A stretch of DNA of 64,000 nt from the NCBI GenBank assembly GCA_037178675.1, contig JAYMGJ010000751.1, positions 17,188-81,187 on the forward strand, written 5' to 3'. Under the pieces are notes generated by a model. That model ran no database searches, had not been told where the DNA came from, and worked only from the letters and a program-made list of their open reading frames with translations. Source of the DNA: Scleroderma bovista (taxonomy: Eukaryota > Basidiomycota > Agaricomycetes > Boletales > Sclerodermataceae). The translations under genes were made by a program, and so were the position numbers. Positions 1-64,000 of this stretch are shown here, in pieces; within the stretch, counting starts at the first letter, position 1; every line of letters starts with the position of its first letter.

Positions 1-6
1 GCACCT

Positions 7-1231
7 TCATTCATTGGAATACTCGTAAAACCCTCTCCCGCTCTTCTTTCCCAGCCATTGTGCGTCCACCATTCGCTCAAGTAAGACCGAAGGTCGATAT
101 TTGCTATCGGAAGTGCCAGTATAGAGCGTCCTCTGTATTGCGAGGCATGTGTCGAGGCCGATGCTGACACAGGTGTTAGAGGACAAGGGGAATATAGACT
201 CTGTCTCACTCACAAATCAGCTGAAAAGATGCCGAATTAGATGAATTTACATATAGGTCATGATAGCTTACCCAACTGAAGAGGACCCATGGGGTGGTTC
301 ATACCCAGTCTAAATGTCTTGTCAATGTCGTCCCGAGTTGCAGTACCCTGGATAGGAGAAAAGGGTAGAATAAATAGGTACAATATGCTGTAGTTGTGGA
401 TACCTTCTCTAGACACATAATAGCTTCATTTATGAAGGGCATCAAGAGAGCATTTGAGACAAACCCGGGAACATCCTTCGAGGTAGCAACCTCTGGAAGA
501 ACGATAGGATCCCTCAAAGACAACCAGGAATAACAAATATACCTTTGCCGCACGCCACTGCAAACGCACGAGCACGATCGAGGGTTTCGGAGGATGTTTG
601 TACAGCCGATATCAGCTCGACTAGTTTCTAAGGGATTAAGTTTGGCCAAGGAAAACACGCGAAGCATGCAAGCATACCATTACTGGCACAGGATTAAAAA
701 AGTGGAGGCCTGGGTGAAATATGCTTTATGTTCCGATTTCTGTGGACGCGTTCGGCGTTGCTCACCGACTACTCGCCCAGTTGCAGCTTGGCCATGTTCT
801 GATGCAGCACTTACCCCATCCGGTAGGACAGAAGCAGCAATCTTTGTTATACTTATGGACGACGTGTTTGTTGCAAGGATAGCATCCTGGTTGAGCTTCT
901 CTGCGAAATTCCGGAAAATAGTCCGCTTTAGGTCCACATCCTCAGAGACCGCCTCGATGGCCATATCGACTTCACGCATGTCTTCTAACGTGTCCACAGT
1001 GCGAATGCGAGCGCGCGCTTCCTGAGCCTCGGAGGGCTGAAGCCGACCTTTCGCAACGTCTTTGGCTAGAAGCTTGTCCATGAGGGTAAGACCTCGAGAA
1101 ACTTGGTCCTTGGATTTGTCATGAAGAAGTACCGGAACCTTTGCCCTCAGTGCCGAGACCAATGCAATCCCTGTTCCCATCTGTCCTGCACCGAGAACGC
1201 CCAATAGCTTGATCCCATGAGGAACAGACAT
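7..1231 (-). CDS. 3-hydroxyacyl-CoA (3-hydroxybutyryl-CoA) dehydrogenase
   Basis: NAD-dependent oxidation of 3-hydroxyacyl-CoA in beta-oxidation or short-chain acyl-CoA metabolism. The N-terminus has the Rossmann motif [13 protein letters not shown], then TNTSSISIT, the [10 protein letters not shown] block and the C-terminal six-helix domain with [31 protein letters not shown] and [14 protein letters not shown] read seven exons: 766-1231, 678-709, 543-627, 404-492, 272-347, 214-220 and 7-163. Together they make 912 nt, or 303 residues, the usual length of this family. Exon 6 is only 7 nt. Without the introns the first exon would run into meaningless sequence after GRVVG. The product is probably mitochondrial or peroxisomal; I see no clear targeting signal. 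The gene looks complete, its stop lying only 7 bases from the window edge. Confidence 0.9.
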
Positions 1232-1409
1232 CGTGGTAGGTCAGTAAGTGTAGCCTAAGTATCACGTGCAATTCCTCAATGGGCACTGCCACTGACCATT
1301 GCTACAACTCCGAGTCAGCGAGCGCTCGAAGATATGTTCCATGTATTGTACCTTCCAAGCATGTGGGTCTTCCCCACGTATATATGGTGCCGCATTCATT
1401 TCTAAGCAC

Positions 1410-2468
1410 TCATGACCATGGTTCAACTTCACCTGTTCGCTCTCTGCCGACCCTTCAAAGACTCGTCAGCACTGGGCCCCAGTGTTCAGGCTGTTACTGA
1501 AGCAAGGTTTACCCGTTGGGTAGAGACAATATGCTCCAAAGGCGCCATGGCGGGCATCCTCGATCTCATCGTTGATGACGCTTTCTGGCTCAATATACTT
1601 CTACTCATTGGGACTTCCGCATGTATGAAGGACGGGACACTACGAAACAGTTCCTCACAGATCAATTGCCCAAGTTTAATCTGATCTCATTTAAGCCGAG
1701 CTCGTGATGCTTGTTAGGCTACGTGAGGACCTCTTGTGGATCAACTTCGACACCACCATGGGACATGCAACAGGGACAGAGGTTTTCAGCCTTGCGATTT
1801 CGGTAGGCGTGTCATGGAAGGCCCATGGTGTGTTCACAAACCTCGATGATCCTAAGGGCTTCCCGGCGAAGACCGGTTTCCTGCAACCCCCCGAGCCAAA
1901 TCAGGCTGAAATCCGCAAGAATTTCTCGATGAAGAGCCCGGCGCGCTCATTATCGGGGGGTGCCAGAGTGGCCTTGATGTCGGTGTACGTCTAAAGATGC
2001 TCGGGATCAACTCATTTATTATTGAATGGCATGATACTATATGTGAGTAATCAACCATGGGTTGACATCGCTATCATTTCTGAAGCTTCCTGGGGGGGGG
2101 GGGACCACATGCCTTACTTTAGCGTTATGATCATTGCATACTTTGCACATTCCCTCTGCCCTGGCCTGTTCATACACCGGCATTAAAGTTGGTCAATTGG
2201 CTGGGGCATTTCGCTCAAATCCTTGGACTGAACGCCTGGACTTCCGCTACTGCTGTTTCCATTGAACCGGATATCAAGCGCAAAAGCTTGTCTATGCGAG
2301 TTTTCCGTGGCGATGGTAAGGAGCGCATCTTCGAGGTTAGTCATGTCGTATTTGCCACTGGGTTTGGCAATGGAAAACACAAGATGCTAGATATATGTAT
2401 CCAGTCAAGTATGTAACATGTCCAAACACTGTTGATAGCACAGGAGGAGTTCAGGGGCCACGTTTTGC
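1410..2468 (+). pseudogene. Decayed flavin monooxygenase copy, 5' part
   Basis: This is a degenerate copy of the intact monooxygenase gene at 20805-23179. It begins at the same ATGAC(C/T)(A/G)TGGTTCAA start. It keeps recognisable stretches such as GILDLIVDDAFW, the GFPAKTGFLQ region, the GGGQSG-like FAD site (frame-shifted, near 1955), NWLGHFAQILGLNAWTSATAVS and FEVSHVVFATGFGNGKH. Frames change several times and the first conserved domain ends in a stop near 1684. Homology breaks at 2468 and resumes at 8290, because a transposon is inserted between. The upstream TATA-containing segment (about 1350-1410) also matches those of the other two copies. Confidence 0.85.
2460..2468. repeat. Left target-site duplication (ACGTTTTGC)
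   Basis: The 9-mer ACGTTTTGC here is repeated as ATGTTTTGC at 8290-8298, with one C/T difference. The uninterrupted paralogue has AAGTTTTAC once, at 21987-21995. This is the pattern left by a transposon duplicating 8-9 bp of target. Confidence 0.75.
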
Positions 2469-2515
2469 TAGTCTCCCTAAGCCAGACTCTCTTCGTAGAT
2501 GAAGATAGTCGTTCC
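2468..2515. repeat. 48-bp segment shared, inverted, with 19893-19940
   Basis: Starting at the last base of the target duplication, 48 bases match the reverse complement of 19893-19940 with a single difference. A similar stretch is not seen at the right end of the element. It sits outside the part of the left terminus that pairs with the right terminus, so it looks like inserted or captured filler. Confidence 0.7.
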
Positions 2516-2550
2516 TCTAGAAGGAGAGTCTGCTTTTAATGGCAGGGTGG

Positions 2551-2572
2551 TTACAGTAGTTCAGCAATTCGG
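2551..2572 (+). repeat. Left subterminal inverted repeat of the 5.8-kb element
   Basis: The sequence TTACAGTAGTTCAGCAATTC followed by GG is the reverse complement of 8243-8264 except for one base. The similarity extends outward in patches (AGTCTG and TAATGGC on both sides). Confidence 0.8.
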
Positions 2573-2699
2573 ACGTTTTTGAGTCTAAGCGAGACATGCC
2601 GGACATTTGGGTGTATGCCGAAACACCGCGGCGACAGTGAACTGGTGGCGACATAGGTAGAGCTCTTGGGGTTTCATACCAGAAAACTACAAACATTCC

Positions 2700-5600
2700 A
2701 TGTATTACCCACATACTCCCTATGTCCAATCACAACCAAGTGCTGGTCAACATGGGCCATACCCTCTGAATCACAATGACCACTACTATGGTATGCTTGC
2801 CGCATCCTATCTTGATATCATTTCACATCCGAGCCTCTTGTATTGGACGTGCAGGAGCTAGTACGAATGGTCAGCTTTCCCCTCAAGGAGCTGCGCTACC
2901 AATGACCCCACAGCAAACGAGACAATCACTCACCAGTCCATCTCCTAAGCGCAAACGAGCCAATGACGAGAACTTGGATTTCTCTCTGCCGGTCTTGAAG
3001 AAATCAAAATACACTGCGAGGCGAACTCCTGAGGATAAGCTGGAGGTCATTTTCAAGGCCCTTCAAGATGTCAATTGGACACTCGGAGACTTCCTTTATC
3101 ACCTATTCCGACAGCAAGATGAGAAGGGTCAACCTGTGCGCCGATCTCAAAAGCATGCATCGTATGTCCATAAACTTCTCAGTGGCTGCTGTGGGACCGC
3201 AGGAAAAGGAATTGGGTTCATTTTGGATGCATGGTTTCAATCTGGAGAGGAGGATGGTGCCGAACGGTCCATGCACTTCACAATGTCAGTTCCATATCGA
3301 AATATTCGTTCCGCAAGACCAGCGCTCACCTCATTTGCTGCCCAAGTGGTCAAAAAAGAGCTCGTGCAAGAAGCGGAAGCTGCAGTACAGCCACGAAGTG
3401 GACTGCATGCAATGCAACAGGTCTCTTGGGCAGACGTTCATTCTACTACTGTGTCATCTGTAGCCGATGTAATCCAGAAGTTGCAACCACTCACCTGGGA
3501 GCTCGTCACAGAGATATGTGCCCGTCTGCCATGAAAACGGGATGGGGTGGTTGTGGAGCGGAAAAGACGTCCTGTTAACGGGGTAGGTCCTTTCGATTGA
3601 GACTTAGATGAATTGTTCGATATAAAACTAACCTCCAACTTTGCAGGTAACAGCCAGCATAATTTCCCAGATGGACTACTCGCGAAATAGCCATGCAAAT
3701 AAACTCGCGATAATCAAAGGCCTCTTTGATTTTGCACATGGTGTCCCCTTCGATGTTTTTGCTTGCAATTCACGTGTTGCATATACGGTGTCATATGGAG
3801 CAGTCCGGCATTGTCTTGAGGAGCTCTCCCAGCAAGAAGCAAGGCTCGTTGTTGAGCGAGCCAGGGACCACACAAGGGCAGGTGTTGTGGTGATGGACAA
3901 CGTACAAAATTACCTCATGCAGCGTGACATACGAATTGGTCGCACGCACACAATGAATGTTGGCCTTGCTGCCACCTACGTTGAACTGGAAGGTATCCAT
4001 CCGAATGCTTTGAATTTCGCAGTCAAAATGGCACATGTGGCAAATTCTCACCGGTCCAACTTGACCGTCTCTCAGCTACTAGGCTACCTTGACCAGAAAC
4101 ACATTGATACCGTCATGACTTTGCATTGGCTCCTTACCCTTATCAATTACGTGCCGTGTCTCTCGTCTCTGCGAAAGGATGTTCTTGATGCCTTCCGTAC
4201 CAGAGCAGCTAAACTCCGTTTACCCATCAAGTCCTCTTTCGTTCATCCCTTGGCAACAAGCAGCAAAAACGAAACTGTTACAACGGACCTAAAGGATGCT
4301 ATATTTGATTTTATGGAACAGATAGGGCAGACCCCCGAGGATTATCAACGCCGTCTCATCCTCACATGTGGTGATGGTCTGACATTCGAGAAGATCATTC
4401 AATTGAAGAAATATCTCCAGTTTCATGGTGACGATCTCCAGAGCCTATGGCTTCTGGAGCCTGTTCTTGCCATCTGGCACACATTGTGGACAGATATCAG
4501 CCAGATTTACGAGTCACACTGGGGTAACTCTACTCTAACCTCCGATCCATCCACCCTCGCTCACAGTGCTGCCAAAATTGGTCGCATGGCGCCACCAAAC
4601 CTCAAGAAGGTGGACTACTATCCGTACTCTGAGTTAGCTTATCTTATTCTGGAGGTCCGTATGCTGGACTATTGGCGGTAAGTCTCTGACACATACAGCG
4701 TGATATTTCATCTCACATTAACAAACTCAGTTTATACTTCAAGGCCGATGATTTGATTCAACACTTTTCTAATTTTGAGGCTGCGGGGACTCTCCCCTCA
4801 TTCACAGTTCTGGAGTTAGCAGCTCGAGAACTCCATCGAGCTTACTCAAGCACACGTGCCTTGCATCATGCCATGCGAGACGTTGAGAAACCATCAGTGT
4901 GGTCTCATACAGTCCCACGAGGCACAGCATGGCAAAGTCCACTTGCGTGCGTTGCAAATAACATCAACGCGTCAAGTGCAGAAGCTGCATCCCATTGCAG
5001 TGATACAACATTCAAAGGTGACCTTATACTGGTGCGTTCAATTGCATTCATGCGGGATGCATTGGTATCAAGAGAGGCTGCATACGCAGCGGCTGAGGGA
5101 GACGTTGGACGCCTTTATGAGATGATCAAGGTATGTCATATTCTATGAACACGGGATACAAAACTGATTGTTCCGGCTCAACATTAGCTCATGCTGTTCA
5201 CATTTGCTGGATCCTCACACTCAAAATACGTCACATACCTGCTTGAAACAATCACCACACTAGAGTTGGAGGCGAGTCCTGAGCTACGAGAAGCTACCCT
5301 TCGTAGCATGCTCGTCAACATGAATGGCCACTCAGGCTCATTTTGTGCCCTAGATTTCATGCAGGAATATTTCAACCGCCTGTTAGAGGCCATTGTCCAG
5401 CGGAAAGGGGTTGACTATGGGGCCCCTTACATACACTCCGTGATTGCGCGCAACCTTCACCGACTAGGACAAATCAAGAAGGACCTACGAGATGGATTTG
5501 GTCTCCAGCCCCGCTCTGGCCACCACAAGGCCCCACACACTCGCCCAGAAGTGCACATCCTCCTTGATGTGTATCGACGCCATGAACTTCATTCGCGCCG

Positions 5601-5949
5601 AGTCGGTCGACGTCTAAATGCAGATGACTTTGGTGAGCACGTGGATGGCTTTGAGAGAGGCATGGAGCACTTGCGAAAGACAAGATTAGCGACATGGGTG
5701 AAAGAGACGACTGCAAGCCGAGGTATCACTAATTTATCTGACTCGGGCACCTCACTACTTCTCCAGGATGAAATGGAGGGCAAGCAGGCCAATGGAGAGG
5801 GACGACCAGTGGTACGACCAGTATTGGGTAGGATGTGCGTGATTGATGGGCAGCTGCTGATTGAAGAAAACATCGATGACTTTGATCTTGATGACGATGG
5901 GCCAGACAACAAAGCCAACGATGGTCCAACCACAATGCCAGTAGCTTAG
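2700..5949 (+). pseudogene. DUF6589 protein, candidate transposase, one internal TGA
   Basis: I read five exons: 2700-2790, 2855-3582, 3647-4677, 4731-5130 and 5188-5949 (1004 codons in one frame). The N-terminus is Tyr/Pro/Gln-rich, then a basic patch (SPKRKR, LKKSK) that could be a nuclear signal. The conserved part starts near ARRTPEDKL. It contains VVVMDNVQNY (Asp near residue 357), RDIRIGRTHTMNVGLAATY, TCGDGLTFEKI (Asp near 516) and EGDVGRLYEMIK, and matches the Agaricomycete DUF6589 family as I remember it. The acidic motifs would suit an RNase-H-like DDE nuclease, but that is inference. A single in-frame TGA at 3532-3534 lies inside the conserved ARLP-x-KRDGVVVERKRRP segment; the frame continues cleanly after it, so it reads as a nonsense mutation, probably from CGA. 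The tail is acidic. The gene converges on the helicase. Confidence 0.8.
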
Positions 5950-6121
5950 TAGTATCAGGTGTGTTATTCATCGCTCGTTGCAAGTCCACAGTCAGGACTA
6001 ATTTGTTTACATTCTCTAGGCTACATACTACCACCTGACTTGTAATCTAGTCGTACTGTTTTCGCTCTGCCACAGAGTCCGTCTCAGTCTTGCAGGCCAA
6101 ATATTGAATCTGATTGAAAAC

Positions 6122-8119
6122 TCACTGGTTATTCAAGACCCAACGAATTCCTGAGGCCTCCATCTCTGCTATTGCCACTTGACCTTCTTGTTGGATATTT
6201 TCCTCTCTCCCTTGGTGCGCTGCTCCTTGCTCTTTTGCTTTCATCGCTTTCATATGCTCTACTATGTGCTCCACAGCTGTGAACAAGCCCTCGCAGTGAT
6301 ATGGGTGCAGGCTGGTGTCAGCCGTCATGTGTGCAATATCAGCCACAGTCGTAAGTGAGAAGATGACATCGAGGATAGACTTAATAACGGTGTCGGGCAA
6401 ATAGGCTTTTGGTGACAGACACCCCTCCATCTGGTCATCCGCTGCCTCCCATACTTCAGCCTGCCATTTCATCAATTCCGTAATCCCATACTCCCTCATC
6501 TTCTTTGTCAAGCGGTTCCGACGGTAAGTGTGGGCCTGATTTTTGGATTGCTCTTCCTCAATGACCTTGTTGTCCACCTTTAGGTCTTCTACAGATTCCT
6601 GCTCCTGTGCAGTTTTGGGCACACAGCCACTGCAATCACAGACTTCTTTGCGTCGAGGACGTGGCTGTGCCTGGCATGTTAAGCAGCTGCAAGGCGGTTC
6701 ATCGAGTATATTCCCATATAATTCGTCGAGCTGAGCAACCTTGCAGGATGACAAAATGAGCTTTGCCATGGAAGGTTGCAGGGAATCGAGTTCCAAGGGT
6801 GAACGTGATGCGTGAAGGGCTTGTTTTAAGGGCTCTTTTCCAACTGGCAACTTTGACGCAAGGACTTGTTCTGCCTTGGTGCGTGCATTTTTCGTCACAT
6901 AGAGGAATGCACGAGGGGAAACTGACTTCATGAATCGGAGTCGGCCATAATCTTGAATGAATTCATCAGTATTGGAGGGCTGGCCATAGATGATGACATC
7001 GTCAAATGTTGGAGCATCAATCCCAACAGAGAGGATGCTTGTCGCAATTATAATTTGAGCATCTGGGTCATTTTTTCGCCACAATGTGAGAGTCTCGTCA
7101 TTGTAATGCTTGTGATTGACAGCATTGAACATGCGGACACGTTTAGCACGATGTGGGTCATCCGCCAGCTTTTTCCAGAAATAAATTTGTGCACGAAAGC
7201 CCGCAGCTACAGTGCCCAGGAAGATCAATGTTCGTCTTCGTCCAGCCCTACTGTCCACTATCCAGTCAAGATCTGAAAAGTTGCCACTTTCGAGGCCATT
7301 CTTCATGGTGCGAAAGATTAATTTGATGTCTGGGCGATAATTTGACCTTCGTATGACATGATGACGACCATCCTTGAATCCCAGGAACTTCCGAACACGA
7401 TCTGTTGGCCCACCGACCTGAAGAGTAGCAGTGACGGCAGCAATCGGTATACTGTGCTGGAAACGCGCTCGTACCCAACCAATTTGCTGGAAATCTTTGC
7501 GGAAACTTTGTCCCCATGTATTAAGAAGGTGGGCCTCGTCAACAGCCATCATGCATAGTCGTTCTTTGAAGGATGGTTTATTTACTAGCTTCTCGAAAGC
7601 GGACGACTTTAACTGCTCTGGTGACAAGAGCACCATTGAGACACCATGTTCAATGTCCTCGTACAAGCTCCTTTTTGTTTTTCGTGCGGATGTGAGTGTG
7701 TCCGCATTTATTGCAACAGCAGTAAGCCCTGCGCTATGCATCTTTGCCTCCTGTGTGGGTATTCAAGCCTTCGAATCTCGTCAGACAACTCACGAACGTA
7801 CCATCTCTTCCTCGAGTGCCTTGGTTGGGCACACTATGATCATGGCAGGGTCAGGCGGGAATGTAACTGTCCCAAAGGTGTGGGGGTGCCTAGATATCCA
7901 TTGTATAATGTGCATAAGTCGTATGAACATGTCGGTTTTGCCGCTGCCAGTAGCAATCACTAGTAAAACATCTTCGCCATCCAGCAGGTGTCCAATGGCT
8001 TCTAGCTGGAAATCATGGGTGTCGGAGGGCATAATATCGCGCAGTAGATGACGGCATGCTTCCTGGCCTGCGTCTGATGCGAATAATGGCATTTGTGCCA
8101 TATGCAGGTGGATATCCAT
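6122..8119 (-). CDS. RecQ-like SF2 DNA helicase of the element
   Basis: Two exons, 7802-8119 and 6122-7750, join in frame (EEM then EAKMHSAGLT) to about 648 residues. SF2 motifs appear in order: LLVIATGSGKT (Walker A), MIIVCPTKALEEEM (Ia), VDEAHLLNTWG (DEAH box), AVTATL (III), IIIATSILSVGID (V) and IQDYGRLR (VI). A cysteine cluster follows (CSCLTCQ, then CDCSGC), perhaps zinc-binding, and then a charged C-terminal region. There is no HRDC domain that I can see. Cellular RecQ proteins are usually longer. The position inside a transposon, next to DUF6589, suggests an accessory role in transposition, for example unwinding ends or repairing the donor site. The frame is open throughout, unlike that of its partner. 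Confidence 0.85.
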
Positions 8120-8242
8120 ATCTCCTCACTTGTGTCTAATCAACGCGCACCGCGCCCGCGTTGTTTGCTATAGCTTGTACGAACGGCATGTTCGGCAGGT
8201 GTCAAAGTGTCATCGCTGAGCCCAATGTTGGTTGAATTGCTA

Positions 8243-8264
8243 CCGAATTGCTGAACTACGGTAA
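8243..8264 (-). repeat. Right subterminal inverted repeat of the 5.8-kb element
   Basis: Reverse complement of 2551-2572 with one mismatch. It lies about 25 bp inside the right end of the element, upstream of the helicase start. Confidence 0.8.
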
Positions 8265-8289
8265 AGGCATCGCCATTAGATACAGACTA

Positions 8290-8298
8290 ATGTTTTGC
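8290..8298. repeat. Right target-site duplication (ATGTTTTGC)
   Basis: Second copy of the 9-mer at 2460-2468, differing by C to T. Monooxygenase homology resumes immediately after it (ACTCCACAAAGT, compared with ACTCTACCCAGCACAAGGT in the intact gene). Confidence 0.75.
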
Positions 8299-8444
8299 AC
8301 TCCACAAAGTATAAGCGCGACCGATCACCTGGGAAAGAGTCGTTGTCATTAATCAGGTATATGGGTAATACACTTACTCTTTTTATTGGCTAATACGTCA
8401 CATACAGCTTATGATATCTGCTCAGACCACGACAATCATGGAAT
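8290..8444 (+). pseudogene. Decayed flavin monooxygenase copy, continuation
   Basis: Continues the copy broken at 2468. It aligns with 21987-22156 of the intact gene through GGTATATGGG, CACTTACTCTTTTTATTGGC (an intron in the intact gene) and ATCATGGAATT. The homology stops at about 8444, where a second transposon begins. The rest of the gene was not found beyond that element. Confidence 0.8.
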
Positions 8445-10067
8445 TCATCAGCAAACCTGACTTCGCTTAACCTAACTTGACAGTGACTTAATCATTACTT
8501 AAGGCTACTTAACCGACCCAACGGATAAGCAGCATGACACTTGGATAAGTAGATCTCTACGATTAACATCTGCTTAATCTGTGCTTGTACACTTATATTC
8601 TGCTTATGATTCACTTAGTCCCTACTTATTTCACACTTGGATCATAGGTCATTTGCTTGCTCATTTCATCATTCGAGTAAGCACACAGCAAGTAGTATTA
8701 AAGTAGCAGACAAGAACATGACAAGGAGTACAACTAGACGAATAGAATGCAATTGGGTTGTTAGCATTGGCGTTGGCGTCGTCATTGTGGGGTGGTTGTC
8801 ACCATCGCCATCGCCGTCGGTGGTGATGGGGTCGTTGTCATTGTCGCCAGCAGTGGTGGGGTCTGGTCGTTAGCATAGTCGTTGTCAAAATTGGTGGTGG
8901 TGGGGTCGTCGGCATCATCACTGAGGTTGCTATTGTCAGTGTCAGCTGGTCATTGTGGGGACATTGGTCGTTGTCGCTGTCGATGTCGTCAGTGGTGTGG
9001 GGTCTCGTCGTCGCTGTTGCTATTATCACCACCATTGTCGTCAGTAGTGGTGGGATCTTGTAGTCACCGTTGTCGTCAATGGAATTGGTAGTGGCAGGGT
9101 CGTCGTCATTGCTGCTGTTGTTGTTGTCGCCCCCGCTGCCATCGTCGTCGTCACCGTTTGCTGGTTGTTGTGGGGTCGTTGTCGGATTAGCATTGTCGTT
9201 GTCATCGCCATCAGTGGTGATGGTAGTCTTCGTCATCGCCGTGGCCTGTCATCATGTTTTTTTCAGCGTTGGTGAGGTCATTATCGTCACCATCAGCAGT
9301 TGTGGTAGTCGTCATCATCGCCATGGCCCGTCGTCTTTTTTTCAGCATTGATGGTGGTGGGGTCATTCCCGTCACCATCAACAGTGGTGGTAGTCATCGT
9401 CGCTGCCGTGGCCTGTCATCTTTTTTTTTTTCAGCGTTGGTGGCGCCAGTGGGGTCATTGCCGTCGTCACCAGCAGTGGTGGTAGTCGTCATCGCCATGG
9501 CCCATCATCAGTGGTCATTGCTGTCGCCAGCGCTGGTGGAGTGAGGTCGTCATCGTTGTCGCGCTTGTGGTAGAGACGGAGATGGTCGACGTTGGTGGTC
9601 GTGTTTACAGTCAGCGCTGATGGGGGGGTGGTGATTGCCATTGTGAATACCTACAGGAGTCGGATAGTGTCAGAACAGTAAAACAAGAATTTAAATACAT
9701 GGAAAATACCTGAGCACGCCGGAGGTGTGTGTGAGGGTGGTCGTTGTTGTTGCGGCTGACATCAGAGGTGGTGGTGGTCGACATTGCTGTCGGGCTCGGG
9801 TGGGAAGCGGTGAGGACAAAGTTCAACATGCTGATATAATCAGACACTCCGCACAAATTTTGCCAAGTTCTCATCGACCTCAGCTTGTACGAATTGTATT
9901 ACTTAGTTACTTATCCTACTTAATCTACTTAACAGTTACTTTGCGTGCTTGGAGTGCTTTGCATGCTTAGCCATTTGTCTGCTTAATGTACTTAAGTTAC
10001 TTACGTGCTTGACAGGTGCCATCAAGTAGCTCAAGCGCTGTCAAGCAAACTCAGGATTTGCTGATGA
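8445..10067. mobile_element. 1.6-kb non-autonomous TIR element with minisatellite core
   Basis: The left end TCATCAGCAAACCTGACTTC and the right end (TTTGCTGATGA, read inward as TCATCAGCAAATCCTGAGTT) form imperfect terminal inverted repeats of about 25-30 bp. Inside each end is a cluster of short (T/A)CTTA(A) words (8462-8640 and 9895-10005). The core is GTC/GTT-rich tandem repeat. It has no credible gene. It starts exactly where monooxygenase homology ends. I could not find a convincing target duplication, so the exact outer bases are uncertain. Confidence 0.6.
8755..9560. repeat. GTC-rich tandem repeat, including about 84-bp units
   Basis: The stretch is built from GTC, GTT and GTGG triplets. 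From about 9220 to 9510 it resolves into three to four units of roughly 82-92 bp, each holding AGTGGTGGTAGTC, GTCATCGCC, GTGGCC(T/C), a T-run followed by CAGCGTTG, and GTCACCA. On the minus strand it would read as Asp/Asn/Thr-rich peptides, which is a by-product of the triplet bias. Confidence 0.8.
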
Positions 10068-12832
10068 GGCAGTCTGACTAAATTGTACATAGGGGGTTGA
10101 TCAGGCAACAGAATCTGTGAAAAACTCTTATGCAGCTACATAGTTGCCATAACTCTGAGGTAAACACTGGTGAACAGTACTAGTAAGGTCTCAAGAACCT
10201 GGCAAAAATTCCCAATATATTAGTATATCCCAGAGCAGTGGAACTAAATCAATCTCCGAGACCTCTATTGCCACCGAAAAGTGGTGCTTAAGGTGCACTA
10301 TTGGCATATAGTCACACCATCCGCATCGTTAACACAAATGGTCCCATTCGGACAGCCTGGATGGGAATGAATGTAAGTAACACGATAAGAGATTTGCTAT
10401 GATCGAAGCTCTTACATGCATTATTACCGAACTCACAACAAAAATAACCGCTGTCGCAGCATGCACCCTCGCAGCAGGTACCAGTTTTAATACAAGAGTG
10501 TGTATGGCCATGACACTAAGAAACGTACAATATTGGTATCGGTCAGCTGGTATGTCCACTAGGCACGTACACAGTTATAACCATTCGAGGTGCAGTAGAA
10601 TATGCCACACATGTCTGTCGATGAATGAGCACAGGTTGAGTTGAATATAACATGGTCCACTAACGCCGTCCTTTACCACAAAGGAAATCACGTCGTAACA
10701 ACAGACCCGGGACGACGCTTGCCTCGAGTTCGTGAAAGGGTGGGACATCATTGGGAGCTCCAAAGGCGATGTGCGGGAAAAGGATCGGTACGACACTGAG
10801 GAAATGGAGCTTCATTTTGACAGTTGGGAGGACAAGAACTGCCTAAGTGCCTGCATATATTTTACATTTTATAGTCCAAGAAGAGAACAAGTTTTTCAAA
10901 TCGGGTGGAGTCCCTAATGGTCCTATTTGTCCCGGGTCCATTGAGCCCATGATTTGAAAAAGTCGCTCAAGCACTGGCAGTGGCGATAACGACGTGGCGA
11001 ATGCGGTGGCATAATAATTACACCAAGTGCTTCGCGAGGAAGGCACCTGGGCCTTCTTGACCCGAGTCTTCTTTGCAAAGGATCGGCGCGGGCAGGATCT
11101 GTGGGAATACTATGACATTACTGTGTTTAACACGTCATGAGGTATGCCAAAAAAGGAAATCAATCAGCTGTGTGCGCTGTCGTTCTGACTCCTCGTTCCA
11201 CCTAGACTACGTTCAACCTTGCCTTTGTCATTCTGCCAGCGAACGGTCCAGACAGTCAGTCTCTAGATGGGAAAGAAGCAGAGAAATACCACTACGAAAA
11301 TTATTACAACCATCCCAGGACGTCAAGCTCACCCTCGGACACCTGTTGACAAACAGCTGGCCCTCTCACACAAGCCGGAACTTTTGTGGTATCCCTGCGG
11401 CCACAAGCCAGCAGTGCCGACTGCCGAGGCACATGAAGAGATTCATCAATATTAATGATCAACAAAATCAACCTTACCGCTGACTCTGATTAGGAGGAAC
11501 AATGTTATATGCATGTCTCTAATGTTGAGATCGAAGAGCATCCGCAGCAATATTCCAAAAATGAATCTTCGCTGACATCAGGATCACATTGTTTACAAGG
11601 TCATTACAACCCTAAAAGCGAGGCACTTTCTGAACTGACGCGAGTGTGTCTTTTTTTTCGTTGTCCGGTTGTACCCCCCCCCCCTTCCCCTTATCATGGG
11701 ATGAATGTATTCAGAGGTAGGATATTCGCAATATGCGGGCGTCATCACCATTTCGTGTCACGGTGATTTAGCCTATCTTTTTCTACTAAATTCCTTTTGT
11801 CTTCGCATCTAATGCCGCAGTTGGTCTTCCTGTCGAAGGAATTTGCTTGGATGCTGTGTAAATAGCCTATCCTCTAAATCATGTAGCAATGGTATGTTTT
11901 CCTTTCCATGACAATGCAATTTAGACATTAAATGACATCAATTCCCCGGCCGGAGACTTGCCGATGTCGATGATACATCGCTCCAGCATTTGGTCTTGAG
12001 ATCAGTAGTCAAGGAGTGGAATGATAGGTTACTGAGTCCTGGATGAATTCGCGCGCTAATCACGATTCACGATGGGTTGATGGGTGTGAACCAGGTCCAT
12101 ACCTGATGGGATTAATACAGGGTATGACTAGCCCCAAGATTAGAATCCAAGAGTATCACTGAATCCCGCTGTAGTCCGAAGTGACACATAACCTCCCGAG
12201 CACAAGTGCAGCGATGATCACCATGTGGAAAAGTCTGTCGGTAATGACTCGATCAGTCATCGAAAGACAAGAAAACGAGCGGACTCCGAGCAGAAACAAC
12301 TCTTTGCTTCACCTGCCACAGCGCGATTTGATTGTTCAAGGAATTGGCTCGAGTAGAATCAAGATCGAAAGAGAGATGTTGCAAGTTTTGATGTGGAAAG
12401 TGACTAGGAAAGTTGATCGATCGATCAATATCCGACTTTGTAACGGGCGACTCAGTCAAGTCGACATGCCCAATACCACAATTGCATATAATGAGTCCTA
12501 TCTGTGCTTCAAGGTGCATGCAATGTATATTGGGAAGAATCTAAAAGAATGTTACTGGAGACTACGTACAAGGTACCTACGACGCTACCTACCATGGAAC
12601 ACGAGACCGAAAAATGCATAGCATAGACAAAGAAACTAATCAAAGAAAAAAAAAAAGCAGGCCAGGCTCATGGAGGCAGCAACTAAATATACAAAAGAAA
12701 CGAGTGCAATGGAACATGTAGATAGAGCTGTACCCCGCACCAAAAAGTTGAGGTAACCCTTGTCAACACATGAGCGCTTGTGTAGAGCTTAGGCGAAAGA
12801 TACTTCGTACCAGTCAGAGGCATCTTGCTATT
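10068..12832. other. Long intergenic stretch without a recognised gene
   Basis: I see only short open frames without family motifs or shared splice-linked continuations. There is a C-run at about 11671-11683 and an A-run near 12646. Nothing here resembles an rRNA, a tRNA cloverleaf that I could fold by eye, or a transposase. It may hold the 3' region of the minus-strand gene that follows, and old repeat debris. Confidence 0.5.
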
Positions 12833-15800
12833 CTACCAACCCATATGTCTCATTCCGGATATACCCGTAATCGGCGTTGCCTGGGTAGGCGGGTGCATAC
12901 CCCCTGGCGGAGGCCGATATCCTAAAAGCCACGGAGGCTGACTCTGCCCATGTCCTATCGGTTGAGGCGGAGGGGGGACAACTGGGTAGGCATACATAGG
13001 GTATGGCGGGCCATAAAAGACAACGGGATGCTGCTGCTGTGTAGCGATGGGTACGACAGGACCAGGTGGTGGCAGAGGCTGAACACATAGGCCAGCAGGA
13101 GGAATACTATGCGTGGCTGGTGGTTGGAAAGGAGGTTGCGGAAGAAAGTGAGGGGCAGAAGCTTGGAAAGTAGTTGTAGCAGCAGGTGCGGTGGAAGGTG
13201 GTACTGGAACTGCGCATCCAGTGCGCTTGCTTTGCACGCTGCTAGCGGATCGTCCATGCGTACTAGCTCCGGAAGGGGCAACCCATCCATTCCCAGATAT
13301 TGGCGTAGCAGGCATCGTGTGTCTTGGGAGTGAGTCTGGGTTTGTTTTCATTGCTGCCGGAGGGGCCTTTGGGTCGACAACAGCTTCCGCCGCTGATACC
13401 GCCTTGGAGGGTTCAGACGGAGTAGTTTGTTGGTCAGACGACCCGTTATGCATAGCTGCTCCCATCGGCTGTGATGGCGGCCTGCTGGGTGTCTTTACAC
13501 CTAGCTCGTCAACATCATCAGCGGTCCAATCAATCGAAGCGTTATAAGGTGATACTTTACCTGTGTTCCCACTGCTCGCATCCAGCACAGGTCGGCCATC
13601 ACTCCCACTGTCATCTTCCCCTCCACTACCGAGTTTAAGCCGATCCACAATTTCCCTCGTTCTTGACGCTTTCTCCCGCTTCCGTTTCGTGGCTGAGGCG
13701 AAAAAGGCTGGAAGCAACGAGGTTGGATTGGGTGCATCGAAGGATTCAAATGAGTCCCGTGATTCGGATGGACAATACGGGCTAGGAGAGTCTGGAAGTG
13801 GAGACGTCGTGCTTGATACTACACTTGATGCTGGTGTTGATGGTAAAATAGAGTCAGGACAAGAACTACTTGATGATGGCGATTCGGCTGTAGATCCGCG
13901 TGATCGACCAGACACAGCGGTACCCCGTCCTGCGCAACATAACTTCTGTAAGTACCGATGACAAAAAAGGAAGTGACTCACCGCGATCAGCAGGTGGCGA
14001 ACACGGCGGTGTTACTGGTTCCCAAAATCCTTGTGCATCCTTCCTCAGCCCTGCGCTGTTCGCGGGACTGCCGGCTGAAGCTCGAAGAGAAGGACTCGGA
14101 CTAGCATCAGAACACGTCGACCGCTCTTCTTGGTCACTCCCACTTCCATTGTTGTTGAATCGATTTGCACCCTCGGCGGATTTGTGGTCAGCACTACCGG
14201 ATCCTGCACCCGGGGCGAATCCCCGTGATGGTACGATACGATGCGCAGAGTCCTGGACATATCCACCATTGAGAGCGGGAAACATAGGCATCTCCGAGTC
14301 GAGCGAAGTTTGAGAATGAGTGCGGATCGCTTCAGGTTTGTGTGATAACGCCATCTTTGTGTATAACGCAGATTGGTTCGTAGAATCAAGCACATCGGGT
14401 GGTCTCGACGCCCAGCTGGGGACCAAATTTCTGCCGCGAGAGTCTACTCCCTCCATCTTTCCAGAAGTGCCCATAGGTTGTAGAGAATGAATGGGACGCG
14501 AAGTAGACTGGGGGATGTGGGACTGAGGGTCGGGCTTACGAGATGAATGAGGTGTGGACTCCGACATCGGTGACAGATCTGCATTGCGCAGATGAAAGAA
14601 AAAAGATTAGATGCGAACTCCATACGATAGGGAAACAGGGAGGGAAATCAAAAGACATCGTGACACTACCTACACAAACAGATACTCGCGCAGAAATGTG
14701 CCAACGTGACGCTCATCGACACAGAAGAGAAGGACGGGAGAGACCCAAGGTGAGGGAGGAGATATACTCACGTTCCTTTGCTCGAGATACACAACGAGCC
14801 GAGCCCAGTAGATTACCATGTCCCGACCCGACAGCCTGATAGTTTTCCAAACCCCACGCCGATGCATGTGCCACCTGCACCACAGATTGATGCCCAAAAG
14901 GAGTTCGCACGGAGCCAGCGGATGAGGCGACAGGGGTGCTACACTGCCATCCCGACGCAGGGTGATGTGTATCTTCTCGTAGAGGGGACAGACCTTTGTT
15001 CTTTACCGCAGGACGTATCTGTCCTCGGCTCGGTGTGTCACATGACGCCTGGCCGCGGCCCCCAACAACTCCCAATTGTGGAGTAGCGTTCTTGCTATGC
15101 CTAGCTCGGAACGGAACAGGTCCGACGATCTCTTTCACTATCTCTAGCCACCGTATCCTCCCTTCTTCTACCTCCTCTTCGGATATCGAAACATCCAATG
15201 TTCTTCTGCGTGACCGTATGCGACGTCTGATACCAGTGGCCAGCTGTAAGTTAACGGGATCCCTGTACACATTTTCAGATAGACCCAACCCATGCCATCC
15301 AAAGAACCCAGCACATGCTTCGTATGAACGAAGAGCCGCTTCAGCGGCGTTTACCGCGATGCTGGAGCTAGCGTCGCCAAGAGAGTACTTCGCTGGAAGG
15401 CATTGTCGGGAAAAACTACCATTCTTGGACATTTCATCGCGAAAGAAATCAATGGTCTTATGGGAGATCTTCCGGAAGTTGCCCTTGCGACGGGGTAGCG
15501 AAGAGCGAAGGAGGGAGGCATGGTAATGCGGTGCTTTAGCATATGGACTATGACATAGAGATGAATGCACCCCGCGTTCGAACCATCTAGTCCTTGTATT
15601 GAGCGACGAATTGCGTGGAAGAAGAAAGGGGTCTTTGGATACTAGGAGTGACTGTGCAGATTTGAAAGGGGAATTTGGAGGGGTTGTAGGAGGAGTGCTT
15701 GTGCTGCAGTGGGTGAAGCTCGATGAAGTCGAGGTGGATGACAACGATGCAGATGAAGGTGTTGGTGTCAAAGCACGAGCCACTCGCCGATCCCTGACGG

Positions 15801-16032
15801 AGACGGGTGCCGTCTGAGAAGTACAGGTCGTGTGGGTTCTTTGTGCAAGAAGCCTCATGAGCCTAGAGGTAGATGCCCCTTGAGAATGGGGGCATCGTAG
15901 GGAAGGAAGACCCCAATGAACGTCGCCGTAGTATGTCTCACACCGATTGTCTGTGTGGATGGACCCGCAACCCGTGAGGCAAGGACAGCGGTCGTCCTGC
16001 ACCATCTCGGACGTCGCGGATGGCGACGGCAT
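12833..16032 (-). CDS. Large low-complexity protein, function unknown
   Basis: I join exons 14772-16032, 13982-14578 and 12833-13929. The splice signals (gtgagt to ag) keep one frame of 985 codons. The N-terminal third is Ser/Thr/Pro-rich and contains a more ordered block with SLRSYEACAGFFGWHG-like and EEGRIRWLEIVKEIVGPVPFRARH sequences. The middle is Ser/Gly-rich with WEPVTPPCSP. The C-terminus is Pro/Gln/Tyr-rich (PPYPMYAYPVVPPPPQPIG, PPGGMHPP). A possible extra 5' exon (16043-16252) with Ser-Pro repeats would raise it to 1043 codons. I do not recognise a domain; the composition suits a regulatory or condensate-forming protein, but that is only an impression. Two separate genes are possible, since ATGs occur at 14567. 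Confidence 0.55.
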
Positions 16033-16537
16033 AGAAACTCACCGAGGCAGGAGACTCAAAATTCAGCGTCGGTTTGGGAGAAAGTGGGGTGAAGGGAGAA
16101 GTTGAGTAGCTGAGTGGAGTGGCGGAAGCTGTAGGAGAAAATGAAAGGACTTTGTGATCACAGAGACTCGGCCGAAAGACTTCAAGAACAAATGACTGGG
16201 AGACAAAACGCAGCTGAGACTCGAGGCCCGCGTCGAATCCACCTATACACACTGCGCGATGCGCTGGTCTCCACTCTCAGTGTCGGTTAAGCGATGGTTT
16301 ATTAGCAAGTCTGAATGGAGCCACAGTGTATGGGGGACGGGTACGCTGCGATGGTCGTTGGTGACAGTGTCTCAATGAGTTTGCATGTCCAGTACAACTG
16401 CCCGAGCCTGGCCAGCCCAGAGCGACGAAAGGAAAAAAAAAAAAGACGAGTGCCACGATTATCGGCCTATCAAACCGCAGCACACAAACAACTTGCCCGC
16501 GGCACAGGTAACCACTCTCCCCGAAAGACAGAGTAGT

Positions 16538-19500
16538 CTAGAACGACACCACAATCTCCCAATCGTCTGCGATCCCGACGGCAGGATCCATGAGCACTAA
16601 CACTCCCGCCCTGCCTTCCGCAGTCGCGCCAAACCCGGAGCCTTCCTCCCACTCCCACTCCAACCCAGACCCACCAATGATATTCACCGCTGCAGGTCGT
16701 GCACCTATTCCAAGTATAATTACGCGCTCCACACGTACACCCGAGATGGTCTGTGCGAAAGCATTGCTGGGATCGTACAGTGCGACGTCGTTCGAACCAT
16801 CCTGCTTCCCTCCTCTGGTGTTCCAAAGTCGCAACGCCTTGTTATTGCTCTTCTTCGACCCTCCTTTCTTTGTCTCGGCACCAAACTCACGCCATACAAA
16901 CTCGCCATCGGTATGACCATACCCCTCCCCCTCATCGAGGTACACTTTCCCACTTGCAGCACCATCGACGTTGAGAGCGACCCGGAGTGTGAAGGGGTCC
17001 TTGCGCATCAATCCTGATGATCGTCTAGGTCGTTCGCGTGTGGGCACAATCGATCCACCGCGGATAAGCAATGGTATTTCATGGAGTTCCGCAGGCACTG
17101 TCACCGTCCGCCCGTGAGGGTTCTTGGCCACAGCAGGATAGGCGTGTGAGGTGAAATAGTTGTAGTAGATTTGCGAGTCTGGGAGGTACATAGAGGTGCT
17201 CGTCGCTCCCCGTGTAGTGATGGGCTTGACGAGAAGGCCAGATGAGCCAACGTAAAATTGGTCGTCGATCGCGAAACCTTCGGGGTCATGAGGGAACACT
17301 ACATACTGCGGACTGTAGGGTGGACCCGTAGTGAGCCCGACAACGGTCTGGACATAAACTAGAAACGCACCGCACGATCGGCATACCGGTCGTACTCAGT
17401 TCTTTGAACGCAGCGTACCACACTGGCAACATCGCGTATCGTAATTTCAGGGTATCCCTTATCATACTCTTGTATGGCTCATCCAGAAGGTACGGCTCGC
17501 GTCGTTTCGAGTCAATGTGCGCATGTGCACGGAAAAACGGGCTAAATGCCCCAACCACATACCACCTGACGAGTAGCTCGGGGTCAGGGTTGCCGAAGAA
17601 ACCACCGACATCAGCTAAAACAGCCGCAAGGAATATAAGTGTCTTAAGAAAGGCAGCTATATAGAAAACTCACAACCACCAAACGCAATACCGCCTAATC
17701 CATTCGACAGCACCATTTTGATCCCGACGGCCATATGCTCCCAAGAACAGAGGTTGTCGCCAGTCCACATAGCCCCAAACCGTTGGGAACCGGCATAAAA
17801 GGAGCGGGTCAAGACAAATGGCCGTTTCGGAGGGTCGGACCGGTGGAGGAGCGCATTATACGTCTGGTTGGTCTATGGAGAAGAATGGGTAATGTAGCCA
17901 GAAGGAGAAAGGCAACAACATACAAACATCATCCCATTAATATTATGGATGTCACGGTGCTCCCACCCCCCGTAATGCACGTTATCCCTGGGCATCGAGA
18001 TTTCTGGACCACTGAACACAGTAGGCTGTCCATGCATCAGCATCTGGTTCCATAGGTCTAGACAAGCGCTCCAACCTCGTTCATATCGTTCCAAATCCCA
18101 ATATTCTCCGTGCTATCAATCCAGGCCCATTGCCCATCCACGCTCTTGGTTTTGAAGAATGAAATCCACAAGTCCCAACTCTTGGGATTGAAAAAGTCGA
18201 TCCATGAAGAAGACCCAGGCCAGCACCATCCCTCGTACTCGCCCGATCCAGTCTTCGGCTTGACAAGCACACCGAGGTCGGATGCAATTTGGTACATGGG
18301 GTAATCAGATTCCCGCTTGAGATGCGGGTCCACAATAATCACCATCTATACGATCCGCAATGACACATTAGACAGAAAAAAAATCTGATAGCAAAACATA
18401 CCCTCCGTTCCACGGCTTCGATATCTTTAATCATGCCAACGGGGTCAGGGAAATTTTTCTTGTCCCAGATGAAGTATTTATGTCCAACCGAATATTCGAT
18501 ATCAAGCCAGATGACATCCAGTGGTATATCTGCATCGTCGAACCTGTCCTGGACGCTGCGCACGTCGTCTGAGTTTACATAGTTCCACCGACACTGGTGG
18601 TACCCAAGCGCCCAGTACGGAGGAAGCGGCGCAGTTCCTGTGAGGCGCGTGTACTGAGCGAAAATATCAGCAGGGGTGGGCCCAGGGAGGATGAACAAAT
18701 CCAGGATACCAGACTCCGATATCCAGTGTGTTTCTGTGCCAGTGGAGGTGCGGCCGATATCGACAGAGGTATCGCTGGCCATGAGGTCGAAGACGGCGAC
18801 AGTTGACTTGGCATTGTGGGCATGCATAAGAGGTACCGATCCATAAAGCGAAACAGGAGAGTCAGCTAGGTATTCGAAAACATCCGAGTTGTAGAGACGA
18901 AGGGGGTCGGTGTACGTTGCACCAGGGCCTGTTGTGGAAGGAAGTGATAGATTGGTGGCATGTTGGGGTATTCCATAGACGTGAAGATGGTTAGGGAAGG
19001 TGATATCCAGAGAGACAGACTCGGGGCCTATAAAACGGAAATAGTGTAAACAGAATTAGCGTTCAGCAAGTGCGAGAACATACCCTTGGGCTTAGAATCT
19101 GTCCATGTAGACCATGTTTCCTCCCACCAAGCGTCTTGTTCATCGCCCTCGAACCATGCAGCAGGGTTCACTTGCACTACGGTTTGCGCATCCCCATCCA
19201 TGATAGTTGCGGGTTTGCTGTCTTCTTTCGTCCTAAAGTGCTCCATGTGCAACAACCCCCTGCCGTTCAGCACAACTTGTTCGACGCCATCTTGGAAAAG
19301 AGTGACTTTTAGTGGCTCAAATTCGATGATAACTTCTATATTTTTCTTCTCGCCGTAGACGGCGCGCACCGCACTCTTTCCTACCGTCCATGCGATTTGA
19401 CGGTTTACACGCGGTTCTTGAACAAGGGCCCAACTGGCAGCTTCGTCATATCGCTTTCGCAGACCCCCAACCTCGTCCATCCGTACTCGCACGACTCCAT

Positions 19501-19786
19501 CCTCGTGCAGCCGTACATCGAGTCCGAAATTCACAGTGGGGTATATGGACGACTTGACAGATGCGGTGAATGATGCGCGGTCAGATGCAAGCACGACCGA
19601 AGACGGGTCAATGGAGTAGGGAGACTTCCAGGAAGATCCTGCTGCATGTGCACGGGCTGAGAGGGCACGCCCGCGCCTACAGAAGCCAGATTGGGCACAT
19701 GTCTTGAAGTCGTTGGATTTAAAGGCTAGGATTTGGGATGTTGAGAGGAGACAACTGAGGATAAGGAAGACGGTGGGGGGCCACAT
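16538..19786 (-). CDS. Glucosidase II alpha subunit (GH31)
   Basis: Trims the inner glucoses from N-glycans in the endoplasmic reticulum during glycoprotein quality control. An N-terminal signal peptide (MWPPTVFLILSCLLSTSQILA) precedes the FKTCAQSGFCRRGRAL block typical of the family. The GH31 barrel shows PPYWALGYHQCRWNY, DVIWLDIEY, the nucleophile motif WNDMNE-PTVF (split by an intron), TRSFYAGSQRFGAMWTGDN, ADVGGFFGNPDPEL with the acid/base region, and FSPFFRAHAH. Seven exons (19084-19786, 18402-19027, 18076-18345, 17924-18025, 17677-17863, 17371-17614, 16538-17312) give 969 codons, normal for the family. Two introns use GTTGGA and GTTGTG donors. Distal beta-sheet domains are intact. No ER-retention motif is seen, as expected for the alpha subunit. 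Confidence 0.93.
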
Positions 19787-19892
19787 TGTTTGCTACAACG
19801 TAGCCGCGTACTAACTGCTTTGTAGCTGGGCTACAAATTAAAAGTAGTGCGGTTTACTTATGTAAGCCACTCTTAGTAAGGCCAGCCAAGTC

Positions 19893-19940
19893 GGAACGAC
19901 CATCTTCATCTACGAAGAGAGTCTGGCTTAGGGAGACTAG
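19893..19940. repeat. 48-bp segment shared, inverted, with 2468-2515
   Basis: Differs from the reverse complement of 2468-2515 at one base. Here it lies between glucosidase II and a monooxygenase relic, in a minus-strand open frame reading VSLSQTLFVDED, which I cannot assign to a family. Confidence 0.7.
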
Positions 19941-20078
19941 GCGCCACTGATCAACCTGCTTAGTATCAAGGATGCGTTGTCCACTTAGGTACGGTCGGTG
20001 TCTGAGCTTTACCAAGCATGTGTGCCTTCCCCACGTATATAAGGGCGCTGCATTTACCATCATCATTTCCAAGCACTC

Positions 20079-20600
20079 ATGACCATGGTTCAAGCACCTG
20101 TTCGCTCTCTGCCAACCCTCCAAAGACTCGTCAGCACTGTGGGCCCCAACGATGTTCAGGAGGCTGTTGCAAAAGCATGGTTTACCCATTGGGCAGAGAC
20201 CATATGCTGCAAAGACGCAGTGGCGGGCATCCTCGATCTCATTGTCGATGACGCTTTCTGGTGCGATATACTTGCATTCACCTGGAACTTCCACATGTAT
20301 GAAGGAATGTACACTGAGACAGTTCCTCGCAGATCAATTGCTCAAGTTCGATCTGACCGCATTTAAGCTTCGTGAATATGTAGTTCGTGATGCTTGTTAA
20401 GCTGTATGAGGACCTCGTATGGATGGGCGTTTTCAACTTCAACACCGGTGGGACATGCAACTGTGATTTTCAGACTCGTTTCCTTGGAAGACGGGTCATG
20501 GAAGGCCCATGGATTTGAAACTGCCCGTGGTGTGTTCACAAACCTCGACGATCTTGGCTGATTTCCTGAAGGACCACGAGCCAAATCATGGAACGTGGGC
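20079..20600 (+). pseudogene. Truncated flavin monooxygenase relic (N-terminal domain)
   Basis: Matches the start of the neighbouring intact gene (PVRSLPTLQRL, GILDLIVDDAFW, HMYEG) but shifts frame after about 80 residues and stops at 20365. Scattered homology continues to the KDHEPNHG-like segment near 20590 and then ends. Its promoter-proximal sequence also matches (CCACGTATATAAGGGC at about 20033). It is a partial tandem duplicate of 20805-23179. Confidence 0.85.
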
Positions 20601-20740
20601 TGGCGGTGCCACTTCGCGAACCCTCGCATAGTCACACGAGTAGTCAATTCAATTCACTTCAGTTCAATCCGCGACAATACTAAGATAAGGTCTTTGTATT
20701 ATTTATTAATTCATGGAGCTTTACTAACTACACGTGGGCC

Positions 20741-20757
20741 TTCGCCACATATATGGG
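20741..20757 (+). promoter_or_regulatory. TATA-like core promoter element of the monooxygenase gene
   Basis: TTCGCCACATATATGGG lies about 50 bp before the start codon. It aligns with TTCCCCACGTATATAAGG at about 20030 and TTCCCCACGTATATATGG at about 1372 in front of the two relics. Retention of the same box at the same distance in all three copies supports a core promoter role. Confidence 0.5.
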
Positions 20758-20804
20758 GTGCTGTGTGGTGAGTTTTCCCATCATCACTCTCTTCCCAAGC
20801 ACTC

Positions 20805-23179
20805 ATGACCGTGGTTCAAGTGCCCGTTCGCTCTCTGCCGACTCTCCAAAGACTGGGCAGCACCGTGGACCCCAACGTCGACTTTCACGCTGTCGCCGAA
20901 GCATGGTTTACCCGTTTCGCAGATGCCATGACCTCCAAAGACGTGGCGGGCATCCTCGACCTCATTGTCGATGACGCTTTCTGGCGCGATATGCTTACAC
21001 TCACCTGGGACTTCCACACTTATGAAGGAAGGGACACTGTCAAAAAGTTCCTCACAGATCAATTACCCAAGTTCGATCTGTCTGCCTTTAAGCTTCGTGA
21101 AGAGCTCGTGTCGCTTGATAGGCCATATGAGGACCTCGTGTGGATCATGGGCATATTCAATTTTGATACCGAGGTGGGACATGCAACAGGGATTTTCAGA
21201 CTTATTCCCTTGGCAGACGGGTCATGGAAGGCTCACAGTGTGTACACAAACCTCGATGATCTCAAGGGCTTCCCGGAAAAGACCGGTTTGCTGAGGAACC
21301 ACGAGCCGAACCATGGAAAGTGGGCTGAGAGGCGGGAAAGGGAACAAGAATTCCTCGACGAAGAGCCCGGCGCGCTCATTATCGGAGGAGGCCAGAGCGG
21401 CCTTGATGTTGCGGCACGTCTCAAGATGCTCGGGATCAACTCACTTATCATCGAACGGCATGATCGCGTTGGAGATAACTGGAGGACCCGATATGCAGCA
21501 TTGTGCTTGAATAACACGGTATGTGAGTAGTCAACGATGGGTTGACCCCAATGCCATCGCTGAGGCCAGCCGTAGGGTACGACCACATGCCCTACTTGCC
21601 GTATGTTAAACGTCATCATCGTTGTATTTGAGTAAAGAAATCATATCGCTTTGCTGCAGCTTCCCTCCATCGTGGCCTGTCCATACACCGGCCGTGAAGT
21701 TGGCCAATTGGTTGGAGTCATATGCTCAGTCGCTTGAACTAAACGTCTGGACTTCGGCTACTGTTCTTTCCGTCGAACCCAGCACCAAGGGCAAGAGGTG
21801 GTCTGTTCGAGTTGTCCGTGGCGATGGCAGGGAGCGCGTCTTCGAGGTTAATCATGTGGTGTTTGCCACTGGGTTTGGCGATGGAAAACCTAGTATGCCA
21901 AATATACTTGGTCAAGTGTGTAGCATGCAGTGTCGCTTGGTCCAGTTATCGTGCTGACATCCGTTAACAGGTGGAGTTCAAGGGCCAAGTTTTACACTCT
22001 ACCCAGCACAAGGTTGCGATCGATCATCTAGGGAAGAAGGTCGCCGTCGTTGGCTCATGCACATCGGGTATATGGGCACTGCACTTACTCTTTTTATTGG
22101 CTAATACGTTACATACAGCCCATGATATTTGCTCAGACTACGCTGATCATGGAATTGGTAAGTGAAAACTTCACCATGAAAATCGTTTCTAATGCTCCCC
22201 TAGATGTGACGATGGTTCAGAGAGGCCCGACCTATGTCATGTCTTCGAAAGAAGGCCTACCGAGAACAATAGGCGGTGAGCCCACCATTCTGGCACTCGG
22301 GCCCTCCCCCATGATTTATACGACTCTACGAAGGGTTATATAGAGAGGACGGTCCTCCCGTCGATCTTGCCGATCGCATTAGTGCATCATATCCAAACCA
22401 CTTTTTTCGGCTTTTAAACCAGCGTGTGACCAAGGACATAGCTGACGCTGACAAGTACGTTTTGACTTTGCAAAGTCGAGTCGATATTGGCTGAGGATGC
22501 GCAGGGACATCCTAGATGGACTCCGTAAAGTAGGGTTCAAACTCACTTTCGGAGAAGACGGCTCTGGTCTCATGGCACTGATGTGGAAGAAGGTTGGAGG
22601 GTACTACTTTGGTATCTCCCCTGACCTGCTCGTGGTGCCAGTTATTGACCATGGTCAAAAGATGTCGGGGCTTCGCAAAAGATCATCGACGGGAAAATCA
22701 AACTGAAGAGCGATGGTCCCATTGCAAGGTTCACACCCACGGGCCTGCTTTTCGAAGATGGTTCGACACTGGATGCGGATGTAGTTCTTTTTGCCACCGG
22801 GTAGGTGGACACCGGAAGTTTATCGTGGCCTTCACTGAATCCGCGGCCAAAACTGCACAGTTGCGGAAATGTACGCGAGACCTACCTCGGACTCCTCCCC
22901 GAAAACCTCCATGACGCTGTCACGCCTGTCTGGGGGATTAACGAAGAGGGCGAACCACACTCGCTGTGGCGCGAAATTGGCGGAAGTGGACCTGAGGGCA
23001 GAAAACTAGCTGGCCTCTGGTCAATCTTAGGTAATCTGGCATTGTGTCGATTCTACTCAAAACATATTGCGCTGCGTGAGTGTTTTCCTTTACTCGGTGA
23101 AGTCTGAACTACTCGGGCTGATAACGCTGGCTCAGAAATCAAGGCCTACGAGGAAGGAATATTTGGAGAACGTTATTAG
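20805..23179 (+). CDS. Flavin-containing monooxygenase with NTF2-like N-terminus
   Basis: Predicted NADPH/FAD oxygenase of the fungal FMO-like family; the substrate is unknown. Residues 1 to about 180 resemble an NTF2/SnoaL-like fold (AEAWFTRFADAMTSKDVAGILDLIVDDAFWRD). The FAD Rossmann site GALIIGGGQSGLDVAARL follows, then DRVGDNWRTRY, HVVFATGFGDGKP, and the NADPH site VAVVGSCTSAHDI. Late motifs are VLFATG, RETYLGLLPENLHD, PVWGINEEGE and GLWSILGNLALCRFYSKHIAL. I read eleven exons: 20805-21522, 21570-21600, 21660-21915, 21971-22067, 22119-22157, 22204-22275, 22334-22454, 22496-22611, 22662-22800, 22861-23075 and 23136-23179. They total 1848 nt with no internal stop, giving 615 residues. Two decayed copies occur in the window, so the family duplicates and dies locally. 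Confidence 0.88.
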
Positions 23180-24796
23180 ATTTTGTCGGTGAAGAGCATC
23201 TTGTTCAACCAAACGAGGCTAGCTCCTGCGAATGGCCATTTGAGAGATGTCCGTTGAGAGCATAGCATATATGTAACCAGTACATAGATGCCAAACGAAA
23301 CGCACACGCAACCAATATCGAATTCATCCACTATGAAGCATTTCGAACGACCAATTGAGCATTCAACGCCAATCTCCGTCCAAAAGAATGATGTCAAGTT
23401 ATACCCTTTATCATTACGAGCTAACGAGTCTCAACCTTGGCTGCCTATCTCAGGGTGTCGTAGAACACATCCTAACTCAACGTCGCCAGCATCATCGAAT
23501 GTTGTACGGACCTCGGGGCGCAGATGCTTGATGAACAAGGACCTGCGAGCCATATCAGCAAATGAAAGCATTTATGCGTGACAATATGGAGGTTATTACA
23601 CAGCTGGTAAGTTTCGAGTAGCTCATGGGTGATTTACATTGTCCTAGATATTCGGGTAAGTGGGCGATAATTATACGAGTGGACACTGAAGATGAATCAC
23701 ATGTTTCGACGCTTGTCATGTGGAAGACCAGGACTCTAGCTGCCTGCCTTCGTGATGCGTCCGAGGGATGTGCATGATCTCCACCGTATAGCTCAAATCA
23801 TCGCAAGTGCACTGTGGTGCAGAACCTCAATGTGAGTACGAAAGCGACGTGCTCTGCAGAACTAAGTTTTGAGCTGATGATGGCTAATCGAGGAAGGGAC
23901 TATCATTTAGATAACACGAACGACCTTTGGCACACATTAAAATAAAGGCTCGCGGATTAAACGCACCAAAGACATCTTCAACATCTGGATCACCACTGGC
24001 CTCAGGTGATCCATACCATGGATGAGACCCTGTGAAGATAAAGAACGTCACTGTTGTTGATTCGGGAGACATATGGGAACGGTCATCCGTGTCTTGGAGG
24101 AACGCCGAATCCCGAGTATGTAGTAGCGGTTCACGATAATGCCAATCTCAACATCCCAGATCTGAGAACGTGATCGATATCATTACAACCTGTCCCGGTT
24201 CCAATCTTGCTCGTCAGGGATACAAGCTAGTGGGATATTTCAATGAAAGGCGCACTTGTAGTAACATATTGCCATGTATCTGTTACGAATGCGAACGGGG
24301 AGCATTATTGCCCTCGAAGAAGGTAATCTTGCATCGGGGAACGGATCTATTGAAGTTCGAAAAGAGCCTTATGATGTCCCTCACATCTTGCGATGCGACT
24401 TCACCTGCAATCATCGTGAGTTATATTGTTGGTGACCGTATGGTGATGTTTCTGTTTGAGAATCGACTATCTGGCATTTTCTGCAGGCCCATTGAAGGCT
24501 GGTGGTCTGTACCTGACGTTGTTTAAGTAATGACTTTGCAGCTGGTAAGGTATTCCGGATGGCGCTAAAGAAAAGATTCATGATTGTATGTAGAATCCAA
24601 CTTATCTCTCCAAATGGTGTTGGTCTGTTATGCAAGGAGGTACGGCCGGAGGAATAGAGCGTAGCCTTTGGTCCCGCTGTGACTGTCACAAGTGGGCTTG
24701 GGTCGACGGGGACGCTCCAGTCAATTTAGTGTAATAACGGTGCGGTCGAGAGGATCGAAGTAAGCCCTCGGCACCCTCGGCACATAGGCCACGTCT
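23180..24796. other. Intergenic stretch without a recognised gene
   Basis: Only short, unconnected open frames are visible. A minus-strand piece at 23884-24072 and a plus-strand piece at 24170-24526 have no motifs that I can name. It may contain further debris of the F-box relic or of older duplications. Confidence 0.4.
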
Positions 24797-25280
24797 TCAC
24801 GAGCTTCGCCAACCGGCTAAATGCCCCATTGATACATCTAGCCTAGTTGGGTCTGAGACGCTAAGATGCAGCTCACGGAACCGATGGCTACTTGTGAACA
24901 ACACTTGCATCGCCTCAAGATGTGGAGGGCTGTCGACTACGAGATGTTCTGCGTCCGAGATGTCCAGACTTTGTCCAGTTGGACACGTTGATGTCCACGA
25001 ACCGCCACAAGAAAGGGTTCACATAAGTAAAGTCTCTCCAGGACTTGGAGACTAGACTGAGAAGTACTGGAGGCCGCAATGGATTGGAGCGTTGAAACCA
25101 TAGCCAATGGCAGTGACGTCGCCTTGACTCCGTTCCTGCGTTCGTCAGATACAGTGAGGTCACCAGTGGGTGTCCCCTCGCAGGTTGCTTTACCACAGGA
25201 TTATTGTTGCTGTCACACTCCGGATTGTCCGGGAGCCGATAATGATAGGCTTCTTTTTCAGGAAACCGGGGTTGGTACAA
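24797..25280 (-). pseudogene. F-box protein fragment with frameshift
   Basis: The peptide LLSLVSKSWRDFTYVNPFLW followed by FVDINVSNWTKS is the standard start of Agaricomycete F-box proteins (LxxVCKxWRxxAxxTPxLW). After NWTKS the frame shifts; the next frame reads LDISDAEHLVVDSPPHLEAMQVLF and HRFRELHLSV, as expected for the family, then stops at 24797. No leucine-rich repeat region follows. The 5' end abuts the TRP1 start region. Confidence 0.65.
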
Positions 25281-25337
25281 AAGGTGCGCTCATCATCGAG
25301 CGTAATCTGAGCCAACTGCACCCAACCACACTGCACC

Positions 25338-27795
25338 ATGGCGCTCCCACCGCATCTCGCAAAGCCCATCGACTGTCTTATGATCGATAATTTCGATTCA
25401 TTTACTTGGAATCTCTACCAGTACCTCTGTCTCCTTGGTGCAGACGTCACCGTCATCCGAAACGATGCTATTCCAACCTCGCTGTTCCCTCAGCTCAATA
25501 TCAGAAACCTCATCATATCACCGGGACCAGGTCATCCTAAGACCGACTCAGGCATATCACGCGACGCCATCCGGTATTTTGCAGGCAAAGTCCCTGTGTT
25601 GGGTGTATGCATGGGTTTAGAATGTCTTGTGGACGTGTATGGTGGTGAAATTGGGTAAGGCCTTCCTGTTACCTTTGGTTGCTCTCTTGTCAGCTTAATT
25701 GTGGTTCTCCGGCCAAACTGTTTCCGTCCGTTCTCTTCGGTAATTCAGATATGCGGGCGAAATAAAACATGGAAAACTCAGCCCCATTCGACACGATGGC
25801 CGAGGTATCTTCCGGGATATCCCACAAAGCATCATGTCTACACGATACCACTCGCTAAGCGCCTCCCTTGCGACCCTTCCCGCCGATCTCATGGTTACGT
25901 GCGCCACAGAAGAAAGCGGTGTGATCATGGGGGTACGGCACCGCGAGTTTGTCGTCGAAGCCGTCCAATACCACCCAGAGAGTATCCTTTCTGATTCCGG
26001 GAACACTCTCCTACGTAACTTCCTTGCCTTGCGTGGGGGTAAATGGTCCGAAAACCCCGAAGCGCGTGTCCATGACCCCGACCTCCCGCCCTTCCCAATC
26101 GAGGCCCTCAAAGGAAAGGTAGAAGACTCGCCCGAGACTCGCGCCAAGGTATCAAGCGTCCTGGAAAAGATATATGTACAGCGCGCGGAGGATGTTGCTC
26201 GTGCCAAACAGGTTCCAGGCATGTCGCACTCCCACATCACCGACCTCCTGGAGATGGGTGTTGCCCCGCCGCTCATCTCCCTTGTTTCTCGGCTCCGTGC
26301 CAGCCGTCCCGCGCTCATGGCAGAGATCAAGCGTGCGAGTCCGTCCAAGGGCGACATCGCACTCACTGCCAATGCAGCCCTCCAAGCACGCACATATGCC
26401 TTGTCTGGCGCATCCGTCATCTCCGTCCTCACAGAACCCACGTGGTTCAAGGGGTCCCTCCTCGATATGCGTCTAGCCCGCCAGGCCATCGACAACATCC
26501 CCCAGCGCCCTGCTGTTCTTCGTAAGGATTTCATACTGGACGAGTACCAGATCGCCGAAGCTAGACTGCATGGCGCGGATACGGTTCTGCTGATCGTGGC
26601 GATGCTTGCCCCAGAAAGACTGAAGGAACTGTACGCCTACTCACTCTCGCTGGGAATGGAACCCCTCGTTGAGGTGAACAACGCACACGAGATGAACATC
26701 GCCCTCGATCTCGGTGCTAAAGTGATCGGGGTGAACAATCGAAACTTGCATGACTTCCAGGTCGACATGGGCACGACGAGCCGGCTCGCCGACATGGTCA
26801 AGGAGCGGGACGTCATCCTGTGTGCGCTGAGTGGGATATCATCGCCCAAGGACGTCAGCCAGTACGTCGAACAGGGCGTCTCGGCGGTCTTGGTCGGTGA
26901 GGCCCTCATGCGCGCTAAGGACACGAAGGCATTCATACGCGAGTTGCTCGGTTTGCCGAGCACACCGCGTGTGCCCCTAGTCAAGATATGTGGCGTGAGG
27001 AGCGTGGAGGAGGCCATGGCGGTTGCGACTGCAGGTGCAGATATGATCGGTGTCATGTTTGTGCCCGGCAGTAAGCGGTTCGTATCGATCGATGTGGCAC
27101 GCGAGATCGCGCAGGCAGTTCGTACCATGCGGTCTGATGCGGCATCGCAAACCACAGAAGAGCCTGCTTCGGAAGGTGCCCTCGCGAACGGGGTGCCCAC
27201 AGATTCGAACGAGGGCTGGTTCTCGTGCAACGCGCGCCGATTATCGACCAGAGCTCGACGCCCCCTTGTAGTCGGCGTTTTCCAGAACCAATCATTAGAG
27301 GAAGTGGAGTTTGTCACTTCGTCAGTTCAATTGGATCTCGTCCAGTTGCACGGAAAGGAACCCCTGGAGTGGAGCAGGAACCTGCCTGTTCGTGTGATCC
27401 GCGCCTTCCACGTCGCCCCAGACGGCAGCGGATTGGAGGATTTGACGACGCCTGGATTCCATCATTTCGTGTTACTGGACTCGCAGAGGAGTGATGGATT
27501 GAGTGGAGGAAGTGGGAAAGTGGTGGACTGGGATCTGGCGGCGAATGTGGTGAAAGCAGGAGAGCACCTGAGTGCTGACGGGGATATCAAGCCCGACGGT
27601 GTATCAAATGATGGTAGTTTGATGCCGATCATCCTTGCGGGCGGCCTTACACCTGAAACCGTTGCCACGGCTGTGGAGAAAGTTCACCCTTGGGCTGTGG
27701 ATGTCAGTGGTGGGGTGGAAACATCGGATGGGAAAGCGAAAGACCTGACCAAGGTTTCCACATTCATCAGAGCGGTGAAGGAACTGCAGTTGTGA
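25338..27795 (+). CDS. TRP1: Trifunctional tryptophan biosynthesis protein TRP1
   Basis: Fusion of anthranilate synthase glutaminase subunit, indole-3-glycerol-phosphate synthase (IGPS) and phosphoribosylanthranilate isomerase (PRAI), the usual fungal arrangement. The glutaminase has [25 protein letters not shown], nucleophile Cys in [10 protein letters not shown], and VQYHPESI with the catalytic His and Glu. IGPS has [42 protein letters not shown] and [14 protein letters not shown] has [32 protein letters not shown] and AVDVSGGVE. Exons 25338-25654 and 25749-27795 give 787 residues, the usual length. The ATG at 25338 ([10 protein letters not shown]) puts the glutaminase motifs at the expected distance from the N-terminus. 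The enzyme is cytosolic. Confidence 0.97.
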
Positions 27796-28813
27796 TTGTA
27801 ATGTGGAATCATGACTAGACAAGCTCCATGATGTAGGTACTGTAGTAGAATGTGTTTTATGAAGGACTGCATTGGCGTTCTACCACACGGTTTGCAAGTC
27901 ACTGGGCGTAATTGCAACTTGCGTGCGTGAGCGCAAGAGGTGTTTAAAAATGACTGCAACAAACTCGTGGAACATGCGTGAAGGACATGACGAATAGATG
28001 CCACCAAAGGCAAAGGGTACACATCTAAATCGAGAGCGAGCATTGCTCACTGGATCAGTGGTGGATGTTCCGAACAGATAGCCTGCACCTTCCGCACCTT
28101 CCAAGGGCGTGCAAATAGCACTCAGTGATGGCGCGTCACCTGGTCGGGTTCAGGGAGTTTGATTCAAAGAACTCGTGATACTTGCTAGAGAAGGCGTCAA
28201 CCGGGAATTGCGCCACGGGCAGAGGGTTCGGGGGATGAAGTCATTCGTTCGGTAGTGCAAAGACAGGGTCGAGTGGTCCAGGTCGTCCATATGCCGTCTT
28301 CCACGAGTGAGCGCTACTAGTAAAAGCTCCCTAAACCCTTGTTGTCTGGTCCAATGGGAAGCGTATCGATCGATTGCAACGGCGACCTGGAACCCAACAG
28401 CGACGCCTGGTTGAACTCGATATTTCGCTTGACCCACCAAGGCTTCCCTGTTCCGCCCGCATAATACATGGTTCAGTAGTCTGAGTGCGTCCAGTAGTAG
28501 ACTTGACCGCCCCCTTGTCCCTGTGCGCTTGCTCACTATCACAATAGCCTCCATTCGACGATTGGCACCGGATCCTGCCTGGATCTGTTCTAGGCTTCAG
28601 AATCAGAATAAAACTCCCCCGCATGGAGAAAGTCGCCTACTGCATAAATGGTCAAGACCTGCCACTCCCCTTCCTGAACGACTGACCCAAGCCTAACTCG
28701 AGAACGTACGCAGCTGCTGCCTCTCTTTCTGCAACTGGCCTCAGCGCTCATGTGTCCCCTACCAGTACATCTAGCCCAGGTCATCTGGCTAGCTACTGAT
28801 TAGCAAGGCGACG
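27796..28813. other. Intergenic stretch without a recognised gene
   Basis: Holds the 3' flank of TRP1 and the 5' flank of the Fic gene. Several overlapping minus-strand frames (28150-28784) show no domain motifs, and I do not support them as genes. Confidence 0.4.
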
Positions 28814-30731
28814 ATGGTCGCCCGAGTAGACCCCAATTTCCGTGTCCCCTTCCATTGTCGTCAACTTGCTCCTTCGAACATATCTGGTTGGGATTACAGC
28901 AGCGTGCCCGAGCTTTCTGTATGTGTCCCTTCCTCGCGATCGAACCAATATCTCTACTCCGCGTCACTACCCTTGCCCGATATGCACCACTGTCTCACAT
29001 AGATAAAATACTCACTCTCCACTTTGACATCTTCTAGGTTTTGCCCGATGATATGCCCATAGAAGATCAGCAGGCTCTTGCTGAACAGCACAAAGAGCTC
29101 CAAATTGCTGCTGCATCCATCACCTCTTCATCCCCACCAGAAGATGTCGAGCGATTCGAGCGGGGCCTCCGCCAGCTCGCGCTCGCCTGGGAGAACTACT
29201 ATTTGCCCAAATTTCCTGGGCCCTTTTTCCGTGTGCGTGTTGCGGACGTACGAGCTGTCGGTGGATCATGGAATACAGCTCTCATGCTGTACGATGAGGT
29301 AGCCAGCGCGCTTGATTGCTCATCGTCGTCTTATTGTCTTCGTAGGTCCTCCATTCTCTCACGGGCCCCGAATGTGCTTCGTTTGCCGAGTTCGTCTCCA
29401 TTGTGCGGTCCAGAGCCCAGGGCGATGCGGAACAACAGGGTTCGTCTGTTCCTTTTGATTCCGATTCCTCGCCGATTTCGTCTGATACCCGTCCACATCC
29501 TCCATCACCATCCGCACGTACTCACCACATTGATCGATGACCAGTAGCACTGAAAAATGGGAACCTGAATTTTTTCCAGCCATGGAAGCCTGCCCGGCAG
29601 CATGCTAACCCTTTCTCATGGCCAATGCTTCCTAATGCGGCGCCCGATATGCTGGCAGCGTGGCGCACGTCGACGACACAGAGACAATATCTAAACTATA
29701 ATTGGGTCCAGACTCTTTTGCTCGATCAGGACTGTTTACTGACATCGCGAGTACGTTCATATCAGACTAATATGTCCGGTCCCTCTGTCATGTCACTCTG
29801 CTAACTCATCCACAGTCCACGGAAGCATTGACCAAGGGCGGCTTCGTACCTTCCTTGGTGGAATTTGTGCATGATAGCGACCTGAAGGATCCCCATGATG
29901 TCGTAGAAGCTTTATTCGACATCGAGGAGGTGAGTCTGGCGTACGCTGCTTTCCATTCATGTATTCGACCTATGGTTCTAGGCATATGCCGACATCTACA
30001 AAATGAAAGACAAACCAGAACTTTTGTCGACAGAGAACCTCAAGGTCGTTCATGCTAAGCTTATGAGGACACTCAAAGTCCAGGTCATCCAGAGTAAAAA
30101 TGGTCCCAAGATCCACGATGGCGGTAATTCAGCGCTGCACTATGTCAACGCAGGCTGTACCCGACAGACAACGCAAAAATCGGCGGTCGTGCGGAGCCAT
30201 CAATACAACCTCGCGTTTTGCCCTGTGGAGCACGTCGATCAGCAGCTTGATTACATTTGCAAGATGGGGAGGGTGCGTCTTCTGCATCCCTAGCTCGGCC
30301 CGCTCTTTCAACGGGCTTGACGGTCTCCATGCAGCAATACATCGCGAGGTGGCGGAACCCATTTGCAACCGCTGCCTGGCTACATGTTACATTCACGCGT
30401 TGCCACCCTTTCGATGTACGTTCTGGCTGAACATTTCCCAAGCTGAGCGCTGACGATTGCATACGTGTAGGATGGCAACGGCCGCATGGCACGCCTGATA
30501 TCCTCCATTCCGCTCGTACGCTGTGGCTTCCCGCCTCTGTGTATTACCCCGAGTGGGAGGAAAGTTTACTATGACAGTATGAACCTCGTCAGTACACTTC
30601 GCGATCTCCGCGTCGCTCACTAAACTGACGATGTGCAACAGGCTTGGGATGGCGACTATCAGCCTATGATCAATTGCTTTGTGAATTGCATTAGAGATGC
30701 GATGACTGACGTAGAGAGGATCATGTCTTGA
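28814..30731 (+). CDS. Fic (Fido) domain protein
   Basis: Fic enzymes transfer AMP or another phospho-group from a nucleotide to target proteins. The signature HPFDDGNGRMARLI is complete once the intron after HPFD (starting about 30413) is removed. The catalytic His, the phosphate-binding GNGR and the downstream Arg are all present. The start MVARVDPNFRVPF is joined to VLPDDMPIEDQQALAEQ across the intron 28919-29037. Other coding blocks are RQLALAWENYYLPKFPGPFFRV, LHSLTGPECASFAEF, FQPWKPARQHANPF, TLLLDQDCLLTS, LTKGGFVPSLVEFVHDSDLKDP, then STENLKVVHAKLMRT before the Fic core and WDGDYQPMINCFVN after it. No TPR repeats, membrane segment or clear (S/T)xxxE(G/N) inhibitory helix is visible. Fungal Fic proteins are common but their targets are mostly unknown. 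Confidence 0.85.
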
Positions 30732-32476
30732 AAAACGAAAATCAGAGCGGCGAACGGCACGATATCGAGGTTTCGGTGTATCACATACATACCTTCATTT
30801 CCACCTGGTTTCCGTGGTGATCTTCCCTCCTTATGTATAAGGTCCACCTCATATGACATACATACATGTATACTCACACCTGATTTGTACTCTTTCTATG
30901 TGTACCTCCTGAAAGTCTTAGTCAATTACATGTGAACATAATTGCAGCCAACATCTACTTTCTTGTGAACTAGATATGATGAGAGGTATGAGTGTTCCGA
31001 GCCCGATTGAATGTAGATCATGAACTACGGATGGGTCCGCTTGCTGAGCCCTACTTGCATCACTGCAAGCACTCCGCCGATGAGTCTTGATCTTAGACTG
31101 GTGGTGTGCGAAAGCGTTGTCAATAACCAAATATCACCACCGAGCGTGTCATGTGTCAAAAGGAAACCAATGATAGTGGTGTAAATCCAAGCGACCTCAA
31201 AGCTCATTCAATCGAGTGCGGCAAAACATGATTGTGGGCGTGCAGGGGATCGATGGCTCAATTTTGGCTGCCTCTGGAGTTGATACCGCAGCAGAACGAA
31301 CTTCTTTGCTGTGACCTTGCAGTTGGGCCCTGACATTTGCGGCGTTCAACGTGCGCTTTCGATTGTTTCTCAATAGTGGCGAACTGTCTGTGATGATGGA
31401 CACCCTATCTACACGTTTTTCCTCCTCCCTGTCGATGTCGCCAGGCACGTCGTTCACATGATCAGCTTCACGGCGAGAGAAAGCAAGGTTAGGCATAGTG
31501 GCAGGGGGAACATCAGGGAGAACATCAACGCGAGGGGTAAAGGGCTTTCCGTGCTACGTTTTCGCATGAGTTCTCGCCTGGACTTCCTCTCTACTGACTC
31601 CAGTCCTTTGCCCTCTTGCCTGCTGTAACTCCTGCGCACTTGCAGTCCCGCACAACGGCGACCGAATGTGTAGGCTTGGGGGAACCTGTTACAAACCGGG
31701 ATGCAAGGTTCAAGGGCGAGTCAGATCGTCTGTGCATGTTAATTAAATGCAGATGGTGAGGCTGATCTGCGCTACAACATCACGCCCGATAGTGAAGCAG
31801 AACGCGGTGGCAGTAACTGGGCTGTAATAGATGCACCAACAGCTTCACCTTCATGGAAGATTCAAGAAGTAGGATTTCCAGGTCAGAAAGGAGATGCTGA
31901 CTCCTTGAGCGCCACTCGCCAGATAAATATGACGCGAGATACGACGCACACTGGCACCCAACCACGCCTGCGACGCATAGCTAAGCGAGATGTCCCGTAT
32001 CGTGCCCCTCGTTGACCCATTAGCTTAGTATCAAACAAAGTTCGTACCCAAATTATGATCAAATGTCTTGTGAGTTTGACACGTAACGTAGCAACTAAAC
32101 ATTCTGACAATACGCCCACCAAAGAAGGTCTGCCAGGAGCTCCTCTCATTTTCAGGCCTCTTGTCCCTGGAATTGAAGGAGAGATTGGAAATAACGACCG
32201 GTAAGCCGAGCTCTCCGTCCGCAAGTCGGGTTAGAAATTGTTTCGCGGACGATGGAAGTACTTGTTATGCAAAAATCAACTCTGGGGCCAGCTCATGATA
32301 CTGATATGTGCCCCAGTGGCACCGAGGGATATGAAAATAGCAGTCTTGCAACACACGGGTATCCACGGGTATCCACTGGCCATCCTGTGAGTCCCCCAGA
32401 TCGTGATAGCTAGTGTACGGCACCCGCGCAATTCGCGAATCCGTTGCCCATATCCCCTCTCGTTTTCAGCAAGAAA
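30732..32476. other. Intergenic stretch without a recognised gene
   Basis: Short frames on both strands (for example minus 31197-31496 and plus about 31752-31910) have some coding-like composition but no motif that I recognise. A gene with small exons could be hidden here. Confidence 0.35.
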
Positions 32477-34109
32477 ATGGGTACTTTGCCGCACTCTCCA
32501 GAGTCCTATGGTCGTGCTCTACAAGGTCCCTTAATTGGGTCCTTCTTCAGCATACTGTGAGTCCCGCATCAGTTCAATTAGTATCATCAAGGCTGAGCCG
32601 CATGAACTGACAGGCTTTATGGGGTTAGTTGTGTGCAGACTTTCCTCTACTACCAGACCTACCCAGACGACCACGTACGGTTGAAGTGTTTGGTACGACT
32701 ATAACCTGACGCCCGTGATAAGTAAACTAAATGCTTTGTGTCAGGTGGCGATTATTTGGTATAGATCTAATGACTTTCTGTATGGCCATCCACCGATCCC
32801 TCATACGTTGTTCTTCAGGACTACCGAGTCTATTTACAGCGGACTCGTGATATCCTTCAACAATACCTGTTTTATAAATGGATTCGGCAACCTTGTACTA
32901 ATCGATCGGATACCTTGGTGCGTTTATTTGACCTTGCTTGACCATCAGTCCTCAATTCAACGACCAGGGATCTTCTGGTGTGTACTATTGTCGCGTCCGT
33001 CTGGTCATTGAAAGATTCGCCTGACAGGTTTCTTCTGAATTAAGCGTGAGTCTAGATACTAGCGTTGATCTTACTTTATCCCACATTCTTTGGTTTGTAG
33101 TTCTTTACCATATTCATCGTGAACTTGTATGTGCACATTCACGAGTAATCCATTGCGTGGAATTACAGTCCATTCCATTCCGTTTTAGGTTTTTCGTCTG
33201 GCGAGTATGGATATGTATGTCGTCAGAAGGTTTTTTCGGTTTCGCAAACCTTAACCCCTGCTACAGTTTCCAAGAAGATCTGGGCTGTTGGCCTGCTAGT
33301 AAGCTCTTCTACCTATGATCGATGTATGGTCGGACTAGACAAATCACAGCTGCTTCTATCAACCATTCGCTATGGTATGTATCATGGTCAATGTCTGTCT
33401 ATCCAATAGTCAACGCCCATGGCTGCAGCGATAGCTACAGTTTCAATAGCGTTGGGGTGAGTGACTACGTCGAAACTCGCAGGACAGGTATCCTGACCGT
33501 GACGCACAGCTTTCATTATTCCAGCTGGGAGTCATTCAAGGATCATGCATATGTAGATCATATTTAATTTGCTCTGATTCTGACCTGCCCACAAAATCTT
33601 CCCTTAGGTACTCATTGCCATCACGATGGGTGTTGCCATCCTTGGAGACACAGTAATAGCGCTGAGTCTTGCGTACTATTTACGCGACAGACGTACACCA
33701 CGGTAATAATCGCAAGGTCTGGATGGTATGGATGTCTCACGATCGTGTGGCAGTTCTGCCCGACTGATTACTCGGATACTGGCATATGTTGTTGGGACTG
33801 GCGCACTCACAAGGTTTTTGCGCCCCTACCTTACGATCGTTATCCATCTGACGTTCAGAACCCAGCATGGTCCTAATAATGGAGCTCATTTTTGTAAGTT
33901 CGAGTGCTGCTCCTAGGGATGACACCTGAACTGGGACGCCTGGCATAGATCTTGGTCTCCTCGAACGACCTGATATTCGTTCCATTCGCACTGGTGCAGG
34001 TGAGATGTAAGGTTGAGACTTGCTTTGACGCATGCTGCAAGTCGACTGACTGCATTTGTAGTATACTCGAACTCGGCACTGCTGTCGTAAGCCTACCACA
34101 ATACTTCTA
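32477..34109 (+). CDS. DUF6534-like multipass membrane protein
   Basis: The start MGTLPHSPESYGRALQGPLIGSFFSIL is spliced to LYGVSCVQTFLYYQTYPDD, HVRLKCL and VAIIW, then TTESIYSGLVISF and NGFGNLVLIDRIPW. Later pieces are FFVWRVWI, AIATVSIALG, VLIAITMGVAILGDTVIALS followed by LAYYLRDRRTP, ARLITRILAYVVGTGALT, LIFVPFALVQ and VYSNSALLS. The order matches the seven-helix fungal DUF6534 family (N-terminal LYG, then SLCYYLRRSRT-like, then TGALTS and YTNSLLATLN-like). All exon ends up to position 32931 work in frame. The middle (about 32970-33420) I could not resolve, so the gene may be partly decayed. The stop and 3' end are approximate. Function is unknown. Confidence 0.5.
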
Positions 34110-34630
34110 CAGCTAACGCTGTCGTTGACAAGTGTTAACTCGTGTAGCCTCAATTTGCGACATTATCAGAGGAAAACTGTTCAGACAGTCCCAATCCCAC
34201 TTCACAATTGCAACCCTTCTATCACAACAAGTTGTTGTTGAACAGTAACTAACAGATTCATCTTTCGACGGAAACATTGGCCAGAAACGTGATCGTGATG
34301 CGGCCATTAGTAACATGTCCCCAGGTCCATCGCAATTTCGTCTTAAGCTACAACACCCATTTACATTCATTTCCATCATTCGCGTGTTCCGTAAACAAGG
34401 TGCATACCGTCTACGACGGCACTATTTTTCGTGCACATGTTTGTCGCCCGCATCGAAGACGACGGCTTTTCGAGTTGACAACACTATGGTAATTCCGAGA
34501 TATCGACCGAACAAACTAAGGTATGGTCTCCACCAGTTCCGGCCACTGCCATCGTACAAATAGTAGGGAAACACGAAAAATGTCTCGTTCTACACGACTT
34601 ACGGGACCAAATTCAGGCTGACCAATCACC

Positions 34631-36471
<1,841 letters not shown>

Positions 36472-37265
36472 AGTATCGAATGATGCTGGTGGGGAGATGA
36501 GAAGAACGAAGCGACAAGGCGGATCCCTCGATCACATATAAGACGGGCCTGTTCTGGCTCTCGACGGTATTTTATGGAAACCCGACCGAACGCACAGACG
36601 ATAATCATCACTCCAAACACCAACACACTAGTATACAGCGACCTTGTCGTTCCCATCGTCACGGACACAGCTCCAAGGACACCGCCCAAGCCCATCAACG
36701 CAGCAGCCAGTGGGCTGTCCATCGAGGTACCCTTTGTCCTCACAAACACCATCGCCTCAACGAACAAAGACTACAACGTCTCGCGTTTGGCGCTGCATTC
36801 GAGGTAGTCGATCAGGATTCAGAAGGGTGTCCAACGATCTTCATTGGGGAATGTTTACCGCAATCGGTGATGGCTAGATCGACCCCAGAACTTTTGTGAC
36901 CAGCATCGGATTTCTTCGACTTCAAACGTTACACCTGGCCAATAGTATGGAACCCGATTGGTTGTGCCAGACAAATTCGAATGCATCCGACACCTCTGGT
37001 TTCAATGCCAGGTATCTGCCTCTGGAATTCATCAAGGCAGAGACGATGCTGTATCAGGCTCGTGCACTCACTGAGTGGCAAATATCGGTCCAACAACTTC
37101 CCTGTCTGAATTCCCAATTTCGGGCCTAATCGATGATACATACTGTCCCGATGTACATTCATTTATGCAGGCCTATCACCTCATTCACTTGTTCCATCCC
37201 AGCGTTCATGTGAACCCCTCCAATATCTTGTGCACGCTTGCCATTCGCATTGCATAGGTTAGTTA
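36472..37265. other. Intergenic stretch upstream of the MAP kinase
   Basis: Contains the kinase promoter and two short overlapping plus-strand frames (36574-36877) that mirror it without family motifs. I do not support a gene. Confidence 0.4.
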
Positions 37266-37528
37266 CACACCGGGGATTTCAAGATTTTCCGTCCATTTAT
37301 AGTGCATTGAAAACGACAAATGATAATTTAAAATTTTACTTTCACATTTTAATGCCCTTAAAATTTGAATTATAACAGTAGTTTGAGATTTTAATGGCAG
37401 TAAAATTTGAATCACAACAATAATTTTAAATTTTAATGCAAGTAAAATGTGAAAGTAAAATTTAAAACTATCATTTGTCATTTTCAATGCACTATAAACG
37501 GCCGGAAAATCTTGAAATCTCCGGTGTG
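37266..37528. mobile_element. 263-bp palindromic MITE, probable Harbinger type
   Basis: The whole element is a near-perfect inverted repeat. It begins CACACCGGGGATTTCAAGAT and ends with the complement (ATCTTGAAATCTCCGGTGTG). The arms stay paired through the AT-rich middle (GACAAATGAT, AAATTTTACTTTCACATTTTA). It is flanked by TTA on both sides (37263-37265 and 37529-37531), the target duplication expected for PIF/Harbinger elements. It has no coding capacity. Confidence 0.85.
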
Positions 37529-37531
37529 TTA

Positions 37532-38237
37532 TCTGCGGAGACATAACCTAACCGGAAGAAGGCAAATTTAGAAGATGATCCAGGACCTGGAGTAATGGGC
37601 GGTAGAACAACGCCGCAGAGTCACGCGTTACATGCGCCGAAGTTTCTCCTGCAACCATAAGACCTGGTAAGCATATAGCGACCTGCAATTCATTCTTATC
37701 GATACAAATCGCCGCTGAATCTAGTCGCGGAAGAGGGTCTCCATTTTCCCCGCCGCAAGAGCACAGTTCATAAGAACGGGTCTTGACGGTCGGCTTACCC
37801 CCATTAAGGATGAAACCACATGATGCAGTGGATGCGCTGGGTGGTCATGAGGTACGTACTAGGACACTAAACTCGAAGCTGCCTGGTGCCTGCGAAGATA
37901 GGCTTCTGAACGCCGTATATTAATAGTCCTGATGGATTTGAGGACAGCAGAACATACAAGGTGGTCAAAGATACCACCCTGATCATTAGTTTGTCAGAAA
38001 ATGGTTGGACATCCATACCGCACTCCTCGTGCACTAAGTCAGTTTCTGGTCCTGGCCGATATTAGTGCACAGGAAATCGAGGCCGTGTCCGCCCGCACAA
38101 GAAAGAAGCCTGAATATATCCCGACCAACTTACGAGTTGTGTTTCGAATATTCATGATAAGGGGAAAGGACAGCGTGAACATATATTATTGTCATGCTGA
38201 GGCGACCAATCAGCCTTGTACAAAAAAGCGGCGGAAG
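37532..38237. other. Intergenic stretch without a recognised gene
   Basis: One plus-strand frame (38001-38384) overlaps the 3' end of TFIIIA on the other strand and has no family motif. Nothing else is supported. Confidence 0.4.
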
Positions 38238-39936
38238 TTATACTGCCTGCGCCAGTTTTTGTGCGCGCACCCATTGGTCTACCTTTCCTTTATCAACCAG
38301 CACTCCGTGCTCAGCCTTGAGATGACGCCGGAGATCGTATGCACGGGTCAGGACATGTTCACATGTCTTGCCCGAAGATGTTGAAGGGATCATGGAACCT
38401 GATGGAGATGCGAGTAGATCCTCTATGTGGGGGTACGGACAACGGAGGGATTTCAGGTTCTGCGAACGATGGATATATGCCTTGCCTGTGATTTCTTCTA
38501 TATCTAGGTCCACCCCTGTGGCAGCGCCAGGATCGGTGGTCTCCTCATCCGAATGGGATTGTGAATCCTTTGAGGTATGGATTTTCGCTAGATGTCGCTC
38601 TAGAAGGTGCCTGTATCCAAACGCACTCTCGCAATGGAGGTGTGGGCAGACGTGGTTACGCTGGCCAAGGTGTATGACGTTGTGATGCGTCGTGAGAGCT
38701 CTTTTCTGTGAAGCAACGTGTCACTGTGAAGCACCGAAAATTCTGAGACCGAAAGTGATTTACCGACTTGAAATCCTTTCCACAGTTAGGATAGTCACAT
38801 TTCCAATCGCGACCGAGTTCGCCACCCCTCCGGCGTTTGAGTGCACGAGACAATTCTCCGTCACTTTCCCCATCGCCCTGTCTAGGAGTCTCAGCTTCTC
38901 GTTGCTCGTGAAGTTTGAGATGGGCGCGGAGGTTGTGAAGCGAGGCAAAAGTCCGACCGTTGCACGACTCATGTACGCATGTCGGGGGGTGGGCGGTGCG
39001 TACATGGGCTTGAAGGCCAGTCCAAGTCTCGAAATAGACGGGATCACTGCTTGTAGTGGGGAGACAGTTTGGGTGCGAACATGTATAGCGCTTGTCTAGA
39101 TGAATTTTGGTTTGGAGGCTGATGCAGAAACAACACAGGGGCGCACCTTCGTGTGTCTTCAGATGCCCCCGTAATTTTTGATTTGTAGAAAAGGATTTGC
39201 TGCATGACGGATGTGAGCAAATGTAGGGCTTTGTTCCTGGCAGGGAATGCGCTCCACAGATGTGAGCACGCAGCTGGTGGTGCTTCGCAAAGGCTTCTTC
39301 GCAACCGCCCTCCGTGCACTACGAAGACATTCACTCAGAGCACCAACATCCTAAGTTTGCGTACTCACTATGTAAGACTTCTCTCCTCTATGGGTACTTT
39401 CATGTATATGAAGGTGTTGCAAGGTCCAGAACCGTTTCGTGCAACCTGGAAGCTCGGTGCAAACGTGCGGCTTTTTGGACTCGGGAAGATGGCTTCTATT
39501 GTGAGCGTGCAGGTGTGTCTCACGCAGGTAAGACTTTCCACACTCTTCGCAAACAAAAGGGCGCTGAGATGCTCTTCGCTTAATCGAGTACGCGGCATGG
39601 ATGCGTATAATGTCTTACCTCCCCTGTATGCGATCGATAATGCTCTGACAACCGAGACGGCTTTGAATAAGACTTGGAACATCCGGAATATGTACAAGGA
39701 TATCGTGCTTTTCGCCCAGCTCCGACGGAAGGTCCAGGCGGCAGATCAGAAGTGGGCGTTCTGGTTGGTGGTTCTGCAACGGTCCCTGCATCAGATTCCG
39801 CATCACTACCTTGCGTGTACGCGCTGCCGCTACCCTCTGAAGGTGCTGGACTGGAGGAGAGCCTCAGAACCAAGGATAAGCTCCTAAATCTCCGCTTCCC
39901 GAGAACAGTCGTCGAGAGTGTCGGACTTGTTGCCAT
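38238..39936 (-). CDS. Transcription factor IIIA (C2H2 zinc-finger array)
   Basis: Binds the internal control region of 5S rRNA genes, and 5S rRNA, for RNA polymerase III. After a Ser-rich acidic leader the fingers run CTYSGCSKSYSKPSRLSEHYRSH, then C-EECGKSYLRETHLHAHNRSH, CTELPGCTKRFWTLQHLHIHESTH, EAFAKHHQLRAHIC, CSHPSCSKSFSTNQKLRGHLKTH, C-SHPNCLPTTSS-YFETWTGLQAHVRTAH, CVHESCNGRTFASLHNLRAHLKLH, CDYPNCGKDFKSVNHF and CPHLHCESAFGYRHLLERHLAKIH. Nine fingers with irregular spacing is the TFIIIA pattern. A linker and the C-terminal CEHVLTRAYDLRRHLKAEHGV, with KGKVDQWVRAQK, match fungal orthologues. Several introns separate the fingers. The start MATSPTLSTTVLGKRRF at 39936 is the first in the frame. 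Confidence 0.88.
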
Positions 39937-40157
39937 TCCAGTTGACTGATTCCTCTCCCGGGGTTTGGATTTTTGTCTCCACTGGGCAGACCAAAGGCTC
40001 GAAGGAAGGCTGTTCTTTCTCCTCGACTTTGTAGATAATGGGGGATCGAACGATCGAAACTTTACATTACATCATACATACACTCAACTGCCAAAACTAA
40101 AGCGCGACGAGAGCAAAGTTCAAAAGAAAACATACAATTCTTGTACGTGCCGCTGTC

Positions 40158-40853
40158 TCAAGCTACTTGCATTCTCTGTTTCAATTCGACCAGATTGATG
40201 ATTCCCACTCCCGTCGCCTTCATCTCTTCGTATTCTTTACCTCCTTCGGAAACGCTGCGCACCCCATCAGTGACAACGAAGGTATTGAATCCAGCCTTGG
40301 CTGCGTCAATGGCAGTTGCCTTCACACAAAAGTCACCGGCCACGCCGACAACGTAGACATCCTTCACTTTGCGCCGATGCAGATTGTCCTCGAGGTCGGT
40401 GGACAAGAGATTCCATGGGTCTTTGAATGCTGAGTAGCACTCTACCCCAAGATGTGTCCCTTTCAGAACAATATCGAATCTGCCATCGACTTTCAGACCG
40501 GGTATGATCTCTATGCCCGGTGTCCCTTGGACACAGTGGTCCGGCCAAAGCGTCTGTCCCAGTCCCCTCTCCTTTATCTTTTCCACGTCTCCTCCAGTCT
40601 GTCGGACGAGATCCTCCGGTGGATAGATAGTGGTGTTGTCAAATGGCTGTTTTCCATGTGTAGATGCGAAGGAAATGTGTCCCGGAGGGTGAGAGTCTTT
40701 GGAGGCAACGCGGTAGGAAAAAGGGAGATCGATGATCTCGTTGATGGGCTCGAGGAGCGCCGTCGCCCCGGGAACGGCGAGACTTCCAGTAACGAAGTCC
40801 ACTTGCATGTCGATAATGAGAAGCGCGGCGCCGGGGATAACTTTGTCGGTCAT
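40158..40853 (-). CDS. PNC1: Nicotinamidase (isochorismatase family)
   Basis: Deamidates nicotinamide to nicotinate in the NAD salvage pathway and removes a sirtuin inhibitor. A single exon of 231 residues. The catalytic Asp is in ALLIIDMQVDF, the metal ligands are in SKDSHPPGHISF, the Lys is in IVLKGT with ECYSAF following, and the nucleophilic Cys is in VVGVAGDFCVKATAIDA. TLWPDHCVQGTPG is also diagnostic. The frame is open for 45 codons upstream, but MTDKVIPGAALLIIDMQ fits the family start, so I chose 40853. It is divergent from the acyltransferase gene, 217 bp away. Confidence 0.93.
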   Translation of the reverse strand: MTDKVIPGAALLIIDMQVDFVTGSLAVPGATALLEPINEIIDLPFSYRVASKDSHPPGHISFASTHGKQPFDNTTIYPPEDLVRQTGGDVEKIKERGLGQTLWPDHCVQGTPGIEIIPGLKVDGRFDIVLKGTHLGVECYSAFKDPWNLLSTDLEDNLHRRKVKDVYVVGVAGDFCVKATAIDAAKAGFNTFVVTDGVRSVSEGGKEYEEMKATGVGIINLVELKQRMQVA

Positions 40854-41070
40854 CGTAGATCGTGTAGCAATGGAGCGCTGGTCGATTTGGGTGTCATATC
40901 TGTGTTGTCTTGATGTTGTCTTGATTCTTGTCAGTAAACACCACGTCGGATCATACGAATCCACAGTGGATACGAGTAACGACAACATACGAGCTCTACA
41001 TAAACGCTTACTGTTGTCTTCATCACTTGCAAGCCCCCGTTAAAGGCTTCCTGGTGCCAGAGAACGGACC
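40854..41070. promoter_or_regulatory. Divergent promoter between nicotinamidase and acyltransferase
   Basis: The two start codons face away from each other across 217 bp, so this interval must hold both promoters. I see no diagnostic operator sequence. The pairing of NAD salvage with lipid storage is probably accidental. Confidence 0.45.
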
Positions 41071-44000
41071 ATGACCTTGTCGAAACGCACGAAATTTTGG
41101 ACACGCCACGACGAGTCCGGTTCCACGACACAATCTGATCACGAAGACGATGTTCAATATGCCACTGGTGACAACGAGCTACTCGTGGATGCTGTGCACG
41201 AAGCACAGCTCGAGATAGACCGCCAAGCAATGACGTCTGATGCACATGAAACAGTGAAGATGGTATGGACCTCTTCAACACCATTTCTGGCGTGTTTTAC
41301 TGGGAACCTGCATCATTCAGGTTCCCCATCCACGTTTCTTGTTCAAAGCGCGCTTTCTTTTTCCTCTGGGCATCATCCGTACGTCATCCATTCACCCATC
41401 CATCGGTCGTAACGTTACTGATGTGCTTCCTGTAGTCGGTGTTCTGCTAGGGTTCATTCTGATGCAACCATACGACATACAAGAGATGCATGCTCATCTT
41501 GCTCTCTTGATGGAAGAATACGATATATCATTCAAAATTCCAGAGATAGACTTGTCTGGTGTGGAAATGGAATGGCAGCGGCTCCGCGGAAACATTCCGG
41601 AATTGTGGAAACTAAACAACGATGGACGCGAATTTCAGGTTGGGGAAGCCATGAAAGCCCGTGGCTTGACCGCGCAGCATCCTGTTGTCCTCGTGCCCGG
41701 AATAGTTTCTACGGTGAGCTTCACCAACTATGTATATCACAGAACGATAGAGTTTAATTCCTGCCAGAGCCTAGAGTCGTGGTCTACCTCTCCAGAATAT
41801 CGCGCGTTTTTTCGTGAAAGGCTTTGGGGAGGTTTCAACATGATTTCCCAAGTGATGTTCAACCGTGATAAATGGATAGCTGCCATGATGCTTGATCCAG
41901 ACACAGGTCTTGATCCATTAGGGGTAAAGATCAGAGCAGCAGAAGGTATGAGTGCTGCTAGTAATTTTATGAAAGGATATTGGATATGGTATCTTATCTA
42001 ACTCTTATTCCCCTCACTGCAACTCGCTGATTGTTGATGTCAAGGGCAAAGATCATCGAGAATCTTGCAGTTGTAAATTATGATACAAATAATCTCTACC
42101 TTGCACCATACGATTGGAGGCTGTCAATGTGGAACCTCGAAGAACGCGATGGTTATTTCTCTCGATTGAAGGCAACAATCGAGGGGTTGAAGTAAGCAAG
42201 TCGCAAACTTGGAGTGTTCTATCGTTCACTGACCTGGTTCGTTCACAGGAAACGTCAGAAGAAGAGGGTAGTGATAGCTGCACACTCTATGGGTTCTACA
42301 GTGCGTCCACTTCTTGTTCGTTCAGCAGGAGGGGCTAAGCCAAGAGTCATTTCAGGTTGTATTGGTGAGGATATCCTTATTTGCCTGTTCCAGATTCTCA
42401 TTAAGAACCTTAGTATTTGTTGGTGTTTTTTTGTGCTATGATGCATCTCGCTAGCTAGCTGATCGCACTGGAATAGCTTTAAGTGGGTAGAATCTCCCGA
42501 GCACGGTGGTGGTGGACCAGATTGGGTCGAAGTATGCTTAAACGTCGAAAGATTCATCATGATTTTTACTTATTTCACAGAACCACATCGAAACATTTAT
42601 TAGTATTGCCGGGACACATTTAGTACGTGTTGCATCTCCTTGACTGATCATGACCTCATTTGCACAGGGTGTGGTGAGTGAGCATGGATCCGTTTGAGGT
42701 TGCTGTAGCCCACCTGTATGGTTTTTAGACAAAGGCCATGTCTGCATTTCTTTCCGGTGAGATGAAAGATACTGTACAGATGAACCCCGCCGGGGCTTAT
42801 GGTAAGTTGGCGCTGTACTACCCATCGGAGTAGATACTTACATCCTTGGCGTGGAGTCCTTGAACGCTTCTTCTCTAGAAAGGAGCGCCGAAAACTTTTT
42901 CGGAGCTGGGCCGGAAGTGCAAGCATGTGGATTAAGGTATTGTTATTTCGCACTATCGGGATTTGCAAATGATACTTTGCATCGCAGGGTGGCACAGCGG
43001 TGTGGGGAAACGGGAGCTGGGCGCCGGATGACGCGCCAAATTCGATGCACACGCACGGTCAATTGTTTGCATTCCGACCAGCGAGTGTAAATGCATATGC
43101 AAGTGAAGACGCTAGCAGCGATGATTTGGTACCGCTGAAGAATATGACTGCGACGGATGCAGGCGCTTGGATCCTTCAGCAGACTCCACCGAGTTTCCAG
43201 GCAAGTTAACTCGCCCTCTGTCATTTGTGGCAGGAGTGTAGCTGATGGTGTGTTTGGTATGATTTAATATTCAGAAAATGATGGCAACGAACTATTCGTT
43301 CGGAATTGAACGTGATGACGAAGTCCTCAAGAAGAATGATTTGAATCACAGGAAATGGACGAATCCACTGGAGATCAGGTACGTACCCATCTACCCTTTT
43401 TCTTCATGCAAGAGATCGCTATTTATATGCCACCCACCCTGGAGACTGCCCGATGCTCCGACTACAAGATTCATCTGTGTGTACGGTCAGGGGAAGGAAA
43501 CTGAGGTATGTGTGGTTTAAGTATCGTATTGTACCACTAACTTCCTGCTCGATTTCCCAGAGGTCCTATTGGTTGGTCGCTCCATAGAAACGTTAACGAT
43601 CCCTATTAATCGGTATATCTGTCTTCTTTTGTAGGTATGTACATGGCCCACATGAATACGATGGATCGTTTTTGGATGATCGGGATGGGGCCACATGTTC
43701 GGAGCCTGCTGTTGGGACATGCAACGTCCCAAGTGGGGGTCCCAATGTCCCGCTATTGCGATCCAGCTGGATAGACGCCGAACATACGGATGAAAGCGTG
43801 ATGCCTAAGGTGGACCGGTTTACAGCTGCTGCTCATCGTTGTTTCTTATCCTACTGTTCACAGGTGCGTAACGGTGTGAAGATGGGCGATGGAGATGGGA
43901 CAGTCAGCCTTTTGAGCCTTGGTGCGATGTGCGTTGAGGGATGGAAGCGCAACCGGTGGAATCCGGGCGGAATCAAGATCACGACTGTCGAGGTACTTTG

Positions 44001-44242
44001 CATAAAAGGGTTTGTCATTGTGATTTTGTTTGACAAACATGTCTCTATTATAGCTCCCCCACCGTCCCGTGCCAAACATCCCACGTGGCGGCGCAAACAC
44101 AAGTGACCACGTTGATATCCTGGGATCTACCGGCGTGAACGAGCTCATATTGAAGGTCGCGACAGGGGTCGGGAACGAAGTTGAGGATCATTTTGAATCT
44201 AGGATCCGAGAATATGCGAAGAGGGTGCAGTGGGATGGATGA
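41071..44242 (+). CDS. Phospholipid:diacylglycerol acyltransferase (LRO1 type)
   Basis: Transfers an acyl group from phospholipid to diacylglycerol to form storage triacylglycerol at the ER. A charged cytosolic N-terminus (MTLSKRTKFWTRHDE) is followed by a hydrophobic segment around RFLFPLGI and VGVLLGFILM. Conserved blocks are HPVVLVPGIVST, LESW, AFFRERLWG, LDPDTGLDPLGVKIRAAEG, YLAPYDWRLS, the serine nucleophile in VVIAAHSMGST, FKWVESP, ISIAGTHLG, WGNGSWAPDDAPNS, the catalytic Asp in MGDGDGTVSLLSLG and His in DHVDILGS. Many short introns. The stop TGA is at 44240-44242. The yeast orthologue is about 660 residues, and this gene is comparable. Confidence 0.92.
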
Positions 44243-44555
44243 CACCAACGTTGGTGTTATGTGGTGGTATCGATCTATTTGAGTTGCGTACGGGTGAGCT
44301 TCATGATATCTTCTCGGGATTGTGCTGACCATCCACCCCCACCCACTTACTTAAGTAGAATCTCTTACGCTAGAAAACGGGATAATAGTGTACATGTGCA
44401 CCTTTAGCCTTGGGTATTACAGCATTTTGATAGGTGTTTAAATGGGATTTGTTTCCCTTTCAAATTTTGTACTTCGAGTGGCTACTTACAAAATGGTAGA
44501 CCGTTTACCTACTTACATAAAGAGACGCGTTTCATATCCTCTCGACGCCTTTGCG

Positions 44556-45562
44556 ATGTCGACGGTCGTCAAACGTATGCGTAAACCTCGGGAGCGACCT
44601 GCTAATTACACTCGGCCAAAAAAACGACAGCAGACAAGCCCCTCGGACAATAATGCTCCTGCTACACGCACCCCGCGCCAGAACCTCACGCTCGCTGATT
44701 GGTTGACAGTCTATGCTTTCATTGACTCTCACCCGGATGTATCTCAATCTGAGGTGGTCAGACACTTCAGCACGCTCAGGACTGGTGCCCTGATTTTCGA
44801 GCAATCGACCTTATCGCGCAAGTTACGAGACCGAGCCAAAATGGAGGCGCGGGTGAACGACAACCCTGCTGCGCTGTCATCAAAGCGTCCCCGGATCGTT
44901 ACGCGGCCCGACGTTGAGCGTGCATTAGTTCTTTGGGTGCAGCACATGGAAGGCGAGGGGCAAACAGTCTCGGGCCCAATGTTGCGTGAGAAGCGCAAAC
45001 AGTTTGAGGATGAGTTCGAGGTTCCAGAACGGGAACGCCTTTTCGGAGATGGTTGGCTCCACAGCTTCCGCAAGACTTACAGAGTCCATGAGAACTCGGG
45101 GCGCGGAGAAGCAGATTCCGTAGAACCTGTTGTTGGAGTTAATGATGAGACACCTCAGGTGTCACCATTGTAAGTTTCCTCCTTTCAGTACATAAGTCTG
45201 CATCGATTTAATGGCATTACAGTCCACCTCCAACGGCTCAAGTCACCGAATCTTGCGTGAGCACAAAAGAGATCGTTGATCAAGTCCGCCAGGAAATCGC
45301 AGTTGCAAGTAGCAGCCATGCAACCGCTTTCGCGGAAAGAGAAGTTGCACATACCGTGGACGCGTCAGGACCTTCGCTGTCGCGCGTCGACGTTATTCGC
45401 CTATGCCAGCAACTTGCCTCTACTTGTATGCATTACTGCGAGGACACTCAACTTTCACTCGAATTGTTTCAACTGTTGAACCGATATTGTACTGCTCTAC
45501 GTCAGGAGGAGCTCCATAATTCCAGACAGACCACTTTAGATCAATATTTCACTGTAGGATAA
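44556..45562 (+). CDS. CENP-B/pogo-type HTH protein without transposase core
   Basis: Exons 44556-45169 and 45223-45562 give 317 residues. The N-terminal half has two DNA-binding modules typical of pogo/Tigger transposases and CENP-B: LTLADWLTVYAFIDSHPDVS with EVVRHF and QSTLSRKLRDR, then the CENP-B HTH pattern RPDVERALVLWVQHMEGEGQ, VSGPMLREKRKQFEDEF and GDGWLHSFRKTYRVHE. The DDE superfamily domain that should follow is absent. Instead there is a helical region with cysteines and the ending SRQTTLDQYFTVG. The frame is open and spliced normally, which suggests a domesticated regulator or a solo DNA-binding derivative. The start MSTVVKRMRKPRERP was chosen because the codons before it look non-coding. 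The target DNA is unknown. Confidence 0.75.
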
Positions 45563-46057
45563 CGACTTTCAGAATGTCTTATACTTCGATCCCAATGACA
45601 TCATGTACATAGTAAACGTTCAACCATTTCTTTACTGGAAGACATTGGATACTTACGTCACGTGAACAAGTTTGTCCCTATCTTATCTGCTCTCCAAGTT
45701 TATTTACCTGAATATCTATCCTACTTGTTGTAATTTCTTTTTCTTTTTCCTTTTTGTATGTTTGCCTCTCTTTGTGCCAGCGAGGTCTTGTTGACCTGAG
45801 CTTTGTCGTAGCGTAGTCGGCCGTAATCTCAGTTCATTTCATTTCTTCTCATTTCCGTCATAGTAAAGGCTGGCCCACCGCAGACACCCTCAAGCTCAAG
45901 ACCTCATGTACACACGGCCACCTACGCATGGCTTGCCATGCTGCAGACGGCGTTCGGAACTTAAAATCAAGGTACATCGTGCTGCGGTCGTGCTGCTGAG
46001 TCGCTATCAATCGCCAGCTTGTTACTCGCTCTTCGTTGGTCAACCAAAGAGTTCAAG

Positions 46058-49000
46058 ATGTCGCATATGCTGTATTGGCCAGGTCGAACGTTCTTTTATC
46101 CACTTGGAAATACGTCCGCCGTCTGTCTGACTGAAAATTTACCCCCCGAGAACAACGCAGATGTGTTACTCCTTGGATGTGGAGACCCGAGGCACATCCT
46201 GTACACTGTTTATGCTGATGCAACACTTTCAGGAGCTGGTAGGCAGCTTGAAACTTGTCTATCCTGTATGCGCCTAACCCATCTAACAGGGCCTCGTAAG
46301 CTCGATGTTACCTGCTGTGACATGGAAGCTGCAGTTCTTGGTACGTACTAGCACATAGGCGGTGTCACTCTTATTGACTCCATATTTTGTACTAGCACGC
46401 AACACGTTGCTTTTTACGCTCTTAGCGGATGATGGTGCTGAGAAGAGGCTTTCTAGCATCTGGAATATTTTTTATCATATGATGCTTGACAAGGATTCCC
46501 TCTCATTGCTCATCGAACAATGTCGTAAACTCGTGCCACTTGCACAAAACATGAAGACGTGGAGACAAGGCCCATATTCTCATGCCATCACCATGTGCGA
46601 TGACGCCACCCTTTCTGACATCCAGCGGTTCTGGAAGTTGTGGCTTGGGACTGCCCGCTTCAACGCGCGGCAGGCTAAACGCTTTACGAAGGACTTCCAG
46701 GATGGACTCAAGAATATTCGACCGCACACTTTCGTTTTTACATCGATGCGTTCAGCTGGGCCTCTTGCTCCAGTCACACTGAAAGCCGCGACAGAGCAGT
46801 TCCAGCGCTTTTGGACATCTGGAGTCACGGATAATGGCATTCAGGCTGCAAAGCCTGCTACTAATGTGAACCCCACCTTTGCATTCTCTGCGTCTGGAGA
46901 CAAGATTTCTGTGCACTATGGCACAGATCCTATCTTGGGCTTTCATCTTGCCGAAACTCTTGCCTCTTCAGGTTGTGCTCTCTCCGATGAGAGTGCCACT
47001 ATAGTCTTCAAGATGGTGCAGGCTGCGCGCCATCAATTCGATGCGTGGTGCAAAGCTGTCATAGGACGCATCCGGCACACGAGTGCTTCGTCAGCATCCC
47101 TTGTTGTACGGATGTATGCTGGAGAAGCACTTGCGTTCTGTCAGGCGCTCCATTCCATAGGCATTAGCTCTCAGCCACATACTCCGACCTTTGTTGCTCC
47201 ATGGAAGCGATCGGTTGTGCAACTTGATAAAACAGCATATGGGTTACAGGCTGTATCCCCAGCCCCGACCTCATTCAATGTGATCGATACGTCCAACTTG
47301 TTTGATCATCTTGGATTGCACAACCTACTCATTGTCACTGTTCCCCTTCTTCGTAACTCGCCCTCGTCGACGCTGTATACCGAAACTTTGTTCACGCCAG
47401 GAGAGTCAGTTATGAAGGGTATCTTGACACACATGTGTGGCGACCCGGCGACCATCTCACTCCTCCTAGGAGTCGTTCCCACAACTTATGTCTCCCATTT
47501 TACGACACGGTCTAACATGTCCGACACCCTTATGCGTGACATGCCTGGTGGTCTTAAAACCCAGTATCATGAACGCCTTGCTTGGAAATCTGTCGATCAT
47601 GGATATGCAGTGGAACCTTCATTGAAAGAGTACATTCTATTCGCACCAGAACAGCTCGCCAAAACACTGTTCGAAATTTACCTGCAGATGTTCTCGCATG
47701 AGAACCTTCCAAAACGGTTGGATATGACGCATCTTTCTAAGGATGAGAAGCTTCACAAGATCCAGTCATCAGGGCTACTTCACTACACACGTCGAAGCTT
47801 TGCGCTATTGCTCGCACACGTCCAAAAGAGAGTCCAGTGTGACTGGGACAAAGTCATCCACATCTTAGAAGGATTAGTGTTGAATGATCGAACGCTTATC
47901 ACCGGGTCGAACTTTTACCAAGAGCTGGCTTGCCATTTACATCTTTCTGGCTTCACTATTCCCTGGCTATCTCCCGCGAAGGTGCAGGAAATCCGTGCAC
48001 GAGAGGTCTCTCCCGTTTTCCGAGATTGGAGCACGGTTCCTCAAGTTATCACCGTGGCCCTTGTAGTTCCACGCCACGCCATTGCCAATGTACAGTCTGA
48101 ACTCTCAGCAGTTGGCACGCCCATTTTGCAATGTGAAATACGATCTGGAATTACTCACAACGCCTTCGCATGCATCTCAGCATCTTTCGGTAAACTGGCA
48201 ATATCTGGTCAAGGCCAGAACAAGACTGCAGTAATTACGGAGGATAGTGCAGGGATACATGGTACATCCCCGATGGTTGTTTCTTTCCCCATTCTAGCGC
48301 CTATTCTCATCCTTACCTCCGGTGGCACCGTTGGACTCGCCGTCCGCTCGACGATGTCTACTATGCCACTGATCATAAAATTGGGGCTGGGACTGGGCAT
48401 ATTCAAGGCTCTGCTTACCGATGAACGATATGTTCACGTCCTTGCCAAGGCTCCAACAACCAATATCAGTGCAGCCAACGGTGCGGCCTCGCCCATTACC
48501 CATGGAGGGTCTGATAGTGCGGTTGAGCACCATCCAATCTATGTGGAGATGGATGACTCTAATACGCGAGTCCAGTCACTCACTTCGCATATCAATATCA
48601 CAGATACTGCAGAACAAGCCTCGCTTGTTGAAGGATGCACCGTTCGCACCACGCAGTTGACCGCAAATCAGGCCATCCTGCACATCGAGAACCATCAGCA
48701 GATTGTCGCTTTCCCCCTTCCAGTGGACGCACTGAATGCCAAACTCCGTGTTGCACGGAAATCAAAGTATGTCGAGGTCAGTGTCAGGATTTCGTTTCTG
48801 GTGTCATATTTTTTGACATCACAACAGATAGTAGCACCGATGACGTTGACATTGGATGTCGAAGGAGAGCGCGATATCACCAAGTACTTCAGAATGACAA
48901 TTGTTAGGGGCATTCCGACACTCTGGAACGTCCATTATTTGAATTTGGATCGATGTCCCTCGTTCAAGCTCTCCAAGGATCCCAAGGCGTTCGATTGGTT

Positions 49001-49901
49001 TGTTCCGCATGTGTCGCACATGGTTTCGCATCAGGAGCGTCGGGCACGTGAAAGTCGGAAAGTTGTTCCAGGAGTCGTACATGACACCTTTTTGAACGTA
49101 AAAGACTCTCTTCATGTCCTTTTCTGTTCCGCTACTGGACTGACCGGTCAGACCCACGCGGAATTTGCTTTAAGGAATCCTGCCACGGACGACATATACG
49201 CCATCATTCTCGTCACTGATTTGCGGCTCGATCTTGCGTCTCATACTATCGTAGCTGATTCGTGGGTCATACCAGGGTCGGACGACATCCATGACGGGTT
49301 AATGGGCGAGCTGAGCACCATGCTCTCTATCAAGACGGATGCAGACGAGACTAAGGCATGGAGATATCTGCTCCCGCTGTTCATTGAACGATGTCGCACG
49401 TGGGAGCACAAGTCGAACTGCGAGTACTTCGCCCAGAACGCCGCTCTGCTCTATCCAGGTGCAGGATCTGACCCGAACAAGATGCCATACTGTTCGTGTG
49501 GCATGGGTGTAGGGACGGAGGCGCTGCGCAGGCGCTATGGTGACACTGTGGCTACATATGCAACAAGGGCGGCGATCAGTCCACTGTTCTCCGTGTCGTA
49601 TTTGGAAAGGGTTGGTGCATCGGCACCTCGCCTTCGCTTTTGCACACTTACATGCACCATTCTCTTCATTGCAATATTGTTGTACTTACTACTATGCGCA
49701 TTTCGTTTAAGTTCATGTAGATTACGTACGTCTGTCAGCGCTTCAGCTCAATCTCCAATCCGACATGAGTATAAGAACAACTTACAGAGGTGTTCACATA
49801 AAGCACGCAGGAGCACGTTCTCGATCGTGACTCCAGTTAGCTGTGATATGTTACACGTTACACAGACTTTCGACGAACTGGCCAGGACATTAGTGTTTTA
49901 G
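46058..49901 (+). CDS. DUF4470 protein (MYND-associated family)
   Basis: The start MSHMLYWPGRTFFYPLGNTS and the next blocks ENNADVLLLGCGDPRHILYT, RKLDVTCCDMEAAVL and ARNTLLFTLLADD are the DUF4470 domain of large Agaricomycete proteins. Two introns lie before 46396; after that one frame runs to 49901. Near the end, RCRTWEHKSNCEYFAQNAALLYPG with CSCGMGVG resembles the Cys-rich C-terminus of these proteins. The frame includes a 51-nt stretch (48778-48828) with perfect intron ends and no stop; removing it gives KYVEIVAPMTLTLDVEG. After SYLERVGASAPRLRF the frame continues through a hydrophobic run (LTCTILFIAILLYLLLC) and a basic tail, which may be real or read-through. The role is unknown. About 1250 residues. 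Confidence 0.8.
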
Positions 49902-50242
49902 GCTGTGAAAAGCCTTGTCCTTCATTCACTTTGAACCGTTGCAACAACTCTACGTCATTACTCTCGCCTCAGGGGCTACCAAACCAAACCAACTCCCTTC
50001 GGCGCTTAAACCAACCTCTACGTACAAACGTGTTAGCTTTGGGGCGAGTTCGTTATGGCAACGTGGTGCGTTGGCTGTTCGTGTTCCTTCCCGAGCCGCA
50101 GTTGATAAATTTTCAGGATCGACATACTCTCTCTCTCCATTGTGAGTTCAGCGTGAGGAAAGGAACTCATCGTTCGTTGACGAAGTTGGATGCTACCAAT
50201 AGACCACGATCGTGTTCGTGGGGACAGTTCTAGCGATCATTT

Positions 50243-50650
50243 ATGCCGTCAGACAAATCTCGACCAGCATCCAGTCCACCAAAGAATCGTGAGCATCACT
50301 TTCAAAGTCCATGGGAAGAAACAACACCTTACTCGTTGCAGTCTGAAAACCCGCGGGATATCCATTTCAAAAGAGGGCGTTTCCGTCAAGACCGACAAGC
50401 GTTTCGACAGGGAACGCTATCTCGACGCTACGCAACGGTATGTCTCTATCAGTGATTGACATACAGATCGATGATTTGTTTTTCCAGAGGTATCATCAAG
50501 GCTATGGGTGCCTCTTCTTTCGGTAAATCGTCAAACTCGGTCGAGCGCTCCGATTCGCGTAGGTCCGGGTGTAGCACCAGCTCTGAGGGTGACCAGAAGA
50601 CGGCGCCAAAAGCGAGCGGTGTTGCGATACGCAAGAGCCGCAGCAAGTAG
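50243..50650 (+). CDS. Small hypothetical protein
   Basis: Two exons, 50243 to about 50437 and 50489-50650, join in frame as SRRYAT-GIIKAMG. The product is about 119 residues, basic and Ser/Arg/Lys-rich (KSSNSVERSDSRRSGCSTSS, ending GVAIRKSRSK). The ATG at 50243 follows a possible upstream exon or 5' leader. I do not recognise a domain, and the call rests only on splice signals and composition. Confidence 0.35.
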
Positions 50651-50960
50651 TCTCGTATCCATCAAATGTAACTTAATGAGGTGGGGTTCATGTGGGGGCA
50701 AATTTCCGCTCGTGCTTATGACTTGGGGCCCATCTGTCGCGATGGAAACGTTACGTGGGCGGGGGGAGTTATATATGTTCCATAATTATTAATTACTTCG
50801 GGGACACTGGGGACACTGGGGTGAAGGTTGGGATATAGTGTCACAACCCAGCTCCAAATATTCTCTTTCATCAGGAGTGAGGATGCCATGTATTGGACTG
50901 CAGCAATGATTAGTCTATGTAATAATTGGTATGAGTATGATATTGTGGTGTCTAAAGCTT

Positions 50961-53747
50961 TTACTTCTTTGCCTGAGGCAGCGTCTTCTGATAGGCCTCC
51001 GACAGATCCTTCTGGACGTTCGGAAGAACAGGTTGGTGCGTCTAGAGTGAGAGTGAGTGAGATTCAAAGCGTTCTGAAAGGATGAATGCCGTACCCTGTA
51101 CTCCATGCTAAATTCTCCCTTGCCCTGTGTCACACCACGTAGTTGACTCGAGTACCCGAACATGTCGTTCAAAGGCACTTCCGCAGTGCATACGAATTCT
51201 TCATCACGAACCTCGCTGTCCAAAATGGTGCCTCGACGCTGGTTCAAGCTTCCGATGACGGCGCTCTGGAATTCCGATGGCGCGACAACCTCCACCGTCA
51301 TGATTGGCTCAAGGATGATCGGTTTCGTTTGCGTGTATATTTCCCTGAAGGCACTGATCGTCGCGATGCGGAACGCCAATTCAGAGGAATCAACGACGTG
51401 GTAGCTGCCGTCCTGGAGAACCATACGACAGCCTACTGTCGGGTTGCCGGACAGAGTGCCCTTTTCCAGTGCTTCGAAGAAACCCTTTCCTCCAGTCAGT
51501 CAGCGAATGTAGCATGAATGTCCACAAAGACAGACACACCTAAATTTCACATGCGGGGATGTAATTGGACGGAATAGATCCACCCATGATAACACTCTCG
51601 AATTGGGTATCGCGGCCAAGCTCGTCGTCAAACTCCATAGGCTCTACATAGCCAATGACCCGTGCAAATTGACCCGCACCGCCTGTCTGTTTCTTGTGTG
51701 TGAAATGGAAATCTGCGCGCTGAGTGATTGTCTCGCGATATGCGACACGCGGCTTGCCAGTCACACAAGCCACATTGTATTCACGTTTCATTCGTTCGAC
51801 ATAGATTTCCAGGTGCAGCTCTCCCATTCCAGATATGATTGTCTTAATGGCGACTTACGTTAACTGCAGCTATCCATGGAGACAAGGAATTCATACCTCT
51901 TTGCTTTCGGAGTCGATATGAACCTTGAATGTAGGGTCCTCCTTCTGGAAGCGGCTAAGGGCGCGAGAGGAGTTCGGTGTCTCTTGTCCTACGGGCTTGA
52001 TTGCGAGCGAGATAACTGGCTCCGGGACAAACATAGGAGTCTGGTGTCATTGAAAGATGTTATCTTGTCCATCCTCTGTTGAAAAGGGACTTACCATAGA
52101 GAAGCTGGTAGTACCGTCAGCGAAGGTATCGCCAGAAGAACATTCGACACCGAAGACGGCACAGATCTCTCCAGGGCCTATAGAATCAATATCCTAGGGT
52201 CTCATTTTAATCACGGCTCTCCACAGAAGCTGGATCAACTCACTTCCATTTCGTTGCTGTGCATACGGACCAAGCGTGGAACTTTGACTTTCTTATCCGT
52301 ACGAGCATTGAATACGTTGGATCCCTTCTTCAGTGTGCCTTGGTATACCCGCAAATATGTCAGTTGACCGAAACGACCTTCTTCCAGTTTAAATGCTAGA
52401 GCAAGAAGCGGCGCTGCAGCAGCTGGAGTGAGGGGGACAGGAGAAGCAGTCGGTTGAGTGGTGTCGTGTGCTGTCGTAGTCGATTCAGCTGGGTTGGCAA
52501 GATATGCACACACTCCATCGAGTAGCGGCTGGACGGCAGTATTCTTGATGGCCGAACCCAAGAAAACAGGTGAGAATTTGAGTGCCACTGTCGCGCGACG
52601 TATTGCCTCTGCAATTTGCTGATTTGTCGGGGTTTCGTCGCAGAGAATAAGGTCGCCGATTTGTTCATCGACTTCGGCAAGTTGCTCGATGAGTTCAGCT
52701 CGTTTCCCTTTTGCGAGTTCCATCACAGATTCTGGAATCTCATCTGACTCGACAACGTCGATACTAATGAAAGTAGATGTCAGTAGAGGTAAACACATAT
52801 GAGTTCACCCACCCTTTTTCCCCTTCATTATAGATTGCCTTCCAACGTACGAGGTCAACGACCCGTTTAAGTTCATCCTCGACACCAATGGGAACATGTA
52901 CAGCGGCAGCCGCTATTTTCAATTTAGTCCTGATTTGGTTGATGACCCTCCAAGGATTGGCACCAGGCCTGTACTGTGTGTTGGTATACAAGTGCGGAAA
53001 GGCAATATTCTCCTACCTATCCATTTTATTAATGAAGGATATCCGAGGAACGTTGTACCTGCGCATTTGACGATCGACTGGCTCTGGTCACTCGCGTTAG
53101 TACTCCATGCTCTTCTATATAAAAGGATGCCTACTTGAACACCAGCAACAGCACAAAGAACTAAAATAGCACCATCCAAAACTCTTAGCGCACGCTCAAC
53201 TTCTATCGTGAAATCGACGTGTCCTATGGATAGTGATATTAGCAGGAAATCACGGCGATGGAAAACAGGGGACATACCAGGAGTATCAATAATGTTAATA
53301 GCATATTTTTCCCTTTCACCAGTTACCGGTGATGGGGCGTTCCAGTCGCAGAAAGTCGCAGCACTTTGGATAGTGATGCCCTTTTTGCGTTCCAGTTCCA
53401 TGCTGTCCATCTTCGCCCCGACAGCGTCCCGACCACGGACCTAACCGGAGTCAGTGTTGTGTCGAATGGTGAAGACAGTTCAATAAAGATGTGCAAGGCA
53501 TATGCATTGGGCTGCGCAGAGAACGACCACTCACCTCATGGATTTCCCGGATGCGACCAGTGTAGTAGAGGATTCGTTCCGTCAAAGTTGTTTTCCCAGA
53601 GTCGATGTGGGCAGAGACACCGATGTTTCTCTGAAAATGTATCCTCTTCAGGTCGGCCGCGGAGAGCTCATATTTGGGGGAGTCCGAGGCCTGATCGGCA
53701 CTCTTGAGTTTTTTGGCAGTAGCAGTAGACGCGGCGCGTCTCCCCAT
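50961..53747 (-). CDS. MEF1: Mitochondrial elongation factor G (MEF1)
   Basis: GTPase that moves tRNA and mRNA on the mitochondrial ribosome. The start [16 protein letters not shown] looks like a mitochondrial presequence. The G domain follows: [27 protein letters not shown] (P-loop), [20 protein letters not shown] (switch I), [28 protein letters not shown] (switch II, split by an intron) and the NKMD-type segment. Domain II has [14 protein letters not shown] and [12 protein letters not shown]. Domains III-V have [60 protein letters not shown] and [10 protein letters not shown]. The end is [13 protein letters not shown] with TAA at 50961-50963. About ten introns. An upstream exon with a longer presequence is possible, because the frame is open and Ser/Arg-rich before the ATG. 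Confidence 0.93.
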
Positions 53748-54818
53748 ACACGAGACAAAGAGCCATTGTGGTGATGACCTAGACAACCGTGAGCTCGTGA
53801 GTGCCCAGTTCCATGAAACGGGCACCCCGCGATGGAGTGTCTGCATGAGAAACTCTACGGAATCGAAATTTTTGTTCTCCAGGATAGCACTTCCAGAATC
53901 GTGGGAACAACACTCCTTCTTGAAACTAATAAGGTGGTAACATTGCTTGTCTACAACTTTACATAGTCTTCCATGGCAACACAATGAGTCGACAAAAACT
54001 TCGATCAACGCCTGCCACGGGTTGTTGCGACGCATAGCCATACAATAAACCATTCAGGACCCACGGTATTGATTGATCCGTGTTCTCATGGTTGTACGGT
54101 CCAGTGTCACTAGTCCACACTGAGTACAAGGTCACCAACTTCTCCGTCACCTTATTGACGTTGATCCTTTATTGTACCCCATCAAGTCAGTGGTTAGGAT
54201 TCCCTGAAATGGTACGGATAAGTGCTTAGCGTTCCCAGTGTTCCTCTTACAGTATTAATGGGTTGTTCGAATACAATAACATAATACATATTGTGTCCCA
54301 GAGTTTTGACTTGCGTGATATCTTGCAGAAGTCCATCAAATGGGTGCCATGGGTCCCACATCGATGCATGATCTGTGGACATAATCAATGCACTGATGGG
54401 TTGAGGCACTCGAAGAAGGAACGGGACACATATAGCAATGGGGCGTGTATAGCCACATGGGTCCTCCGCAGGCGTAGAGACGAGTCGGAAGGCAGCGCTG
54501 CGAGCCAGAAACAGACTACAAATATGTACAATGACAGGGAGCAAGAGACTCGCTGGAAATACAAATACACTTCGGTGAAAAAATGCGAAGTGAAGGCTGT
54601 CCCTAGGTTTAGTTGGTTTTTTTTTTTTTTTTCCGTACCCTGTTACACATCCCACGTTGGTGAAGCGACGAGGCTTGAGAGACGAACTAAATGATAGTAT
54701 ATACTTGCTGCTGTGTTTCGATCAAGTATCGCAAGTCCGACATCCATGAATATATCTCCATTGTTAACAAATATGACAATATAGCAAGAGGTAGGTCAGA
54801 AACATGAGCGGCGTGCTA
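53748..54818. other. Intergenic stretch without a recognised gene
   Basis: Short overlapping frames only, and a 16-base T-run near 54617. Possibly the 5' leader of the EF-G gene and the 3' flank of the kinase. Confidence 0.4.
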
Positions 54819-56184
54819 TCAAGATGGAGGCCGTGGAAGAGCAGGAAGGCGCCTCACCACAAATTCAAGCTGACGCACCCAATGCCATGCAGCACCAAAA
54901 ATCCCTCCCAGTACGCTTTCATCTGAATCGACCACACGGGAGCGCAACTTCCACTTGCCGAGCCCTTGTCTGATGGTTTCGAACCGTTCAACCACCTCAT
55001 CCATGGTTGGTCGTTTGGATGGATCAGGCTGGATCATGTCCGTAACTAGTGGCTGCATGAATTCCAAGCCATGTTTACACTATGCAATATTATGGAATAT
55101 CAGAATCATATTACATGACGAAAGAGAAGACATACGTCCAAAAAATCCTCCTTGATGGCATTTCCAATGTAGAAGACGTCAGTTGGGAAAGGGTTGTGAG
55201 GACGATCATAATCCTCGAATTCAGGGACTTCCTTATCACCTCCCCATACCGGAAGATCAAGAGCATTGTCAATGGAGTCATATCGACGGGATAGTCCAAA
55301 GTCAATGAAGTAATATTTGGGAGGTCGCTCTGTCCGTGTCTTGAAACGAGCATATCCAGAGAAGTCTCGTTTCATATGATAATTCACGGGATGGAACGGG
55401 TCGATATAAAGGTTGGTTGCGTCCATCATGATATTCAAGCTCATACAGTCGCTTGAATATCACTTCAATCAACTAGCGACATGAAGGTGTGTAGTGACCC
55501 ACCGGTGGGCAACCCGATTCTTATGCATGAACTGCAGGCCCTGGTTAACTAGTGAGATACCTAATGCGGAAGAGTGAAAACAATAGTTACTTCAAGGATC
55601 TGACGAAAGCATTCCATTACTTCACCAACAGTATGGAATGCGGGTGATGTATACTTTCGCAGTAACGGCATGACCATGATCACAATGTCATCATCATCCG
55701 GTACGGGAAAGGTATCATAAATTGGGACGCAATGGTTGGAAGTGTTGGATCGCAAAGGTTCCGATGTCAGGAATTGCGCAATATCGACTTCCTCTGGGTT
55801 TTGCGAGTGCCTCACAATCTTGAGGGCAACGTGAGCTCCATCTGAGAGGCGCGTACCATCGAGTAGTCTTGAGGGAAACTACCCAAATAAGCCAGGAATA
55901 ACTGACGGAGAGTGTTACTTACCATCGCTGTTACACTGTCTTCACAAGAATACCTCCCTTTCTTCGTTCCCCGCCAAGAGGGAACCCAGTCGGGTGCATA
56001 ACGAGGTCGAAGCAGGTAACCACGAGTCCTTGAGCCATTGGAAGTGTCGGGTCCACCAAAGTTCATTCTCGGATAGCGGTACTGTGTCTGACGGCTCAGT
56101 ATCGGGAGCGTCACGGCCAAGCTGAGCAAGTAACTCAGAAAACTGTCCTGATTCGGCCTCTTGTGTGGCTTTTCTGAGCTTCAT
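54819..56184 (-). CDS. Fungal-specific protein kinase (ENELWW type)
   Basis: Minus-strand multi-exon gene. The N-terminus reads ENELWWTRHFQWLKD and, after an intron, GYLLRPRYAPDWVPSWRGTK, the leader typical of a large Agaricomycete kinase-like family. The kinase core follows: HVALKIV (ATP Lys), VPIYDTFPVPDDDDIVIMVM, MPLLRKYTSP, NRVAHRDCMSLNIMMD (catalytic HRD, split by an intron), YYFIDFGLSRRY (DFG), LPVWGGDKEVPEFE and FPTDVFYIGNAI. MQPLVTDMIQPDPSKRPTMDEVVERF ends the C-lobe. All catalytic residues are present, so activity is likely although no substrate is known. A decayed relative lies at 57.9-58.5 kb. Confidence 0.85.
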
Positions 56185-56415
56185 GAAAATACTGATTCAA
56201 AGCGGTCACTGAATAGGCTAAGGCCTCCAAACAGCTCCAAATATGGACCCTCATGGACCCCATGACACACCCATGTTACAAACTCCGCGAATATCAGTTA
56301 CTTCGTAACTTTGAAGCACATAGCATTGCCTGCCGCAGGAACTATGCCCTTTTCCACGATTCAAGCCTTTGTATAAAAGGTGGTAAAAGTCAAATCAACA
56401 ATAAATGCACCTGCC

Positions 56416-57756
56416 ATGTCCTCAGACAACCATCGAGCTTTTATCGTTTCGTCCAACCTCGGGCGTGCTCATGATTACGATCCAGCGGTTTTCCCGTTGG
56501 CAAGGTTGAAGAAAAATACGCTGGAAGTCGGAAAGTTGTGCATCTCCACTTCATTGAGGGAGATCACGATGGCACGCCGAAATAATCCAAAATCCGCGGA
56601 ATTCAAGAGTATTTTCGAAGATGTGGAACACCAGTGCCATGAGTAAGTTGATATGCTGATTTATGTGTTTCAAGACTTATTCTTTCAAGGATGACCAAAC
56701 AAGGGGATGAACTGGAGCAACAAAGGAAAACATGGAACCTGCGAAAGCGGCTTGAGTTCGTCGGGACATCAAGAAATTTAGCGAGGCCGGCTTCGACCTG
56801 TATATTCTCACTGTGGTACTACACACCACCCATGTCAACCCATATCTAACTACTAACAAAGGATGCAGAGAAAATCAGCAACAGTCAGACAACAGCAACC
56901 TCGATCTGTTCCCTCAGAGGATATCATCCCGGTTTCAGGTACGATATTGAATCTACTAGGTGATATGTGCTGATGTAAATCAGTGGATGAGGTTTCGCCA
57001 ACCGAACCGGTCGATGGGATGTTGATCACTGTGGACGATGACGTTGACATTGATCAAGCTGAACGTGACATAGCTGAAACCATGAACAAACTCGCGTCTA
57101 CATATGAATTGCAGGAAATCCCGATGTTGATTGCAGTGAGACGCTGTCCAGTGAGTCTGGACCACAGCGTATTGGACTTTTTCTTACTGACTGGTTTTCA
57201 AATAGTCGCACCAAGCGAATTATCCTACCTTACTGCAAGAACATCCTGTGAAACCGACCAGCCTAATCCTTGTTCCATCGACCCTCCTGCTTCTTTGAGT
57301 AACCACGATATTCGAAGCGGTGTCCCTCCGGCAGGCCACTGGCCCCCAACTACACCTTCATTACCCTTCACGATACATTCCTTTTCCCCAATGAACCCAC
57401 CCCCGACGAATTCATTCCCGATGAGTCCACCTCCAACGGGCCCACCTCCAACAGACCCACCATCTGCTCCCACTGCGACGAGTTCTCCTCGCGTCGATTC
57501 GCCGCCTCTAGTCTTCAACTTTCAAAATAATACATTTATGTGCACAAACCTTTTACTCCATGCTCTAAATGATCTACGCTTAAATTCCGGCAATGGATCC
57601 AATTTTAGTGATCATAATTCTGGCTGTGAGCTTTTCTCATCGCTCCACTCATTTTCATACTCTTATGCTAAGCTCCAGCTTCAAACATGGAGACATTCCC
57701 TCAGGAATTTGTACCCACTTCTCCCTCGAACTGATGTCCATGGACACTCGCCGTAG
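56416..57756 (+). CDS. Hypothetical Pro-rich protein
   Basis: The start MSSDNHRAFIVSSNLGRAHD is followed by ARRNNPKSAEFKSIFEDVEHQCHE, a charged helix (TKQGDELEQQRKTWNLRKRLEF), a Gln/Arg/Ser segment and VDEVSPTEPVDGMLITVDDDVDIDQAE. Introns fall near 56643, 56800 and 56940; the last two junctions keep frame. The C-terminal half is Pro/Ser/Thr-rich with tandem PP(P/T)(T/G)-type tracts (57390-57480). I do not recognise a family. Composition suggests a disordered regulatory or transposon-linked protein. The gene model is uncertain. Confidence 0.45.
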
Positions 57757-57879
57757 ATAGGTGCCTACCTGCTGTATAAAGTAGTGCACAATACATGATC
57801 AGTCTGCTTCATTTGGCGCATCCAAATGCCGAGGGAGTAATGATAAGGGGCCTTTACAAGCGCATCTACTCGCGTGCTT

Positions 57880-58510
57880 GATCAAACACGCTCCCGGTAG
57901 AAAGGATGCCACGCTTCTGTGTGTTCATGTAATAGCGGAACGGAGGTAAATAATAGCCGTCTCAGTTTCAAATATGGGCTAAGTACGTCTCTGAGGTCCA
58001 TTTGCCCATGGAAATGGGCAAGGGTTGTAGGGGGGATCTTGATCTCGGAATTCCGAGACTTCCTTATCGCCTCCTCATACATATCTATATCTATATCGGA
58101 AGATCAACGGTGACTCGAGACCGCCATGTTCGCGGGACCAGTTAGAGTCGATCAAATAATATATGAAGGTCACTCTTTTCGCATGCTGAAGCACTGCAAT
58201 CCCATTCAATCGATCGATTAAGAAGGCCCATTTACCTGACCTCCGGGGTCCAACCCTATTCCTGGCGGTGCCCTTACTCTTCTGCAATTCGAACGTGTAA
58301 GGAGGGGAAATGATATCAACAGTGTAAAATCGGGGTGATGTATATTCCGGGAGAAATGGCAAAGTCATGATGCACGATCACCGAAACAGGAAGGGCTTCG
58401 TAAATCGCACATTTATATTTATTGCTCGGCTGGGGGGTTCCGAGGGGAGGATCCAATTGGATGAACACCATCTGAAAGGTTTCTACCTTCATGTGGACTG
58501 ATTGATCCAC
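57880..58510 (-). pseudogene. Decayed paralogue of the neighbouring kinase
   Basis: Scattered matches to the 54.8-56.2 kb kinase: MTLPFLPEYTSPRFYTVD (compare VMPLLRKYTSPAFHTVG), PPLGTPQPSNKYKC-IYEALPVSVIVHHD (the hinge region), and a DNA match around 58030-58075 to the segment near 55205-55250 (GGAATTC-GAGACTTCCTTATC). Frames are broken, and no DFG or HRD motif survives. It is a dead partial duplicate. Confidence 0.65.
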
Positions 58511-58836
58511 GTAGGGGGTGATGAGAGAAACTGACTTGAGGCTTCAGAGATAATTGCGAGTGACGGAACGATGGGACTGAGACTGCGTGCCTGCTCGAGG
58601 CAGCTACAGGTAGTACAAGTATTCTACAAAATGATAAAGCTTGATAAAGCGTAAGTGGCAAACCAAAGTACAAGGTCTAACGAGACAAAGAAAAAGCCAA
58701 CGCGTACAACGAGGACATAAATCAAAAGTTATAGTCCGAGCGTATAATAGAAAATATAAGCAACAATGAAGAATTTGCAGTCAAAGCGCAAGTAGAATTG
58801 AAGCAGAATGTCAAAATTCCTCACAGATACGTTGCG

Positions 58837-61018
58837 CTAAAGCACGCCTCCGACGGACTCCATTGTCTACAACGAGTGTCAGCGGACTTGCTTCTGCAAT
58901 GTCAGACACAAAACTCACGAAAGGAGAAGCAGTAGGTCCATCAAGGATAGACAGTTCTTCGGATGTAAACGAAAGTCGAGGAATAAGTAGTGTCCTGACA
59001 GGAACTAAGAGGAGAATGACAACTGGGAACGCAATTGCCGCTAATGACCCATTCATCAGTACAATCCATGCGATACAGGGACTCCACACTCACCGACCGT
59101 CTGTGTGATGGCGAATGTGGCACCAAACCCGACTAGCTGGATGGAGACAAATAGTAACAGACGTGACGGGCGAACTCTACGCAAGGGTTCGTTGGGAGAG
59201 GTGAGTGCTCTGTCGCGGACAAGATAGAGGATTTTCAGAGTGATCCCGCTGCCTTGAAGTGCGTCCGCTCCCATGAACCAGCTTCGTTTCCCAGTGATAA
59301 GAAGTACGGGTACGGAAGAAAGGAAAGACTTACAACAGGCCTGCTAATACACCTAATTAAATCTGCATCAGTAAAGGCTTATTTTTGAACGGGGTTTGGA
59401 TTAGCTTACCCCGAGGTATGAGTCCCAGTACGTGCAACAACGGCGCTGTCAATAGAACTAAGCACAGACAACCTTGTGCGAGATTCGAGACACGCTGTTC
59501 CACAACTGAAACAGGGACTGGCCTATCTAGCCATGCATCCCGTGACTTTTCCTCCGTATTAGATCCACCAATAGGGGTTGGTTCATCAAGCACACCCTCT
59601 TGGTCGTGCCTCGTCGCTGGATGTCCCAAGACCAAAAGTGAGGCGGTATGAATAGGTGCTTGGGGTATCAATCCGTTGGGTGCGGGTACACCAATGAGTC
59701 CAGCGATGAATGTGGTGATGCCAAGGAGGAAGAAGTCGTAGTGAAAACCTGGCGGCTTACGCAGTGGGAATTGAGAACCCTGTGCAATCAAAGACTAACG
59801 CGGAATCAGCTTGTGTGTTAGAACTGTCGGTGATTATTACTGACAGAGACGTTGTGGTCAAAAAAGAATAGTATCCACAGGACAATGCCAAACGGCAAAG
59901 CAATGGCAACCCATTTTCCATCTAGTTCCCAGAATTTGACCAGCCATGGTCTGCCATTTACAGCTTGAAATGCGACACCGACCGGTAAGGTGGCAGGATC
60001 TGTAGACCGGAAGCGACCCCAATAGGCCATTCCGGAGGTAGCAAGCAACGAAATTGGCATCCCATAGTCAGCGAAAAATCGGCGTACAGTATGGTTGAAG
60101 TAAGGCCTTTCTGACAAGGTTTGGAACATGAAGGAAACTGCTACCATAAGAATTGCAAGCACGATGGCAACAGAGGCGCCATCAAAGCCTCCAGAAAATT
60201 GTCTGGTGATTACCTGTACGCCGTACTGCAAGTATACCCAGGAAACATAAAATCCAAAGGTATCGCAAGAAAAAAGGGTGACATATTTCAGGAAATTACA
60301 CCCTATAGGAGCAATCGATGAGTTCCTAGGAGGATGTGAATAATTCTACACCCACAATTCAGTGCGGCAGTAACCCAGTGGATTATTGCGGCCCATAGGT
60401 ACACCCAACCAACAAAGTGCAGGTAGTTTGGGGGGTTGGGTTGCTTCTCAAGGATATCGTAGATGGTCTTGTTAAAGACGGTGATGGGACCTGGGTATTG
60501 CGTGTGAATAACCTCGCTGTATGTCAGGTGGAAGCTTTCACACCGGTCACGCCAGCGATAGTGAGAGGCTGCGCCCCAAATACGGAAAATATGAGTGCAG
60601 CCATGAACGTAGATATAAGGACCTCTGCTACGCCATATTGCTGTGTTGTCTCTATGAGGTCAAGAGAGAAAGCAATTCCAGGAAGTACGCTGTAAAAATA
60701 TTGCTGGGTGAATTCCTGATGATGTGGGAAAGCAAGAGCATACTTTGCAAAGAAGATTAATGCTGCTGCAGGAACCACTCGATAGTTCCAAGCATCTTTC
60801 CAATCGCTGAGGTACCACGGCGCACGAGCTTTAATGTCTTGGATGATGCCAGCGCCTAGTTTCGCAGCCCACGACGTGAAACGGGATTGAATGCCTTGGA
60901 CGGGCTTACTTGCCCGCGATGTCATACGGGACTGAAGTGTTGCACTGTGAAGTGGTGGTGATGTACCAGCTGATGGCAGAGATGGGGATGGATCGTCAGG
61001 AATCGTCTGCAGTGCCAT
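58837..61018 (-). CDS. BOR1-type borate/anion transporter (SLC4-like)
   Basis: Plasma-membrane boron efflux carrier of the HCO3-cotransporter superfamily. The start MALQTIPDDPSPS at 61018 leads to ARAPWYLSDWKDAWNYRVVPAAALIFFA, PGIAFSLDLIE, YGVAEVLISTFMAALIFSVF with AQPLTIAGVTG, then VNYLHFVGW-type sequence, SWVYLQYGVQVITRQF, the long loop-helix block with RPYFNHTVRRFFADYGMPIS, WVAIALPFGIVLWILFFFDHNVS, LRKPPGFHYDFFLLGITTFIAG and GVPAPNGLIPQAPIHTASL. LFWFMGADALQGSGI and FGATFAITQT follow. The end is probably PTASPF-TMESVGGVL with TAG at 58837-58839 after an intron; without it the frame would end at 58811. About 10-12 membrane segments. Confidence 0.9.
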
Positions 61019-62254
61019 GGCGTGTTGGGTACTTAGGGTGCAGACCACCTATTCAGCCCATGTTTTATGCTGGGCCCCAATCCAATTTGTATTTCCTCGG
61101 CAAGAAGAAAAACCTGAAAGAATAGTCAGGAAAAGAAGTATGACGTACCACAGATGGGCCACGTTTCCCGCGTATCTGATTCTCAGCCCACTGCCCGAAT
61201 CTCTACTAGCTGGTGACGGCCAGTGATGCGAGACTTTTCCGTGCAGGATTTTTGGGCGACACTGCACGATGTAGTATAGACTTATAGTCATAGGTAGAGG
61301 TGCTAAGTCACTAAGTAATAAGCTACTGAATCAGTTGCTACAAAGTCACACCCCAAGAGCATCAAGTCAGTTATCCCCATAAATTGCAGCATCAAGACGT
61401 ACCAATGGTGCCGAGTAAACTAAATAATAAGACGGGTGGTCGTGAGCGTCGATGGTGGCCTGGGCGTGCTGGTCGTCGCGTTGGTGGTCGTGGCCATTGT
61501 TGATGCTGCTGCCAGTGGGGTCGTCGTTGTCGTCAACACGGGTGGGGGTGGCTGCAAATGAGGGTAAACACGGAGAAAGGAAGTGAGTGCACGACCTTGC
61601 TTCAGGTGGTGTTCTTGATGATCATTGCTCCTGTCAAACCAAGACCGAGATCATTGATGTCTGCGAAGTAGTGTTGACGAGAGATTCAGAACACACTGTC
61701 CGCCACTGGTATGCATTCAGCCTTCTTGCTTAGTGTAAGATGAATGCACAGGGTCCAATATGGCTCCATGTTTCATATGGCCTCTCTTGATCCATCCCGA
61801 TATATTTGCTGTATGGTCATCGAAGCACGTACCAATTTTCTTCTCGCATACCCGACTGAGCATTGTTGGCGCTGCTTTTAGTATGCAGCTATGAATGGTT
61901 GTGCAACTAACCATCCTGGCCACCAAGTTATGACGTCGCTGTGCCTGCTTTGGCATGAGTTGCGTCCTGCATAGGTCAATGCGTAGTGGTCGCGCGCCTT
62001 GTCGTCAAGTGAGTAGGTGACTCCACTTAATCGTTCGAGGGGACTTCGCACTTCCGTATGTCGATATTAGGGGTATTACGTCGTGGCAATTTCCATGCGT
62101 TAGCCTGCTTAACTGACGACACGAATCACCCTAGGAAGCATGGCATACCGGTCCTGTACCATATGGTCGTTCCTTGCTATGGTCAACATAAATGCGAGAC
62201 GACGAGGTTTCTTTCCTCATAACCTCGCCCTTCTTTGAAGTTACTTTACGGGCA
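61019..62254. other. Intergenic stretch with a GTC-rich repeat island
   Basis: Holds the BOR1 promoter, a GTC/GTGG-rich segment (see 61435-61560) and the protease promoter. A minus-strand frame at 61717-61956 has no family motif. No gene supported. Confidence 0.4.
61435..61560. repeat. GTC/GTGG-rich low-complexity island
   Basis: Composition resembles the core at 8755-9560 (GTCGTGAGCGTCGATGGTGG, CAGTGGGGTCGTCGTTGTCG). Its left flank (61305-61430) is rich in CTAAGT/TAATAAG words, the reverse orientation of the CTTA words flanking the first island. Possibly a degraded relative of the 1.6-kb element in the opposite orientation. Confidence 0.45.
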
Positions 62255-63701
62255 ATGTTCTTCTCTAAAGTGTTGTCGACGTTACTCTTTCTTGCTGGTA
62301 TTTCATCTGTCCACGCATCCCCGTTCAGAACTACTGCTGGTACAGGAAAGGTCACACTCAGCGTCGCTGCCAAAGTGAAGGAAAGAGGAATCACCAACAT
62401 TGCCGAGGCCGACCGAGCCAGAGTTAAAGCCCTGCGCGAGGGACGGTTGAAGAAGCGTGACGTCACAGTTGGTATCATGAATGGCCAAGTAATATACACC
62501 GCCAAGGTTGGCGTCGGAAGCCCTCCAACGGAGTGTGAGTGCTCCGCCTCACGAATCCTCATCTATAGCTTTTTAAAAGCTCCTTCACCTGAGATAGATA
62601 CACTGCTCGTTGATACGGGAAGTTCTAACACTTGGGTTGGTGCGAACCAACCATATGTCTCCACGAATACTAGCCGCGCTACGGGTAATACTATTGTACG
62701 CTTCTGAGTATCTAAGCCGTCTTCTATGTTTCACGCATTTGCAGTCGATATCCTATGGGTCCGGATCGTTCTACGGAAATGAATATATGGATACGATCAC
62801 GTTTGACAGTGCTCTGACTATCAGCCAACAATCCATTGGCGTTGCGACCCAGTCTGGTGGGCTAGAGGGCACTGGTATCGATGGTATTCTCGGTCTTGGT
62901 CCCAAAGACCTTACCCAAGGCACTACCTCCAACACCTTTTCAGTCCCAACCGTGATCGACAATCTCTATGCTGCAGGAAAAATCAATAGCGCAGTTCTTG
63001 GCATCTACTTTACTCCAGCCTCAGCTTCGAACGTCGGCGAGCTTACGTTTGGTGGCTATGACCCCTCTGTTCTCACCAGCGCAATGAAGTACGCGTCGAT
63101 CACGAAAACTTATCCAGCGAGTACCTTTTGGGGAATAGACCAGGGTGTTTCTTATGGTGGTGAGACCGTCTTATCCGGCGCTGGTATCGTCGACACTGGT
63201 ACCACTCTGATTCTCATTGCGACTGGTGCAGTGGCTTTATTTACTGGGAGACATAACCATGGGCTAACTCCTGCACTGTTCTAGATGCCTTCCAAGCGTA
63301 CCAGGCTGCGACAGGTGGTGTCTTGGACAAGACAACGGGGCTCCTGAGCATCACACAATTGCAGTACGATAACCTCAAGACATTGAGTTTTCGCATTGGG
63401 GAATCTACATACGATCTTACTCCGAATGCGCAAATATGGCCACGGTCACTCAACAGTGCGATTGGCGGCAGGAGTGATGGCATCTACTTAGTCGTCTCTG
63501 ACATCGGGACCCCATCCGGATCTGGGATGGACTTTGTCAACGGGTATACTTTTTTGTATGTCATCCAGTCTACTAATGTGTGCCTTTGAGCTGATGTGTT
63601 TCAATGGCGACGATAGAGAGCGTTTTTATAGCGTTTATGATACAACCAACTCTCTCGTCGGCTTTGCGACCACCAATTATACTGCTTCTACCGGGAACTA
63701 A
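62255..63701 (+). CDS. Secreted aspartic protease (pepsin A1, polyporopepsin-like)
   Basis: Secreted acid endopeptidase. The signal peptide MFFSKVLSTLLFLAGISSVHA is followed by a propeptide ending near GRLKKRDVTV, a dibasic processing site. The mature part shows VGVGSPPTEYTLLVDTGSSNTWVGA (first catalytic Asp, split by the intron 62535-62597), SYGSGSFYGNEY (flap), GIDGILGLGPKDLTQGTTS, ELTFGGYD, YWGID-like FWGIDQ, GIVDTGTTLI (second catalytic Asp), TPNAQIWPRSLN and YSVYDTTNSLVGFATT. Each junction checks in frame: TEY-TLLVD, NTI-SISYG, IAT-DAFQAY and TFL-ERFYS. The stop TAA is at 63699-63701. About 400 residues, normal for the family. Confidence 0.93.
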
Positions 63702-64000
63702 ATAGAAAGATTTATGTCCGAGACGTGCTTTCCCGTTCTTGCGCGCTGTACATGATGAATGTTGTCACTGATCCTCCTACAGCCAGTTTTTTTTTTTGAA
63801 CTTCTCGGTCATTCCTGTTGTTATTGTTTTTTCCCTTTGATGCTATGTATTCCTTGACGGCTGTAGTTCGTCATTATTAGGAAGTGAGATAGATGTAAAG
63901 CTGCCTTGATTAAGTCGTTCGTACCCAGCATCTCTTTGAGAATTCCAACGTGAGCATGAGGCAAGTCCGGGCAATGTCTTCGCGAGCAAGCAGACAAAGT
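63702..64000. other. 3' flank of the protease gene
   Basis: Contains a T-run (63789-63798) and AT-rich sequence consistent with a 3' untranslated region. No further gene starts before the window ends. Confidence 0.4.

Follow-up and report, generated by a model that had tools for sequence, protein, structure and literature searches.

Our analysis confirms that positions 2469 to 8289 of the 64,000-bp stretch of Scleroderma bovista DNA under study (contig JAYMGJ010000751.1; hereafter the window) are a complete 5,821-bp DNA transposon with a 9-bp target duplication. Taken together, our data probably describe a cut-and-paste transposon of the AcademH type that has unequal ends and its own helicase, is cut with a one-sided stagger and leaves one-ended excision scars. 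The one-ended stubs, up to about 58 letters long, that it appears to leave on exit suggest an unusual mode of DNA cutting. The insertion is delimited by the following features.

2469..8289, no strand: whole transposon, 5,821 bp, TAGTCT...AGACTA
2460..2468, no strand: left 9-bp target duplication ACGTTTTGC, read from the sequence, 8/9 identical to 8290-8298
8290..8298, no strand: right 9-bp target duplication ATGTTTTGC, read from the sequence
21987..21995, no strand: uninterrupted paralogous target with AAGTTTTAC once, from the alignment across the junction

The original prediction had placed the boundaries at 2468/8290, with TAGTCT and AGACTA termini and flanking 9-mers, all of which is borne out by the sequence. 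It had also pointed to an uninterrupted paralogue with a single 9-mer at 21987-21995, and the alignment agrees: the FMO-like paralogue is continuous through the junction position, carries the 9-mer once, and is 74% identical to the interrupted gene near the junction over the 507 columns of the aligned piece. The element is more than a chance arrangement because an independent copy exists on another contig of the same assembly (C529:20417), 5,821 bp long, 99.0% identical and gap-free, with different flanks and its own perfect 9-bp duplication CTGCTTTGT, a finding that substantiates the earlier claim of a mobile DNA transposon with a real target duplication. The search for further copies with duplications and empty sites that had been proposed at that stage also yielded two full copies of a related family, likewise flanked by 9-bp duplications, and an empty counterpart of the full copy C202 that matches 91/91 bases and contains the 9-mer once. 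Across the two families, 9-bp duplications flank all four full-length copies (three perfect, one at 8/9).

The element is filled by two convergently oriented genes.

2700..5949, + strand: DUF6589 gene, candidate transposase (Pfam PF20231; 1,003 codons)
2700-2790, 2855-3582, 3647-4677, 4731-5130 and 5188-5949, + strand: DUF6589 exons (splice sites placed by eye; the open reading frame joins)
6122..8119, − strand: RecQ-like helicase gene (exons 8119-7802 and 7750-6122; 648 aa, no internal stop)

Three of the exons match DUF6589 in Pfam with E-values of 1.5e-56, 4.7e-17 and 9.5e-34; weak Pfam matches to Npa1 and DUF249, below the cut-off, were set aside. The protein is most likely a DDD/E-type transposase, which upholds its earlier designation as a transposase candidate and ties a Pfam family of unassigned function to such a role. 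Acidic residues that could form a DDD/E triad are conserved across 17 DUF6589 loci (24 rows minus 7 near-copies or partial rows), namely D357 (16/17), D516 (17/17) and E810 (17/17), but so are D714, D741 and D806. A single-sequence structure model of exon 3 had a mean pLDDT of 38.4, too low to be of use, and neither an exon 3 search nor a 7-sequence profile search gave a meaningful PDB match. A scan of viral contigs found no DUF6589 relatives, and the literature searched yielded no mention of DUF6589. The window's copy of the gene is probably dead because codon 257 is an in-frame stop. The helicase carries DEAD and Helicase_C domains (Pfam), and its best solved-structure matches are of the RecQ family (RecQ, RECQ5 and BLM in the PDB). 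Its predicted partnership with DUF6589 is reinforced by a convergent helicase match no more than 2.4 kb away at 18 of 27 DUF6589 loci of the same genome, the latter being our own grouping of 54 DUF6589 matches.

No established class with this gene pair had been recognized at first, a claim that gives way to the published accounts of AcademH, described in excerpts of PMC10045372 and PMC10799480 as helicase-encoding DNA transposons with 9 or 10 bp duplications. In two features, its RecQ-like DEAD/Helicase_C protein in a fungus and its 9-bp duplications in 4/4 full-length copies, our element matches the AcademH type as described there. AcademX, which combines 3 or 4 bp duplications with a nuclease according to an excerpt of PMC10045372, does not fit the 9-bp duplications or the lack of any nuclease domain in Pfam. 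Membership in KolobokH or another helicase-bearing group is improbable: KolobokH, for which only fungal hosts are reported, also combines a RecQ helicase and a DDD/E transposase (excerpt of PMC9587614), yet it is AcademH that is credited with 9 or 10 bp duplications. The target sites differ as well. Kolobok elements make TTAA duplications, whereas the 9-mers found here vary in sequence.

The two ends of the transposon are unequal, as the following features indicate.

2527..2572, + strand: left inner copy of the terminal inverted repeat (inverted repeat I1)
8243..8288, − strand: right-hand copy of the terminal inverted repeat (inverted repeat I1), with 1 bp between it and the right tip
2469..2527, + strand: left outer module ("handle"), 59 bp, with the sequence of solo stubs found elsewhere
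2483..2532, + strand: hairpin arms 2483-2503 and 2512-2532 (inverted repeat I4, 81%; fold)
2527/2528, + strand: inferred inner cut A^GTCTGC, where stub inner edges pile up

The 22-bp inverted repeat of the original prediction is present, but its length was understated: it extends over 46 nt at 78% identity (2527-2572 versus 8243-8288), and 58 bp separate it from the left tip, compared with 1 bp from the right tip. Only the left of the two ends compared forms a hairpin fold, whose arms span the inner site 2527/2528. The left end of our element (2469-2540) folds better than 200/200 shuffles (z-score −3.34); the left end in the second family has a z-score of −5.63, versus −0.08 for the right end. 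In every exact match to the inner left end (6/6), the outer tip lies at a distance of 58 or 59 bp, so no insertion lacking the left module was found among these six; with two mismatches allowed, the module is present in 11/13, once without its outer 8 bases, and the remaining two are close in number to the single match in the control. The primary AcademH paper is reportedly that of Kojima (2020, Mob DNA 11:15); in the literature searched, to which that paper is external, we found no description of unequal ends, a left module or solo stubs for AcademH.

Genome-wide, the left-end motif has 135 matches (reversed control, 0), while the right-end motif has 10 sites at ≤2 mismatches and 36 versus 17 in the control at ≤3. 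Beyond full copies and repeats already known, 56 of the 135 left-motif sites were read, and 48 of the 50 distinct left ends read are solo stubs. The survey covered left ends outside the other DUF6589 lineages of the genome and apart from those of C490 and C764. Neither the left outer module nor the solo stubs figured in the original prediction, though one stub of the same family lies in the window.

19893..19939, − strand: solo left-end stub L069, 47 bp (9-bp duplication not found, best 6/9)

The outer edge of the stubs is fixed, as 35 of 40 scored BLAST matches, without conditioning on the edge, begin at base 1-3. Their inner edge is ragged and essentially ends at the inner repeat: among the 48 stubs, 15 stop at the inner site or up to +2 beyond it, 31 fall short by 2 to 35, two (L083 and L101, of which one is a left-left palindrome) reach +5 and +6, and none ends at +7 or further. 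The 9-bp repeat is perfect at 19 of the 50 left ends and 8/9 at six more, compared with 0.15% perfect and 0.59% at 8/9 in a foreign-flank control; 23 of the 48 stubs have no duplication at 8/9. Empty counterparts of stubs L055 and L095 contain the 9-mer once. The junction of L115, a paralogue of stub L087, is too diverged to reveal a single target copy, and at the other places corresponding to stub L107 the sequence exceeds the joined flanks by 18-20 bp. Contiguous flanks were found elsewhere for none of the 14 tested stubs that lack a duplication, and no site among those read holds the full element in one place and a stub in another. To the right of stub L094, about 310 bp have been lost: by our arithmetic, its two flanks lie 309-318 bp apart in C432 and C87, and about 300 bp apart in C536.

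We conclude that the stubs are very probably excision scars. In appearance, a stub that has both a 9-bp duplication and an empty counterpart cannot be told from an insertion, and the stubs may pass for tiny transposons. Bacterial Tn3-type elements offer a precedent in one-ended transposition, with one end fixed and the other variable. It is nevertheless quite unlikely that the stubs are themselves insertions, either of a tiny non-autonomous element or of the left end alone: their inner edge is ragged, they carry no right-end sequence, their maximum length corresponds to the position of the inner repeat, and break repair better accounts for the near-identical duplication-less stubs and for the roughly 310 bp missing beside L094. 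Ordinary MITEs are ruled out by the missing right end and the ragged inner edge. Abortive gap repair, in which the element would exit with a short stagger and synthesis on the sister copy from the left flank would stall at the hairpin and be joined to the right flank, fits the ragged inner edges and the strong fold of the module, which could block synthesis. We consider it unlikely, for in both families the edges cluster within the 3′ arm, where the inner repeat lies, rather than at the hairpin arm that synthesis would meet first. Gap repair could also start from either flank, yet right-end sites are few (10 at ≤2 mismatches), with one right-end-only place, C219.

The structure of the stubs makes a staggered cut of about 58 nt, confined to the left side, reasonably likely. 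At insertion, the transferred strand would end at the outer tip and a 9-bp target duplication would be made, so that each new copy would carry the module. At excision, the cut in the other strand would fall at the inner repeat (A^GTCTGC), some 58 nt from the tip, and the donor would be left with a single-stranded tail consisting of the module. Once this tail has been joined to the right flank, often after trimming, the donor site would consist of a 9-bp repeat, a stub no longer than 58/59 bp and a second 9-bp repeat. The helicase may open the module, or folding of the module may bring the two cuts near each other; by our count, about 19 nt of the 5′ arm would lie between them in the folded form. 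A part for the helicase in opening the module is a tentative proposal, and we hold it an even chance that the full scheme applies, in which a one-end stagger of about 58 nt is bridged by the hairpin, opened by the element's own RecQ-like helicase, and followed by a scar at each departure. If excision severed both strands at the inner repeat, the module would simply stay behind and the excised DNA would be a dead end, which would account for the stubs without a long stagger. Such a double cut is very unlikely, as it predicts module-less copies, none of which was found reinserted (module at 6/6 exact inner ends), and would render most excisions fruitless, yet the module is kept in two families.

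The proposed one-sided cut would account, in a way open to testing, for the presence of a helicase in AcademH-type transposons. As scars, the stubs would provide a site-by-site tally of excisions, something seldom available in natural systems, and each would be a record of fungal break repair; with a true stagger of about 58 nt, these sequence-tagged, one-ended scars would form a countable genome record of past jumps. In KolobokP, parts of the element likewise remain after partial excision, the difference being that whole long terminal direct repeats are lost there, not a 58-nt module (excerpt of PMC9587614). The element's proteins have no Pfam match to the P/THAP9-type transposases of the P element family. 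The Drosophila P element resembles our proposal in its long staggered cut and in the transposon-end sequence that stays at the donor, but its two ends are cut alike, whereas the cut of about 58 nt deduced here would be on one side only. The P element stagger, called unusually long, is 17 nt, and the one deduced here would be more than three times that.

The transposon at 2469-8289 begins with TAGTCT, ends with AGACTA and spans 5,821 bp, with the target duplication reading ACGTTTTGC on one side and ATGTTTTGC on the other. As originally observed, an uninterrupted FMO-like paralogue at 19.95-22.95 kb carries the target a single time (AAGTTTTAC), and the further copies and empty sites that the prediction proposed to look for were found in the source assembly (51.8 Mb in 850 contigs, designated here by C numbers). 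A gap-free copy on C529, 99.0% identical and inserted between different flanks, has CTGCTTTGT on both sides. A related family includes full copies on C10 (5,603 bp, duplication GGAGGACAC) and C202 (5,610 bp, duplication TCTTTTTGA), which share 99.3% identity. When the two flanks of the C202 copy are joined, they match C678 at 99% over 150 bases; all 91 bases read are identical and the 9-mer is present once, so C678 shows an empty counterpart, which may be either an allele or a paralogue. Another related-family copy (C324:10541-12205 and C324:30894-34781) seems to be interrupted by an insertion of about 19 kb.

The DUF6589 gene lies on the forward strand in five exons, three of which match DUF6589, and the helicase gene on the reverse strand encodes 648 amino acids with PDB matches to RecQ, RECQ5, BLM, RECQ1 and WRN. 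One in-frame stop interrupts the DUF6589 gene in both the window and C529 copies, at different codons, and 45 of the 54 differences between these copies are CpG transitions. This pattern is that expected of copies decaying through methylated cytosines. Genome-wide, visual inspection sorted 54 DUF6589 matches into 27 loci; at 18 of these a convergent helicase match lies within 2.4 kb, and helicase matches number 28 in all. After seven near-copies or partial rows were dropped from 24, the acidic residues D357 (16 of 17 loci), D516 and E810 (both 17 of 17) proved conserved, as did D714, D741 and D806; such residues are compatible with a DDD/E transposase while not proving one. The genome also contains three or more other deep lineages of DUF6589, with about 20% identity to that of the element, and at eight of their loci a more distant helicase match, likewise convergent, lies about 2 kb off. 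The suggestion that no established class has this gene pair is not supported, since AcademH transposons are described, in PMC10045372 and also in PMC10799480, as encoding a helicase and generating duplications of 9 or 10 bp. We file the element provisionally as AcademH-type on the basis of its helicase and duplication size, AcademH being known here by description rather than by transposase sequence. No mention of the name DUF6589 was found in the literature searched.

The right end of the element consists of the inverted repeat plus one extra base. At the left end, the repeat arm starts at 2527 and has a further 58 bp on its outer side, and the related family has the same layout, with 58 bp before GTCTGC. 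Folded as single-stranded DNA, this left end outperforms every one of 200 shuffles in each family (z of -3.34 and -5.63); the right end folds no better than its shuffles (z of -0.08). Reading the two sequences side by side shows one stem pair in which both partners differ between the families (C-G to A-T), which hints slightly that the fold matters.

A 22-base outer left motif common to both families occurs 135 times in the genome at up to three mismatches (reversed control, 0), and among 100 places listed 49 are exact and 40 have one mismatch. The right-end motif is found at 10 places at up to two mismatches, and at 36 against 17 for the control at up to three. Ten of the one-mismatch left-motif places belong to a longer repeat that took up a left end. 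A dispersed repeat (L004-L008, L numbers being individual stretches read, and further places on C429, C301, C298, C259, C127 twice, C44, C552, C543 and C140) carries a captured piece of the transposon, its leftmost 107 bp, between identical flanks; five copies read are pairwise 94-99.5% identical over 1.7-3.1 kb. C219:34711-34776 (L011) is the sole place with right-end sequence of the element's family and no left end, and a duplication was looked for there and not found.

Sixty stretches were read, 20 and 40 from two match lists, and 56 contain the motif, representing 50 distinct sites told apart by upstream flank. Alignment to both family ends revealed that only two sites continue into an element, the other 48 being solo left ends, or stubs. 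The nine bases preceding the motif reappear downstream perfectly at 19 of the 50 sites and at eight of nine positions in 6, compared with 0.15% and 0.59%, respectively, when flanks are taken from other sites. The outer edge of a stub is selected for by the motif search, but in a whole-module BLAST 35 of 40 scored matches still begin at base 1-3; the inner edge is unselected because the motif spans the first 22 bases only. Fifteen inner edges lie between 0 and +2 relative to the inner site, A^GTCTGC at 2527/2528, where values of +1 and +2 may reflect a coincidental match to a duplication starting G or GT; 31 fall 2 to 35 bases short, and two lie past it at +5 and +6. In a few stubs (L059, L091, L106) local alignment over-extends the edge.

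Duplications on both sides require that both ends were once joined to the target, so a one-ended stub is what remained after the rest departed. Among stubs with a duplication, places spanning the joint exist for 4 of 23 tested, two of which were read at sequence level: the empty counterparts of L055 and L095 have the 9-mer once, and stub plus one 9-mer are therefore additions. The counterpart of L087 is too diverged to show a single target copy, and those of L107 are 18-20 bp longer. We consider it very probable that the stubs are excision scars. For stubs without a duplication, 14 of 23 were tested by joined flanks (40 of 45 candidates scored) and none had another place spanning the joint; these stubs behave like repaired breaks. 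The flanks of L094 lie 309-318 bp apart on C432 and C87 and about 300 on C536, so its site lost about that much on the right, unless the other places share an insertion.

Cutting of both strands at the inner repeat, with the 58/59-bp outer module simply staying at the donor, would release DNA devoid of the module, and any reinsertion would then start at the inner repeat. However, an outer tip lies 58 or 59 bp away from all six exact inner left ends and from 11 of 13 two-mismatch ones, one of which (C81) is missing the outer 8 bases, the remaining two being near the control count of 1. This makes such a cut improbable. New copies thus bear the module even though it also stays behind at donor sites. 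The simplest account, which we favor with some reservation, is a different cutting position on each strand at the left end. The P element likewise cuts its strands at different places, with a stagger of 17 nt called unusually long in PMC7776569. An untrimmed 58-nt tail, if joined directly, would yield the most frequent stub edge, and trimming would yield shorter stubs. We conjecture either an opening of the module by the helicase or a fold of the module that places the two cuts within about 19 nt of each other.

Searches of the literature on Academ-type and KolobokH transposons, excision, one-ended scars and staggered cuts, a scope outside which the primary AcademH paper falls, returned no description of such stubs, which are new relative to that literature. 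L083 and L089 contain a 78-bp near palindrome, in which a second left outer end, inverted, comes after the left end; it has no 9-bp duplication and may be a left-left product. A tRNA-Val is predicted at L099 87-176, near a stub without a duplication.
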